This document shows, in pieces, positions 1-55,084 of a DNA stretch of 55,084 nucleotides. This DNA comes from Bacillota bacterium (lineage in GTDB: Bacteria; Bacillota; Sulfobacillia; Sulfobacillales; Sulfobacillaceae): positions 1 to 55,084 of the forward strand of contig JAJZZA010000016.1 of assembly GCA_021797825.1 (NCBI GenBank). The letters are read 5' to 3'. Positions within the stretch are counted from its first letter, which is position 1. Each line of letters begins with the position of its first letter. The position numbers and the translations under genes were made by a program. Under the pieces are notes generated by a model that worked only from the letters and a program-made list of their open reading frames with translations, made no database searches and was not told the origin of the DNA.

Positions 1-129
1 GACCTTCTCGACCAAGCGATTCCACTCCGCCGGGAAGCCCCGCATCGCCGGGTGCGGCCAATCATCCAAGTCCTGGAGTGGGAGGGGCGCGTCGCCCCCC
101 AGCGTTAGACGGCTCTGCGGCGGCGCTTT

Positions 130-326
130 GGGATCGCCCTGGACGATTCCGGCACCGGCTACTCGTCCCTCAGTTGCCTTGAGCAATTGCCCCTCGACGC
201 GCTCAAGATAGACCGCGCGTGTGCTCGAACCATCCGCAGCGAGCAGGATCCACGCTCGCCCAGACCATCATCCGGCGTGCGCACAGCTTGCAATGGGAGG
301 TCACTGCCGAAGGCGTTGAACGTTAA
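130..326 (+). pseudogene. EAL-domain (c-di-GMP phosphodiesterase) remnant, frameshifted
   Basis: Two reading frames together give the C-terminal half of an EAL domain, which hydrolyses cyclic di-GMP. The first frame, from 130, reads IALDDSGTGYSSLS followed by LPLDALKIDR, matching the family's DDFGTGYSSL and LKIDRSF motifs. The second frame, from 261, reads TIIRRAHSLQWEVTAEGVE, matching the IIxLAHSLGLxVxAEGVE motif, and ends at a TAA at 324-326. The frame changes between about 225 and 260. The first frame also has a TAG at 109-111, upstream of the recognisable part. No N-terminal EAL sequence is recognisable in bases 1-110, so the gene is truncated as well as frameshifted. The family call is secure. 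Whether the damage is ancient or recent cannot be judged here. Confidence 0.8.
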
Positions 327-563
327 CCCCGTTTACCGCACTGCGACACCCCAGATGTGTTATCCTGCAAGGATTCCGGCTCAGTCCGCCATTGACTCCA
401 GCCCATGTCACCGGGCTTTTGGCGGTCGACGGATGCCGTCTGCCACGCTTCACTCCATCCCCGCAATTTTCTTTGGATTGATTTCGCATCCAGTTTGCGC
501 GATGGCAACGGATACCTGGATAACAAAATCATGGGCAGGGTGTTCAGCCAGGGGGGTCCGGTC

Positions 564-1637
564 ATGTCCTTTAAGCGTCGCCATGGGCGTCATGCTGTCC
601 TAATCGGGCTATTGCTGTTAACCGGGCTGGGGCTATTTCTGCCGTCGTGGCGCACGGGATTGGGAGGACTGCTCCCGGTTGCCCAGGCCCTGCACGAATT
701 CGGCGGCATTCTCTACGGTCTGGCCATCGTGGGCTGGAGCGCCCGGGTCTTTCCATGGCCGCAACGGCCCCGGCAATCGCCGCCTTATACCCGGTGGGCG
801 TACTTTTTTGTCATCATGCTAAGCGTCACCGGCACCGGCCTGTTGGTTGGACCATCCTGGACCCATGCCGTCGCCACGGTGGGCCACGCGGCCTTTGCCG
901 TCCTGCTGGTCGCCTGGGTGGGATGGCATCTGGCCACAAATCGTCCCGCCCCGGCACGGCCTTCCGCCCGGATTAACCGGGGCCGGCGACAATTCCTGAA
1001 ATGGCTGGCGGGCGCTATGGCCACCATTCCGGCGCTGGCGGCGACCCCGGCCATGATACGCCTGGTGGCTGGCCGCGTGTGGGGCCGGTCCAGCGGGACG
1101 ACGGGCGGAGCATTGCCGGGTTTTGTGCCTTACACCGTGGTCAATGGCTATCCCCACCTCGCGCTGGACACCTGGCGCATGCGTTTAGAAGGGATCGCGA
1201 GCCCTCCCAGGCAGTGGACCTGGAGCGAATGGCAACACGAGCCGCAACAAACGGTCAGGGTAAATTTTCGCTGTGTCACCGGATGGGCGGTCGCCGGGGT
1301 CGAGTTTGCCGGGGTGAATCTGGCGGACTGGCTGACCCGCCAAGGGTGGGAGCCGGGTCGTCAACCATGGGTCACGTTTTATTCCGCCGACGGGGTCTAT
1401 ACCGAGTCGCTCAGCGCGGCCCAAATTCAACAATACGCGCCTTTGCTGGCGACTCATATCGATGGCCAGCCCCTCCCGGTCTCCCAAGGTTTTCCGTTGC
1501 GGCTGGTGGTCCCCGGCATGTATGGCTACAAATCGATTAAGTGGCTAACCCGGGTGGCGGTCGGGCCGCACGCTCCCTTGGGCTATTGGGAAGCGCGGGG
1601 CTATCCCCAAAACGCCTATATCGGTTCCTATTTTTAG
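564..1637 (+). CDS. Cytochrome b561-like membrane domain fused to a sulfite oxidase-type molybdopterin domain
   Basis: The protein has 357 residues. Residues 11-125 form four hydrophobic segments with histidines at 44, 108 and 122, which could bind heme b. Residues 140-165 look like an internal Tat signal (RRQFLKWLAGA followed by a hydrophobic stretch). Residues 185-357 form an oxidoreductase molybdopterin-binding domain of the sulfite oxidase/YedY type. Cys237 in NFRCVTGW sits where the molybdenum-ligand cysteine is expected. The layout implies electron exchange between the quinone pool and an outward-facing molybdenum centre. The substrate cannot be predicted. The frame is open from 405, but ATG 564 follows a purine-rich AGGGGGG at about 550 and starts just before the first membrane segment. 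The next gene converges from the other strand. Confidence 0.82.
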   Translation: MSFKRRHGRHAVLIGLLLLTGLGLFLPSWRTGLGGLLPVAQALHEFGGILYGLAIVGWSARVFPWPQRPRQSPPYTRWAYFFVIMLSVTGTGLLVGPSWTHAVATVGHAAFAVLLVAWVGWHLATNRPAPARPSARINRGRRQFLKWLAGAMATIPALAATPAMIRLVAGRVWGRSSGTTGGALPGFVPYTVVNGYPHLALDTWRMRLEGIASPPRQWTWSEWQHEPQQTVRVNFRCVTGWAVAGVEFAGVNLADWLTRQGWEPGRQPWVTFYSADGVYTESLSAAQIQQYAPLLATHIDGQPLPVSQGFPLRLVVPGMYGYKSIKWLTRVAVGPHAPLGYWEARGYPQNAYIGSYF

Positions 1638-1645
1638 CGGCCGCG

Positions 1646-2264
1646 TTAGAACCAGCCCTTGCGTTTAAAAAACATCAACATGCTGGCGGCGACCGTCATC
1701 ATCACGGCGATGGTTAGCGGTTGCACATGGGGCCACCCCAACTCGGACATATCGCGCAGGTTCATCCCCAAAAATCCGGTCAGAAACGATAACGGAAGAA
1801 ATATCGTGCTAAAGATGGTCAGAAACTTCATCACTTCATTAAGACGAGTCGAATGCTGGTTCAACTGCAAGTCCACCAGCCCGGTGAGATTGTCCCGCAG
1901 CCCGTCGACATTATCCATCACATGGTAACGCATCTTGCCAGACCGACTCCACCGCCGGGACCGCCTCGGCGTGCATGGTGATCATCCAGTTGGGGCCGGT
2001 CATGAGCGCTACCGCCCGCAAGTTTTCCCCTTCCGGCGTAAATACCACCAACGCCAATAGGTCGCCGCGACTCGCAAACGCCGCGCGCGTGGGTTCCCGT
2101 TCCCATCCCGCCGGCAGTTCTGCCGAGATGTGCAACTGTTCACAGACGTTCTTGAGCGCATCGGGATCCCACCCCTTAAGATCCACCCAGGCGCAGTCCG
2201 TCGCCAGGACCTTCCCCAACGGCTCCACCGTCACGTGCCCATCGCGGGCAACTAGCATGGACAA
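1646..2264 (-). pseudogene. corA: CorA-type magnesium transporter with an internal deletion and frameshift
   Basis: The N-terminal part (2264 to 1911, 117 residues) reads like the cytoplasmic start of a CorA protein. The C-terminal part (frame through 1933 to 1646, 95 residues) contains LNEVMKFLTIFSTIFLPL, the selectivity motif GMN in FLGMNL, and the second membrane helix ending in KRKGWF. The two pieces are in different frames and overlap by about 20 bases. Compared with a normal protein of about 316 residues, roughly 90-100 residues of the cytoplasmic helical stalk are missing between them. Loss of the stalk together with the frame change makes a working channel unlikely. An apparently intact CorA lies at 9217-10218, so the function may be covered there. 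Confidence 0.78.
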
Positions 2265-2380
2265 TGGATTCGTGCCCCCTGCCGCAATATTGTCCCTGTT
2301 CTCTTGTTCCCGCGCCGGATCGCGTGCCGCCGCCGGAAGGCCGAACCGGGTCCGGCCTTCCGTGGCGATCTGGGTTTGAA

Positions 2381-3508
2381 TCAGCGTTGATCGATGGAGA
2401 CGAAAGTGCGATGGGTGGGTCCCGTGTATTCGGCGCGGGGGCGAATGATCCGGTTGTTATGGTATTGCTCCAAAATGTGGGCGGTCCAGCCAGCCATTCT
2501 GCTCACGGCGAAGACGGGGGTGAAAATGTCCACGGGAATCCCCATTTCGGCGTACACCGACCCGGAATAAAGATCCACGTTGGGATAAATTTTCTTCGCG
2601 TGGAGGACGGTTTCCCGCACGTCGTTAAGCATCCGGTACCATTTCAGATCGCCCGCATCTTCTCCCACCTCTTTGGACAAACGGCGCAGGATAACGGCGC
2701 GGGGATCTTCGGTCTTGTACACCCGGTGGCCGAATCCCATGATCTTTTGCTTTTGGGCCATGGCCGCTTGCACCCACGCACTCGTATTCTCTTCCGGTCC
2801 AATCGCCTCCAGCATATGCATCACGGCCTCGTTGGCCCCGCCGTGCAACGGGCCCTTAAGGGTGCCGATGGCCGACGTCACCGCCGAATAAATGTCCGTC
2901 AACGTGCCGGCGGTGACGCGGGCCGAAAAGGTGGATGCGTTGAGTTCGTGGTCGGCATGCAGGATGAGCGCCGTGTCGAAAACCCGAGCATGGATGGCCT
3001 TGGGTCGGGACCCATGCAGCATATACAAAAAGTTCTCGGCTTGAGACAGAGTGGGATCGGGGGCCACTGGGGCCTTGCCGGTCCGCAACCGCTGGAAGGC
3101 GGCCACGATGGTGGGCACTTGCGCAACCAGACGCACCGCCTTGCGATGGTTTGCCTCGGGTGTGTTCTCTTGTCCGTCGGGATCATAAATGCCTGCCAGG
3201 CTGACCGCCGTGCGCAAGGCGTCCATCGGCACCGTATCCGTCGGCAACGATCCGAGCAGGTCCATGACGGGGCGCGCGAGCGCACGGTTTGCGGATAAAC
3301 TTCGCGTAAACTCCAACAATTGCCCCCGGGTCGGCAAGTCGCCATTCCACAACAGATACACGACTTCCTCAAAGGACGTGGTCTCGGCGAGGTCCGCCAC
3401 ACTATACCCTCGGTAAACCAGGCGCCCTTCCTGTCCATCGATGAAGCAGATGTCGGAGGTATTTGCCACCACATCTTCCAGCCCGGCTTTAAATGCTTGC
3501 TCAGGCAT
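2381..3508 (-). CDS. Citrate synthase
   Basis: This 375-residue enzyme condenses acetyl-CoA with oxaloacetate (or propionyl-CoA with oxaloacetate in 2-methylcitrate synthases). The catalytic signature is present. HGGANEAVM carries the first histidine, GFGHRVYK the second, and the C-terminal part around FTPVFAVSRMAGW supplies the remaining substrate-binding residues. Length fits the short, dimeric Gram-positive type (CitZ/CitA/MmgD). The ATG at 3508 follows a strong AGAGGAGG site. The gene stands alone between the corA pseudogene and a small unknown gene on the same strand. Citrate and 2-methylcitrate synthases cannot be separated reliably from these motifs; the absence of prpB/prpD neighbours favours citrate synthase. 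Confidence 0.93.
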   Translation of the reverse strand: MPEQAFKAGLEDVVANTSDICFIDGQEGRLVYRGYSVADLAETTSFEEVVYLLWNGDLPTRGQLLEFTRSLSANRALARPVMDLLGSLPTDTVPMDALRTAVSLAGIYDPDGQENTPEANHRKAVRLVAQVPTIVAAFQRLRTGKAPVAPDPTLSQAENFLYMLHGSRPKAIHARVFDTALILHADHELNASTFSARVTAGTLTDIYSAVTSAIGTLKGPLHGGANEAVMHMLEAIGPEENTSAWVQAAMAQKQKIMGFGHRVYKTEDPRAVILRRLSKEVGEDAGDLKWYRMLNDVRETVLHAKKIYPNVDLYSGSVYAEMGIPVDIFTPVFAVSRMAGWTAHILEQYHNNRIIRPRAEYTGPTHRTFVSIDQR

Positions 3509-3621
3509 CCGTCCGCCTCCTCTACAGGTGCGTTATCGTCGAAAAAGAAAACTTTTCATCGAACAACTAAAGTGTACTCCTCTTTTAAGATTTCGGATCC
3601 CTCCATTTTCTAGCCGCCGGT

Positions 3622-3906
3622 TTATGCCGAACCGGTTTGCGCCATCAACCCGGACCAGACCTCTTCCCCGGATAGTTGGACGCCGCGGGGCGGAAGCGCC
3701 CCCCGCCGCATATGTTTCATCACTTTATCCACGGCAAATTGGGCGATTGCCGCATCGCGCTCGGCAGGCGAAAACCCGGTCGGTGCCACCGGAACATCGA
3801 CCACCCGGACCCGATAGTGGGCGTTTTCATATACGCCCTCGTAAATCCTCAAGTCCAGTTCGAAACTCTCGGCCTGCTGCTTCACCGCATTGACTGAAAT
3901 GGCCAT
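3622..3906 (-). CDS. Small conserved-looking protein of unknown function
   Basis: The product has 94 residues, starting at ATG 3906 behind GAGGTGAT. I do not recognise the family. The N-terminal half (MAISVNAVKQQAESFELDLRIYEGVYENA) is predicted mixed strand and helix. The middle (RVRVVDVPV) is strand-like, and the C-terminal half contains a charged helix with FAVDKVMKHM. There is no signal peptide, membrane segment or cysteine motif. It has its own extended -10 promoter (3933-3941) and is divergent from the NUDIX gene at 4036. The clear promoter, ribosome site and codon pattern support a real gene. Confidence 0.65.
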   Translation of the reverse strand: MAISVNAVKQQAESFELDLRIYEGVYENAHYRVRVVDVPVAPTGFSPAERDAAIAQFAVDKVMKHMRRGALPPRGVQLSGEEVWSGLMAQTGSA

Positions 3907-3932
3907 CTCATCACCTCGTATTCTCTTGTCGA

Positions 3933-3941
3933 ATTATAGCA
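3933..3941 (-). promoter_or_regulatory. Extended -10 promoter for the 3622-3906 gene
   Basis: Read on the minus strand, 3941 to 3933 spells TGCTATAAT, a perfect extended -10 element about 27 bases before the ATG at 3906. No good -35 hexamer is visible, which is usual for extended -10 promoters. Confidence 0.6.
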
Positions 3942-3994
3942 CCCCCGACTCCCTGGACTATTCTGTCCGTCATTTCCCGTTCCTGCTCCACAAT

Positions 3995-4003
3995 TGCTAT
4001 AAT
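3995..4003 (+). promoter_or_regulatory. Extended -10 promoter for the NUDIX gene
   Basis: The plus strand reads TGCTATAAT at 3995-4003, the same extended -10 element as its divergent neighbour at 3933-3941. Transcription would begin near 4010, giving a leader of about 26 bases that contains GGAGGAG at 4021-4027 before the TTG start at 4036. Confidence 0.62.
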
Positions 4004-4035
4004 AGCTCTATTATCTTTTCGGAGGAGCCGCAGCG

Positions 4036-4587
4036 TTGCTTAGGAACCGTATCCGACGCGTGCCCGTCACCGTGCGTGGAACGCATTATATTCACGAGTA
4101 CCTCGTCTTGCCCGACGTCTGCGCGGTTGTGGCAGAAGTTCCCGAGGGCGTCATTTTGGTGGAGCAGTTCCGTCCCGCCCTGGGGCGGAGAATCCTGGAG
4201 CTTCCCGCCGGCCGTTTGCGACGCGGCGAAGAACCCGCGCAAGGGGCGCGGCGCGAACTGCAAGAAGAGACTGGCTATCAAGCGGAGGACTTGCGCCTCT
4301 TGTCCCGGTTCTACCCATCGGTGGGACTTTCGCGGCACAAAGTCCACCTGTATTATACAGTCAACCCATCCGCGGGAGAGACCAATTGGGACGCCACTGA
4401 AGAAATCGACGTCAAAATCGTACCGGTCAATCAAGTTCCCAATCTGTTAATTGAAGGAAGGGCGGCCGACGCAAAAACTCACCTGGGGCTGGTGTATTTC
4501 CTTAATGCCCGGGGTTGGATCCTGCAGCGAGGCCGTTGGCGGGCTACCGATGCCGTGCCTCCCCACTCCACCCCCGACCATCATTAA
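4036..4587 (+). CDS. NUDIX hydrolase, ADP-ribose pyrophosphatase-like
   Basis: The 183-residue protein contains a complete NUDIX box, beginning at the glycine of GRLRRGEE and running through RRELQEETGY (GX5EX7REUXEEXGU), in which the glutamates bind metal. The box follows the ELPAG motif typical of ADP-ribose pyrophosphatases. Proline at YPSVGLSRHK, about 20 residues after the box, also fits that subfamily. The start is TTG 4036, chosen because GGAGGAG lies eight bases upstream and no in-frame ATG or GTG fits as well. The gene has its own extended -10 promoter. The likely role is hydrolysis of free ADP-ribose or related sugar nucleotides in the cytoplasm. Confidence 0.88.
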   Translation: MLRNRIRRVPVTVRGTHYIHEYLVLPDVCAVVAEVPEGVILVEQFRPALGRRILELPAGRLRRGEEPAQGARRELQEETGYQAEDLRLLSRFYPSVGLSRHKVHLYYTVNPSAGETNWDATEEIDVKIVPVNQVPNLLIEGRAADAKTHLGLVYFLNARGWILQRGRWRATDAVPPHSTPDHH

Positions 4588-4703
4588 TTCTGGTGCGGGT
4601 GAAAGAAAATCCCATCTACACAACTTCGCCAATTCGGCTAAAATGACATTAAAGGACCAGGGTATTTGATGCAGGGGAGTTCAACGAGAGGGGGATTCAG
4701 ACA

Positions 4704-4952
4704 ATGATCTGCGAACGTTGCGGCGGGCCGGTTGGAGAAGCAGGTTCGGCCTGTGCCCAATGCGGTCTGGCAGGGAACCGAAAACCCGTTGCCAAGCGCC
4801 CGGGCAAAGTCGTGCCGTTTCGCCCACGAAAAAAAGCCAGCAAGAAGATGGCCAAACGCAACTTGCGACGTCCCTCGTCCACCGTATGGTGGATTGTTGT
4901 GATAATCGCCTCTAGCCTGCTGGTTCCTTACGTGGCGCCACTCATTCACTAG
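4704..4952 (+). CDS. Zinc-ribbon membrane protein of unknown function
   Basis: The product has 82 residues. Residues 1-20 hold a zinc ribbon (CERCGGP and CAQCGLAG, i.e. CxxC twice). A basic linker rich in lysine and arginine follows (residues 30-58), and then a single membrane segment (WWIVVIIASSLLVPYV) near the C terminus. The predicted topology puts the ribbon in the cytoplasm. ATG 4704 follows GAGAGGGGG. It converges on spoVR and overlaps its last codons by four bases at 4949-4952. No specific function can be assigned. Confidence 0.72.
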   Translation: MICERCGGPVGEAGSACAQCGLAGNRKPVAKRPGKVVPFRPRKKASKKMAKRNLRRPSSTVWWIVVIIASSLLVPYVAPLIH

Positions 4953-6181
4953 CTGTCCCGGTCAAGCCAATTCGTCCCGTCATGGGTCATTTCCCGGCAC
5001 GACCCTTGCCGGATGGTGGCAAGCGTAACGGGTGCTTGCCATATTCTGCCCGCGACCAATTTTAAGGCGCTTGGTAGTTCCGCAAAGTCCAGATCGCGTC
5101 CGTCATGCACATGCCGCAAATAGAGATGAGACGGGTTGCTGCGAACGCCATCCACCCGAATGTGCGGCATGCCCGCACACTCCAAGTCGCGCTGCAACAC
5201 GGACTTAACCGTCTCGGCACCGGCCATCCGCGACTTGTCCCCGTCGGCGCGCGGCTGATAGACGGCAAGTCCCGCCTGTTCGGCCAAGCAATCGTCAAAC
5301 CAGGCCCGAACCAGTCCTCCGTCATCATAGAGATCCCGGGCGCCAAACACGGCGGGGAGTCCTCCCGACTCATGAATCCGGGCAAAGAGTTGGTAGCCCA
5401 ACCGGTAGGGATTTAGCGCGGGCGGCGCAACCGCCACGATCTGGGCATTCAGCCGCGCCGTGTCCCAGGCTTCTTCCGCCCCTGCGGCAATTTTTCGCAT
5501 CAGCCGGGTGTGCCAAAACGTTGCATAACCCTCATTGGCGATTTTCGTCAGCTGCTGCGGCCAGAAATATCGCGCCTCGGTGCGCAGATCAGCCAGGCAC
5601 TCGCGCTCCCATTGGGTCAGGAGCGGAGCGCGCCGCGCGACGTATCCCATCACGTCGTCCGCGGTCAAGCCGCCGGCCGCGTCACGGGTGCTCTCCCCGG
5701 TGAAATCCATGAGAACCTGCGCCGCATCAATCAGGCTCTCGACCGCCTGGCTGCCATACTGGCCGGACCATCCCGCAATCCGGCGGCGATGTGCGGCCAT
5801 CCGGGCAATCATATCGTGCGGAATCTCCCGAAAGCATCGGTTGTGCCGGAAAAAATCGGCATGGGCTAGCACATGCGCGATAATCAGGAGGGCCTGGCCC
5901 CGGGTGCCGCAGCTATCGATGAAGGCATAGGCCGGATCGCTATTAACCACCAGCTCGTAAACCTGCGACCGCTGAAAGGCATTGGCATCTTTTACCCGTT
6001 GGTAGGACTTGCCGAAACTCCAATGCGCATACCGAAGCGGCATGCCCTGTTGGGAAGCCAAACCATCAAGCCCGTCGCGTCCCACCAGTTCAAAGTGAAT
6101 CTGACCCGGACAGAGCCCTTGCTCTTCGGCCAGCGGCCACACCCGGTCGATCAAGGCGGCCAGATCCAGCGGCTTAAGCAC
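4949..6181 (-). CDS. spoVR: SpoVR family protein
   Basis: The protein has 410 residues, shorter than the usual 470-510. It shows SpoVR features: LAHADFFRHNRCF near residue 110, ANEGYATFWHTRLM near residue 220, and NPYRLGYQLF downstream. SpoVR is linked to spore cortex formation in Bacillus and is often encoded with PrkA and the YhbH/YeaH protein, as here. The frame is open to 6388, but GTG 6181 is chosen. It overlaps the end of yhbH by eight bases, and the sequence from there (LKPLDLAALIDRVW) looks like a natural start. No Shine-Dalgarno site precedes it, so translation is probably coupled to yhbH. Confidence 0.88.
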   Translation of the reverse strand: MLKPLDLAALIDRVWPLAEEQGLCPGQIHFELVGRDGLDGLASQQGMPLRYAHWSFGKSYQRVKDANAFQRSQVYELVVNSDPAYAFIDSCGTRGQALLIIAHVLAHADFFRHNRCFREIPHDMIARMAAHRRRIAGWSGQYGSQAVESLIDAAQVLMDFTGESTRDAAGGLTADDVMGYVARRAPLLTQWERECLADLRTEARYFWPQQLTKIANEGYATFWHTRLMRKIAAGAEEAWDTARLNAQIVAVAPPALNPYRLGYQLFARIHESGGLPAVFGARDLYDDGGLVRAWFDDCLAEQAGLAVYQPRADGDKSRMAGAETVKSVLQRDLECAGMPHIRVDGVRSNPSHLYLRHVHDGRDLDFAELPSALKLVAGRIWQAPVTLATIRQGSCREMTHDGTNWLDRDS

Positions 6182-7334
6182 GGGAGGTATCTCGCGACTT
6201 GCCAAAAAAGTGGAACAAGGCGCGCAGGATATCCTCCTGACTGTGCAGCAGCATAACCCCCAACCCCGGCCCCGGCAACTGGCTAAAGCCGCGGAACAGG
6301 GGCGATGGATGGCGCTCGCTGTCATGGATTTCGCTGTACCCAAAAAGTGTGGCCAAAGAGGCCAACCGCGCGCCGGTCTCGAGGGCAATGGCGTTGTCCG
6401 AGGTCAGGTTGCCGCCGTCGGTAAAATGAAACGCGTAGGCATTGTAGCGATCAGCCGGAAACCTCTCTACTAAAATGTCCAGAGCGAGCCGGTAGACCGA
6501 GGAGGATACCGTTCCGCCCGAGGCGCCGCGGTGAAAAAAGGTCTCTTCGTCAACCTCGCGGGCACGCACATCGTGGGCCAAAAACACGATCTCAACCTGG
6601 GGATAGTTGCGACGCAGAAACTCCACCGTCCAGAAAAAGAAGCTCTTGGCCAGGTATTTTTCAAACGTGCCCATCGAACCAGAGGTGTCCATCATCGCCA
6701 ACACCACCGCCCCACCCTGTTCCGCCGCCACCGGTCCCGACACCCAAAAGCGCAAATCTTGGCGCGCCAACCCGCTAAACCCCGGCCAGCCAGCCATCGC
6801 ATTGCGCCGCAAGTTGGCCAGCAGCGTCGATTTCTTAGCCCATTGCTGGCGAAGCCCGCCGCGCCCGATGCCAACCACCTCGACGGATGACCCTGCGCCC
6901 GGGGCGGTTCTAGCGGGGTCCAAATCCGGAAGCGCCAAATCGGCAAACACCTCGGCTGACACCTCCTCAAGCGGCACGCGGTCCTCCGTTTCGTCTTCTG
7001 CGGCCGACCCGTCACCGCCTGCCGCCGAATTCATCCCCGGTGCTTGCGCTGACGGGCAAGCCGCGCCATTGGTGTCTCCCGGCAAGCCGCCGGGAGCCTG
7101 GCCCACCCGCTCGGTGTCGTGCCAGCCGAAACGAATCCGAAATTCCGGGCAGCGGAACATCGGGAGTTTTACCGTGTGGCGCCCATCCGACCCCAGGATT
7201 TTCCGCTCCCGCACCAGGTCGCCCAAATTGCTGCGAATCGCCTCCCGGATCCTGCTCTGCTGCCGACGCTTGTCGGCGGCGGCATGGGTTTCATCGTCGG
7301 GTGGCCAAGACCCCACGCTAAACGGCCGCCTCAC
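6174..7334 (-). CDS. yhbH: YhbH/YeaH family (DUF444) von Willebrand-type protein
   Basis: The 386-residue protein starts with a basic region (DKRRQQSRIREAIRSNLGDL) and ends with a von Willebrand A-like domain. The metal-site motif DTSGSM lies near residue 221, followed by FHFTDGGNLTSDN. This is the layout of DUF444 proteins, which accompany PrkA and SpoVR in sporulation or stress operons. GTG 7334 is chosen because its GTGA overlaps the prkA stop, implying coupled translation; GTG 7316 is an alternative. The residues between about 85 and 150 are low-complexity and acidic, unlike the rest. Confidence 0.9.
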   Translation of the reverse strand: MRRPFSVGSWPPDDETHAAADKRRQQSRIREAIRSNLGDLVRERKILGSDGRHTVKLPMFRCPEFRIRFGWHDTERVGQAPGGLPGDTNGAACPSAQAPGMNSAAGGDGSAAEDETEDRVPLEEVSAEVFADLALPDLDPARTAPGAGSSVEVVGIGRGGLRQQWAKKSTLLANLRRNAMAGWPGFSGLARQDLRFWVSGPVAAEQGGAVVLAMMDTSGSMGTFEKYLAKSFFFWTVEFLRRNYPQVEIVFLAHDVRAREVDEETFFHRGASGGTVSSSVYRLALDILVERFPADRYNAYAFHFTDGGNLTSDNAIALETGARLASLATLFGYSEIHDSERHPSPLFRGFSQLPGPGLGVMLLHSQEDILRALFHFFGKSRDTSRA

Positions 7335-9187
7335 CGGTTTAAAAGGCCGCCCACGTGAGCCATGGCGCCATTGGCGCAATGGCGACAATAGCTGCCGGTT
7401 TCCACCATCCGCGCCACCGCCTGCTCAATCCGGGCCAGTACCCGTTGATCGGCAACCGGAGATTGGGTGGTCACCTTGATTTCGTCCCGCATGTCGTCAA
7501 ACAGTTTTTCGGTCAACGCCGCATGCAATCCGGGATGGTCCAAGTAAGTAAAACGGGTGGGCCTGTCCTGAGCCATCTGCAACCGCAGATAGATTTCTTC
7601 ACGAAAGGCCGCCGTCTGCGTTTCGGTGACCCGCAGCCGTTCCTCCACCGCGCGTAACAACCGCTCATCCGCCCGCCGGTTCCCGGGCGCGGCCACCGCC
7701 GCCACCACATTATCGATGTAATTTTCGTAAAGGTTTTGCAACTGCTCACCCCAATCCACGGCAAAAGCCGCGAGCACCTGACGTGCAATCTCCCGGTTAT
7801 ACCAATCCCGCGCCAGTTGGATGCCGTCCTCCACCAGACTCTGACTGACCCTGTCCGCCAGCGGATTGTTCGCCACGCCAGCCTTGAGCGCGGAGAGGAC
7901 ATCGAGCGGTCCCACGCAGGGTTGGTCAGAACGCGCCAGAACCGAGGCCAATCGATTCAACACGTACCGCGGGTCCAGTCCCCGCATGCCGTCCCCGGCC
8001 ATCCTCCCAGCGTGTTCTAACCCAGCCCGGCTAGCGCAATCTCCGGTCCCGCTGTAGGCCTCCAATTTGCTCATCCGGTCCCCGCCGGGTTTGAGCTGGT
8101 CCTCCACTCGGGAGACGATGGCCAATACGGCCGCCACTTCCAGGGCGTACGGGGCAACATGCAAGGTCGGTGGAAAATGCGGACCCAAAAGTTTTTGATA
8201 GATTCGCACCTCTTGCCGGTGGTCCAGATTATAGGGAACGGGCACCACCACCATACGCGAGAGCAGGGCCTCGTTTCTCGGATTCTTGGCAAAGGCGCGG
8301 TATTCGTTCTCGTTGGTGTGGCCGATCACCACTTCGTCCGCCGAAATCAAGTCATACCGTCCGGTCTTGAAGTTTCCCTCCTGACTCAGCGAGAGCAGAT
8401 GGTAAAGAAATTTCTCGTCGAGTTTCAGCATTTCTTGAAACTCGATTAATCCCCGGTTGGCGACGTTTAACTCCCCGTCAAAGCGATACGCCCGGGGGTC
8501 CGATTCCGAACCGACCTGAGTGATCGCCTGAAAATCAAGCGACCCAATTAAATCAGCAATATCTTGGGACTTGGGGTCGGAAGGCGCGTAGGTCCCGATC
8601 CCAATTCTCCGCCTTTCGGACATGGTCACGCGTTGTACCGGAACCTCCGCGAGTTGGCCCCGGTAGCGGTCCAGCACATAATATCGGCACCACGGACACA
8701 GATCGCCAGCGATCACAATGCCCAATCGTCGCTCCAGCTCGGGGCGGAGTTCCGGCGGAATCAAATGCAGCGGCTCCTCCTGCATGGGACACCCCGCAAT
8801 CCCATAAAGCGCTCCCGTCTCGGTACGGGTAAATTGCTCCAGACCGCGCTTAAGCAGCGTGGCAATCGAAGACTTCCCTCCGCCCACCGGCCCCACTAGC
8901 AGTAAGATCCGCTTCTTGACGTCAAATCCCATCGCCGCCGGCCGCAAATAGTCGTCCACCAACATATTGAGCGCGTGGTCGATGCCAAAAATCTGCTCGC
9001 TAAAGAACGGGTAGCTGCCGTTGGGAGTTTTTTCGCCCCGGGCCACCACCATCCGCCAGAGACGGTGATGGGCGGACTCGGCCACATTGGGATCCGCTTC
9101 GACGGCCGCGAGATACTGCGCCAGGGTCCCGGTCCAGAGCGGCTCCGCGAGAAGCTCCGCGCCAGCGAAAAGGGGTTCGGACGACAT
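7331..9187 (-). CDS. prkA: PrkA AAA+ serine protein kinase
   Basis: The protein has 618 residues, close to the usual 630-640. The Walker A motif GPVGGGKSS lies near residue 100 within a PrkA AAA domain, and the C-terminal part is the PrkA kinase-like domain. The C terminus carries CRHCANGAMAHVGG, a CxxC tail comparable to that of Bacillus PrkA. In Bacillus PrkA affects sporulation through sigma-K-dependent expression; whether it acts as kinase or AAA protease is debated. ATG 9187 follows GAGGAGG. It lies 29 bases downstream of corA and overlaps yhbH, so corA-prkA-yhbH-spoVR is probably one transcript. Confidence 0.93.
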   Translation of the reverse strand: MSSEPLFAGAELLAEPLWTGTLAQYLAAVEADPNVAESAHHRLWRMVVARGEKTPNGSYPFFSEQIFGIDHALNMLVDDYLRPAAMGFDVKKRILLLVGPVGGGKSSIATLLKRGLEQFTRTETGALYGIAGCPMQEEPLHLIPPELRPELERRLGIVIAGDLCPWCRYYVLDRYRGQLAEVPVQRVTMSERRRIGIGTYAPSDPKSQDIADLIGSLDFQAITQVGSESDPRAYRFDGELNVANRGLIEFQEMLKLDEKFLYHLLSLSQEGNFKTGRYDLISADEVVIGHTNENEYRAFAKNPRNEALLSRMVVVPVPYNLDHRQEVRIYQKLLGPHFPPTLHVAPYALEVAAVLAIVSRVEDQLKPGGDRMSKLEAYSGTGDCASRAGLEHAGRMAGDGMRGLDPRYVLNRLASVLARSDQPCVGPLDVLSALKAGVANNPLADRVSQSLVEDGIQLARDWYNREIARQVLAAFAVDWGEQLQNLYENYIDNVVAAVAAPGNRRADERLLRAVEERLRVTETQTAAFREEIYLRLQMAQDRPTRFTYLDHPGLHAALTEKLFDDMRDEIKVTTQSPVADQRVLARIEQAVARMVETGSYCRHCANGAMAHVGGLLNR

Positions 9188-9216
9188 AGCCAGCCTCCTC
9201 AGACATTTCCCCCATT

Positions 9217-10218
9217 TTATCCAGAGTTCCCCGATTTATCCCTGAACCAGCCCCGATTCCGCATGTACAGCAGAATCGCGGTGGTAACCAACCCCATCAA
9301 CACCAGGGAATACCAGTAACCGTATCGCCAATGCAGTTCGGGAATGAGGAAATTCATCCCGTAGATTGAGGCGATGGTGGTAGCCGGCAGTGCCAGCACC
9401 GATAAGAACGTTAGCAGCTTGACGACCTTGTTGATTTCGTTGGACTGAATCGAGGTGTAAGCCTCCACCGTGCCCGACAACGCCTCGCGCGTGCTACCGA
9501 CACGGCCGACCAGATCGCGCATTTGCCCGGCCAAGTCCTCGAAGTACGGGCGGTTGGTCTTTTGCACATAAAGAAACCCGGTACTTTTCAACAGCTCAAA
9601 AATTTCCATTTCCGGTTGCACCACGTCCTGCAGGCGCAGCGTCCACTTGCGCAGATGCAAAATGTCTGGAGCCAGGTTGCGATACGGATGCTGCAGCATC
9701 ATGCGGTGCACGTTCTCGAATTCGCCGTCGACTTGGCGCAACAGCGTCCGAAAATCCTCCAGGTGCCGGCTGAGCAGTTGATAGAGGGCGAAATCGGTCC
9801 CTTGATCCAGAAGTTCATTGCGCTTGATAAATTCCCAGGCGTCGCGCACCGTTTGATCGTGTGCCGACAGATGGACCGTCACCAAAAAAGCGCGCCCCAA
9901 GAAGACTCCCAAATCAGCCACGTGCTGCGGCGCGCCTAATGTCGCGTGCAAGGCGACGACAAACACCAACGCATCGTCCTCCACCAGCAAACTGGGGCGC
10001 TTGACTTCGTCCGCGCGCAGAACGCGCGAGATGGCGGCAGGATGGGCCGGGTACAACCGGTTAACCACCGCCGCCAATTCCGTGTGCTCGGCGGGTCTTA
10101 AGTCCGCCCATACATAGTCGGCCTGTTCCGGAAACGTTTCCGCCTCCGCCGTCTGCTCATCGCGGGAATATAAGAAACGCGCCGCCGCCACCTCCCACCT
10201 TGCCCCGTGCGTTCCCAT
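9217..10218 (-). CDS. corA: CorA family magnesium/divalent cation channel
   Basis: From ATG 10218 the product has 333 residues, a normal CorA length. A long cytoplasmic domain leads into EINKVVKLLTFLSVLALPATTI, the pore motif YGMNF, a second membrane helix (WYSLVLMGLVTTAILLYM) and a basic tail (RNRGWFRDK). This pentameric channel imports magnesium or other divalent metals. The frame is also open to GTG 10263, but neither start has a strong ribosome site; GGGGAA precedes ATG 10218. It heads the prkA run, an uncommon but plausible partner since the operon responds to stress or sporulation. It is the intact counterpart of the damaged corA at 1646-2264. Confidence 0.88.
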   Translation of the reverse strand: MGTHGARWEVAAARFLYSRDEQTAEAETFPEQADYVWADLRPAEHTELAAVVNRLYPAHPAAISRVLRADEVKRPSLLVEDDALVFVVALHATLGAPQHVADLGVFLGRAFLVTVHLSAHDQTVRDAWEFIKRNELLDQGTDFALYQLLSRHLEDFRTLLRQVDGEFENVHRMMLQHPYRNLAPDILHLRKWTLRLQDVVQPEMEIFELLKSTGFLYVQKTNRPYFEDLAGQMRDLVGRVGSTREALSGTVEAYTSIQSNEINKVVKLLTFLSVLALPATTIASIYGMNFLIPELHWRYGYWYSLVLMGLVTTAILLYMRNRGWFRDKSGNSG

Positions 10219-10238
10219 TTTTCCCCGTCGCGGGCTAT

Positions 10239-10269
10239 GTATGCCAGGTCTTGGCCCGTGCACATGCTA
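10239..10269 (+). promoter_or_regulatory. Possible sigma-G-like sporulation promoter for the YIEGIA gene
   Basis: GTATG at 10239-10243 and CATGCTA at 10263-10269 resemble the forespore sigma-G elements GnATR and CATnnTA. The spacer is 19 bases against the usual 17-18, so the match is imperfect. It sits about 40 bases before the GTG start of a gene whose relatives are linked to spore formation. Confidence 0.3.
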
Positions 10270-10310
10270 TTCGCAGGCACAACATGCGTTGATCAAAAGG
10301 AGGACTTCCG

Positions 10311-11270
10311 GTGTCAGCAGCCACGCCGCCGATCAACTGGACACCCATGATTGTCGGATTCGCCGCGGGTTTGGTGTCTCGCATTTTATACCTTAGAAAT
10401 GGCCGCACCCACTATCCCGGGTATCCCTCCGGCTACGTCAGTCAAGTCGCCTTGGCCATCATTGCGGCGCTTATCGGGTCAAGCATTATTGTCGCCTTGG
10501 TTGGCAAACAATTTACTGCCGCCACCTTCCTGACTCTGGCGGCTACGCAGTTTCGCGATGTGCGCAACACCGAACGCTTAACCTTGGAAAAAGAGGAGCA
10601 GCTCTTGCTGGTGGGACGCGGTCCGGGCTATATCGAAGGGATTGCCATCACCTACGAAGCCCGCAATTACCTGGCCATGCTGGTGGCCTTAGCCACCTCG
10701 CTGGTCACGGAATTTGCCCCGCCGTGGGCCGGGATCGCCGCGGGCGTGGGATTTGTCGCGGTCGGCGAGCTGTTCATGTCCGGGCCGCGTTTAGGCGAGA
10801 TGGTGGAGGTCCGCCCGACTCATGTCAGATTCGAGCAGGAGAGCCTATTATATGCCGGCCCCGTGATGATGATGGAGGTCGGTTTGCCCGATTCACGCGA
10901 ACGGTTCAGAAAACATGCGCTGGCGGTCACCCTCACCCCGAAAAGTCCTCGGGGCGCGGCGGCGCTCTGGAACATCGCTCAGCGGCAGGCGCTGTCGCAT
11001 CAGGCAGCGGCAGCCATCGGCGTGCAAAAAGACGTGGGATATCCCGAACAGACGCCGCTCTGCCGCATGGACATGCCGCAGGGCAATGGCGAGGCGGGAT
11101 TCGTCATCTTGCCGGTTGAACGTAACCTGGACAAATTAATCGATGCCATCAAACGAACGCCCCTGCTCGAATCCGGCAAGTGGTCCCGGGTCACGAGTCC
11201 CATCCTGACCAAGCCACCCGCCGACCACGAGCCGCACCAAGATGAAGGAGGCCACACATCGCATGGCTGA
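10311..11270 (+). CDS. YIEGIA domain membrane protein
   Basis: The 319-residue protein contains the family name motif in GRGPGYIEGIAITYEARN, near residue 105. Hydrophobic segments occur around residues 10-25, 45-65 and 120-150, so the N-terminal half is membrane-embedded. The C-terminal half (from about 165) is soluble. Relatives in Bacillus are linked to spore formation; the biochemical role is not established. GTG 10311 follows AAGGAGGA at 10297-10304. A small gene overlaps its end by eight bases, so the two are almost certainly cotranslated. Confidence 0.85.
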   Translation: MSAATPPINWTPMIVGFAAGLVSRILYLRNGRTHYPGYPSGYVSQVALAIIAALIGSSIIVALVGKQFTAATFLTLAATQFRDVRNTERLTLEKEEQLLLVGRGPGYIEGIAITYEARNYLAMLVALATSLVTEFAPPWAGIAAGVGFVAVGELFMSGPRLGEMVEVRPTHVRFEQESLLYAGPVMMMEVGLPDSRERFRKHALAVTLTPKSPRGAAALWNIAQRQALSHQAAAAIGVQKDVGYPEQTPLCRMDMPQGNGEAGFVILPVERNLDKLIDAIKRTPLLESGKWSRVTSPILTKPPADHEPHQDEGGHTSHG

Positions 11271-11469
11271 CGCCCCGACCCCGATTATGTTCGCCGTGGT
11301 GACCACCAACCGCGAAACGGTGGTGGGCGGCATGGCGCCCGTTTTTGTCGCCGAGGATGAAGCGGAGCGTGACCGCATCGCTTTGTGGATTAGCCGCATC
11401 ACCAATGCGATTGTCCATGATTTGCATAACGGCACAGTGATTCTCACCGTTAACCAGTCGGGCAGTTAA
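11263..11469 (+). CDS. Small partner of the YIEGIA protein
   Basis: The product has 68 residues and starts at ATG 11263, which follows AAGGAGG at 11245-11251 and overlaps the YIEGIA gene by eight bases. The frame is open from 11242, but that start overlaps the ribosome site. The sequence (FAVVTTNRETVVGGMAPVFVAEDEAERDRIA) is soluble, with alternating strand and helix. Small proteins of this size beside YIEGIA genes have been annotated as a capping subunit of the same complex; I rely on context for that. No catalytic motif is visible. Confidence 0.68.
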   Translation: MADAPTPIMFAVVTTNRETVVGGMAPVFVAEDEAERDRIALWISRITNAIVHDLHNGTVILTVNQSGS

Positions 11470-12183
11470 GTTCTGATGGATGGCGGGCGCCAGCCGAGGT
11501 GCTCCGGGATCGCCCGGCGGCGGCGGTTATCGGAATGAACCGCACCGTCTTGGGCGCCTGCCGGCTACTGGCGCGTAACCATCGGGCGGCTCCCGCTACA
11601 TAGTCGGGCCCAGGCGGCACGCCCTGGACGAATATGACCGGCGGTGTTTGTCGCGACACGCGCCATTTCCTCCACCAGCCAGAGATCCCCCAGCCGCAAC
11701 CACCAGGTGGGGCAGCGCGGGATGGCTTCACCCAGTCCTCCCCCGGGCCCAGTGTCCCCTCGTCTGGCATGCGTCCTCCCCCAACGTTCCCGCGGCAGGC
11801 TGGGGCGGGTACCCCAGCAACCGCATCGGCCGATTCCATCGTTTTACCGAGCTGACGGCACGCCTAACCTCGCCTCTGTCGGCACCTCGGCGGGGAATGC
11901 GCGAATCGAAACCGCAAACGCGTCAGCCGCCCCCTTCGTCGGGCATGACCGGTTTGGCGCGCCGCTCTCGCCGAACCGGGCCCGGTCCTGCTTACCGCAT
12001 GACCCGACCCGTGCCGGATCCGATGGGGCGAGCCTCGCGCCGCCGTTGCCGTGGTTTTCGTTATCGATGCGTCGTGGCCTGCGGGTGCTGGCGAGGAAGC
12101 GAGCGCAAACCCCTCCCCAGGGCCAGCGACCGACACGGCGACGTGCAGGCTGAAGAAACGATCGTCAGGCACGCAAACCAATA
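11470..12183 (+). other. Gene-free GC-rich stretch
   Basis: About 700 bases hold no frame I can support. A minus-strand frame from about 11790 to 11574 reads somewhat like protein (TWWLRLGDLWLVEEMARV) but has no start, ribosome site or known motif. It may be a decayed gene. No tRNA or convincing terminator was found. Confidence 0.4.
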
Positions 12184-12222
12184 TTAAGATTATATTAAGA
12201 TTGTGTTATCATCTTGTTAAGC
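12184..12222 (+). promoter_or_regulatory. Pho-box-like repeat array overlapping the pit promoter
   Basis: Four hexamers occur at exact 11-base spacing: TTAAGA at 12184, TTAAGA at 12195, TTATCA at 12206 and TTAAGC at 12217. Gram-positive PhoP sites are direct repeats of TT(A/C/T)A(C/T)A with about 11-base periodicity, so the arrangement fits. The repeats also contain a plausible promoter, -35 TTAAGA (12184-12189) and -10 TATCAT (12207-12212), with a 17-base spacer. The genes served are a phosphate transporter and its accessory protein, which supports phosphate control by activation or repression. Confidence 0.6.
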
Positions 12223-12244
12223 TTTCGAAGGGTTGGTAACCGTC

Positions 12245-13225
12245 ATGGTCGTTCTGACTTTGATTTTCCTGTCGATAGCCGGTTTTACCATCATTTCCGG
12301 CATTAATGATGGTGGAAATCTGGTCGCGACATTTCTCGCCAGCGGCACCATCCGCCCAGGTTGGGTGCTGCCGCTGCTGTTGTCCAGCATCGGTCTGGGA
12401 CCGGTGGTGTTTGGCACGGCGGTGTCGCACACGATCGCAGTGGAAGTCGTCAATTTTGCCCAAGCGGGCCCGTTAGTGCTTTTGGTCGCGCTGTTGGCGG
12501 CGGTCGTCACATTGCTGACAACCTGGTGGATGAAAATCCCGACCAGTACCACGATTGCGCTAGGTGGGGGAATGGTCGGCGCAACCTTGGTGAGCGGCCG
12601 CATCCATCTCATTCATTGGGCGGGCGTCGCCAAGTTGATAGCCGGTCTGGTGGGTTCGGTGGTCCTGGGCTTTGTGGTGGCCTTGGTTCTCACCAGACTG
12701 CTGTGGATGGGTTTAAAGCGGCTTTCCATGCAACAAGTTCAACCCTTAACCCGCATTCAATACCTCACCGCATTCTGGCAAGGTTTAGCTTATGGCGCAA
12801 ACGATCAGGAAAAGGCGATTGGTTTGATGGCGGTGTTCTGGATGCTGATTGACCATCACGCGGACTATCGCGTCCCCTGGCTGGCAGTGGCCGTGCCGCT
12901 GGTTTTTTGGGCCGCCGGGCTGGTAGTGGGAGGCTTTCGGATTGCACGCACAGTCGGTAACCATGTCGTCCGGATTGAGCCCATGACTGCGCTCAGCACG
13001 CAGTGGGCGGCGGCGGTAACCGTCAGCCTGGCGGCCCTGGGGGGATTTCCGGTCAGCACCACCCAGACCACTGACGGAGCCCTATTTGGCACCGGAACCG
13101 CGCTGCAACCCTTAGCCGTGCGATGGGTGATGGTTCGCAAGATGGTGGGGGTCTGGGTGCTCACCATGCCAGCCGCGATGGTTTTAGGCGGGCTCATGAT
13201 GATGGGCGCGTCAGCATTGAAGTGA
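12245..13225 (+). CDS. pit: PiT family inorganic phosphate transporter
   Basis: From ATG 12245 the protein has 326 residues and about ten membrane helices. The two inverted PiT repeats are visible. GINDGGNLVAT near residue 20 and GANDQEKAIG near residue 184 correspond to the GxNDxxN signatures. IPTSTTIALGGG and FPVSTTQTTDGA are the matching second motifs of each repeat. PiT proteins import metal-phosphate in symport with cations. TTG 12233 is an alternative start, but ATG 12245 sits better with the CGAAGGG at about 12226-12232. The stop codon overlaps the ribosome site of the DUF47 gene. Confidence 0.93.
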   Translation: MVVLTLIFLSIAGFTIISGINDGGNLVATFLASGTIRPGWVLPLLLSSIGLGPVVFGTAVSHTIAVEVVNFAQAGPLVLLVALLAAVVTLLTTWWMKIPTSTTIALGGGMVGATLVSGRIHLIHWAGVAKLIAGLVGSVVLGFVVALVLTRLLWMGLKRLSMQQVQPLTRIQYLTAFWQGLAYGANDQEKAIGLMAVFWMLIDHHADYRVPWLAVAVPLVFWAAGLVVGGFRIARTVGNHVVRIEPMTALSTQWAAAVTVSLAALGGFPVSTTQTTDGALFGTGTALQPLAVRWVMVRKMVGVWVLTMPAAMVLGGLMMMGASALK

Positions 13226-13236
13226 GGAGGCGCAGG

Positions 13237-13872
13237 ATGAGTTGGAAAGATATTTTTATGATATCCCGGCAGGTGCAGACCTTTCACGATGTCCTCGCCG
13301 AGCAGGCTCACATCGCGGTACAGATGGTCCAGTTGCTGCAATCTTACGTGGACGAAAAACAAAAGGAGGGCCGTCTCGAGCTGGCTGAGCAAGCCTCCGA
13401 CCTGGAACACGCCGGAGACCGGGTCCGCATGATGATTGTCGATCAACTGCAACAAACCTTTGTGACGCCGTTTGATCGTGAGGACATCAACGACCTGTCG
13501 CAGGCTCTCGACGACATCGTCGACTATGCAGAAAACACCATCAAAGAAATTGCCATCTATCAGATCCGGGTCAACGACATATTGCGGGCCATGGTCGGAA
13601 TTCTGCACCAAGGCACGGTAGCGCTTGACGAAGCGGTCGGGTTGTTGGGACCATCGATGCGCCATGCCAACGAGGCCGCGGTTAAGGCGAAATCTTCTGA
13701 AAACAAAATGGAAGGCATGTACCGCAAAGCAATTGCCACGTTATCGGAGGAAGATGATATTCACTACCTCATCAAGATTCGGGAAGTCTACCGTCACTTG
13801 GGAAACGCGGCCGACCGCATGGATGCGGCCGCCAACGTCCTCATGCGGATTGCCATCAAACAATCCCATTAA
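13237..13872 (+). CDS. DUF47 (PhoU-like) accessory protein of PiT
   Basis: The 211-residue helical protein has PhoU-like acidic metal-binding motifs: ASDLEHAGDRVR near residue 53, PFDREDINDLSQALDDIVDYAENT near residue 80, and IREVYRHLGNAADRMDAAANVL near the C terminus. DUF47 proteins are encoded beside PiT transporters and are thought to control them. ATG 13237 follows GAGGAGG at 13224-13230, itself overlapping the pit stop. The pairing and the shared Pho-box-like promoter make a two-gene phosphate operon likely. Confidence 0.9.
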   Translation: MSWKDIFMISRQVQTFHDVLAEQAHIAVQMVQLLQSYVDEKQKEGRLELAEQASDLEHAGDRVRMMIVDQLQQTFVTPFDREDINDLSQALDDIVDYAENTIKEIAIYQIRVNDILRAMVGILHQGTVALDEAVGLLGPSMRHANEAAVKAKSSENKMEGMYRKAIATLSEEDDIHYLIKIREVYRHLGNAADRMDAAANVLMRIAIKQSH

Positions 13873-14204
13873 GCCCCACCGCCAGGCGGCTGCAACCCGT
13901 CGCCAAGCGCCCCGCGCCGAGCCGCGGGGAGGCGCTTCCCCGCGCAAATTCCCGAACCGGCGGGCTTGCGCCCAGCCCGCGATTCGTCAGGGGTAACCCC
14001 GGGGCTCGGCCTTGACAGGGTTTTCGTCCGGCACCTGACCGATTCGCCCTGGGCACCGTGGCTCCAGGCGGGCCCAGCGGTGTCTCCGGCTGCCGAGCTG
14101 GCGATGCCCGCCGCTCATCGCACCGGCCGGGCAAACCCGGGCAGCAACCTTCTCCACGCCCCGCGCTTGCCAATCCGGGTCGTTTCCGCCGTCCCCAGAT
14201 ACCG
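13873..14204 (+). other. Gene-free stretch between the phosphate operon and marR
   Basis: About 330 GC-rich bases with no supported reading frame, no clear terminator and no RNA gene. The promoter of the next operon begins at 14205. Confidence 0.4.
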
Positions 14205-14246
14205 TTGATCAAACAACCCGCAATCCATATAATTAGGTAGCCTACC
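14205..14246 (+). promoter_or_regulatory. marR-ABC operon promoter with palindromic operator
   Basis: The -35 is TTGATC (14205-14210) and the -10 is a perfect TATAAT (14228-14233), with a 17-base spacer. Directly downstream, GGTAG (14236-14240) and CTACC (14242-14246) form an inverted repeat around one central base, flanked by AT-rich sequence. The palindrome covers the expected transcription start, where a MarR dimer would block RNA polymerase, so autorepression by the first gene is likely. Confidence 0.7.
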
Positions 14247-14272
14247 AATCTAATTCAGGGTGAGATGCCGAC

Positions 14273-14746
14273 ATGACCATCAGCGACGACCCGGTGACCC
14301 AACAACTCTTCGACGCCTTTATGCGGGTACGGAAACTTCACTGGCTGAACTGGCGCGGAGCCGGCCGCCGACCTAGCGATTTGCGCGCATTGTTCTGTAT
14401 CCAGCAGGACGCCCCGCCGGACGGATTGGGCATTACCGTGACCGACATCAGCGCCCGGCTTGGTGTCACGTCTCCCACCGTGACCCAATTGTTATCTGGT
14501 CTGGAGTCGCAGGGGCTGGTGCAACGCCGGGCCGACCTGGCCGACCGCCGGATGATCCGCGTGCAGCTGACGGCAAAAGGCGACGCGGTTTGTCACGACG
14601 CGCAGGCCGCGCTGGTCGCTGCCTTCAAGGGCCTGATCGACTATCTCGGGCCCGAACCGAGCCGTCAGCTCTCCCTGTTGCTCGGCAGAGTCCTCGATTA
14701 TTACCATGAACACCAGGCGGCGAGCGACGAGGCCAGCCAACCATGA
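14273..14746 (+). CDS. MarR family transcriptional regulator
   Basis: The 157-residue protein has the winged-helix layout of MarR. A helix-turn-helix at about residues 62-85 (ITVTDISARLGVTSPTVTQ, then LSGLESQGLVQR) is followed by the wing (ADLADRRMIRVQLTAKG), which contains the DxR signature. Helices at both ends form the dimer interface. ATG 14273 follows AGGGTGAG. Its stop overlaps the ATG of the first ABC gene (ATGA), so regulator and exporter are coupled. The likely ligand is a substrate of the exporter, which would relieve repression at the palindrome at 14236-14246. Confidence 0.9.
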   Translation: MTISDDPVTQQLFDAFMRVRKLHWLNWRGAGRRPSDLRALFCIQQDAPPDGLGITVTDISARLGVTSPTVTQLLSGLESQGLVQRRADLADRRMIRVQLTAKGDAVCHDAQAALVAAFKGLIDYLGPEPSRQLSLLLGRVLDYYHEHQAASDEASQP

Positions 14747-16470
14747 AACAGCTGCTGGCGACCTTAAACCCCTATCGCGTCCGCATCGCGGTGATTGTGG
14801 GTCTCCTATTTATCCAGGCGCTCACCACGCTCTACCTTCCCGAGCTTATGTCTAAAATTGTGGACAACGGCGTCATTACGGGCAACATGCGCTATGTGGC
14901 CGGGGTCGGAGAGTTTATGCTGGGGGTGACCCTGCTCAGCGTGTTGTGTGCGGTCACGGCGGGTTTGTTGGCATCCAAGACGTCCGCCGCTTTTGGAAAA
15001 ATTCTCCGCCGCCGGGTGTTCGCCCAGGTGCAAACCTTTATGCCCAAGGACTTTGAGCAATTGGGCACCTCCTCGTTGACCGTCCGCACCACCAACGACA
15101 TTATGCAGGTCCAGCAATTCGTCAATATGCTGTTGCGGATGATGGTCATGGCTCCCCTTATGGCGGTCGGCGGCATCATTATGGCCATCTATACCGATGC
15201 GCGCCTGTCGCTGATTGTTCTCATCATTATGCCAATCTTGGCCATCACCATCTATCAGGTGCTTGGCCGCAGCGTCGCTCTTTTTCACATGATGCAAAGC
15301 AAGGTAGACGATCTTAACCGCGTGTTGCGCGAACACCTGACCGGTGTGCGCGTGATTCGCTCGTTTGACCGGACCGACTATGAACTGGGCCGGTTTAACG
15401 ACGCCAATATCGCGCTGACCGCCGTGTCGGTGCGGGTTTATCAGATTATGGCGGCCCTCATGCCCATCTTGATGCTCACCATGAATTTTTCCACGCTGGC
15501 CATCATCTGGTTTGGCGGGAAACTCGTGAGTGGCGGTACCATGCAAATCGGCAGCCTGATGGCGTTCATCCAGTATGTCACGCAACTGATGTTTTCCGTC
15601 ATGATGGTGTCCGCCATGTTCTTTATGGTCCCGCGCGCCGAGGCCTCCGCCCAGCGGATAAACGAAGTGCTGGCCATCAGTCCGACCGTCAACAATCCCC
15701 CGCAGCCCAGCGCACCTGGGCGAACCCGCGGTCATGTCGAATTTGAAGACGTCACGTTCCGCTATCCGGGCGCGCAGACGGCTGTGCTCTCGCACATTTC
15801 GTTTCGTTTAAAGCCGGGACAGATGACCGCGCTGATCGGCGGCACCGGTTCGGGAAAGACCACGCTCATCAGCCTGATTCCCCGTCTGGCGGACGCCAGC
15901 AGCGGACGCGTGCTGGTTGACGGGGTGGATGTGCGGGCCCTGGACCAACGCGTGCTTCGGCAAAAAATCGGTTACGCCCCCCAATCCGCTGTGCTGTTTT
16001 CGGGGTCGGTGGCCGAAAACATCCGCTTCGGCAACCCTGACGCCTCCCTTCAGCACGTCCAACTGGCAGCGGAGATTGCCCAAGCCAACGAATTCATCGA
16101 GCGTCTGCCCGGAGGGTTTGACTCCATGATTTCCCAGGGCGGCGCCAATCTTTCCGGCGGACAGAAACATCGTCTGGCGATGGCCCGGGCGTTAGTCAGA
16201 AAGGCTGAAATCTATATTTTCGATGACACCTTTTCCGCCCTGGATTACAAGACGGATGCACGGCTGCGCGCTGCCCTCCACCAGGCAACGAGGGATGCCA
16301 CCGTGCTGATTGTGTCTCAGCGGGTCAGCGCGGTAAGGGATGCCGATCAGATTATCGTGCTCGATGACGGGGTGTTGGCGGGCGTCGGCACGCATCAGGA
16401 GCTGATGGACTCGTCGGAGACCTACCGGCAAATTGTCACTTCCCAGCGGACCGAGGAGGGCACGGCATGA
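14743..16470 (+). CDS. ABC exporter half-transporter, subunit with Asp in place of the catalytic Glu
   Basis: The 575-residue protein has six membrane helices (residues 1-300) and an ATPase domain. Walker A is GGTGSGKTT (near 367), the signature is an intact LSGGQ, and Walker B is IYIFDDTFSALD. The residue after the Walker B aspartate, normally Glu, is Asp. In heterodimeric exporters such as BmrCD, LmrCD and TM287/288 one subunit has exactly this change and makes the degenerate nucleotide site. It overlaps marR and the partner gene by ATGA at each junction. The likely role is drug or lipid export across the cytoplasmic membrane. Confidence 0.93.
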   Translation: MKQLLATLNPYRVRIAVIVGLLFIQALTTLYLPELMSKIVDNGVITGNMRYVAGVGEFMLGVTLLSVLCAVTAGLLASKTSAAFGKILRRRVFAQVQTFMPKDFEQLGTSSLTVRTTNDIMQVQQFVNMLLRMMVMAPLMAVGGIIMAIYTDARLSLIVLIIMPILAITIYQVLGRSVALFHMMQSKVDDLNRVLREHLTGVRVIRSFDRTDYELGRFNDANIALTAVSVRVYQIMAALMPILMLTMNFSTLAIIWFGGKLVSGGTMQIGSLMAFIQYVTQLMFSVMMVSAMFFMVPRAEASAQRINEVLAISPTVNNPPQPSAPGRTRGHVEFEDVTFRYPGAQTAVLSHISFRLKPGQMTALIGGTGSGKTTLISLIPRLADASSGRVLVDGVDVRALDQRVLRQKIGYAPQSAVLFSGSVAENIRFGNPDASLQHVQLAAEIAQANEFIERLPGGFDSMISQGGANLSGGQKHRLAMARALVRKAEIYIFDDTFSALDYKTDARLRAALHQATRDATVLIVSQRVSAVRDADQIIVLDDGVLAGVGTHQELMDSSETYRQIVTSQRTEEGTA

Positions 16471-18344
16471 GTATCAAAGACAGCCGGGACAACGCGGCGC
16501 CACTGCGGATGGGATTGTTCGGGGGCGCAGCCGGACTCGCCGTGCCGGTCGAGCCGCCCAAGCATTTCAAGGAAACCTTGCTGCGCCTCTTGCAATATTT
16601 TAGGCCGTATCGCATCCGCCTGCTGCTGGTCCTGATTGCCACCAGTTTCGGCACCCTGTTTTCAATTCTCGGGCCCAAACTTATGGGCAGCGCCACCACC
16701 GATTTGTATGTCGGGATCACGGCAAAACTGAAGGGACTGCCCGGGTCGGGCGTCAATTTCCCGGAGATTCTGCGCCTGCTGGCGGTCCTCGCAATCCTCT
16801 ACCTATTGAGTTCACTCTTCGGCTACTTTCAGCAGTACGTCATGGCCGGCGTGGCTCAGCGTGCGGTCTACAACCTGCGCAAACAGGTCAACCAGAAGTT
16901 GACGCGGCTTCCCATCAGCTATTTTGACCGACACCCCCACGGCGAAATCATGAGCCGCTTTGTCAATGATTTCGACAACATCAGCAGCACCTTGCAGCAA
17001 AGCCTGACGCAGTTGATCCAGTCGGTCATCACGTTTGTCGGGGTGATCGTGATGATGCTGACCATCAGTCCGTTAATGACAGTGGCCGTGGCCGCCACCC
17101 TGCCTTTAAGCGTCTTGGTGACCAAGACCATTGCCACCCGCGCACAAGCCTACTTCTTAAGCCGGCAGCGATCGCTGGGCGAGCTAAACGGCCACATTGA
17201 AGAGATGTACACGGGTCACCAGATTGTCAAAGCCTTCGGCCGCGAGGAGCAGGCGCTGACCCAGTTTGATGACATCAACGAGCGGCTTTACGATTCGAGC
17301 TGGAAGGCGCAGTTCGTCACCGGCATCATCATGCCGCTGATGAATTTCATCGGTAACCTCGGCTATGTGCTGGTCAGTGTTCTGGGCGGCATCCTCGTCA
17401 TCCAACACCGGATCCAGATAGGCGACATTCTGGCGTTCATTCAATATGCGCGGCAGTTTTCGCAGCCGATCACCCAACTTTCCAGCATCTCCAACGTGAT
17501 CCAATCGACCATGGCGTCTGCCGAGCGCGTCTTCGAAATCCTCGACGAAACCGAAGAGACGAACGGGGCCGACAGCGAGGTGGTGGACATCCCCCAGGGC
17601 GCCATCGCCTGGCATCATGTGCACTTTCGTTATGACCCGGACGTGCCGTTGATTGAAGACATGAACATTGAGGCGCAGCCCGGCCAGACCGTGGCCATCG
17701 TCGGCCCGACCGGGGCTGGCAAGACCACCTTGGTCAATTTGATGATGCGATTTTACGAGCTAAACGCCGGGACGATTACCATCGACGGCATCAGCGTAAC
17801 CCGCCTGGCCCGCGACCACCTGCACCGGTGGTTCGGCATGGTGTTGCAGGACACCTGGCTGTTTTACGGCACGATTCGCGACAACATCGCCTACGGTCGG
17901 GCCAATGCCAGCGACGTCGAGGTGGTTAAGGCGGCCCAGGCCGCCCAGGCCGACCATTTCATCCGCACCTTGCCCGATGGCTATGACACCCTGCTCAATG
18001 AAGAGGCGTCCAACATCTCGCAAGGGCAAAAACAACTCTTAACGATTGCCCGCGCCATTCTCGCCGATCCCCCCATCCTCATTTTGGACGAGGCCACCAG
18101 CAGCGTGGATCCTCGCACCGAAGTGCTGATTCAGCATGCGATGGATGAACTGATGAAAGGGCGCACCAGCTTTGTCATTGCCCATCGGCTGTCAACTATC
18201 CGCGATGCCGACCTTATTGTCGTCATGGACCACGGCCAGGTGATCGAGCAGGGTACCCATCCGCAACTGCTGGCGCAAAGAGGCTTTTATGCCGAGCTTT
18301 ATCGCAGCCAGTTCGCGCATCAGCATGACAGCCTGGTGGTTTGA
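16467..18344 (+). CDS. ABC exporter half-transporter, subunit with degenerate signature motif
   Basis: The 625-residue partner has a longer N-terminal lead of about 40 residues, six membrane helices and an ATPase domain. Walker A is GPTGAGKTT, Walker B is ILILDEATSSVD with the catalytic Glu, and the H-loop lies in IAHRLSTI. The signature is ISQGQ instead of LSGGQ. This pairs with the Asp variant in the first subunit. The intact catalytic site would combine this subunit's Walker motifs with the partner's LSGGQ, and the other site would be degenerate. The genes overlap by four bases, fitting one-to-one assembly. Confidence 0.93.
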   Translation: MSIKDSRDNAAPLRMGLFGGAAGLAVPVEPPKHFKETLLRLLQYFRPYRIRLLLVLIATSFGTLFSILGPKLMGSATTDLYVGITAKLKGLPGSGVNFPEILRLLAVLAILYLLSSLFGYFQQYVMAGVAQRAVYNLRKQVNQKLTRLPISYFDRHPHGEIMSRFVNDFDNISSTLQQSLTQLIQSVITFVGVIVMMLTISPLMTVAVAATLPLSVLVTKTIATRAQAYFLSRQRSLGELNGHIEEMYTGHQIVKAFGREEQALTQFDDINERLYDSSWKAQFVTGIIMPLMNFIGNLGYVLVSVLGGILVIQHRIQIGDILAFIQYARQFSQPITQLSSISNVIQSTMASAERVFEILDETEETNGADSEVVDIPQGAIAWHHVHFRYDPDVPLIEDMNIEAQPGQTVAIVGPTGAGKTTLVNLMMRFYELNAGTITIDGISVTRLARDHLHRWFGMVLQDTWLFYGTIRDNIAYGRANASDVEVVKAAQAAQADHFIRTLPDGYDTLLNEEASNISQGQKQLLTIARAILADPPILILDEATSSVDPRTEVLIQHAMDELMKGRTSFVIAHRLSTIRDADLIVVMDHGQVIEQGTHPQLLAQRGFYAELYRSQFAHQHDSLVV

Positions 18345-18372
18345 CGGCGGGGAGGCGTGGTCCAGGCCGTTT

Positions 18373-18387
18373 GGGCAGCCGCTGCCC
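18373..18387. repeat. Short perfect inverted repeat after the ABC operon
   Basis: GGGCAG and CTGCCC flank a three-base CCG loop. It lies 29 bases past the ABC operon stop. No run of T follows, so it is at most a weak terminator candidate. Confidence 0.3.
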
Positions 18388-18511
18388 GCCGGTCGGAATA
18401 TTCGGAGCCTGCCCGCGCCCCGGCCGTCCCGCGCTCGGCAAGGAACGGACCAGCCGATTGCCGGTTTTCGGGCCGTTTCTCTGCCTTGCCCGTCGCGTTT
18501 GACGCGCCGAG

Positions 18512-19081
18512 TCAATTGTCGCCCGACACGGAAAACAGCGGCAACCGCTGACGGGCGACGGCGAGCCACACCCAGAGGGCTGACAGCACGCCAAATCCCG
18601 CCCCGACCGCCGCATTCGGAATAGGCGCCAGCAACAGCAGGCCGACCCCGACGGAGGCCCAGGGGATAAGGCGGGCCGCGACAAAATGAAAGCAATGATG
18701 CTCTTTGGCCGCCATCACGGCGGACGCGGACAAAACCCCCGCCCATCCGCCGAGCGGCCACCAGACCATCGCCAGCAGGCCAACCGCCGCCAATCCCCGC
18801 ACCAACCAGCGCCACTCCCGCAGCCACACCAAAAAGCTCCAGGCCGCCACCCATACCGAGAGGCTCGACAGCCATTGGCCGGCCTCTAGCATCCCCGCCT
18901 GTCCGCTTAACCGTCCCGCCGCCTCGATCGCGAAACTGGCGGCCATCGCCAGCAGTGCCATCCGATAGATGCGATCGCGCCGTGCCGGGTAGGGCGGCAT
19001 CACTATCCCCGGCGGCGGTTTCATATGCTGCACCGCCTTCTTTATTCGCTGTTCATCCTGCGGCCGTTTCCCCGTGTTCAT
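18512..19081 (-). CDS. Integral membrane protein of unknown function
   Basis: The product has 189 residues. After a polar, basic N terminus (about 35 residues) come roughly six hydrophobic segments. A conserved-looking motif, AAKEHHCFHFVAARLIPW, lies near residue 125 and recalls uncharacterised membrane families of the DUF2301 kind; I am not certain of that match. ATG 19081 overlaps the polymerase stop as ATGA and is preceded by AGGGGAG, so the two genes are cotranslated. No function is assigned. Confidence 0.62.
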   Translation of the reverse strand: MNTGKRPQDEQRIKKAVQHMKPPPGIVMPPYPARRDRIYRMALLAMAASFAIEAAGRLSGQAGMLEAGQWLSSLSVWVAAWSFLVWLREWRWLVRGLAAVGLLAMVWWPLGGWAGVLSASAVMAAKEHHCFHFVAARLIPWASVGVGLLLLAPIPNAAVGAGFGVLSALWVWLAVARQRLPLFSVSGDN

Positions 19082-21900
19082 GGCGTTCTCCCCTTTGGTC
19101 CATCATCAGCCCGCAGGCGCGCGGTCGCCCGGCGGATCACCCGACGGCCCGCGCCCGTCACCCCGTCCATCTGCTTGATGGCGTCGATTAGCCGCCATCC
19201 GCCATCCACCCCAACCCCAGGCACCATCCGGCCGCGACTGCTGGCGCCAACCGCCAGCAGCAGGCCGAGGTCCCCCGGGTGCGCCGCCGCCACCGCTGGC
19301 AGCCGTTTCACCCACTTCGCCCCATCCGTTCGAGAATCCAAGCGGACAATCACCGGGCCATCGGCGACCGGCCACTCAAAACCAAAACTGTCGGCGAACC
19401 GGATGACGGCCGGCTCGTTCGGGGACCGGCTGTCCTCAAACCAGGAGAGCTGTTGACGCTGGCTTTGCCCGGGCAGCCCCGCCAGCGCACCGGCCGCTTC
19501 CAGCGCTTGCAACGCACGGGCGGGAAGCCGGTGTCCGACCCGTCGCTCAAAGTCGGCCACATCGGAAAACGGTCCGCTTGCCCGCGCCTCGACAATCCAG
19601 TTCGCAGCTCCCGCTCCGAGCCCCTTGACGAGTTCCAGGCCCGCGCGGAGCGCATCCGCTTCGGCGGCGAACCCCACCGCACTCCGGTTGACATGGGGAA
19701 GCAGCACCCGAAACCCTTGTCCGATGGCTGCGGCCATTTCCTCCGACAGCCGGTCGCTGCTCGGCAGACTGGACAATTCGCCGCACCAAAACGCCAAAGG
19801 CCAATGCGCTTTGAGATAAGCCATGTAGTAGCTCAGCAACCCGTAGGAGGCCGCGTGCGACTTGTTGAACCCATAGTCGGCGAAGGCGCCGATGGCCTGC
19901 CAGATGCGTTCGGCTTCGGTCGCGCCAAAACCCGCGGCCAGCAGGCGGGATTTAAGCCGTTCGGCTTCTTGGGCCATCATCTGGTGATCTTTTTTGGACA
20001 CCGCCCGGCGAAACAAATCGGCCTCCGCCAGCGTATAGCCAGCCAACTGGCGAACCACTTGCATCAACTGCTCTTGATACAGCAAGACGCCATAGGTGTC
20101 GGCGCAGATTCGCGCCACGGGATCGTTGGGCACGGCTTGCCGTCCCTGTCGGCGGGCCAAAAACTGGCCAATCGCATCCATGGGGCCCGGTCGATACAAA
20201 GCCACCACCGCCATCACTTCTTCCAGACCGTTGGGCTGCATCTGCCGCAGCAGGTCTTTCACGCCGTGTCCATCCAATTGAAAGACGCCGTCGGTATCGC
20301 CCCGCCCGAGCAAACCGAGCGCCCGCCGGTCCCGCGGATCCAGCCGATTGGGATCCAAAGGCAAAACGCCCGCACTCTCCTCAATTCTGCGGATAGTGGT
20401 CAACGTGCGCAATCCAAGCAGGTCCAGTTTTAGAAATCCCAGTCGCTCCACCGCGCCCATCTCCATCTGGGTCAACAAGCGGCCCTCGTGGTCGGGTTCG
20501 CAGGGAAGCCAGCGGGCGAGCGGTTCCGGCGCGATCACCACGCCCGCGGCATGCGTCGACCGATGGCGCGGGCATCCTTCCAAAGCCAGCGCAATTTCCG
20601 TCCATTCTGCCGGGCCGCCCCGTTGCAAGATGGCTGCGGCCAGTTCCTGGCGGCGATCCGCCAGGCGGTCGGAGACGCTTAGGTGCAACATCTCCAGGAT
20701 GGCATTCACGCGCTCCAGGGGTTGTCGCAAGGCACGGCCCGCGTCACGAACCGCGGCGCGTGCGCCGAACGTGCCGAACGTGCCGATTTGCGCCACGCGG
20801 TCCACACCCCACCTGGCCCGGAGATAATCGAGCAGTTCCCCGCGCCGTTCATCCTCGAAATCCAGATCAATGTCGGGCATATTGCGGCGAGCGGGGTTCA
20901 GGAATCGCTCGAACAACAGCCCGTAGCGCATCGGATCAACCGCCGTGATGCCCAACGCGTAGGCCACCAGGGACCCGGCGGACGATCCCCGGCCGGGGCC
21001 GACCCGAATCCCGCGGCGCTGGGCTTCCGTGACCAGATCCCCCACCATCAAGAAGTAGCCGGCGAACCCGAGTTGTCCGATAATGGCCAATTCGTCGGCC
21101 GCGCGCCGCTTCACCGAATCCTCGACCCGCCCGAACCGATTCGCCAACCCGACGCCGACCCGTCCCGCCAGCCGCGCCAGCAGGTCATCCGGGGTTCCGT
21201 CGCCGGGAAGCCGCGGAACCGGCTCCGGCAGAACACGCGGCGGGGGAGAGGCATAAAACAGTGACGCATCGTCATGGCGGGCGCGCGCCAGCCACTCGCT
21301 CTGGGCAATCTCCGGGCCCACCTGGCCCTCGGGCTCATGGCCGCCAATGGCGGTCAGCACCTCATAGGCCCGGCGGTCGGCCGGGTCGGCGTAACGCACA
21401 CCCCAAGCCGGCAGCCATCGCCAGCCTTGGCGGACGGCCGACGCTGGCCATGCGTCGCCCGCGCCGAGTTCGACCACGCGGTGGCCAAAACCGGACAACA
21501 GCGCCTGGTTGGAGGGGATGAGCCACCACTCGGCATGAGGACCGGCCACCACCACCGCCAGCTCCGAAGAGACCAAATCAGCCAGCGTCCACGGACCCGG
21601 GGTTTGCGTCGAAGCGGACAACAGTCCCCATCCTTGCGGGGAACAGGCATAGAGTCGAACCAACTCCACGCTCCCGGTCGGCACCACCACCCTTCGGGTC
21701 ACACCGAGCCAAGGGTCCAGCCCAGCCGCCCGCGCCGTGCGGTCAAACAGCTCCAAACCCGCCATGGTTTCGTAATCGGCCAAGCCGACCTGTTGATAGC
21801 CGAGACGTTTCAATCGGGCCAAACCCGTGCTGGGATCCCACAGCGACCGCAAAAGCGAATAGCCGGACCAGAGGTTCAGCAACGGGATGGTCTTGGTCAT
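19078..21900 (-). CDS. dnaE: DnaE-type DNA polymerase III alpha subunit with degenerate PHP domain
   Basis: From ATG 21900 the protein has 940 residues, shorter than typical DnaE (about 1,100-1,150). The polymerase palm is intact: GPGRGSSAGSLVAYALG at 301, MPDIDLDF with Asp345 and Asp347, and KLDLLGL with Asp493. A helix-hairpin-helix region (GLGAGAANWIVEA) follows. The N-terminal PHP domain has lost its metal ligands: the usual HxH reads NLW at residues 9-11, and the usual DHG reads DYE at 42-44. The C-terminal region after the hairpins is short. The frame is open to 22155, but upstream residues are not DnaE-like. This fits an accessory polymerase without PHP proofreading. Confidence 0.88.
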   Translation of the reverse strand: MTKTIPLLNLWSGYSLLRSLWDPSTGLARLKRLGYQQVGLADYETMAGLELFDRTARAAGLDPWLGVTRRVVVPTGSVELVRLYACSPQGWGLLSASTQTPGPWTLADLVSSELAVVVAGPHAEWWLIPSNQALLSGFGHRVVELGAGDAWPASAVRQGWRWLPAWGVRYADPADRRAYEVLTAIGGHEPEGQVGPEIAQSEWLARARHDDASLFYASPPPRVLPEPVPRLPGDGTPDDLLARLAGRVGVGLANRFGRVEDSVKRRAADELAIIGQLGFAGYFLMVGDLVTEAQRRGIRVGPGRGSSAGSLVAYALGITAVDPMRYGLLFERFLNPARRNMPDIDLDFEDERRGELLDYLRARWGVDRVAQIGTFGTFGARAAVRDAGRALRQPLERVNAILEMLHLSVSDRLADRRQELAAAILQRGGPAEWTEIALALEGCPRHRSTHAAGVVIAPEPLARWLPCEPDHEGRLLTQMEMGAVERLGFLKLDLLGLRTLTTIRRIEESAGVLPLDPNRLDPRDRRALGLLGRGDTDGVFQLDGHGVKDLLRQMQPNGLEEVMAVVALYRPGPMDAIGQFLARRQGRQAVPNDPVARICADTYGVLLYQEQLMQVVRQLAGYTLAEADLFRRAVSKKDHQMMAQEAERLKSRLLAAGFGATEAERIWQAIGAFADYGFNKSHAASYGLLSYYMAYLKAHWPLAFWCGELSSLPSSDRLSEEMAAAIGQGFRVLLPHVNRSAVGFAAEADALRAGLELVKGLGAGAANWIVEARASGPFSDVADFERRVGHRLPARALQALEAAGALAGLPGQSQRQQLSWFEDSRSPNEPAVIRFADSFGFEWPVADGPVIVRLDSRTDGAKWVKRLPAVAAAHPGDLGLLLAVGASSRGRMVPGVGVDGGWRLIDAIKQMDGVTGAGRRVIRRATARLRADDGPKGRTP

Positions 21901-21947
21901 GTCCGCCACCCGCCCCTCATGACCGGAATCCTCTGCCGGCATGCGCG

Positions 21948-23768
21948 CTAGAGCCGCTGAGCCTTTTCGCGTTTGCGCAGATTGCGGTCGAGGGTGGCCT
22001 TGCGCAAGCGTACGCTTTTTGGCGTAATTTCCACCAATTCGTCGCCCTTGACATATTCCAGCGCGCCGTCCAGGGTCAACGGACGCGGGGCCGTCAGCCG
22101 AATGCTCTCTTCCGAATTGGAACTTCGCATGTTGGTGACGTGTTTCTTCTTGCACACATTCAGTTCCAAATCGGCGGGCCGGCTATTCTCCCCCACCACC
22201 ATGCCGGCATATACCGGGGTGCCAGGACTCACGAACAACACCCCCCGTTCCTGCGCGTTGTCCAGCGCATAACCGGTGGTCACTCCCGATTCGATAGCCA
22301 CCAAGGCGCCGCGCGGCACCTCTTCTAAGGCTCCGGAGTAGGGCGCATACCCTTCAAACAAGTGGTTCATAATACCATATCCCCGGGTTTGGTTGACAAA
22401 GACCGAGCGGAATCCCAGCAATCCTCGAGCCGGAATCACAAATTCCATCCGGGTTTGTCCCGGCCCCGCCTGCCCCATGGCGTTCATGGTCGCCCGGCGC
22501 GGTCCCAAGAGCTCCATCACGGTGCCGACGTGCTCATCGGGAACATCCAGAAACAGGCGTTCCATCGGTTCCTGTAGCCCATCCGGAGTCTCCCGCAAGA
22601 TGACCTCGGGCTTGGAGACCGCCATCTCGTATCCTTCTCGCCGCATCTGTTCCAGCAAGATCCCGAGATGCAATTCGCCGCGGCCCGACACCCGAAACAC
22701 TTCCGCGTCATCCGTCTCCTCCACGCGCAACGCCACATTGCGTTCCTGTTCCCTAATCAGGCGATCACGCAAGTGCCGCGAGGTGACAAACTGGCCTTCC
22801 TGCCCTGCAAACGGGCTGGTGTTGACCCCGACCAGCACCGTGAGCGTGGGCTCGTCAATTTGCAAAGGGGGCAGCAACTGGGGATTGTCGTAGTCCGTCA
22901 CGGTGTCGCCGATGGTGGCCCCTTCCAAACCCGCCACCATGACGATGTCGCCCACGGTCGCGCTCCCCATCTCCACCCGTTTTAAGCCGACCCGTCCAAA
23001 TACTTTGGTGGGACGCGCTCGCCCGATAGCCCGGTCGGGATGCGCCACGCCCACCGCCTGGCCGGGAGCCAGACGGCCCTGCCGGATCCGTCCGATAATC
23101 AGGCGCCCTAGATAGTCGTCGTGGTCCAACGTGGTCACCAGCAATTGCAATGGCCCCTCGGCGTCTCCGACGGGATGGGGAATATCGTGCAAGATGGTGT
23201 CAAACAGGGCGGATAAGGTTCCGTCCCCGCTGAGATCCGGTTGGCGCGAGGCCACACCCTGTTTGGCCGAGGCGTAGAGCACGGGAAACTCCAACTGGTC
23301 GTCGGACGCCTCGAGGTCGATGAACAATTCCAGCACCTGTTCCAATACCTCATTCGGGCGGGCTCCCTCGCGATCCATTTTGTTCAAAACCACGATCGGC
23401 TTTAAGCCTTCCTTCAGCGCCTTTTGCAACACGTAGCGGGTCTGCGGCATGGGGCCTTCGTTGGCGTCAACGACCAGCAACGCGCCATCCACCATGCTCA
23501 GGATGCGTTCCACCTCCCCGCCAAAATCCGCGTGTCCCGGGGTGTCCACAATGTTGATGGTGACATGCTGGTACCTCACCGCCGTGTTTTTGGCGAGAAT
23601 GGTGATGCCGCGTTCGCGTTCGAGATCGTTCGAGTCCATGACCCGTTCGGTCAAAGCGGTCGGATCACGGAAAATGCCACTCTGTTTAAGCATCCCGTCA
23701 ACCAGAGTGGTCTTGCCGTGATCGACGTGCGCGATTATCGCGATGTTTCGTATGTCTGTCCGTTCCAT
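21948..23768 (-). CDS. typA: Ribosome-associated GTPase TypA/BipA
   Basis: The 606-residue translational GTPase has the G1 motif AHVDHGKTT (residues 13-21), the switch region [21 protein letters not shown] (G3) and NKMD (G4), followed by EF-G-like domains and the BipA-specific C terminus. TypA binds ribosomes, aids 50S assembly and supports growth under cold or other stress. ATG 23768 follows AGGAGGAA about 14 bases upstream, slightly far. It sits between murD and the polymerase gene on the same strand, with 106 and 47 bases of spacing. Confidence 0.96.
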
Positions 23769-23874
23769 GCCGCTTGTCAGTTCCTCCTATACATCCCCGC
23801 ACACCCCCGGGCCCCAGCACGCACCGCGCCATTTTTCGAATCCGGGCCCATCCCTCACCATGCGTATCCATTCA

Positions 23875-25239
23875 TTATAACCCACAGGCCAAGTTGCGGA
23901 AAACCTCTCCCCGATGTTCATAATTGCGGAACATGTCATAGCTGGCCGCCGCCGGCGAGAGCAGGACGGTGTCTCCGGGCACTGCCAGGCGCCGGGCGGT
24001 TTCCACCGCTGCTTCAAACGAATCCACCAGCACAATCGGCACCGGGCTGTATGCCCGCATCGCCCCGGCGATTTTTTCCCGGGTTTGTCCGATCGCCACC
24101 ACTGCCCGCACCGAGCGGCTCGCCACGGTTCTCCCCAACAGAGCATAGTCGAGGTGTTTGTCATAACCCCCGGCAATCAGCACGATGGGACCCGGTAGCG
24201 CCGCTAGCGCGGCCGCCGTCCGCTCAGGGGTGGTAGCAATGGAATCATTGATATAAACCACCCCGGCCCGCTCGCAGACCCGCTCCAGCCGGTGCGGAAC
24301 GCCGCGAAACGTCTCCAACACCTCCCGCATCGCATCTAAATCGCCGCCGCACGACGCGACCACGGCAATCGCCGCCAAACAGTTGGCCAAGTTGTGCGCT
24401 CCCGGCAGGCGGATGGCGTCGGTGTTGACGACGGCGCGCCCGCCGTCGTCTCCGCGCCACCAAAGATGGCCGTCGGCCAGATAGGCGCCGTGCGCGATCC
24501 GCCCCTCTAAATCAAAAAACACCCGGCGGCCCGCATGGTTTTGCCACAGCGGCCCGACGGCCGCGTCCGCGTAGGGCAGCACGGCCCAATCGGCAGGGTG
24601 TTGATAGGCCAAAATCCGTTGTTTGGCGTGCGCGTACTCCGCCATCGAGCCGTGGACATCAAGGTGGTTGGGCGACAGATTGAGCAAACACGCGCCGTGC
24701 GGACTCCGCTCGACCAGTTCGAGTTGAAAACTGGACAATTCCATAACCACCCAGCTATCCTGCGTGATCCGGGACAGTTCGGGCAGCAGCGGGTTCCCAA
24801 TGTTGCCCCCCGCAAACAGCGGCCGGCTCCCGTCCCGTTTAAGCGCTTGGGCGACCAAGGTCGTGGTGGTGGTTTTGCCGGCCGAACCGGTAATACCAAT
24901 CACCGGCGCTGGGCAGGTGGCCAAGAACAGGTCGGTTTCGCAGGTTACCCGAATTCCGCGGGCCCGCAAATGCTCGATTTCCGGTCCTGATTTAGGCATG
25001 CCCGGAGTCAGGTAGACTGCCGCCAGGTCAGAGCGCGCCGCCACTTGCGCCAGATAGCCCGGGCCGGCCGCCACCTCCACCCGCCCAGCCATCCCCAGTT
25101 CCGCCAGAACGGCCCGCACTTCGGGTTCCGGCTTCTGGTCGGCCACCATCACGGTCAGCCCCTGGTTGACCAGAAACGGCACCAGGGGCTGATTATTGAC
25201 GCCCAGTCCGATGACCGCGGCCACGCCCGCGTTGGCCAT
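23875..25239 (-). CDS. murD: UDP-N-acetylmuramoylalanine--D-glutamate ligase
   Basis: The 454-residue cytoplasmic Mur ligase adds D-glutamate to UDP-MurNAc-L-Ala in peptidoglycan synthesis. It shows the N-terminal UDP-binding Rossmann domain (VIGLGVNNQPL), the ATP motif GITGSAGKTTTT near residue 115, LNLSPNHLDVHG with the Mur ligase histidine, and the C-terminal domain with INDSIATTPE. ATG 25239 directly follows the aminotransferase stop, and its ribosome site (GGAGGC) lies inside that gene, so they are coupled. It lies outside any division/cell-wall cluster visible here. Confidence 0.93.
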   Translation of the reverse strand: MANAGVAAVIGLGVNNQPLVPFLVNQGLTVMVADQKPEPEVRAVLAELGMAGRVEVAAGPGYLAQVAARSDLAAVYLTPGMPKSGPEIEHLRARGIRVTCETDLFLATCPAPVIGITGSAGKTTTTTLVAQALKRDGSRPLFAGGNIGNPLLPELSRITQDSWVVMELSSFQLELVERSPHGACLLNLSPNHLDVHGSMAEYAHAKQRILAYQHPADWAVLPYADAAVGPLWQNHAGRRVFFDLEGRIAHGAYLADGHLWWRGDDGGRAVVNTDAIRLPGAHNLANCLAAIAVVASCGGDLDAMREVLETFRGVPHRLERVCERAGVVYINDSIATTPERTAAALAALPGPIVLIAGGYDKHLDYALLGRTVASRSVRAVVAIGQTREKIAGAMRAYSPVPIVLVDSFEAAVETARRLAVPGDTVLLSPAAASYDMFRNYEHRGEVFRNLACGL

Positions 25240-26445
25240 TTACGCCTCCAATAACGAGCGCATACGGGTTAAACCTTGCTCAAGCTTCGCCATCGAGGTG
25301 GCATAGGACATCCGGAAGTAGTTGGGGACGCCAAAACCCGAACCGGGCACCACAGCCACCCCGCTTTGCTCCAACCAGGCCAATCCCAAATCGTCGGCGT
25401 TGCGAATCTCCCGTCCTGCCAGCGTGCGTCCCACCACGCCCGCCATGTCGACCCATAAGTAAAATGCCCCGTCGGGAGCGTCAACCGCAAGTCCGGGTAT
25501 CCGGCGAATCTGCTCCACCGCGTACTGCCGGCGGCGATCAAACTCCTGGCGCATCTCCTCCACCGCTTGCTGCGGACCCGCCAGAGCCGCTGCCGCCGCC
25601 GCTTGCGCAATCGAGGTCGGATTGGAGGTAGACTGCGACTGCAGGTTGGCCATGGCCTGGATCACCGGGGCAGGCCCCGCCGCGTAGCCAATCCGCCACC
25701 CGGTCATCGCATAGCTCTTCGATACCCCGCTGATCACGATCGTCCGTTCGCGCATGCCGGGATAGCGGGCGATGGACACCTGCTGGGCGCCGCCATACAC
25801 CAACCGGCCATAGATTTCGTCCGACAACACGAACAGGTCGTGGTCCACGGCAAAAGCCGCAATTTCCTGCAGCGCCAACGGCGGGATCACCGCGCCGGAG
25901 GGATTGCAGGGGGAATTCAGGATAAGGCCGCGGGTGGCCGGGGTCACCACGCGTTCCAAGTCGTCGCGCCGCAACTGGTGTCTTTGTGCCGGAGCCGTCG
26001 CCACCCGCTCGACCCGTCCCCCGGCCAAGAGAATTTGTTCCGGATACGTCACCCAATAGGGAACCGGCACCAACACCCCATCGCCCGGCGACACCAGGGC
26101 CATGATCGCATTGTAGAGCGAATGCTTGGCTCCCACCGAAACCAAAATCTCGTTGGGCTGGTACGTAAGACCCGTGTCCAGCAACAAACGATCCGCCACC
26201 GCCGCCTTCAGCGCCACCGTCCCGCCCACTGCGGTGTAGCGGGTTTGACCGCCTTCAATGGCCTTGACACCCGCCTGCCGAATGTGCGCCGGGGTGTCGA
26301 AATCCGGCTCGCCGGCGGTAAAATTCACCACATCCTGCCCTGCCGCAATCAACGCCTTGGTTTTCGCATCCAGCGCCAAGGTGGGCGACGGACTCAATTG
26401 CGCCGCCCGCTCGGCCAGCGTGATTCCCATTGCTTTCGATGACAT
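25240..26445 (-). CDS. aspC: Class I pyridoxal-phosphate aminotransferase, aspartate aminotransferase type
   Basis: From ATG 26445 the protein has 401 residues. It shows NFTAGEPDFDTPAHI near the N terminus, the substrate-site NSPCNPSGAV, LSDEIYGRLVY, and the cofactor lysine in SGVSKSYAMTGWRIGY. The arginine in NYFRMSYATS binds the substrate carboxylate. This matches the subgroup Ib aspartate/prephenate aminotransferases. The start is fixed by AGGAGG six bases upstream (26452-26457); an ATG two codons earlier overlaps that site. A supply of aspartate or other amino acids would fit next to murD, but the link is only positional. Confidence 0.92.
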   Translation of the reverse strand: MSSKAMGITLAERAAQLSPSPTLALDAKTKALIAAGQDVVNFTAGEPDFDTPAHIRQAGVKAIEGGQTRYTAVGGTVALKAAVADRLLLDTGLTYQPNEILVSVGAKHSLYNAIMALVSPGDGVLVPVPYWVTYPEQILLAGGRVERVATAPAQRHQLRRDDLERVVTPATRGLILNSPCNPSGAVIPPLALQEIAAFAVDHDLFVLSDEIYGRLVYGGAQQVSIARYPGMRERTIVISGVSKSYAMTGWRIGYAAGPAPVIQAMANLQSQSTSNPTSIAQAAAAAALAGPQQAVEEMRQEFDRRRQYAVEQIRRIPGLAVDAPDGAFYLWVDMAGVVGRTLAGREIRNADDLGLAWLEQSGVAVVPGSGFGVPNYFRMSYATSMAKLEQGLTRMRSLLEA

Positions 26446-26474
26446 CCTCATCCTCCTGTGGGTTGGTGCAAATC

Positions 26475-27215
26475 TTACGACCCAGCGGGCGACCGGTCGA
26501 ACAAACGGTCGGCCCACAAGTCCTCCAACAACTGTTTAAGCCGTTCGGTGACCAAGGCGATAATCTGCTCGCCCTTCTCGCGGGTGCCGCCGCGGCCGTC
26601 TCCCGTGGTGGCGTGCCGCAGGTGCCGGGACGCAAGCCCGGTATCCTTGATCCGGTAGCGGGGCACCAACGGATTAAACGAGGCGTCCTCCATTTGCACC
26701 CACGAGCCGGCCATGGCCAGCATCACGGAGGTCTCATCTTCGCCGGCGTGACCCTGACCGGCAACCACGCGTAAGATGTCCTCCCGGTAATCGAGCCACC
26801 AATTGACCAACACCACCCGAGCCCCGTGTTCCGCCATATCTTCCATCGCGGTGGTCAAGGGCCCGATGTTGCCGCCATGACCATTCAGGATCACCACGTT
26901 GGCCATGCCCCAACCCGCCGCGGCCTGGCCCACGGCGGCCACGTAGCGGCCAAAGACCTCCCCGGGGATCGAGAGCGTGCCCGGCCATTCCGCCAGGTCC
27001 CAGGTGTGGCCGTAGGGAATCGCCGGCATTACCAGCAGACGCTCGGGATAGAGCGCTTCGACCCGTTGCGCAAACTGTGCGGGGGCAATGTTGTCGGTGC
27101 CCAGCGGGCAATGCTGACCATGCGCCTCCACACTGCCCGTGGGCAATATCGCCGTATCCACGTGGCCTAAGACCTGCTCACGAAACGCCTTAGTGGTCAA
27201 CCGTTCCCAAAACAC
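26475..27215 (-). CDS. Creatininase family metal-dependent amidohydrolase
   Basis: The 246-residue protein contains the family's metal and active-site motifs: PTGSVEAHGQHCPLGTDN near residue 26, NGHGGNIGP near residue 111, and HAGEDETSVML near residue 155. Members hydrolyse creatinine or act on ring-opened pyrimidine, pterin and deazaflavin intermediates. The motifs do not decide which. GTG 27215 follows a G-rich AAGGGGGG site. It is 29 bases upstream of the aminotransferase start and shares its strand, so it is probably in the same transcript. Confidence 0.88.
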   Translation of the reverse strand: MFWERLTTKAFREQVLGHVDTAILPTGSVEAHGQHCPLGTDNIAPAQFAQRVEALYPERLLVMPAIPYGHTWDLAEWPGTLSIPGEVFGRYVAAVGQAAAGWGMANVVILNGHGGNIGPLTTAMEDMAEHGARVVLVNWWLDYREDILRVVAGQGHAGEDETSVMLAMAGSWVQMEDASFNPLVPRYRIKDTGLASRHLRHATTGDGRGGTREKGEQIIALVTERLKQLLEDLWADRLFDRSPAGS

Positions 27216-27243
27216 CCAGGCCCCCCCTTAGACGCGCCGTGCA

Positions 27244-27486
27244 CTACCGCTCACCGCCATTTTCACCCGGCCCCCGCCTGCGATGGCGCGTCATCCAGCC
27301 TCCAATGCGCCCGGCCTCGGCCGCTGTCAGTCCACCCCAGCCCACTGCCGAAACCTTTTCCCAAAGACCCAGGGCTTGGGCCGCCTGGGTCTTGCAACGC
27401 AGGCGCTCTTGCTCGGTCGCGGGCCCAGCCTGCTTCTGACCGAGTGTTTGCCATTTTAGTTTACCAGGCGCAGCCCGTTTTGACAT
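27244..27486 (-). CDS. Alpha/beta-type small acid-soluble spore protein
   Basis: The 80-residue basic protein ends with VGWGGLTAAEAGRIGGWMTR, the C-terminal DNA-binding signature of alpha/beta SASPs (G..LT...G.IGG.M.R). It is preceded by a helix, KTQAAQALGLWEKV, that matches the first conserved segment. SASPs coat and protect spore DNA in the forespore. ATG 27486 is chosen because GGAGGAG lies seven bases upstream; the frame is also open to 27516. It heads the minus-strand run of housekeeping genes, an unexpected place, so it may have its own sporulation promoter. Confidence 0.8.
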   Translation of the reverse strand: MSKRAAPGKLKWQTLGQKQAGPATEQERLRCKTQAAQALGLWEKVSAVGWGGLTAAEAGRIGGWMTRHRRRGPGENGGER

Positions 27487-27984
27487 CTTGTTCTCCTCCG
27501 TTTCGCGCTTTCCCACAAGCTTTCCCCCGTCGCCCGGTTCCTATCGGAGGCATGGATTTGCCGGGCGCAGGTCTGCCAGCAGTTCCCTAAGGCACGGGAA
27601 CAGGTCGAAGCTGAAGAGAGCCGCTTCTGCCATCAGCCGTCCCGCTCCCTGCCGCCGAGGGTTTTAGGCCTCGTCGGGGTCCGAATGCTTCTGGTAGCAC
27701 TTGCTGGGATCGCCACCGGATTGACGCCCCACTGGCTTTGCCGAACCGTGAGCCTCCGCTAGGGCGGCAGCGGCCGGTGCAGCCGGTGAGGACCGGAACC
27801 CGGCAGGTGGGCGGCCGCCACGACGGTCTGCTGCAGACGCCCCCATGGACAGCCGTTTACAGATGCCGCGTCAGGCGCAAGCGCCACCCGACCTCTGATC
27901 GGCGGCCCACAACGTGACAAGCCCGGGCCTCCGCATCCGCCATGGTCAGTCGCGCGCGGACGCGGGCGGCAAATCGCCGCCGGG
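27487..27984 (-). other. Gene-free stretch upstream of the spore protein gene
   Basis: About 500 bases between the cation exchanger and the spore protein gene. No supported reading frame, terminator or RNA was found. A start-less plus frame (27481-27762) reads partly protein-like but has no family match. Confidence 0.4.
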
Positions 27985-28968
27985 TCAGTTGCCCGCCAGC
28001 AGCAGAGCAATAAACAGCACATAAAACAGACCCGGGGTCATGAGATCGGCAAAGCGCAACTGCCCGCGACGGGAGCGCAGGTAGCTGAAGAGAGCTGCAG
28101 TCCAAGCCAACATGGCGGTGGCGAGCTCCCAGGGCGTAAACCGCCAAGTGGTCATGACCACTCCAATCGCCGGCACCAGACTGGCTTGAAAGGCCATGGC
28201 GCCGGTGACGTTGCCCACCGCGAGGGCGTCCTGATGCCGTCTCAGCCAGATCACGCTGTTCAACACCTCCGGCAGTTCGGTGGCCACCGGGGTGATGATG
28301 ACCGAAAGCAGAAATCCCGACAAGTGGACGCTTTGCGCCACCTGACCGAGGGCCATGACAAAAAATCTGGCGCCGACGATGAGCCCGAACAGCGCCATCC
28401 CTACCTGCGTGACCACGGCCCAGGCGGGAGCATTGGCCCCCCGATACAAATGGAGCGCCTGTTCCGGCGCCCGCGCCTCGGGATCCTGGCCGAAATGGCG
28501 GAGCAAGGCGGCGGCATGCCACAGATACCCCAACACCAAAATCCCCGCCACCACGGGATGCCAAACGCCCGGGACAAATCCCGCCAGAACCGCTAAACCG
28601 AAGGCAAATAGAAAAAACCTCAAGTCACCGCTCATGGCCGGAACTCCGACCGTCAAACCCTGACGTCTTCTCCCGCTCCACCACAGGCCCAGGCCAATCA
28701 CCCAAAAGCCCAGGGTCGCCAGCATAAAAGGCGCGCCTAAAATGGCCCCCAAACCAATCGCCTCGCGATTTCCCCGCGAACCGAACACGATCGCGACGAT
28801 GGGGACCAATGTCTCCGGCAGCGCGGTGCCCAGGGCCGCCAAAAGCGAGCCCACCGCGCCTTCACCCAGACCCAGCCGGTAACCCAGCCACTCCACGCCA
28901 TTGGTGAAATAGTCGGCCGACAGGACGATCAAAATCATGCCGCCGACCAGGATTGCCATGAAGGACAT
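27985..28968 (-). CDS. Sodium/calcium exchanger family membrane protein
   Basis: From ATG 28968 the protein has 327 residues and about ten membrane helices. The two alpha repeats of the CaCA superfamily are visible: GSLLAALGTALPETLVPIVA near residue 40 and SVIITPVATELPEVLNSVIW near residue 232. In each, the acidic residue of the PE pair binds the cation. Ion specificity cannot be read from the sequence. The frame opens at 29079, inside the trmL gene, but ATG 28968 has AGGGGGAAGG upstream and begins the first helix. It lies 43 bases downstream of trmL. Confidence 0.85.
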   Translation of the reverse strand: MSFMAILVGGMILIVLSADYFTNGVEWLGYRLGLGEGAVGSLLAALGTALPETLVPIVAIVFGSRGNREAIGLGAILGAPFMLATLGFWVIGLGLWWSGRRRQGLTVGVPAMSGDLRFFLFAFGLAVLAGFVPGVWHPVVAGILVLGYLWHAAALLRHFGQDPEARAPEQALHLYRGANAPAWAVVTQVGMALFGLIVGARFFVMALGQVAQSVHLSGFLLSVIITPVATELPEVLNSVIWLRRHQDALAVGNVTGAMAFQASLVPAIGVVMTTWRFTPWELATAMLAWTAALFSYLRSRRGQLRFADLMTPGLFYVLFIALLLAGN

Positions 28969-29011
28969 GTCCCTTCCCCCTAAGGAGAGTATATGGACAG
29001 TCGGTCGTTTA

Positions 29012-29479
29012 TCATTCCGGCCGGAATCCCGCAAACGACATTTGCCGCAACCCCTCGTAGACGGCGATCGCAACCGCATTCGCCAGGTTAAGCGAGCGCA
29101 CCTCCCGATGCATGGGAATCTGCCGCCAGCGGTCGGGATAGCCGTTCAGCAACCAGTCGGGCAACCCGGACGATTCACGGCCAAACACCAAGACATCGTC
29201 CGCGCTGTAGGCCGCCCGGTCATAGCGGAGACCTCCGCGGGAAGTAAACAGATGAAGACGCTCGGGCTGCCGCAACGCCTGCGGAAATTCGGTCCAGGAC
29301 GGGTGAATTCTGACCTCGACCAGATGCCAGTAGTCCACCCCCGCCCGCTTCACGTCCCGATCCGACACCGAAAACCCGAGCGGTTCGACCAAATGGAGGA
29401 TGGAACCGGTGGCGGCGCAAGTTCGGGCGATGTTGCCGGTGTTGGGGGGAATCTCCGGTTCGACTAACACGACGTGCAT
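29012..29479 (-). CDS. trmL: tRNA (cytidine(34)-2'-O)-methyltransferase
   Basis: The 155-residue SPOUT methyltransferase matches TrmL in full length. EPEIPPNTGNIARTCAATG at the N terminus is the conserved substrate motif. The trefoil-knot S-adenosylmethionine site is formed by VFGRESSGLP, then IPMHREVRSLNLANAVAI. TrmL methylates the wobble ribose of two leucine tRNAs. ATG 29479 follows GGAGGGA about ten bases upstream. Confidence 0.94.
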   Translation of the reverse strand: MHVVLVEPEIPPNTGNIARTCAATGSILHLVEPLGFSVSDRDVKRAGVDYWHLVEVRIHPSWTEFPQALRQPERLHLFTSRGGLRYDRAAYSADDVLVFGRESSGLPDWLLNGYPDRWRQIPMHREVRSLNLANAVAIAVYEGLRQMSFAGFRPE

Positions 29480-29707
29480 GCCATAAAATCCCTCCTGCGG
29501 GGGCCGCGTTCCCGCATAGACACCCTTTATGCGCGGGACCGGCCCCGCCTTGCCGTCCTTATCCCGGAGACGCCGTTTCCCTCTGACACATCAGGCGCCA
29601 ATGCGCCTCCCCAGGTATGGCAGTCCGGGTCGGCCCGCGTTTCGCGTCAGGGCCAGACCGTAGCCTAACGTGGGGACGGCCGGCAGCGGCCGGCGCGTTA
29701 TAGCCGA

Positions 29708-30550
29708 TTAAGCGCCTTTGCCAACTTCCTGATGCAGCCCGGCCAAGAGCCGGCGCGCAACCGGGCCCGCCCCGTGACCCACGACCTGATCGTCGATGCG
29801 CGTGACCGGCATCACTTCGGTCAACGTGCCGCACAGGAAGACTTCGTCTGCCCGTTTCATCTCCTCCGGCGAAAAAGGCAACAGGGAGACGGGGATATGA
29901 TAGGCTTGGGCCAGTTTCAGCACCACTTCGCGCGTAATTCCGGGCAGAATGTAATTGCTGACCGGTGCCGTGCGCAAAACCCCGTCCCGCACCATGAAGA
30001 CATTGGCCGAGGTAGCTTCGGTAACCATGCCGTCGCGGACAAAAATTGCGTCGAACGCGCCGGCCTCCAGCGCCCGGCCCTTGGCCAGCACATTGGGCAG
30101 CAGCCCGATCGTCTTAATCCACACCTTGGCCCAGCGGTCATCTGGAACCGTCACCACCGATACCCCGTCGGCCACCATCGCGGCGGGGAACGGCGTAACC
30201 GGCCGGATCCACATCAACACCGTTGGCGCGAGCACTCCCGGCGCGGGAGGGGCGTGACTCCGTCGCTGGACTCCGCGCGTCACCTCCACATAGAGCGCGC
30301 CATCCGGATCCGGAAAGGACGCCAACAGGCGGTCTGCCGCTTGCCGCAGTTGCGCGGTGGACACCCCGCCGATCCCGATCGCCGCCAGGCTGCGTTCTAG
30401 CCGCGCCATATGGCCATCCCAGGCAAACAGACGGCCGCCATAAACATGCACCACTTCGTAGACGCCGTCGCCAAACAAAAATCCCCGATCGTCGATGCCA
30501 ATCGCGGCCTGCGATTCTTCCACAAACTGCCCGTTTAAATAGACCTCCAT
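29708..30550 (-). CDS. dat: D-amino acid aminotransferase (class IV)
   Basis: The 280-residue class IV pyridoxal enzyme shows GDGVYEVVHVYGGRLF near residue 28, EVTRGVQRRSHAPP near residue 88, the cofactor lysine in WIKTIGLLPNVLAK, and FVRDGMVTEATSANVFMV. The RxxxH arrangement and LLPNVLAK favour the D-alanine transaminase branch over branched-chain or aminodeoxychorismate enzymes. It would make D-glutamate or D-alanine for peptidoglycan, linking to murD elsewhere in the window. ATG 30550 follows GCGAGGCGGAG. Confidence 0.88.
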   Translation of the reverse strand: MEVYLNGQFVEESQAAIGIDDRGFLFGDGVYEVVHVYGGRLFAWDGHMARLERSLAAIGIGGVSTAQLRQAADRLLASFPDPDGALYVEVTRGVQRRSHAPPAPGVLAPTVLMWIRPVTPFPAAMVADGVSVVTVPDDRWAKVWIKTIGLLPNVLAKGRALEAGAFDAIFVRDGMVTEATSANVFMVRDGVLRTAPVSNYILPGITREVVLKLAQAYHIPVSLLPFSPEEMKRADEVFLCGTLTEVMPVTRIDDQVVGHGAGPVARRLLAGLHQEVGKGA

Positions 30551-30985
30551 GCTCCGCCTCGCTTTGCGCCATGTCGTGATAAAAAGCGTGATGCCCTCCC
30601 GGGTGCCGCCAAACCCCTGCTAACGATCTGCGGACCATTGTCACGCTCCCCGCACATCGTTCATCCCTGACAAACAGGCCGATCACGCCTTCGCCATTAG
30701 GCGTAGGCCGCTGGCTGCGATGGTCGCCAGGTCCCTGCTGCGGGGTCGCATGGAATGCATTGGCTCCCGAAAAATCGGACAGGTTGGCAATTGTCTGCCA
30801 CCTTCGCGGGGCACCTAAAATCGATCCGGTCATCACCCTAAGACCTTGACAGGTTCCGCCCATTGCACACCAAGCACCGCTGCGGGCAATCCGTCAGGAG
30901 CGGTTGGGCACACCCCGGGCGAGTCCGGCTCTTCCGGCTCCCCCGCCTCCGACCGTTCCCGCACGGCCATGAAGCGCCGGGCCGG
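30551..30985 (-). other. Gene-free stretch between pyk and dat
   Basis: About 435 bases downstream of pyk. A frame running from 30863 into dat exists, but it is out of frame with dat and lacks a family match. No T-box, terminator or RNA gene could be recognised. Confidence 0.4.
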
Positions 30986-32725
30986 TCACACCGATACCCG
31001 TCCCCTGTATACGACGCCGCGAATCGGATCGACGGTGACGACTTCTCCCGGAGTCAATTTCCGGCACGCCTCCAAAGCCCCGACCACAGCCGGAATCCCC
31101 AACGTTAGGGCAGCCACCGCCACATCCGAGGTCAGGCCGGCCTGCTCGGTCACCACCGCTTGCGCTCCCTCCAAGGTCGGCACCGCCGCGGGATCCAAAT
31201 AGGGCAAGACCAAGACGTAGGGCCCCACCGGCACGTCAACCGGTTCCCCCTCGGTCCAACACACCACCTTGCCAAAGGCCACCATGCCGTTGCCCAACCC
31301 TTGCCCGGTCACAACCGGACCACGCACGGTCTCAATCCGCAACAAATTGGTGGTGCCCGGCGTACCCGGGGGAAATCCGGCCGTAACCACCACCACATCT
31401 TCGTTGCCGACCAAACCGGCCTGGCGCGCGGTCTCGATGGCTTCCCCCACCAGACTGTCCGGATGGGCCGGTCTTGCCATCAGCAGCGTGGTGACACCCC
31501 ACACCAGCGCCAAACGGCGCACCACTTTTTGATGCGGAGACAACGCGACAATGGGGACCATCGGTCGACTGCGGCTGACCATTTGCGCCGTGTAACCTGA
31601 TTCGGTAATCGAGAGGATGGCGCGCGCCCCCAGATTTTCCCCGATTTCGGCCGAAGCGCGGCTGACCGCGTCGGCAATGCGGGTGGTGTTCCATTCGATC
31701 CGGTGCAGATACCGGGGCCGATGGTCGGCATTTTCGGCAACCCGCGCCATGACCCGCACCGCTTCTTCCGGGTATTCCCCGGTCGCCGTCTCCGCCGACA
31801 GCATCACCGCATCGCTTCCGTCCCAAATTGCATTGGCCACATCTGAGGTTTCCGCCCGGGTGGGCCGCGACGCCGTCACCATGGACTCCAGCATCTGGGT
31901 GGCGGTTATGACGGGCAACCCACGCTGATTGGAACGCTGAATAATCTCCTTTTGCAGCCAAGGGACGTCTTCCGCCGGCATTTCGACCCCCAAATCGCCG
32001 CGGGCCACCATCACCCCATCGGCCACCGTCAGAATGTCTTCCAAACGGTCGACCGCCGAGCGATCCTCAATTTTGGCAATCAGCAGGAGGCTGCCGCCGT
32101 TCTCCTCGACAAAGCGGCGCACGGCAATCACATCGTCGGCGCTATGCACGAACGAAGCGGCCAAAAAGTCAACATCCTCCTCGATTCCCATGCGAATCGC
32201 CTCTTGATCGGCGGCATCCAGGGGATTCAACGGCCACAGCGTACCGGGGCAATTAATTTTCTTGCGGCTCTTCAGCACACCGCCCACAACCATTTCCAGC
32301 TCAATCCGGTCCGGGTTGGCGGTCAAGCAACGTGCCACCAGATTGCCATCGTCGATCAAAAGCTCGGTTTGCGGCTTGATCCATTCAAACAAGCCCGGCC
32401 AGGTCACTGTCACTGCCGTCACGGCTGGCTGCGGCTCCGGGGAATTGCGCACCAGGTTAAGCCGGTCACCCGGTTCGAGGCGGAACGGCACCGGCACATC
32501 GCCAATCCGAACTTCTGGTCCGCGCGTGTCGAGCATGATGCCGACTTCACGGCCAAGCCGGCTGGATGCCTCCCGAATGCGGCGAATCCGGTCGCGGTGG
32601 ATATCCACCGACCCATGCGACAGGTTGAGGCGGGCCACATCCATCCCGGCCTGCATCAAGCCCATAAGACCGACAACCGTTTCACAGGCCGGTCCAATTG
32701 TGGCAACAATTTTGGTTCGACGCAT
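30986..32725 (-). CDS. pyk: Pyruvate kinase with C-terminal PEP-utilising domain
   Basis: The 579-residue enzyme has the full pyruvate kinase barrel. It begins RRTKIVATIGPA, carries LNLSHGS, the catalytic lysine segment LLIAKIEDRSAVDRL, the metal site MVARGDLGVEMP, and VITATQMLESM. After the normal end near residue 470 it continues with about 105 residues, including VVTEQAGLTSDVAVAALTLGIPAVVGA. This is the phosphohistidine-type domain seen in Bacillus and clostridial enzymes. ATG 32725 shares one base with the stop of the small upstream gene. Confidence 0.95.
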   Translation of the reverse strand: MRRTKIVATIGPACETVVGLMGLMQAGMDVARLNLSHGSVDIHRDRIRRIREASSRLGREVGIMLDTRGPEVRIGDVPVPFRLEPGDRLNLVRNSPEPQPAVTAVTVTWPGLFEWIKPQTELLIDDGNLVARCLTANPDRIELEMVVGGVLKSRKKINCPGTLWPLNPLDAADQEAIRMGIEEDVDFLAASFVHSADDVIAVRRFVEENGGSLLLIAKIEDRSAVDRLEDILTVADGVMVARGDLGVEMPAEDVPWLQKEIIQRSNQRGLPVITATQMLESMVTASRPTRAETSDVANAIWDGSDAVMLSAETATGEYPEEAVRVMARVAENADHRPRYLHRIEWNTTRIADAVSRASAEIGENLGARAILSITESGYTAQMVSRSRPMVPIVALSPHQKVVRRLALVWGVTTLLMARPAHPDSLVGEAIETARQAGLVGNEDVVVVTAGFPPGTPGTTNLLRIETVRGPVVTGQGLGNGMVAFGKVVCWTEGEPVDVPVGPYVLVLPYLDPAAVPTLEGAQAVVTEQAGLTSDVAVAALTLGIPAVVGALEACRKLTPGEVVTVDPIRGVVYRGRVSV

Positions 32726-32928
32726 CAGCGCAACCGCCCTAGGTGCTCAGTCAATATTTCGTGGGCCTCCTCCGCTTCCCCTTCAGGGACTTGAATCTCA
32801 ATACTGCCCCGGCCGTTATCGTCCAACTCGACGGTTCGCAAGTTGACCAAAAGACCTTCCGCTGAGAGGACTTTGCGGATCTTTTCCGCCATGGCCATGG
32901 TCGGCGCAATATAGACCACCGTCCACAT
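32725..32928 (-). CDS. Small DUF2007-like protein coupled to pyruvate kinase
   Basis: From ATG 32928 the product has 67 residues (WTVVYIAPTMAMAEKIRKVLSAEGLL...EEAHEILTEHL). The pattern is strand-helix-strand-helix, as in small putative signal-transducing DUF2007 proteins that bind or sense ligands. Its function is unknown. Similar proteins are seen beside glycolytic genes in clostridia. The stop and the pyk start share a base (TGATG), so the two are coupled. AGGGGCGAG precedes the start. Confidence 0.7.
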   Translation of the reverse strand: MWTVVYIAPTMAMAEKIRKVLSAEGLLVNLRTVELDDNGRGSIEIQVPEGEAEEAHEILTEHLGRLR

Positions 32929-33036
32929 GGGTCTCGCCCCTTTCAACACGTCTGGCCGTACTCACCCATAGTTATGGATCGCCCGTCTATTTTCCTGCTT
33001 CCCCACCAAAAGAATACCAATTTCGCCAAAGAGTTT

Positions 33037-34536
33037 TTAAAACTCCAGGGGAATATCGATTTTGGGTTTTTCGTTAGCCTCCGTTCCCGTTTTAAGATAG
33101 GACAGCACGGCCGCCAGAAACCCGAGGGCCGCCACCAGCAACAGCGGGTAGCGAATGCTAAAAATCCACGGGCCGGGGGCGCGGCTACCGATACCGCCTC
33201 CCGCCGCCCGCAGCAAAGCCACCATGAACGTACTGGAAAACGCGGTGCCCAGGGCCATTCCGAGCGAACGCGCCATATTCAGGATGCCGCCTCCCACGCC
33301 GAGACGCTCCGGAGGCAGCGCTCCCATGACCGAACTGTTGTTGGGCGGGGTAAATATGCCCAGTCCCACCCCGACCAAGAACAGCGCGGCGATCATGACC
33401 ACCAGGTTGGAATGGTGGGCCAGCATGAGCGCAATGACCAGCGTGCCGGCGCCGCTTAACAGCATCCCCAATGTCGTCAGGAACCGGCTCCCGTACCGGT
33501 CGGCCAATCCTCCGGCTTGCGGCGCCACCACGGTCATGCCCACCGGCACCGCGGTCAACAGCAGTCCAACCACCGCCGACTGATAGCCGTTGACCCGTTC
33601 AAAGAAGAACGGCATCAAAAAGAGTACGCCGAACATGACCAGATACGACAACAGTCCGGTGAAATTGCCCAAGGAAAACACTTTAATCCGGAACAGGTTG
33701 AGATCGACCAGCGGGGCGCGAAACGACTTTTCGCGCAGCAGAAAACCCGCCAACAGCACAGCGCTGGCAAAGAACAGCCCGAGAATCCGGCCTGACCGCC
33801 ATCCCCACTGGGTGCCTTCGGTCAAGGCCATCATCAAAAAGACCAGAAACGGCGTGAATAACAGCGCGCCGCCCCAGTCGAACGTCGTTTTCTGTTTGGT
33901 CAAGCGGTCCCGTGGAAGGATCATGGCGGCCATCAAGGTGCCGATAATGCCGACCGGAACGTTGACGTAAAATATGGCCCGCCACCCGAAGAGACCGATC
34001 AGCGCTCCGCCCACCGCCGGGCCCACCGACAATCCAATCGCCTGCGCAGACCCTTGAAAACCAATGGCGCGGCCGCGCACGCTGGCTGGCACCGTAGCCG
34101 TGATAATGGCAACCGAGTTGGCTTGCAGCATCGCCGCGCCAGCGGCTTGAAACACCCGGGCGACAATCAGAAACATCAAGTCGGGCGCCGCGCCGCAGGC
34201 CGCAGACCCGATGATGAACACCAGGAATCCAAAAGTATAGAGCGGCCGGCGGCCCATCATGTCCGCCAGCCGCCCAAACAACGTCAACAATGTGGTCAAC
34301 GTCAGCAGATATGAAATCAGCACCCACCCGACGACGCTGGCATTCGCTCGAAAAGAGACCGTCAAATCGGGAAGCGCCACATTAACGATACTGGCATCGA
34401 GGGCCGCCATGAAGGCTCCGATGCACACCGTTCCGACCACAAACCATATATAATTGGGACGCGTGGTAAACCGCGTCGACGGCAATGATTCCCACCAACC
34501 GCGAAACCCCTGGGCTCGCGCAGCATCGCTCGACAT
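33037..34536 (-). CDS. MFS multidrug transporter, EmrB/QacA (14-helix) type
   Basis: From ATG 34536 the protein has 499 residues and about 14 membrane helices. Motif D1 (ALDASIVNVALPDL) lies near residue 44, motif A (GRLADMMGRRP) near residue 88, and GPAVGGALIGLFGWRAIFYVN resembles motif C of the drug:H+ antiporters. The start is chosen because GGAGG lies eight bases upstream; an ATG two codons earlier overlaps it. It is divergent from the NFACT gene. The likely role is proton-driven export of drugs or other compounds. The substrate is unknown. Confidence 0.9.
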   Translation of the reverse strand: MSSDAARAQGFRGWWESLPSTRFTTRPNYIWFVVGTVCIGAFMAALDASIVNVALPDLTVSFRANASVVGWVLISYLLTLTTLLTLFGRLADMMGRRPLYTFGFLVFIIGSAACGAAPDLMFLIVARVFQAAGAAMLQANSVAIITATVPASVRGRAIGFQGSAQAIGLSVGPAVGGALIGLFGWRAIFYVNVPVGIIGTLMAAMILPRDRLTKQKTTFDWGGALLFTPFLVFLMMALTEGTQWGWRSGRILGLFFASAVLLAGFLLREKSFRAPLVDLNLFRIKVFSLGNFTGLLSYLVMFGVLFLMPFFFERVNGYQSAVVGLLLTAVPVGMTVVAPQAGGLADRYGSRFLTTLGMLLSGAGTLVIALMLAHHSNLVVMIAALFLVGVGLGIFTPPNNSSVMGALPPERLGVGGGILNMARSLGMALGTAFSSTFMVALLRAAGGGIGSRAPGPWIFSIRYPLLLVAALGFLAAVLSYLKTGTEANEKPKIDIPLEF

Positions 34537-34723
34537 TAACATCCCTCCGACGTCACGCATCCCGAACCGCGCCAGGCCAACGCGAAGAATCCGGAAAAAC
34601 AAGACGGCCCGCGCGGGCAGGTCATCGCTATTCCCCGGTAGTATCCCGCCGCCATTATCCCACCATCCGGCCGAGAAATCCACGATTGTGCTTTCAGTCT
34701 TTTTGTTGGGCGATGCCGTTGAT

Positions 34724-34729
34724 TATAAT
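34724..34729 (+). promoter_or_regulatory. -10 element of the NFACT gene
   Basis: A perfect TATAAT stands 30 bases before the ATG at 34760. Upstream, TTTTGT at 34701 is a poor -35 with a 17-base spacer. GAGAGGGGA at 34741-34749 is the ribosome site. Confidence 0.5.
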
Positions 34730-34759
34730 GAAGGGGTTGGGAGAGGGGAACGACCTGCC

Positions 34760-36346
34760 ATGCCCTATGACGCCTTGCTCCTGCGGGCGCTGCAAACAAT
34801 TTGGGATCGGGAACTCATCGGCGCGCAATTGGAACGGGCCACTGCGGAGTCCGGCACCGTCTGGTTCGTCGGTCGCCAATCCGGCCGGCGCTTTACCCTG
34901 CTGACCGGCCTGGCGCCAGGTCTGGCGCGCTTGCACCGCACCTCGCGGGCGGTGCCCAAGGGCAGCACAGCGATTCCCTGGGCGACCCGGCTGCTGCCCG
35001 CGGTCATCGTAGGGGTTGCCGTGCCTCGGTTCGAACGGGTGGTGATGTTCTCCCTGGCCACCCGCAACGAGTGGGATCAATGGATCCCGGCGCAACTTGT
35101 CGTCGAGTTGGCCGGCCACCTCACCAATGTCATTTGGCTGGATGGGGCGGGTGTGGTGCAGGACGCGGTTCGCCGAGTTCCCCCCGGCTCCCGGGGCCGC
35201 GCGGTATGGCCGGGGCAGCCCTATACGCCGCCCCCGCGCGTGCCCGACCCGTGCGCCACCCGTCTGGCTTCCGACCTTCCCCCCTGGGCGCGGCTAGAGC
35301 TGGAGGAGGCGGGACCAGGGTTTTGGGAGCGGATGTGCCAGGACTGGGAAGCGGGCTTCCCGGCCGCCTACTGGCTGGAGGCACCCGGAGGCGGCACGGA
35401 CATCTGGGTCTACCCGCGCTCCGGCTGGCACGCCCGACCGGTGGATTCGCTGGAAGAGGCGTTGGACACCCTGTACCAGCTTCGGGAACAAAGCCAAGCC
35501 CTCCAACAGTTGCGCCGGGATCTCGCCTCCCGGCTCAATCGGCGCCGCGAGCAGCTGCTGACCAAAACTGCCCTCTATCAAGAGGTGCTGGCCGAGGATG
35601 GCGGAAAATGGCGGGAGCTTGGCGACTTGTGGCTGGCGTACCAATTCCAGTTTCGGGGCCTTCATCCCCCGGTTGAAGTCGCCGTGGACAGCTTGCGGCA
35701 ACCCGGAATGTCACTCACCCTTCGGCTCGAGGCCGAAACCACTCCCCAGGCCGAAGCCGCGGCCGCCTACAAACTGTTCAAGAAAATTAAAAGCCGCCAG
35801 GATGCGGCCGCGCGGCTGCTTCCCCTCGCCCGCCAAGAAATCGCCCGCCTTGACGAGGTGCTCGCGCAATCGGAAACGGCGCACGACCTGCAATGGTTTC
35901 GAACACGTCTGGCCGCTGAACCCGCGCAACTTACCCAGGAGGGCCGCCGGGCCTTTCACCGATTTACCAGCAGCGGGGGATTTGCTCTTTGGGTGGGCCG
36001 CAACCGCGAGGAAAACGACCTCTTAACCTTCAAAAAAACCCGCCCCGACGACATTTGGCTTCATGCCAAATCGGTTTCCGGTTCTCACGTCGTGCTGTTT
36101 TGCGGACGTCGCCAGCCCGCTTTGGATGACCTGTTGGATGCGGCCAATTTAGCCGTGTTTTACAGTCCCGCCAGCCAGTCGTCGCAGGTTCCGGTTGACT
36201 ACACCCGCCGCAAATTCGTGCGCAAGCGCCCCCATGCGCAACCTGGTCAAGTCCTTTATCAAAGGGAGAAAACCCTTTACATCACGCCCGACCCGGCGCG
36301 CCTCAAACGGCTTGGGGCGGTGAGCGAGAAACTCTTGGACCCCTAG
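34760..36346 (+). CDS. rqcH: Rqc2/RqcH homologue (NFACT family)
   Basis: From ATG 34760 the protein has 528 residues. It shows the NFACT-N region, a coiled-coil middle (about residues 235-275 and 330-385, rich in Gln, Arg and Leu), and the NFACT-R domain with DDIWLHAKSVSGSHVVL near residue 432 and YTRRKFVRKRP. RqcH binds stalled 50S subunits and directs alanine-tail addition in ribosome quality control. The family was formerly called fibronectin-binding protein. The frame opens at 34454, but the promoter and ribosome site fix the start at 34760. Confidence 0.9.
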   Translation: MPYDALLLRALQTIWDRELIGAQLERATAESGTVWFVGRQSGRRFTLLTGLAPGLARLHRTSRAVPKGSTAIPWATRLLPAVIVGVAVPRFERVVMFSLATRNEWDQWIPAQLVVELAGHLTNVIWLDGAGVVQDAVRRVPPGSRGRAVWPGQPYTPPPRVPDPCATRLASDLPPWARLELEEAGPGFWERMCQDWEAGFPAAYWLEAPGGGTDIWVYPRSGWHARPVDSLEEALDTLYQLREQSQALQQLRRDLASRLNRRREQLLTKTALYQEVLAEDGGKWRELGDLWLAYQFQFRGLHPPVEVAVDSLRQPGMSLTLRLEAETTPQAEAAAAYKLFKKIKSRQDAAARLLPLARQEIARLDEVLAQSETAHDLQWFRTRLAAEPAQLTQEGRRAFHRFTSSGGFALWVGRNREENDLLTFKKTRPDDIWLHAKSVSGSHVVLFCGRRQPALDDLLDAANLAVFYSPASQSSQVPVDYTRRKFVRKRPHAQPGQVLYQREKTLYITPDPARLKRLGAVSEKLLDP

Positions 36347-36356
36347 CGGCGAATCC

Positions 36357-36740
36357 TTAGGGGTCGCCCACCGCCCGGCCGCACTGCGGACAAAACCGGA
36401 CCGGTTCCGCCAGCACCGTTTGGCACGCTGGGCAGGAGAGGGTCGTCGACTTCGCCCCCTCCGCCGCCAAGTCGGCCTTCGCCGCCTCCAGGCGATGCAC
36501 GCTGTCCTCAATGCCTTGCAGCGCCGCCGCAATGTCCGCATCATGCAGATCGACCGTTCCGTGCTGCTGCACCGCATCGTACACCTGCCGGCCCAAGTCT
36601 TGAAAAGCCCGATCGGTTTCCTGTTGGGCCTGGTCCACACGCAGACGAAGCTTATTCATCGCCAATTGATAATCGACTTCCCGAGCGGCGGAATTAACCG
36701 CCGCCACCGCCTTGTTCTTCCAGTCTTGCCAGTTTGGCAT
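36357..36740 (-). CDS. Coiled-coil protein with C-terminal zinc ribbon
   Basis: From ATG 36740 the product has 127 residues. Residues 5-90 are helical and probably coiled coil (KNKAVAAVNSAAREVDYQL and beyond). The C terminus is a zinc ribbon with CPACQ and CPQCG. The frame is open to 36929, but the start is placed where AAAGGTGGGGGG precedes ATG. It converges on the NFACT gene, ten bases apart. The family is not recognised; a structural or nucleic-acid-binding role is possible. Confidence 0.7.
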   Translation of the reverse strand: MPNWQDWKNKAVAAVNSAAREVDYQLAMNKLRLRVDQAQQETDRAFQDLGRQVYDAVQQHGTVDLHDADIAAALQGIEDSVHRLEAAKADLAAEGAKSTTLSCPACQTVLAEPVRFCPQCGRAVGDP

Positions 36741-37136
36741 CCGTCCCCCCACCTTTCCTGCCCTTGCGGCCCTGTGGCCCGGAGGGTTGGCGCGACAAAC
36801 CGCGGCGTCCCTGGTGCCCGCGCCGGGGCCGAACGCATCTGCGGTGGCTGGCTCCCCCTGCCTGACGCCCCACCGCCCCCTCGCGATCACCCTAAGCGTA
36901 GCGCAAAGCGGCGGCCCGGTCGAGCCCAAAACCCGGCGGGGCCGGGCGTTTTAGGAATTTCGCCGGGATCGCCGCGCCAGCCGCGAACGCGGTGGCAACG
37001 GGCTTTTCCAAAAGCCCAGGGTTACCTTACCGCGGAGGGATCCGGCGCCACGCCGGCGCATACCGGTACAATAAACTGGTAGTTATTAGTGATTAGGGTC
37101 ATAGGGTACTGGGTTAGGTGTAAGCGACTAAAGTAT
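36741..37136 (+). other. Gene-free stretch with a short perfect hairpin
   Basis: About 400 bases without a supported gene. GGGCTTTT at 37000-37007 and AAAAGCCC at 37010-37017 form a perfect eight-base inverted repeat around two bases, a possible weak terminator on either strand. The sequence becomes AT-rich after 37070. Confidence 0.4.
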
Positions 37137-37139
37137 ATT

Positions 37140-37260
37140 TTGCAATACTACAGAATAGCTTGTATAATGAATTTGATTTTTGCAATTGATTCCGGGGGGT
37201 TGAACTCAACGGATAACGGACGCGGCAATCAGGGTCGAAGATTTCCTCATCGGCCTGTGC
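37140..37260 (+). pseudogene. Decayed LacI-type regulator remnant with its promoter
   Basis: The block 37151-37198 matches 50208-50255, the promoter and operator of the intact LacI gene, at 38 of 48 positions without gaps. It includes a perfect TATAAT at 37163-37168 and the ribosome-site region. Farther on, 37218-37240 matches 50294-50316, inside the LacI helix-turn-helix, at 18 of 23 positions, all differences being transitions. The offset changes by 19 bases between the blocks, removing the start codon region, and later sequence diverges. This is best read as a dead duplicate of that regulator. Confidence 0.65.
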
Positions 37261-37440
37261 ACGCATTGTCACCGCACCACGCCTCGTTGTTGGCCAAGAC
37301 CGCCGGACGCATCGGGCCGGCCCTCCGCGGCCAGCGGCGCGGGTCCGGGTTGAACCCGGCTCCGGGTGCGGCCCCGCTGCCACCGCAGCGGCCGCGCCTG
37401 AGACCCGCCGCCCCCGCTAGCGACGCTCCCTGGCATCGAA

Positions 37441-37479
37441 GCGGTTAACTGCCGACCATAGCGTACGGAGGCGGTTAAC
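37441..37479 (+). repeat. Pair of GCGGTTAAC direct repeats
   Basis: GCGGTTAAC occurs at 37441-37449 and again at 37471-37479, 30 bases apart, about three helical turns. Each contains the palindrome GTTAAC. They lie 75-110 bases upstream of the HdrB-like gene and could be a regulator site. Confidence 0.4.
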
Positions 37480-37550
37480 AATCAGAATATGCACAACAGT
37501 CGGAAGAAGGCCTGAGTTACGCTGCATCCCAGCAACCTAACCGGTATTTT

Positions 37551-37556
37551 AGGAGG
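37551..37556 (+). promoter_or_regulatory. Ribosome binding site of the HdrB-like gene
   Basis: A perfect AGGAGG is followed by TGAAGGG, the same context as at 45162-45174 before another gene of this block. Eight bases on from AGGAGG is ATC (37565), not ATG. The in-frame GTG at 37556 overlaps the site, and the next GTG codons are at 37595 and 37598. The true start is therefore uncertain. Confidence 0.6.
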
Positions 37557-38380
37557 TGAAGGGCATCTCTCAAGAAGACAAGAACCCCAGCAACGTGGTG
37601 CATTATGCGGGATGCCAAGCGGCCGTGGTGTTGCACGAGCGGTTTCTGTCGACAGAGCAGATTGCGGATGGTTTGGGCGTGGAAATGGAGCGATTGGCGC
37701 CAGACGATTGTTGTGGCGGCGTGGAAGACCCCCCCAATTTTTTTAGTGGGATTGTGGCCCCGCTGCGCATCATCGATTTGGCCGGCGAACACCAGCTGGT
37801 GACGTCGTGTCTCAGTTGTCTGGCTAACTTGCGGGGTGCCTTTAACCGCATGGAGCAAAACCCGGAGACACGGCGGCGGGCCATATTTTCCATGCAGGTG
37901 GTGGGTTATGAGGCCCCAGAATCCACCAGTGCGCGGCATCTGCTGGATCTCCTGGCCGAACAGAACCTCGCCCAGTTGATCGACACGCGGAAAACCACGG
38001 ATCTCGACGATTTTCCGGTGGCGCTCTATTACGGCTGTCGCAAAGCGGAATTGGCCGCCGGCACCGCGGCAGAACTGGAGTTGAGCCTAGAGCAGGCCGG
38101 AGCGCAAATTGTCCCATTTCCGGATGCCGAGAGCTGTTGCGGCGCGCCGAAAGGTTACGGCAACGGCCTGCCCGGCGGCAAAGGCCAAGAGGTGCTGAAA
38201 AAAGCCGCGCAAACCGGAGCACAGGCCGTGGTAACCGTTTGCGGCATGTGCCAGGCCAACTTGGAAAAACAACAAACCGATCTCTTGGTGATCCCGTTCC
38301 TGCAGCTCATGGCGGTGTCGCTGGGGATGGCTGACCCTAAAGTGTGGCTAAAGAAATTTGATTCTGTTGAGGGAGGTTGA
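37556..38380 (+). CDS. HdrB-like CCG-domain iron-sulfur protein
   Basis: Up to 274 residues. Two cysteine-rich CCG domains are complete: Cys20, CysCys52-53 and Cys85/88, then Cys161, CysCys194-195 and Cys229/232 (numbering from GTG 37556). The pattern matches heterodisulfide reductase subunit B, where each domain can bind a non-cubane cluster for disulfide or electron-transfer chemistry. No HdrA or HdrC gene is nearby. It lies directly upstream of the molybdopterin enzyme, so it is probably an electron-transfer partner. The start is uncertain (37556, a rare ATC at 37565, or 37595); MVHYAGC from 37595 would resemble other HdrB N termini. Confidence 0.85.
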   Translation: MKGISQEDKNPSNVVHYAGCQAAVVLHERFLSTEQIADGLGVEMERLAPDDCCGGVEDPPNFFSGIVAPLRIIDLAGEHQLVTSCLSCLANLRGAFNRMEQNPETRRRAIFSMQVVGYEAPESTSARHLLDLLAEQNLAQLIDTRKTTDLDDFPVALYYGCRKAELAAGTAAELELSLEQAGAQIVPFPDAESCCGAPKGYGNGLPGGKGQEVLKKAAQTGAQAVVTVCGMCQANLEKQQTDLLVIPFLQLMAVSLGMADPKVWLKKFDSVEGG

Positions 38381-38384
38381 AGGA

Positions 38385-40808
38385 ATGCCTGAAATCAAGC
38401 CCGACTATCGACCGCAAGAATCCACCAAAGATTACGATACCGTCCGGCGAACGACATGCACCAACCAATGTGAATCGGGTTGCGGCATGAAGATCTTCCT
38501 CAAGGAAGGTCGCATCGTGGACATTATGGGCGACGAGTCGCATCCTTTGAGCCGGGGCGGATTGTGCAGCAAGGGCACCAGCCAATTCCAACGCTATTAC
38601 GACCCCTTGCGCGTGCATTATCCGCAAATTCGCCAGTCCCTCGACGACCCTTTTCAGCGGGTCACCTGGGATGAAGCCATTGATTTTGTCGCTGAGCGTC
38701 TCACGCTGTTGGAACAGCGTTACGGACCGGAGGCGCTGGCTATCTTTCGAACCGGTCGCGCCTCCATGGGCCAAAAAGTCGGGGGCGGCCGGTTCGGCCA
38801 TTTGTTTGGCACCCCCAACGTTTTCGGACAAGGCCCCATTTGCTGCGAGAGTCCTGGCGCAGCCATGAACTATGTCTTCGGCGCAGAAGGTCTGGGCCGT
38901 CTCATGAATCCGAGCCCGGACTGGAAAAATGCCCGGTGCATTCTGATGGTGGGTACCGAAATGGCCTCGCAGGAGGTTATTACCTACCGGGCGATTTTGG
39001 ACGCCAAGGAGGCCGGAGCCAAGGTTATCGGGGTCGATTGCCGATTCAACTCATCCATGTCCAAGGCGGACCTCTTTTTGATGGTGCGCAACAACACCGA
39101 TACCGCGCTCTTCCTGGCGATGGCTAACGTCATCATTCAGGAAGGCCTGTACGATAAGCGGTTCGTAAACCAGTGGGTCTCCGGCTTTGAGGAATACAAG
39201 CAGGCCTGCGCGGAGTGGACGCTGGACAAGGCAGAACGGGTTACCATGGTGGATCGCAACCTGATCGTCAAAGCGGCCCGCCTGTTTGCGACCTCGAAGC
39301 CCGCGCTGGCCACCGGTTGCTTGGGCACGGCCCAGCAATACAACTCCAACAATACCAACCGTTCCATCGCGGCGCTGCTGGCCCTGACCGGCAATATTGG
39401 CATCAAGGGCGGCGGCTGGAACTGGTTGCACAACTGTCGGCCGCCTCTCTCTTACGGACATGATATCGACGATTTGCCCACCCCCAGACGGCCGGTGATT
39501 GCCGATAATCTGTTGCCCTGGGGAGACAATTCGGTTCCGGTGATTGTCAACGCCATGCTCCACGGCAAGCCGTATCCCATCCGCGGCCTGATCTGGAACG
39601 GCAACCATCTGCCGCAATTTCCCAATGTGACCAAGACCGAAAAGGCCTTGCGCAACAATCTCATTACGGTCCATCTGTCGATTTATCCCAACCACACCTA
39701 CCATTACGCGCATGCCGCCTTCCCCATCGCGATGGGCATGGAGACGGAAAGCATCTGTCATCACGGCAACAACCGCCTTATTCAATGGCACAACAAGGTG
39801 ATTGAATACCAGCACGAACATCGTCCGGACCTGTTCTTCTATGCCAAATTGGCCAAGAAACTAGGGTTTGGCGATAAATTCCCCTGGCTCGTCGACAATG
39901 ACACGGACGTGGACGAGAAGGCGTTTACCAACTGGCTGCTCAAAGAGGACCACATGACGGCGGGCATCAACTCCTTTAACTTGGATCCGGAGTGGAACCC
40001 TCGCGGCGGCATCATGTGGCCCGCGGAAACCGAGGAAGAGGCCACCTATCAGGATCCCGAGGCCACCTTGCGCGGCAAATGGATCATGTACCAGGAAGGG
40101 GACGTCTACCCTGGCAGCGACAAGCGGTTCCCGACTCCTTCCGGCAAGATCGAACTGGCCTCGCCGGCACTCGAGAAGCTGGGTTGGGACCGTGTCCCCC
40201 GTCACCGGGAGGGCAGCGAAACCTGGATTGCCAATCCGGAACGGGCAAAGAAGTATCCGATCTCGCTGAACACCTGCCGCATGACCTCCAGTTTTCATGA
40301 GGGGGGGCACTGGTGGCCGTGGGCCGATGAATTGGTACCCGACCGCTTCATCCAGATTCATCCGGAGCTGGCGCGGATTCTGGGCATTGAGGATGGCGAC
40401 ACGGTGATCCTCGAGAACGACCGCGGCAGTATCGACGGACCGGCTTGGGTCACCGAGATGGTGCCGGCCTGGGGCACCTGGGTCAACTTCGGCTTTGACC
40501 GGTATCAACCCTTCCATCCCTACGAGACCGTCAACGTCGTCATCGACGACATCATCAAAGATCCCGTCTATGGTCAGATCCAGTGGAAATCCATGGCCGT
40601 AAACGTCTACCGCAAGGGAGCGGATGGCGCCCAGGCGGCGGCAGACGTTCATGCCTATTTGACCAAAACTTATCCGAATCTGTTCAACGGTGAAGGCGTG
40701 CTGTTGGGAACCTACAAGGACCGCAACTGGGACTATGAAGAGAAAGAGCCTTGGCAGGATCCCTTTACGGAAAACGTTCCTGTCGCGGGCACCAAAGTCG
40801 GCAGGTAA
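38385..40808 (+). CDS. Molybdopterin oxidoreductase catalytic subunit (formate dehydrogenase/DMSO reductase superfamily)
   Basis: From ATG 38385 the protein has 807 residues. An N-terminal [4Fe-4S] site is formed by Cys25, Cys29, Cys33 and Cys61. Cys154 in ICCESPG aligns with the molybdenum-ligand position (SeCys or Cys in formate dehydrogenases). The C-terminal cofactor-binding domain carries EDGDTVILENDRG. There is no Tat signal, so the enzyme is predicted cytoplasmic. GGGAGG lies eight bases before the start. Formate is possible, but the substrate cannot be deduced, and no fdhD gene is in the window. It follows the HdrB-like gene by four bases and precedes a ferredoxin subunit. Confidence 0.88.
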   Translation: MPEIKPDYRPQESTKDYDTVRRTTCTNQCESGCGMKIFLKEGRIVDIMGDESHPLSRGGLCSKGTSQFQRYYDPLRVHYPQIRQSLDDPFQRVTWDEAIDFVAERLTLLEQRYGPEALAIFRTGRASMGQKVGGGRFGHLFGTPNVFGQGPICCESPGAAMNYVFGAEGLGRLMNPSPDWKNARCILMVGTEMASQEVITYRAILDAKEAGAKVIGVDCRFNSSMSKADLFLMVRNNTDTALFLAMANVIIQEGLYDKRFVNQWVSGFEEYKQACAEWTLDKAERVTMVDRNLIVKAARLFATSKPALATGCLGTAQQYNSNNTNRSIAALLALTGNIGIKGGGWNWLHNCRPPLSYGHDIDDLPTPRRPVIADNLLPWGDNSVPVIVNAMLHGKPYPIRGLIWNGNHLPQFPNVTKTEKALRNNLITVHLSIYPNHTYHYAHAAFPIAMGMETESICHHGNNRLIQWHNKVIEYQHEHRPDLFFYAKLAKKLGFGDKFPWLVDNDTDVDEKAFTNWLLKEDHMTAGINSFNLDPEWNPRGGIMWPAETEEEATYQDPEATLRGKWIMYQEGDVYPGSDKRFPTPSGKIELASPALEKLGWDRVPRHREGSETWIANPERAKKYPISLNTCRMTSSFHEGGHWWPWADELVPDRFIQIHPELARILGIEDGDTVILENDRGSIDGPAWVTEMVPAWGTWVNFGFDRYQPFHPYETVNVVIDDIIKDPVYGQIQWKSMAVNVYRKGADGAQAAADVHAYLTKTYPNLFNGEGVLLGTYKDRNWDYEEKEPWQDPFTENVPVAGTKVGR

Positions 40809-40823
40809 AGGGGAGGCAACAGG

Positions 40824-41432
40824 ATGCAAGACACGTTCACAAAGAAGAACCCATGGGAAGGACGGGACTCCCGAGTCACCCTTAAAGGCGGCAAGGTCCG
40901 TCTGGCTATGACCGTCGATATGGACCGTTGCATCGGCTGCTTCAGTTGTGAGATCTCTTGCAAAATGCAAAAAGATCTCCCGGTCGGCCCCCGGCTCATG
41001 CGGGTCATCCAGATCGGCCCGTACAAGGTCAAGGCTCACGGCAGCTATCAATTGCGCACCGCCTACGTGCCAATGAACTGTCGCCAGTGCGAACCCGCCC
41101 CGTGCATCGAGGTGTGTCCAACCGGGGCCATGCAGCGCCGAGAGCAGGACGGCATCGTTTTCGTCTCCGAGGAACTCTGCATCGGCTGCAAGAGTTGCAT
41201 CGCCGCCTGCCCGTTCGGAGCACCCCAACTCAACCCGAACACCGGCAAAGTGATCAAATGCGACTACTGCATGGACCGACTGGATCAAGATCTGCTGCCG
41301 GCCTGTGTCACCAAGTGCTCCATGGATGCGCTCCGCTTCGGAGACGTCAACGAACTCTCGACGCTCAACCGGGAGAAACATGTCCGCATGTTGACGGCGG
41401 ATTTGTTCAACTGGACCAAGAACCAGGTTTGA
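40824..41432 (+). CDS. Four-cluster ferredoxin subunit (NrfC/DmsB type)
   Basis: The 202-residue protein has four cysteine groups: CIGCFSCEISC at 36-46, CRQCEPAPCIEVC, CIGCKSCIAACPFG, and CDYCMDRLDQDLLPACVTKC. These are the four [4Fe-4S] sites of electron-transfer subunits paired with molybdopterin enzymes. No signal peptide is present, in line with a cytoplasmic complex. ATG 40824 follows GGGGAGG. It lies 15 bases after the catalytic subunit. It would carry electrons between the molybdenum subunit and the HdrB-like or flavin partners. Confidence 0.93.
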   Translation: MQDTFTKKNPWEGRDSRVTLKGGKVRLAMTVDMDRCIGCFSCEISCKMQKDLPVGPRLMRVIQIGPYKVKAHGSYQLRTAYVPMNCRQCEPAPCIEVCPTGAMQRREQDGIVFVSEELCIGCKSCIAACPFGAPQLNPNTGKVIKCDYCMDRLDQDLLPACVTKCSMDALRFGDVNELSTLNREKHVRMLTADLFNWTKNQV

Positions 41433-41445
41433 TGGAGGTGAAATC

Positions 41446-41700
41446 ATGAGTGGCGCGCCTTTTGTCGGTACGGTTACCGCAGTCCCTTTTCGCGTGCAGT
41501 ATGAAGATCATGACCAAGCGGATTTCTTCCGGGCGGAGGAAGCGCTGAAACAGGCGGGAATCCCCATTACGGGCCGCAAGGTGATGAGTGTTCCCCCGTA
41601 TCATGCGACCATTTTTGTTTCCCTGGCCGACGAGTCGAAAGCGGTCGAAGTTCTGCAGATGGCTGGAATCCGGACGTTTCCGGCGACACCGGTATATTAG
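41446..41700 (+). CDS. Unrecognised 84-residue protein in the molybdoenzyme operon
   Basis: I do not recognise this family. The sequence is soluble, with no cysteine, and alternates strand and helix: FVGTVTAVPFRVQYE, a helix around ADFFRAEEALKQAG, then RKVMSVPPYHATIFVSL and a helix ESKAVEVLQMAG. That is the order of a small ferredoxin-like or ACT-like fold. ATG 41446 follows GGAGGTGA. It is 13 bases after the ferredoxin gene and 17 before moeA, so it is cotranscribed. A chaperone or regulatory role for the molybdoenzyme is conceivable from position only. Confidence 0.72.
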   Translation: MSGAPFVGTVTAVPFRVQYEDHDQADFFRAEEALKQAGIPITGRKVMSVPPYHATIFVSLADESKAVEVLQMAGIRTFPATPVY

Positions 41701-41717
41701 GACGAGGAGGCGGCAAG

Positions 41718-43001
41718 ATGGGGCGGTCCACCGTGGAAGAATTGCAGCAATTGGTCTTGGCGGAGGTGGCGGTTCTGCCCGCTCCGGAGCGAGTGCCGCT
41801 CCCGCGCGCGCTCGGGCGGTGCCTGACCGAAGACCTCACCGCTCCCATCAATGTGCCTTTGTTCACCCGCTCCGCCGTCGACGGCTATGCCCTGCGCAGC
41901 GCGGATACGCGCGGCGCATCCGCCGCCTCGCCGGTCACGCTTACGCTGATCGAGAAAGTGACCACCGGACATGTCCCCCAGCGACCGCTTCATGCCGGCC
42001 AAACCGCCCTGACCACGACCGGCGCCATGCTGCCCGCGGGCGCTGATGCGGTGGTGCTGGTGGAAAAGGCAACCCAGCGGGACCAGACGGTGACGATTGA
42101 CCGGGAGATCGCCCCCGGCGAGCACATGTCGGTGACCGGAGAAGACTTCGCGGTTGGCGAGACGATTCTGCGGCAGGGACACGTGCTCCGCTTGGTGGAT
42201 GTGGCCGCTCTGGCCGCCCTCGGGGTGACCACGGTGCCGGTGGCCAGGCGTCCGCAGGTAGCGATATTTTCAACCGGAGACGAACTGGTTGCGCCGGGGG
42301 ACAGTTTGGGCCCGGCGCAAGTCTACGACGCCAACGCCTCCCTGTTGGAGGCGGCCGTGTTGGAGGCCGGCGGAGAGCCCCATCGCCTGGGCACCATCCC
42401 GGACCAGGCCGACCTGGTGGAGCATCGTATTTATCAGGCCTGCGCGAACGACGCCTTTGATCTGGTGGTGACCACCGGTGGCACCGGTGCCAGCCTGCTG
42501 GTCTTAGAGGGCCAGGATGTGGAAAACATCCACGACTTGATTCCCGGGGCACTGGCGAAACGGGGACGGCTGAAGAGCCACGGGCTGTTGATGGTTCCGG
42601 GCAAGCCCACCGCGTTCGGCGAAGTCGCCGGTACGCCGGTGTTTGCGCTGGCGGGGTGGCCTTACTCCGTCATCATGACGTTTCATCTGTTCGTCCGCCC
42701 GGCAATCCGCAAGATGGCCGGGCTGCCTCCGAGGCCGCCCAGCCGCGAGGTGTCCGCCCGCCTCAGTCAGGAGGTGGCAACGGAGCCCGGCGTCCGCAAG
42801 TACTTTCAGGTCCGTCTCGGCAGGCGGGAGGGGGAGGTTTGGGCGGATCCTTTGCTGCCCCCCCGGCCGCCCTCGGCGGCACGCACCATGCATCAAATGT
42901 TGCAGGGCACCGGGTACTTCCATCTGGACGGGGTTCACCAGTTGCGGGCAGGCCCCGGCGATGCGGTGCGGGTCGTGGTCGATGACCCCCTCTGGCAATG
43001 A
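41718..43001 (+). CDS. moeA: Molybdopterin molybdotransferase MoeA
   Basis: The 427-residue enzyme inserts molybdate into adenylylated molybdopterin. It shows the MoeA N-terminal domains (FTRSAVDGYALRSADT near residue 52, TGAMLPAGADAVV), the MogA-like domain with STGDELV and VTTGGTGAS, and the late motif PGKPTAFGEV. Length is typical. ATG 41718 follows GAGGAGG. It overlaps the radical SAM gene by four bases (ATGA), so cofactor maturation is cotranslated with the enzyme operon. Confidence 0.94.
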   Translation: MGRSTVEELQQLVLAEVAVLPAPERVPLPRALGRCLTEDLTAPINVPLFTRSAVDGYALRSADTRGASAASPVTLTLIEKVTTGHVPQRPLHAGQTALTTTGAMLPAGADAVVLVEKATQRDQTVTIDREIAPGEHMSVTGEDFAVGETILRQGHVLRLVDVAALAALGVTTVPVARRPQVAIFSTGDELVAPGDSLGPAQVYDANASLLEAAVLEAGGEPHRLGTIPDQADLVEHRIYQACANDAFDLVVTTGGTGASLLVLEGQDVENIHDLIPGALAKRGRLKSHGLLMVPGKPTAFGEVAGTPVFALAGWPYSVIMTFHLFVRPAIRKMAGLPPRPPSREVSARLSQEVATEPGVRKYFQVRLGRREGEVWADPLLPPRPPSAARTMHQMLQGTGYFHLDGVHQLRAGPGDAVRVVVDDPLWQ

Positions 43002-43879
43002 TTGCGTCATTGCGCGTCTCGGTGTGGTCGGCATGCGATTTGTCTTGCCGGTATTGCCATCGTGAGGGCAATCGCCGCCCAGGCCGCCACTTATCGGACG
43101 CGGAGCTGACGACGTTGGTCCGGGCGGCTCTGCCGGCGGGTCTCAGAAAGGTGAAGATCACGGGTGGAGAACCGCTGTTGCGGCCGGGGTTTCCTGCTGT
43201 GCTGCGCGCGCTGTGCGGGTGGGGACTGGAATTGTCCCTGACCACCAATGGCACGCAGCTGAAGACGTTGGCGACCTCAATAAAAGAGGCGGGAGTGGCC
43301 AAAGTCAGCGTCAGTCTTGACACTTTGTGGCCTCAGCGATTTCGCCAGTTGACCGGCCAGGACGCCCTGCCGCACGTGCTCAGTGGCATTTTTGCGGCCC
43401 GCGACGCGGGCTTGCCGCTGGAAATCAACAGCCTGCTATTGGCCCACATCAATGACGACGAGGTGACCCAGCTAACGGCCTTTGCCGCCGCCGCGGGCGC
43501 TCGCCTGCAGTTCATCGAGCTGTCTCCCGAGGGGAATTCGGCAGAGTTCTACCAGCGCCACCACATGAGTCTGGACGGGTTGGAGAACTGGCTGAGCACG
43601 AACGGGGAGACCTTGGAACCCGCCCTGTCTCCGGCTGACCGACCCCGCTACCGGTGCAACGGGGTCGAGGTCAGTTTATGCCGCTGGGTGCAGGAGACCC
43701 CCGCAGGGGGACGCCGCCGCCAGGGTCTGCGTCTAGCAGCCGACGGGAAGGTGTACGGGTTCGCGTATGGAGATCCTCCTCGCGCCGACTTGGCGGTCGC
43801 GGTGCGCGCCGGAGTCCGTGACGAAGCTTTGACCCGATTGTGGCTGGCCGCAAGTGGCCCAAGCATTAACAGGAGGTAA
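42998..43879 (+). CDS. MoaA-like radical SAM protein lacking MoaA C-terminal features
   Basis: The 293-residue protein has the radical SAM motif CDLSCRYC (CxxxCxxC) at residue 13 and KITGGEPLLRPGF, as in MoaA. MoaA proteins also bind a second cluster through three C-terminal cysteines and end in Gly-Gly. Here CNGVEVSLC supplies two cysteines, but the third position reads LAADGKVYGFAYG without one, and the end is SGPSINRR. It is also about 40 residues shorter than typical MoaA. So it may not make cyclic pyranopterin from GTP. It overlaps moeA by ATGA and precedes the QueD-like gene by five bases. Confidence 0.83.
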   Translation: MIASLRVSVWSACDLSCRYCHREGNRRPGRHLSDAELTTLVRAALPAGLRKVKITGGEPLLRPGFPAVLRALCGWGLELSLTTNGTQLKTLATSIKEAGVAKVSVSLDTLWPQRFRQLTGQDALPHVLSGIFAARDAGLPLEINSLLLAHINDDEVTQLTAFAAAAGARLQFIELSPEGNSAEFYQRHHMSLDGLENWLSTNGETLEPALSPADRPRYRCNGVEVSLCRWVQETPAGGRRRQGLRLAADGKVYGFAYGDPPRADLAVAVRAGVRDEALTRLWLAASGPSINRR

Positions 43880-43884
43880 TTGGC

Positions 43885-44376
43885 ATGAAGCTGAGTCTTT
43901 TGGGTAAAGAGGCCGGTCTTGGGTTTCAAAGCGTTCACCTAGTTCCCGGACGGGGAATGTGCAGTCGTTTGCATCCTCATTTTCACACGGTTTCGGTAAC
44001 GTTGGAGGGTGAACCTTCTGAGCGGGGGATGTTGGTGCACATCTATCGCTTAAAAGAGGTGGTCCAGCGTTTGTGCCTGGATTTGGACCATATGGTGCTG
44101 CTCGCCGACTATCCGCCGGAAGTGATGACCGTTGAGGAGCAAGATAGCGGCTACCGTGTGCACGTTAACGGAAAAGACTACTTTTTGCCGCGAAGCGACG
44201 TGCTGCGCCTGCCGATCAGAACCTTAAACGTGGAAGATTTGTGCCAGCACCTGGCAGAGAGCCTGCGGGACCGCCTCGAGCCGATCTTGGACAAACGGCG
44301 GATCGTCTCCTTGACGGTTGACGTGGACGAAGGAGACGGACAGACGGCGTCCGTAACCTTGCCGATAGCGCGATGA
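43885..44376 (+). CDS. QueD/6-pyruvoyltetrahydropterin synthase-like enzyme
   Basis: The 163-residue protein matches the PTPS/QueD family by position of all key residues. The zinc ligands are His18 (SVHLV), His30 and His32 (LHPHFH), and the catalytic cysteine is Cys26. LDLDH gives Asp68 and His69, NVEDL places Glu117, and VDVDEG near 145-150 matches the pterin-anchoring Glu. Such enzymes convert dihydroneopterin triphosphate to a tetrahydropterin. The gene lies five bases after the radical SAM gene and overlaps mobA by ATGA. No queC, queE or queF gene is in the window, so queuosine synthesis is not obvious. Confidence 0.78.
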   Translation: MKLSLLGKEAGLGFQSVHLVPGRGMCSRLHPHFHTVSVTLEGEPSERGMLVHIYRLKEVVQRLCLDLDHMVLLADYPPEVMTVEEQDSGYRVHVNGKDYFLPRSDVLRLPIRTLNVEDLCQHLAESLRDRLEPILDKRRIVSLTVDVDEGDGQTASVTLPIAR

Positions 44377-45020
44377 CCGGGGCGGTGCTGGCGGGAGGGC
44401 AGAGCTCCCGGATGGGCCGGGAGAAGGGTTTGGTCGAGTTGGGCGGACGAAAAATGGTCGAGATCATTACCACCAGATTAAAGACCGCCCCGGCCATCGA
44501 GCGGGTGCTGTTAATTACCAATCACCCGGAGCGTTTTCAATTTTTGGAGCTGGGCATGGTCAGAGACCGTCATCCCGGCAAAGGTCCTTTAGCGGGAATC
44601 CATGCGGCCCTGTCCGAAACCGGAAGTTGGGTCTTTATTGCCGCCTGTGACATGCCATTTTTGCCCGCGGGATTGCCCCAGTTTTTGGCGAAATTCCGCG
44701 CCGGCGTCGACCTGGTCCTGCCGCGCATTCGGGGTTATGCCGCCACCGTGGCGGCCTTATACGGGCCTGGGTGTTTGCCGGTGATAGAGGATGTTTTGCC
44801 GGGGAAAGCACCCCGTTTGACCGACATTCTTGGTCGGCTTCGGGTTCGCGAAGTATCCGAGGAACAGTTGGCAATCCTCGGCAATCCAGAGATGGGTTTT
44901 TTCAGCGTGAACACGCCGGCGGATATGGCGCGGGCAAAGCGGGTTGCAGAGGCGGCCGTGCTCGATGACCCCGCGGACCCGCGGGGTCCGCTCGTAACCT
45001 TGACCGGTTTCAGCGGGTAA
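44373..45020 (+). CDS. mobA: Molybdenum cofactor guanylyltransferase MobA
   Basis: The 215-residue protein begins with the nucleotidyltransferase motif GAVLAGGQSSRMGREKGL. It shows GPLAGIHAAL and AACDMPFLP (metal-binding Asp), as in MobA, which attaches GMP to the molybdenum cofactor to give the bis-MGD form used by DMSO reductase-family enzymes. This matches the molybdopterin enzyme at 38385. Near its end, bases 44967-44988 form a perfect nine-base hairpin around four bases (GACCCCGCG and CGCGGGGTC), which lies in coding sequence. Confidence 0.92.
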   Translation: MTGAVLAGGQSSRMGREKGLVELGGRKMVEIITTRLKTAPAIERVLLITNHPERFQFLELGMVRDRHPGKGPLAGIHAALSETGSWVFIAACDMPFLPAGLPQFLAKFRAGVDLVLPRIRGYAATVAALYGPGCLPVIEDVLPGKAPRLTDILGRLRVREVSEEQLAILGNPEMGFFSVNTPADMARAKRVAEAAVLDDPADPRGPLVTLTGFSG

Positions 45021-45175
45021 CGGCGCAGAGGGTTTGGCGGCTAAGACCCCTCGGGGGCAGTACTCGCCGACTGCGGTCTGGCGGCGCTCCGGTGGGGTAC
45101 CGAAGACAGCCGCGCGAAACTCTAAAGGATGGGGAGCGATGGTTTCGCCGTCGAGTCGTTAAGGAGGTGAAGGGA

Positions 45176-45700
45176 TTGTATCCGGAACGGGTCGTAGAGT
45201 ACACCCGGGGGATCAATGTGGATGCAGCGAAGTGCGATGGTTGTGGGGATTGCGCCGAAGCCTGCCGCCGAGCCGTGGCTGGCCAGCACCGCCACACGGA
45301 TCCGTTTCCGCGCATCTGGGTTCAGCAGGTAGACCACAAACAATATCCCGTATTGTGCCACAACTGCGAACAGGCTCCCTGTGTCAGCGCGTGTATGACC
45401 GGTTGTCGCCACCGGGTGGGAGACTTCGTGACAACGGACTATGCGCGTTGCGTGGGGTGCAGCATGTGCGTTATGTGTTGTCCGTTTGGGGCTATTGAGT
45501 TGGTCGAGGAAGAACACTTGGCGCTAAAGTGCGACGGATGCTTGGATGAGGAGACAGCCCCCTGCGTCGCAGCTTGTCAAAAGGGTGCCCTGCGCCATGT
45601 CGGCTACCTGCAAAGCGTCTCTGAAACCCGCTACGCCGGGGCAGCGGCCTTGGCTTTTTCCAGTTTGTTGGCAGCGTCCAAGAAGGGGGGCAAACCCTGA
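45176..45700 (+). CDS. Four-cluster ferredoxin (CooF/HycB-like)
   Basis: From TTG 45176 the protein has 174 residues. Four cysteine groups are present: CDGCGDCAEAC, CHNCEQAPCVSAC, CVGCSMCVMCCPFG, and CDGCLDEETAPCVAAC. The start is fixed by AAGGAGG at 45161-45167, eight bases upstream, in the same AGGAGGTGAAGGG context as the HdrB-like gene. It overlaps the next gene by one base (TGATG). Ferredoxins of this type paired with a flavin NAD(P) oxidoreductase occur in CO dehydrogenase and formate systems, which suggests transfer to the flavoprotein encoded next. Confidence 0.9.
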   Translation: MYPERVVEYTRGINVDAAKCDGCGDCAEACRRAVAGQHRHTDPFPRIWVQQVDHKQYPVLCHNCEQAPCVSACMTGCRHRVGDFVTTDYARCVGCSMCVMCCPFGAIELVEEEHLALKCDGCLDEETAPCVAACQKGALRHVGYLQSVSETRYAGAAALAFSSLLAASKKGGKP

Positions 45701-46965
45701 TGCGCTATGTGATTATCGGGAACTCCTACGGCGGTTTGGCTGCTGCCGAGGCCATTCGCAAGCGGGACGGCCATGGCGAGATTATTGTCCTCTCGGATGA
45801 GCAGCACCCGGCTTACGGACGTCCGCTAATCTCCTACTATCTGGGCGGGGAGATGTCCCCGGACCGCATGCACTACCGCCCCCCGTCTTTCTACCGAAAC
45901 TATAACATCCAGGTCCGGCTGAACGCGCGGGTGGTGAAATTGCTACCGCAAAAGCACGCTGTGCAACTGCTTGATGGCTCCTTACTCCCATACGGGCGCC
46001 TGCTTATCGCCACCGGCGGCCAACCTTTCGTGCCGCCCATGAAAGGCACCGGTTCGCCGGGAGTCTTCACCTTCACCACCTGGCAAGACGCCGATGACAT
46101 CAAAAACTGGCTGCCGCGGGTGCAGGAGGTCGTCGTCATCGGCGGGGGCCTGATTGGGCTTTCGGCGGCCGATGCCTTGCGCCACCGAGGTGGCGCCAAG
46201 GTCACGGTGGTCGAGATGCTGCCGCGAGTGCTGGGGTTGGCGCTAGATGAAGACGGTTCCCGGATGCTGCAAGACAAGATGCAAGCGCTCGGCACCAAGG
46301 TGGTAACGGAGGATTCTGTGGTGGAAATTGTGCCCGGTGCCACCGGTGCCGTAGAAAAAGTGGTCTTAAAGAGCGGAAGAGAGTTGCCGTGCCAAATGGT
46401 GGTAGTGGCCATCGGCGTGCGTCCCAACGTTGAGTTTCTTAAAGATAGCGGGATTCAAATCAACCGGGGGATCGCCGTCGACGAACACATGCAAACAAAT
46501 CTGCCGGACGTTTATGGCGCTGGCGATGTGGTGGAGGCCAAGGACATCATCAACGGCGACAACCGCGTCATCGCCATTCTGCCGGTGGCTTACGAGCATG
46601 GCCTGGTCGCCGGTGCCAACATGGCAGGCGATGTGCAGGTTTATGCGGGAAATATCGCGATGAACTCCATGCCCAAGTTCAACATGTCGGTAATGACCAT
46701 GGGTCTAACCCTGGACCAACCGGACCTGGTGGCCGTACGCCGACAACGCGGCGATCAATATCAAAAATTCCTGTTTCAGGGAGATAGGCTGGTCGGAGCT
46801 ATCCTCATCGGCAACACCACCGCCGGCGGCGTGTTAACCGCGATCATTAAGAAGCGGGAACATTTGACCCCGGCGATGAAGGAGCGGATTGTTTACGGCA
46901 ACTATCGATCACTGGTGGCCGAACGGAAATTGACCTGGAGCAAAGCCGTAGAGGTAGCGTTGTGA
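45700..46965 (+). CDS. FAD/NAD(P)-dependent oxidoreductase
   Basis: The 421-residue flavoprotein has the N-terminal FAD-binding GNSYGGLAAAE (a GxGxxG variant), PAYGRPLISYYL, the second Rossmann motif VVIGGGLIGLSAADAL near residue 145 for NAD(P), and VYGAGDVVEAKD near residue 270. It belongs to the NADH oxidase/nitrite reductase-like pyridine nucleotide-disulfide group, but no redox-active disulfide pair is visible. Its overlap with the ferredoxin suggests it links the molybdoenzyme's electrons to NAD(P). Confidence 0.9.
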   Translation: MRYVIIGNSYGGLAAAEAIRKRDGHGEIIVLSDEQHPAYGRPLISYYLGGEMSPDRMHYRPPSFYRNYNIQVRLNARVVKLLPQKHAVQLLDGSLLPYGRLLIATGGQPFVPPMKGTGSPGVFTFTTWQDADDIKNWLPRVQEVVVIGGGLIGLSAADALRHRGGAKVTVVEMLPRVLGLALDEDGSRMLQDKMQALGTKVVTEDSVVEIVPGATGAVEKVVLKSGRELPCQMVVVAIGVRPNVEFLKDSGIQINRGIAVDEHMQTNLPDVYGAGDVVEAKDIINGDNRVIAILPVAYEHGLVAGANMAGDVQVYAGNIAMNSMPKFNMSVMTMGLTLDQPDLVAVRRQRGDQYQKFLFQGDRLVGAILIGNTTAGGVLTAIIKKREHLTPAMKERIVYGNYRSLVAERKLTWSKAVEVAL

Positions 46966-47167
46966 CGGGAAAACGCCTCAGCGGAAACCATCGGGCTGAT
47001 TGCGCGGTGTTTTGCACTGGCCGGGGATTGAGTGGCCGACGGCTGAGACGACCCGGTTAGGGTCGAGGCGTGGGGTTTTCGCAACGTTTGCCGCTGGCGA
47101 GCATCTGGCGTTGGCGGGTTCACAAGATTTCCAGCCTTCATCCTGACTTCCCGAAGGAGGTGTCTGG

Positions 47168-48292
47168 TTGTTGCCCGGCAACCGCTACGGTGTGTCCGAA
47201 TGGGCTGGCGCCTTCGGGGATATCGGCACCTTGATTCCGTTCGTGCTGGCCTACGTCACGGTGTTGCATATCAATCCGGTGGGGGTCCTGTTCTCTTTCG
47301 CTGTGGCTTACATCGTGGTCGGGATGGTCTATAAAACACCCATACCCGTGCAACCGATGAAGGCCATCGGCGGTTTTGCGCTGGGCCATCCGCACCGGGT
47401 GAGTCCCGCCATGGTATGGGCGGCAGGGTTAATCGTGGGGTTGGCCTGGATGATCCTGGGCCTCTCCCGGGCGGTTGAGGTATTAAGCCGGCTAGCGGCC
47501 AAGCCGGTCGTGCGGGGAATCATGCTGGGCCTGGGAATAACCTTTGCGGAAATGGGGATCGCCCACATGAGCCGCGACTGGCCGCTCGCCGCCTTGGGCG
47601 TGGCGGTAGCCCTGGGACTTTTCGCCACCCGCTTTCCCGCCATGTTCGCGCTGTTGCTCATCGGGTCGGCCGGCGCCCTGCTCGGTCACCCGGGCTTGCC
47701 GACCCAGTTGGCACAAACCGGCTTGGCCTTTCGGCTGCCGTCTTTCGGAGCGGGCTTCCTGGCGGGACCTACCCTGAGTCGGGGATTCTTTCTGTTGGCC
47801 CTTCCCCAGTTGCCATTGACCCTGGGCAATGCCATCATTGCCATTACCCACGAGAATAACGGACTCTTTCCGCAGCATCCGGTTACTGAACGCAAAATAG
47901 CCATCTCGACCGGCATCATGAATCTCCTGGCCCCCTGGCTGGGCGGGGTGCCCATGTGTCACGGCGCCGGGGGGATGGCCGGACATGTGCGCTTTAACGC
48001 CCGTACCGGCGGTTCGCTGGTCATCCTGGGGTCGCTGGTGCTGGTGCTCGCCCTGTTTGGCGGACCGTCCACGCGGCTGATTCTGCAATCCTTTCCATCG
48101 GCCATCGTGGGAGTCATCCTCTTTTTTGCCGGAATGGAACTGGCGGTTACCGTCCAGGACATTGGCAGCCAGAAGCAGGACGTGTATTTGATGCTCTTTG
48201 TCGCAGCCCTGGCCATTTGGAATATGGGGGCGGCATTTTTAGCGGGAGTGATTTTGTCGGAGGTGCTGCGTCGCGGATGGGTGCGCGTGTAA
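47168..48292 (+). CDS. MOT1-type molybdate permease
   Basis: The 374-residue membrane protein contains the MOT1 signatures GAFGDIGTLIPFVLAYV near residue 14, PQLPLTLGNAI, and GGVPMCHGAGGMAGHVRF. MOT1 proteins take up molybdate, which suits its place at the end of the molybdenum cofactor block. TTG 47168 is chosen for AAGGAGG at 47155-47161; TTG 47171 is next. About 200 bases separate it from the flavoprotein gene. CGACCC and GGGTCG at 47049-47065 form a small hairpin in that gap, so it may be read separately. Confidence 0.9.
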   Translation: MLPGNRYGVSEWAGAFGDIGTLIPFVLAYVTVLHINPVGVLFSFAVAYIVVGMVYKTPIPVQPMKAIGGFALGHPHRVSPAMVWAAGLIVGLAWMILGLSRAVEVLSRLAAKPVVRGIMLGLGITFAEMGIAHMSRDWPLAALGVAVALGLFATRFPAMFALLLIGSAGALLGHPGLPTQLAQTGLAFRLPSFGAGFLAGPTLSRGFFLLALPQLPLTLGNAIIAITHENNGLFPQHPVTERKIAISTGIMNLLAPWLGGVPMCHGAGGMAGHVRFNARTGGSLVILGSLVLVLALFGGPSTRLILQSFPSAIVGVILFFAGMELAVTVQDIGSQKQDVYLMLFVAALAIWNMGAAFLAGVILSEVLRRGWVRV

Positions 48293-48648
48293 AGAGCCCC
48301 GACGGGACGAAAAGACGGGTGGGCACAACGGTGGGAAGCCGGCTCGACGCGACCGCCAAGCCGGCTTCCCGCCGTCTCACGTTGACGCCCACGTTTCTCG
48401 ACACTTTAAAGCGCCGCCGGGACATCGGGTCATGCAGGGCCAAATACACCGCATCCCGCCTAAGCCGCGAACCCCGTCTACGAGCGCTGGGCGGGGGTCC
48501 TTTGGCGCCTGCTCCACCTGATTGCGCCGCTTATTGCGCGTCAATGGATCATCGACTGCGGGGGCGCCCACGCGCTGGCAAGTCCCCCGCCCGGGGAGGT
48601 GACGCAGAAGCCTGGACCCGGACGCCCCCCGTGGGTCCTCGCACCGCC
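48293..48648 (+). other. Convergent intergenic region
   Basis: About 355 bases between the convergent molybdate permease and FGGY kinase genes. It holds the long hairpin at 48328-48375. The rest (48376-48648) shows no supported gene or RNA. Confidence 0.4.
48328..48375. repeat. 17-base inverted repeat (strong hairpin)
   Basis: Bases 48328-48344 and 48359-48375 are complementary over 17 bases with a single G-U pair, around a 14-base loop. It lies between two convergent operons, 35 bases after the permease stop, a natural place for a bidirectional terminator. No T run follows on either strand, so it could instead be a factor-dependent terminator or a remnant of a mobile repeat. Confidence 0.55.
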
Positions 48649-50028
48649 TCAGCCATCCACCCCCGTCGGCGCCATGGCTTGCAGCTCCTCCAGATATTCT
48701 GCGACCCGGTGCACCCACCTGGCGCCTTGAGGCTCGATCACCGCGTGCGGAAGCGGCTCCGGCGGGCGGGATCCACCCGCTGCCAGCATCGCCGCTCCCC
48801 AAGCCGAGGCGTCATCCGGAATCGACTGCTCCAGCGCTGAACCCAGCACGTCCGCGATGGCCTGGCCCCAGGGCCTTTGCTGGGCCAGGCTCGACCCGAC
48901 GCGAACCGCTGCCAACGGTCCGCACGTTTCCTGCAATCGTTCATAGGCGCCTTTCAACAAACCGAGCAGGCCGAGCACGACCGCGGCCAGGAGGTGGCCA
49001 TTTTGATGCCGGGCGTCAATCTTTAAGAATCCGGCACGCAACGATTCGTTCCAATAAGGAGACCGCTCCCCGAACAGAAACGGCAAAAAAAACGGAAGCG
49101 ATTGCCCGGACTCCAGCATCGCCAACCCCTGCGCCACGGCCTCGGCCGGGCTGACTTGGCATATCCGGCTAATCCATTGCAGCACGTTGCCGGCATTGGA
49201 CAGGGCTTGCCCGACCAGATACCCGTAGCCCGGACCCCAAAAATAGGCAAAGGAGCCCGTCCGCGAAAAACGCAGGTCTTGCACCGCCAGCCGATTGGTC
49301 CGAATCGCGGCAGATGTTCCCCAGGACAAAACCGCCTCCCGGCTCTGCCCCCACACCTGCAAAGCATAGTGTGACATGGCCCCGTCCGTGGCGCCCAGCA
49401 CATACCGGGAATGGGTCGTGGCCAGGTCGTGGATGGATGGCAGCCGCGCGGGATCGATCCGGAGCTCCCTAAGCATATCGGCGCGCCAACGCCCGTCAAG
49501 GCCCGCCAGGCCCGACGCCGACGCGGTGGCAAAGTCGGTGCACCAGATCCCGGTTAGCCGAAAGTACAACCAGTCTTTTAACGCCACCGGCATGCCCGCT
49601 GCGGAGTTCCGTTCCTCCGCCCAGGCCAGCCACTTGACCGCCGGCGACATGGCATGCACGGGACACCCTGTCAACTCATACCATTTTTTGCTAAGGCCCG
49701 CTCTGCGCACCTGTTGGGCCTGAGCCCGGGCCCTTTGATCCTGCCAGGTCCAAGAGCGGGTCAACGGCTCGCCTGCGGGAGTTACCACCATAAAACTGTG
49801 CATCGCGGCGCTGAACGCCACCCGTTCCACCGTCCACTGGGTGCTGCAGGTGCTGATCATGTTCTGCACGATCTGTTCGATTTCCTCGGGGTCCTGTTCG
49901 AATCCGCCCTCCCCCACGCTATGCAGGCGAGGACTGGCTGACATCCGAAACCGCGTAGTCCCCGCACGGTCGACGGCCACGGCCTTAATATGGGTCGTGC
50001 CGATGTCGATTCCGAGGTTGACTTTCAT
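48649..50028 (-). CDS. FGGY family carbohydrate kinase, gluconate kinase-like
   Basis: From ATG 50028 the protein has 459 residues and FGGY architecture: the N-terminal phosphate-binding LGIDIGTTHIKAVAVD, the middle LGATDGAMSHYAL, and a C-terminal segment (VRVGSSLAQQRPWGQAIADVLG) replacing the usual glycine-rich GG..A..P.W.Q..AD. The nearest function by motif is gluconate kinase, producing 6-phosphogluconate. GGAAGGAG precedes the start. It is divergent from the LacI regulator and transporter. Confidence 0.85.
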   Translation of the reverse strand: MKVNLGIDIGTTHIKAVAVDRAGTTRFRMSASPRLHSVGEGGFEQDPEEIEQIVQNMISTCSTQWTVERVAFSAAMHSFMVVTPAGEPLTRSWTWQDQRARAQAQQVRRAGLSKKWYELTGCPVHAMSPAVKWLAWAEERNSAAGMPVALKDWLYFRLTGIWCTDFATASASGLAGLDGRWRADMLRELRIDPARLPSIHDLATTHSRYVLGATDGAMSHYALQVWGQSREAVLSWGTSAAIRTNRLAVQDLRFSRTGSFAYFWGPGYGYLVGQALSNAGNVLQWISRICQVSPAEAVAQGLAMLESGQSLPFFLPFLFGERSPYWNESLRAGFLKIDARHQNGHLLAAVVLGLLGLLKGAYERLQETCGPLAAVRVGSSLAQQRPWGQAIADVLGSALEQSIPDDASAWGAAMLAAGGSRPPEPLPHAVIEPQGARWVHRVAEYLEELQAMAPTGVDG

Positions 50029-50175
50029 GGCGCTCCTTCCTCTCAACGGCGGACATCCCCTCATCGCGGCACGCCGGATGAAGTCGGATTGAGCGGGCCG
50101 AACCCGTCAGGATACGCGTCGCCAGCCCGGTCGCTGTTCTGCACACACAATACACAACCAGACGCATCTGATAAA

Positions 50176-50249
50176 TGATGCCATCAAAAAATAGTTTGCC
50201 CACAACACTGAATAGTGTGTATAATGAAATCGATTTCCGCAATCGATTT
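50176..50249 (+). promoter_or_regulatory. LacI promoter with tandem palindromic operators
   Basis: The promoter reads TTGCCC (50196-50201) and a perfect TATAAT (50220-50225) with an 18-base spacer. The 12-base perfect palindrome GAAATCGATTTC covers 50226-50237, and AATCGATT follows at 50241-50248. The central CG is typical of LacI-family operators. TGATG and CATCA (50176-50186) form a further palindrome upstream. The layout suggests autorepression and control of the divergent kinase gene. Confidence 0.65.
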
Positions 50250-50261
50250 CGGAGGTTGGCC

Positions 50262-51305
50262 ATGAAAGAACGCAGCGGACACATTACCATAGCGGATGTG
50301 GCGACCAGGGCCGAAGTTTCCCCGGCCAGCGTGTCGCGTTATTTGAATGGCTCAACGGGAAACCTTTCGGAGCGGACCGCCGAGCGCATTGCGCAGGCCA
50401 TCCGCGATCTGGGCTATCGTCCCAACGCCTGGGCCCGCTCAATCCGCACCCGGCGAAGCGGCCTCATCGCCGCCGTGGTGGCGGACCTCAACAACCCGTA
50501 CGCCCCGGGCGTGCTCGAAGGCATCGAAGCGGTCATCAACCGCCATGGATACAGTCTGCTAATCGCCAGCGCACAGAACGATGCGTCCCACGAATCGGTG
50601 ATTGTCGAACGTCTGCTCAACCAACGGATTGAAGGAATCCTGCTCCAACCCAGTGCCGACCGGCTGACCGCGCCTCTGTCGGAAGTTCTTGACGAACACA
50701 TTCCGCTGGTGTTGATAGACCGCCAAATTCGAGACGCCGCGACCATTGACATGGTCGGGCTGGACAACGCGGGCGCGATCCGAACGGCATTAACCCATTT
50801 GCAGCAGGCCGGATATCGAAAAATCCTCTATGTTACCGACCCGCCCGAATCCGTAAGTTCCCGTCTCGAGCGCGAACAGGCGGTTTTAGCTGGGCAATCG
50901 CAGTGGACGGCAGTGCAGATCTACACCCGCCAGGGGCCGGACCCGAAGCCCTTGCTGGAAACCATCCAAGCTATGCTGTCACACCCGCCCCACGCCCCTA
51001 CTGCCCTCTTGTGCAGTAACGGCGTGACGGCCTTGTTTACAGTCAAGGCGATTGGCATCGGCAACCTTAAAGTTCCCGCTGCCCTCGGTCTGATGACCAT
51101 TGACGACCCCGAATGGGCCCCCTTCGTCTACGGCGGGATAACCAGTCTGGCCCAGCCGACGTTCGAACTCGGCAGCAGGGCGGCCAGGCGACTTATGGAC
51201 AAGCTTCACGACCAGGAGGGCCTCGCGCCGACTATCATTCGTCTTTCCGGTTCGCTGATCCCGCGATCGTCGACCACCACAGTCTCTGCCAAAAGAGAGG
51301 AGTAA
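50262..51305 (+). CDS. LacI family transcriptional regulator
   Basis: The 347-residue protein starts at ATG 50262 behind GGAGG. The helix-turn-helix is TIADVATRAEVSPASVSRYL (residues 8-27), followed by the hinge region (LGYRPNAWARSI) and a periplasmic-binding-protein-like ligand domain (LIAAVVADLNNPYAPGVLEGIE). By neighbourhood, the inducer is probably a sugar acid handled by the adjacent genes. It should bind the palindromes at 50226-50248. A decayed relative of the same promoter and start lies at 37140-37260. Confidence 0.93.
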   Translation: MKERSGHITIADVATRAEVSPASVSRYLNGSTGNLSERTAERIAQAIRDLGYRPNAWARSIRTRRSGLIAAVVADLNNPYAPGVLEGIEAVINRHGYSLLIASAQNDASHESVIVERLLNQRIEGILLQPSADRLTAPLSEVLDEHIPLVLIDRQIRDAATIDMVGLDNAGAIRTALTHLQQAGYRKILYVTDPPESVSSRLEREQAVLAGQSQWTAVQIYTRQGPDPKPLLETIQAMLSHPPHAPTALLCSNGVTALFTVKAIGIGNLKVPAALGLMTIDDPEWAPFVYGGITSLAQPTFELGSRAARRLMDKLHDQEGLAPTIIRLSGSLIPRSSTTTVSAKREE

Positions 51306-51310
51306 CCCGC

Positions 51311-52591
51311 ATGGATAGGACTGGAGCGCGCCAACGTTGGGCGCGGCTGATTCCCGTCATTTTCATCGTCTACAGCTTGGCCTTTGTGGACCGGGCCAAC
51401 TTTGGATTCGGAGCCGCCGCCGGATTGGCCAAGACTTTAGGCATTACCGCCGGCACCACCGCCTTATTGGGGTCGTTGTTCTTTCTGGGATATTTTCTGT
51501 TTCAGATTCCCGGCGCGCATTATGCCGAAAAGCGCAGCGCAAAGCGGATCGTATTTTGGGGAATGATTTTATGGGGCGTGTTGGCCTCGCTGACCGGGAT
51601 CTTAACCAGCATCGGCTGGTTGATGGTCGACCGCGTGCTGCTCGGCGTGGTGGAAAGCGTTCTGTTTCCCTCGCTGCTGGTGTTCAACACGCATTGGTTC
51701 TTAAAACCCGAACGGGCGCGGGCCAACACGTTTTTGATTCTGGGCAACCCGGTCACGGTGTTATGGATGTCGGTGGTATCGGGGTTTCTCATCCAACTCG
51801 CCGGCTGGCAATGGATGTTTATTCTGGAGGGAATCCCGTCCATTATCATGGCGTTGGTCTGGTGGGCTTTGATCAATGATCAGCCAACCGAAGCCACGTG
51901 GCTCAATGCCGAGGCCAAAACCAATCTGGCCCGGCAGTTGGCCGAGGAACAAAATCAGTTCCCCCAGCGCGTAAACTACTGGGCCGCATTTAAATCCCGC
52001 GAGGTGTTGCTGCTGTCGGGCCAATATTTCCTGTGGAGCATCGGGGTCTACGGGTTTGTGCTATGGCTGCCCTCGATTGTCAAAGCCGGATCGGGACTGG
52101 GCATTGGCCTGACCGGGCTCATCAGCGCAACCCCGTACGTTCTCGCCATTCTCTTCATGGTCGCGGCGTCATATTTCGCCGATCGCCAGCTTAACCGCAA
52201 GGTTTACGTATGGCCTTTTTTGCTGGCCGGCGGCCTGGCCCTCTACGGCTCCTTTTCCATGGGTGTCCATAACTTTTTGCCGGCCATGATTTTACTGGCC
52301 TTGGCGGGCGGATTGATGTACGCCCCGTACGGACCCTTCTTTGCCATCATTCCCGACATCATCCCGCGCAGTGCCTCTGGTGAGTCGATGGCCTTGATAA
52401 ACAGCATGGGGGCTTTGGGGTCGTTTGTGGGAGCCTACTTTGTCGGCTATTTAAACGCCGCCACCGGCACCCCTAACGACGGGTTTCTGTTTATGTCGGT
52501 TTGCGTCATCGCCGCGTCGGTCCTGACCATGCTGGTGAAAACTGGCGTCCAAACGCGTCCCCAGATCAATCCTTCCCGACAAATACTGTAA
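51311..52591 (+). CDS. MFS transporter, anion:cation symporter family (2-ketogluconate/sugar-acid type)
   Basis: From ATG 51311 the protein has 426 residues and about 12 membrane helices. FVDRANFGFGAA near residue 24 is the first-helix motif of the ACS family (glucarate, tartrate, phthalate, 2-ketogluconate). GAHYAEKRSAKR, in the first long loop, stands at the motif A position. GAGAGGAG just upstream overlaps the regulator's end. Five bases separate it from lacI. A sugar-acid substrate fits the kinase and dehydrogenase beside it. Confidence 0.88.
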   Translation: MDRTGARQRWARLIPVIFIVYSLAFVDRANFGFGAAAGLAKTLGITAGTTALLGSLFFLGYFLFQIPGAHYAEKRSAKRIVFWGMILWGVLASLTGILTSIGWLMVDRVLLGVVESVLFPSLLVFNTHWFLKPERARANTFLILGNPVTVLWMSVVSGFLIQLAGWQWMFILEGIPSIIMALVWWALINDQPTEATWLNAEAKTNLARQLAEEQNQFPQRVNYWAAFKSREVLLLSGQYFLWSIGVYGFVLWLPSIVKAGSGLGIGLTGLISATPYVLAILFMVAASYFADRQLNRKVYVWPFLLAGGLALYGSFSMGVHNFLPAMILLALAGGLMYAPYGPFFAIIPDIIPRSASGESMALINSMGALGSFVGAYFVGYLNAATGTPNDGFLFMSVCVIAASVLTMLVKTGVQTRPQINPSRQIL

Positions 52592-52679
52592 CCGGACGGA
52601 CGGCAAGGGACGGGCGTCTCCCGTCTCTTGGCCGTTAACTTGCGACCTCACGCGCGAGGCCGAGGCAGGGGGCCACATC

Positions 52680-53651
52680 TTGCACACTGCATACTGTCAA
52701 GCACTGTCTTTGCTCATTGGCTGGGACCAGGTGGCAGACAACCCGTATCCCTGGGAATTCGGCGTCCCGGACGATGCCGCGCTGCACCGGATCGAAGGCC
52801 TCATCACCCACCCCGGATATCCTTTACCCCGCGAGCGTCTTCGCCGCATGTCCCAGCTGAAGGTGGTGTCAACCTATGGTGTGGGCTATGACTATATTGA
52901 CGTCGAGGCGGCGTCCGAGTTAGGCATTCTGGTGACCCACACGCCCAACGCGGTGATCGCGGCAACGGCCGAATTGGGATTGTCGCTGGTACTGGCCAGT
53001 CTTCGCCACCTGGTGGCCCATGACCGCCTAATCCGCGCAGGACATTCGGGTCACACCCCCAATCCCGTGTTTGCCCATCCCTTGCTGGCTCATGACGCAG
53101 CCGGGCAAACCATCGGCATCGTCGGGTACGGCCGCATCGGCCAGCGCCTGGCGCACTTGCTCGGATTGGTCGGGTTTCCCACCCTCTACACGCGGGCTCA
53201 CGGACCTATCGCGGGAATTGACGGCTATCGAACGCTTGACCAATTAATCGCCGAGTCCGACATCCTGGTGTTGACGCTGCCGTTGACGGCCAATACCTGG
53301 CACATCATGGACGCCGTACGCATCGCCGGGATGAAGGCGCAGGCCCAGCTGATCAATATCGGCCGCGGAGCCTGTGTCGACGAAGAGGCGTTGGTGCGCG
53401 CGCTTAAAGAGCGCCGCATCGGCGGCGCGGCGCTTGATGTCTTTGAGTTTGAACCCCGCATCAGCGACGAACTGACCGCCCTCGACAATGTAATTCTGTC
53501 TCCGCATGTCGGCACCACGACCTGGGAGACCCGCGCGCGCATGACCCGCGAGGCAGTCGGCAACATTGTGCAAGCGCTGCAGGGAAGGCCCAGCAATGCC
53601 GTAAATTTGCCGTCTTGGACCCGAAGCAACCCGCAACCGGCGACCAGTTAA
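52680..53651 (+). CDS. D-2-hydroxyacid dehydrogenase (2-ketogluconate/hydroxypyruvate reductase-like)
   Basis: The 323-residue NAD(P)-dependent enzyme has the Rossmann motif VGYGRIGQRLA near residue 142. Its catalytic triad is arginine in NIGRGACVDE, glutamate in FEFEPRI and histidine in LSPHVGTTT. The N-terminal half shows STYGVGYDYIDVEAA. Members reduce 2-ketogluconate, glyoxylate or hydroxypyruvate. The start is TTG 52680, with AGGGGG eight bases upstream; no better start is near. With the transporter and kinase it would give 2-ketogluconate to gluconate to 6-phosphogluconate. Confidence 0.88.
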   Translation: MHTAYCQALSLLIGWDQVADNPYPWEFGVPDDAALHRIEGLITHPGYPLPRERLRRMSQLKVVSTYGVGYDYIDVEAASELGILVTHTPNAVIAATAELGLSLVLASLRHLVAHDRLIRAGHSGHTPNPVFAHPLLAHDAAGQTIGIVGYGRIGQRLAHLLGLVGFPTLYTRAHGPIAGIDGYRTLDQLIAESDILVLTLPLTANTWHIMDAVRIAGMKAQAQLINIGRGACVDEEALVRALKERRIGGAALDVFEFEPRISDELTALDNVILSPHVGTTTWETRARMTREAVGNIVQALQGRPSNAVNLPSWTRSNPQPATS

Positions 53652-54054
53652 GATGCCGCGGGGTGTAGCTCCGTGGTCGGGAAACCCGGCCGCGGTGATG
53701 TCCATGCCGCCTTTATCGCGGATTGCGGTTTTTTTCGCGACGCTGTCCAGATCATGCGGTAGAGCAGGGGCACAAGCTAAGTCTGGTCAATGGCGCCATT
53801 GCCTGCTAGCTGTGGCGGTCGAACCGTGGCGACATCTCCGTAGCGTTTTGGGTTTGAGTCATAGACAGTCGGCAGGTCAAAGAGTGTTAGATGACTGGAC
53901 CCCAGCGGCCACTGTCATCGTTCTCAGGCACGGCAGTGTTCTGTGAGTTTCCTGACCGCTCTCTTTCAGCAACTCCCGGTGTTAATTAATCCTCGTGAAC
54001 CCCCCCCTCGGGCAAACAGGTGCCATGTAACTGTCACGCAATGTGATCGTGGAA
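53652..54054 (+). other. Gene-free stretch, with a weak terminator candidate
   Basis: About 400 bases without a supported gene. At 53707-53735 CCGC and GCGG flank a loop and are followed by seven T residues, a weak terminator for the dehydrogenase operon. TTAATTAA occurs near 53983. Confidence 0.4.
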
Positions 54055-54442
54055 TTAACCCATACCCGCGAGAACTTCCGGCAAGTTGCACAGGGACGGA
54101 ATAACAAAATCAGGTTGCGGCAATTGTTTTGGGTTGTCAGCCGATCCCTGTCGCGGCGCGCGCTGCACCTCTATCGTGGTCATGCCCAGTCGCTTTCCAA
54201 ATGCCACATCTGTCTCGCGGCGGTCACCCACCAATACGCAATGCTCAGGAGCGGACTGCAAACGCTCTAAGACAACCTTACCCATCCATTGCGACGGTTT
54301 CCCCGTCATCACTTCCACCGTGCGACCGGTTACCGCTTGCAGAGCCGCAATCGTCGCTCCCGCGTCCGGCAATCCCCCATCTGGGGCTAATCTTTACCCA
54401 TAGGTCGGCATATTTTTCCATACGAATCGTCCATTGGATCAG
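54055..54442 (-). pseudogene. HAD-IIA (NagD-type) phosphatase remnant
   Basis: The last 105 residues (54372 to 54055) read GATIAALQAVTGR, then VMTGKPSQWMGKVVLERL and LVGDRRETDVAFGKRLGM, the C-terminal motifs of NagD/p-nitrophenylphosphatase-like proteins, including the metal-binding GDR-xxTD. Just upstream a different frame gives TIRMEKYADLWVKI, matching the preceding family segment (FTYEKLA). A frameshift and loss of about a dozen residues lie near 54385-54400, and nothing N-terminal remains beyond about 54442. The gene is therefore dead and truncated, next to a transposase fragment that may have cut it. Confidence 0.72.
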
Positions 54443-54525
54443 TCAGGACCGATCGGTGCTGCCCGATGAAGCGTGCCAACCCGTCGCCACGACCGCAGGC
54501 GACCTGTTTCGTGGCATGCGAATGG

Positions 54526-54546
54526 CCCGTCGCGCACCGCGACGGG
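54526..54546. repeat. Nine-base perfect hairpin near the transposase end
   Basis: CCCGTCGCG (54526-54534) and CGCGACGGG (54538-54546) flank a three-base loop, 17 bases past the transposase stop. It may be a terminator-like or end structure of the insertion sequence. The terminal repeat itself could not be identified because the other end lies outside the window. Confidence 0.45.
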
Positions 54547-54562
54547 AAGAGTTCCGGACAGG

Positions 54563-54963
54563 TTATGAGGGCGCTGCTGGCAGCTCGTTCCACCAACAGA
54601 GGAACTGCAACTGTCGATATCCCCGCCACAAGGTTTTCACGCCCGGCTCCCCGTCGCGGTTCCGGCCCCAAAAGCCGCCGAGTTTGGCCATCGTCCGCAC
54701 CGCGTCCCGCCATGGCAGGGGGCGCCCCGGGGGCCGGGCCGGTTTTTGGGTGGCGGCCACGCGTTCAAGGACCGTGATTTCGGCCGGTGAAAACGCGACC
54801 GTAGGGGACTGATCGGGATCGATCCGGACTTGATAGGTCATCCACAGTAGCCGCCAGGACACCATGGAATACAGCGTGACCGCACATTCCAGCCGCTCAC
54901 GCGTTTCTAATTGGAGGGCTTCGACGTGGCTCCCCCCGGTTTTCAACGTGAAATGCCAGCGTT
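54563..54963 (-). mobile_element. IS4/Tn5-like transposase, 3' exon only
   Basis: The frame reads RWHFTLKTGG, HVEALQLETRERLECAV, then MAKLGGFWGRNRDGEPGVK and TLWRGYRQL, the C-terminal part of Tn5-type DDE transposases. The lysine of HFTLK fits the K of the family's Y(2)R(3)E(6)K signature. That puts the catalytic Glu codon immediately before RWHF, where the sequence switches to group II intron (boundary about 54963/54964). Translation from 55018 is therefore an artefact running through the intron. The upstream exon must lie beyond the window. Confidence 0.78.
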
Positions 54964-55084
54964 GTCGGGTAAAGGACTGGCGCGGTATCGTCGCGACCCG
55001 TCTCCAGCCCCTCCCCATAAGAACTGCTCGTGAGGTTTTCCCTCAAGCAGCTCACCCCATAAGCTTCGTCAAAAGGGTTATGCG
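54964..55084 (-). mobile_element. Group II intron, 3' end (domains V and VI)
   Basis: On the minus strand, 55053 to 55021 forms the 33-base domain V hairpin. It starts GAGC, has the AGGGAAAACCT tetraloop region and closes with GTTC, complementary on both sides as in bacterial group II introns. Domain VI follows (55020 to about 54970), with GGGCTGG pairing with CCAGTCC, and the sequence ends ACCCGAC at 54970-54964, like the usual C(T/C)CGAC/CCGAC 3' end. The rest of the intron lies to the right of the window, including any reverse transcriptase gene. It interrupts the transposase gene. Confidence 0.75.

Follow-up and report, generated by a model that had tools for sequence, protein, structure and literature searches.

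The window, the whole 55,084-nt stretch of DNA analysed here, contains a compact run of genes that extends from an HdrB-like protein to an FAD subunit, with a MOT1-type transporter next to it (Table 1). Within this run, a radical SAM protein (rSAM) and a PTPS-family protein are encoded between moeA and mobA. The earlier note had placed the two genes five bases apart, with an ATGA overlap on either outer side, and the reading frames bear this out exactly: the PTPS gene starts 5 nt past the rSAM stop, preceded by AGGAGGT, and its own stop shares an ATGA with the mobA start. Promoter and terminator scans gave results close to chance level.

Table 1. Genes of the operon and the adjoining transporter gene, in window coordinates.
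Feature	Position	Strand	Description
HdrB-like CCG-domain protein	37556..38380	+	Pfam CCG 45 bits; first gene of the operon
Molybdopterin oxidoreductase catalytic subunit (MopB)	38385..40808	+	Pfam Molybdopterin 113 bits
DmsB-like iron-sulphur subunit	40824..41432	+	Fer4_11 87 bits; DMSO_dmsB 163.8 bits, under the cut-off of 214
p84, 84-aa conserved protein	41446..41700	+	Kept in 5/5 operons
moeA paralogue	41718..43001	+	MoeA_N 141 bits, MoCF_biosynth; MoeA_C absent (Pfam)
rSAM gene	42998-43879	+	293 aa; start within the ATGA ending moeA
PTPS gene	43885-44376	+	163 aa; CxxxHPH-type PTPS-family protein
mobA-like nucleotidyltransferase	44373..45020	+	NTP_transf_3 113.8 bits
Ferredoxin-type subunit	45092..45700	+	Resembles PadI, HydN, AegA
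FAD/NAD(P) oxidoreductase subunit, PadH-like	45700..46965	+	Pyr_redox_2 203 bits; PadH model 290.8, cut-off 475
MOT1-type molybdate transporter	47168..48292	+	MFS_MOT1 184 bits; adjoins the operon in 4/5 loci

The catalytic subunit MopB belongs to an uncharacterised clade of the MopB/DMSO reductase superfamily, and its best relatives in the PDB are FdhF of HDCR and acetylene hydratase (197 and 195 bits, respectively). Its N-terminus reads MPEIKPDYRPQ, and a Tat signal is not evident there. The molybdenum-ligand cysteine likely lies in the motif GPICCESPG. This motif has two adjacent cysteines where formate dehydrogenases carry Cys/Sec-His. Since the ferredoxin-type subunit is similar to PadI and the FAD subunit to PadH, both known from phenylglyoxylate dehydrogenase, the complex may be NAD(P)-linked. 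The small protein p84, which has no NCBIfam match and no Pfam match above cut-off, has a conserved core in the alignment of the five operons, GRKVMSVPPYHATI.

Conservation of the operon

Among the 154 class genomes searched, four besides the window genome encode the PTPS protein, at 68-76% identity; three belong to the family of the window genome and one to another family. In all five genomes, and thus across two families, the order HdrB-MopB-DmsB-p84-moeA-rSAM-PTPS-mobA-Fd-FAD is identical, and this recurrence in four other genomes argues that the arrangement of the rSAM and PTPS genes is not due to chance. MopB is present in exactly the PTPS-bearing five, and the rSAM clade is likewise found in five genomes at 331 bits or more, the next best match (142 bits) being an ordinary MoaA; all three proteins are thus confined to the same 5/154 class genomes. 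The pairing of the two families beside a molybdopterin oxidoreductase, for which the earlier note had proposed looking across genomes, recurs as one and the same operon.

Relative to the window, the four other loci encode MopB at 86-90% identity and the HdrB-like protein at 63-67%, and among all five copies pairwise identity is 83-93% for MopB, 61-85% for PTPS and 50-68% for rSAM. Wherever dS was unsaturated and estimable, dN was well under dS; the genes compared are under purifying selection and are inherited together. The operon is known from five genomes, four of which are labelled as metagenome bins, and since this is a narrow set, the co-occurrence could partly stem from transfer of the intact operon. 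The records of the relatives are Sulfobacillus benefaciens AMDSBA1, which originates from an acid mine (PMC4378227), and three Bacillota bins.

In a phylum sample of 398 genomes, none of the 397 others had a MopB relative at E<=1e-100, and scanning 84,980 species for two short motifs, which diverged members would escape, gave no further members. Among plasmids, PTPS had zero matches, MopB matched only distant oxidoreductases (27-28% identity), and the listed matches to rSAM reached only 32-44% identity and were mostly annotated as ordinary MoaA; viral contigs gave no matches. The literature collection searched yielded neither a description of the operon nor a link between PTPS, MoaA and molybdenum, and the paper on Sulfobacillus genomes in which AMDSBA1 appears mentions neither the contig name nor pterin in its main text (PMC4378227).

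The radical SAM and PTPS-family proteins

The description of the first protein as a MoaA-like radical SAM enzyme is upheld by both sequence and fold. Its Radical_SAM domain scores 88.7 bits in Pfam, Mob_synth_C merely 20.6 (cut-off 37.4), and its best NCBIfam matches are MoaA models, all under their cut-offs (197 against 325, 186 against 231 and 175 against 284 bits). It shares with MoaA the N-terminal CX3CX2C motif, a setting among molybdenum cofactor (Moco) genes and, in a predicted structure, the nearest fold (TM 0.83 to 1tv7/2fb2), and it keeps the SAM-binding GGEP. In contrast, the features that distinguish MoaA as a GTP enzyme are gone from all five members. At the positions of the S. 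aureus MoaA cysteines C261, C264 and C278 they carry G/A/S, R and F, and the changes K163E, R192Q, R266G and R71K are found in 5/5; in S. aureus MoaA with bound GTP, K163, R192 and R266 contact the triphosphate. At the matching positions, none of the 25 ordinary MoaAs of the class departs from C, C, C, K, R, R and R, and CxxC-x13-C and the C-terminal GG, which every complete MoaA compared has, are found in none of the five. The auxiliary (second) [4Fe-4S] cluster of MoaA binds GTP directly (PMC5352715). With the cysteines of this cluster and the basic residues missing, the GTP site of rSAM, as read from the alignment, has been lost, and the protein cannot act as a GTP 3',8-cyclase by the known mechanism; very probably it catalyses a radical SAM reaction, though one that does not start from GTP as that of MoaA does. 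The five proteins form one clade with support of 100/100, and its branch, of length 1.72, exceeds every other inner branch of the tree; the PTPS proteins also form a clade of their own, so that both stand apart from the standard proteins.

The second protein carries the zinc histidine trio, Cys, Asp-His and Glu of the PTPS superfamily (COG0720) and matches the Pfam family at 48.2 bits (cut-off 22.4), while remaining under the QueD model TIGR03367 (38.3 vs 89.25). Residue roles follow from aligning the protein with known PTPS members and from what is established for the family: the zinc ligands H18, H30 and H32, the catalytic C26 and D68-H69, and the pterin anchor E149 are invariant in 5/5, and on this basis the pterin-type active site is intact. 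The earlier designation of the enzyme as a full-site QueD relative is thus apt where the catalytic and zinc residues are concerned; in place of HGH, however, the protein has HPH. CxxxHPH is found in all five members, whereas each of the 32 other PTPS proteins collected has HGH. The published signatures are CxxxHGH for PTPS-I, CxxxxxHGH for PTPS-II and ExxHGH for PTPS-III (PMC5041015).

Two known types come closest. With QueD/PTPS-I (6-carboxytetrahydropterin synthase) the operon protein has in common the Cys of CxxxH, the three zinc histidines, the Asp-His pair and the anchor Glu; it differs in its HPH, a score far below the model, an inserted hairpin and the absence of QueC from its genome. 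The closest solved structures are those of Plasmodium PTPS-III (2a0s, 3lze, 3m0n and 1y13; 59 bits, TM 0.74-0.78), which share the insert, but the operon protein keeps the Cys and lacks the glutamate of ExxHGH, having SRLHPH or SGLHPH instead, and FolB is encoded in its genome. Its tree position beside Plasmodium PTPS-III is weak (55/72, with long branches) and carries no weight here, and its AlphaFold model is of moderate confidence, with a mean pLDDT of 74.8 and the active-site loop 20-31 below 50.

Cofactor and pterin genes elsewhere in the genomes

The window genome encodes a canonical MoaA outside the operon (384.9 bits, cut-off 284), as well as MoaC and two of its three MoeA paralogues, both of the latter with MoeA_C. 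The common steps of Moco synthesis are therefore provided elsewhere, and what the operon adds is specialised late-stage moeA and mobA together with rSAM and PTPS. The canonical moaA adjoins folE (GTP cyclohydrolase I) at L059:9202-11052. An operon MoeA without recognisable MoeA_C is also found in loci L055 and L057, and in the relative G437 mobA is followed by another, ordinary moeA, which does have MoeA_C (L057:10505-12196). The G437 stretch around the operon yielded no homologue of MOT1.

QueC is absent from the window genome, where the two weak matches are MnmA and LarE, and no second PTPS was found there. FolB is present (99.5 bits), and the idea that the operon PTPS replaces it was rejected on that ground. 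In G437, a separate queD-queC-queE cluster, whose queE gene is QueE-like, exists besides the PTPS of the operon. Given the absence of QueC, the presence of FolB and a true QueD alongside the operon-type protein in G437, neither queuosine nor folate synthesis explains PTPS. As a pathway, the analogy with QueD-QueE drawn in the earlier note is likewise unsupported by these data, and no QueE family is among the best 25 family matches of rSAM.

Candidate roles of the pair

We tentatively favour, at somewhat below an even chance, a reading in which rSAM and PTPS, inherited together, serve the MopB of the operon as its own maturation pair and tailor its pterin. Neither protein any longer fits its parent reaction and both are tied to one molybdoenzyme, which makes pterin tailoring the simplest account. 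The conservation suggests, but does not prove, that MopB uses a specially modified molybdenum cofactor. The ordinary MoaA and MoaC encoded elsewhere would make cyclic pyranopterin; the PTPS-type zinc enzyme would then act on the side chain of a reduced pterin, which rSAM, its GTP binding lost but its SAM-cluster motif kept, may alter through radical chemistry. The MoeA and MobA paralogues of the operon would supply metal and nucleotide to the tailored pterin, which would enter only the MopB enzyme. The product, a cofactor variant, is our inference, as are the substrate (molybdopterin or one of its precursors) and the sequence of steps. That the MoaA paralogue and the PTPS subfamily act jointly on molybdopterin or its precursor to yield a pterin variant, and with it a chemically novel form of Moco, is a possibility we hold with more reserve. 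The modified or alternative pterin raised at the outset stays the best explanation, the variant itself being predicted from the genes. Adjacent genes need not share one compound as substrate, and p84 could be the target instead.

In a known order of chemistry, QueD acts first and the radical SAM enzyme QueE after it; by the same logic the pair might make a small molecule from a pterin other than molybdopterin, such as an additional redox cofactor serving the same enzyme complex. The conserved PTPS catalytic residues and the lack of auxiliary cluster ligands in rSAM are in keeping with this, but moeA and mobA flank the two genes in 5/5 loci and rSAM is MoaA-derived by sequence and fold, so we consider a separate product unlikely. 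Slightly less likely again is that rSAM modifies the MopB enzyme itself, at a peptide or active-site residue, as radical SAM maturases encoded beside tungsten or molybdenum enzymes do, with PTPS in a different role. The radical SAM maturases of tungsten oxidoreductases form family TIGR04317, to which rSAM has a weak 49.8-bit match, and the two adjacent Cys of the MopB active-site motif are conserved; however, MoaA models match far better (197 vs 50 bits), and no auxiliary CxxC-x13-C remains at the MoaA position.

PTPS chemistry targets pterin side chains, and the pair could instead repair or salvage an oxidised or broken pterin cofactor. Sulfobacillus lives in acid mines and grows aerobically (PMC4378227), which fits such a need, yet repair would serve any Moco enzyme and the genes track one MopB only; we regard it as improbable, more so than protein modification. 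Hardly credible, finally, is the possibility held out in the earlier note that the two genes are displaced housekeeping copies of queD and moaA. The lack of another PTPS in the window genome speaks for it. For moaA it is refuted by the canonical MoaA elsewhere and the lost GTP pocket; for queD it stands refuted by the missing QueC, the FolB in the genome and the co-existence of both PTPS types in G437, and both proteins group apart from the standard ones.

Dedicated pterin tailoring would have a partial parallel in the MeFDH1 system of Methylorubrum (MoeA1, MobB and FdhD), where likewise one molybdo/tungsto-enzyme has its own MoeA-type paralogue; specificity there lies in the metal, and the abstract names neither a MoaA-derived radical SAM protein nor a PTPS (PMC13197769).

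Two enzyme subfamilies are newly defined by the operon, one of MoaA relatives that lack the GTP site and one of PTPS proteins with CxxxHPH; automatic annotation is likely to call them moaA and queD. To our knowledge, the organic part of Moco is thought to be nearly invariant, with only the metal, ligands, nucleotide and ring state varying. As two enzymes of pterin-forming families whose active sites have changed, tied to one molybdoenzyme and with no other evident role, rSAM and PTPS would offer a way to test whether the pterin itself is chemically tailored in cells.
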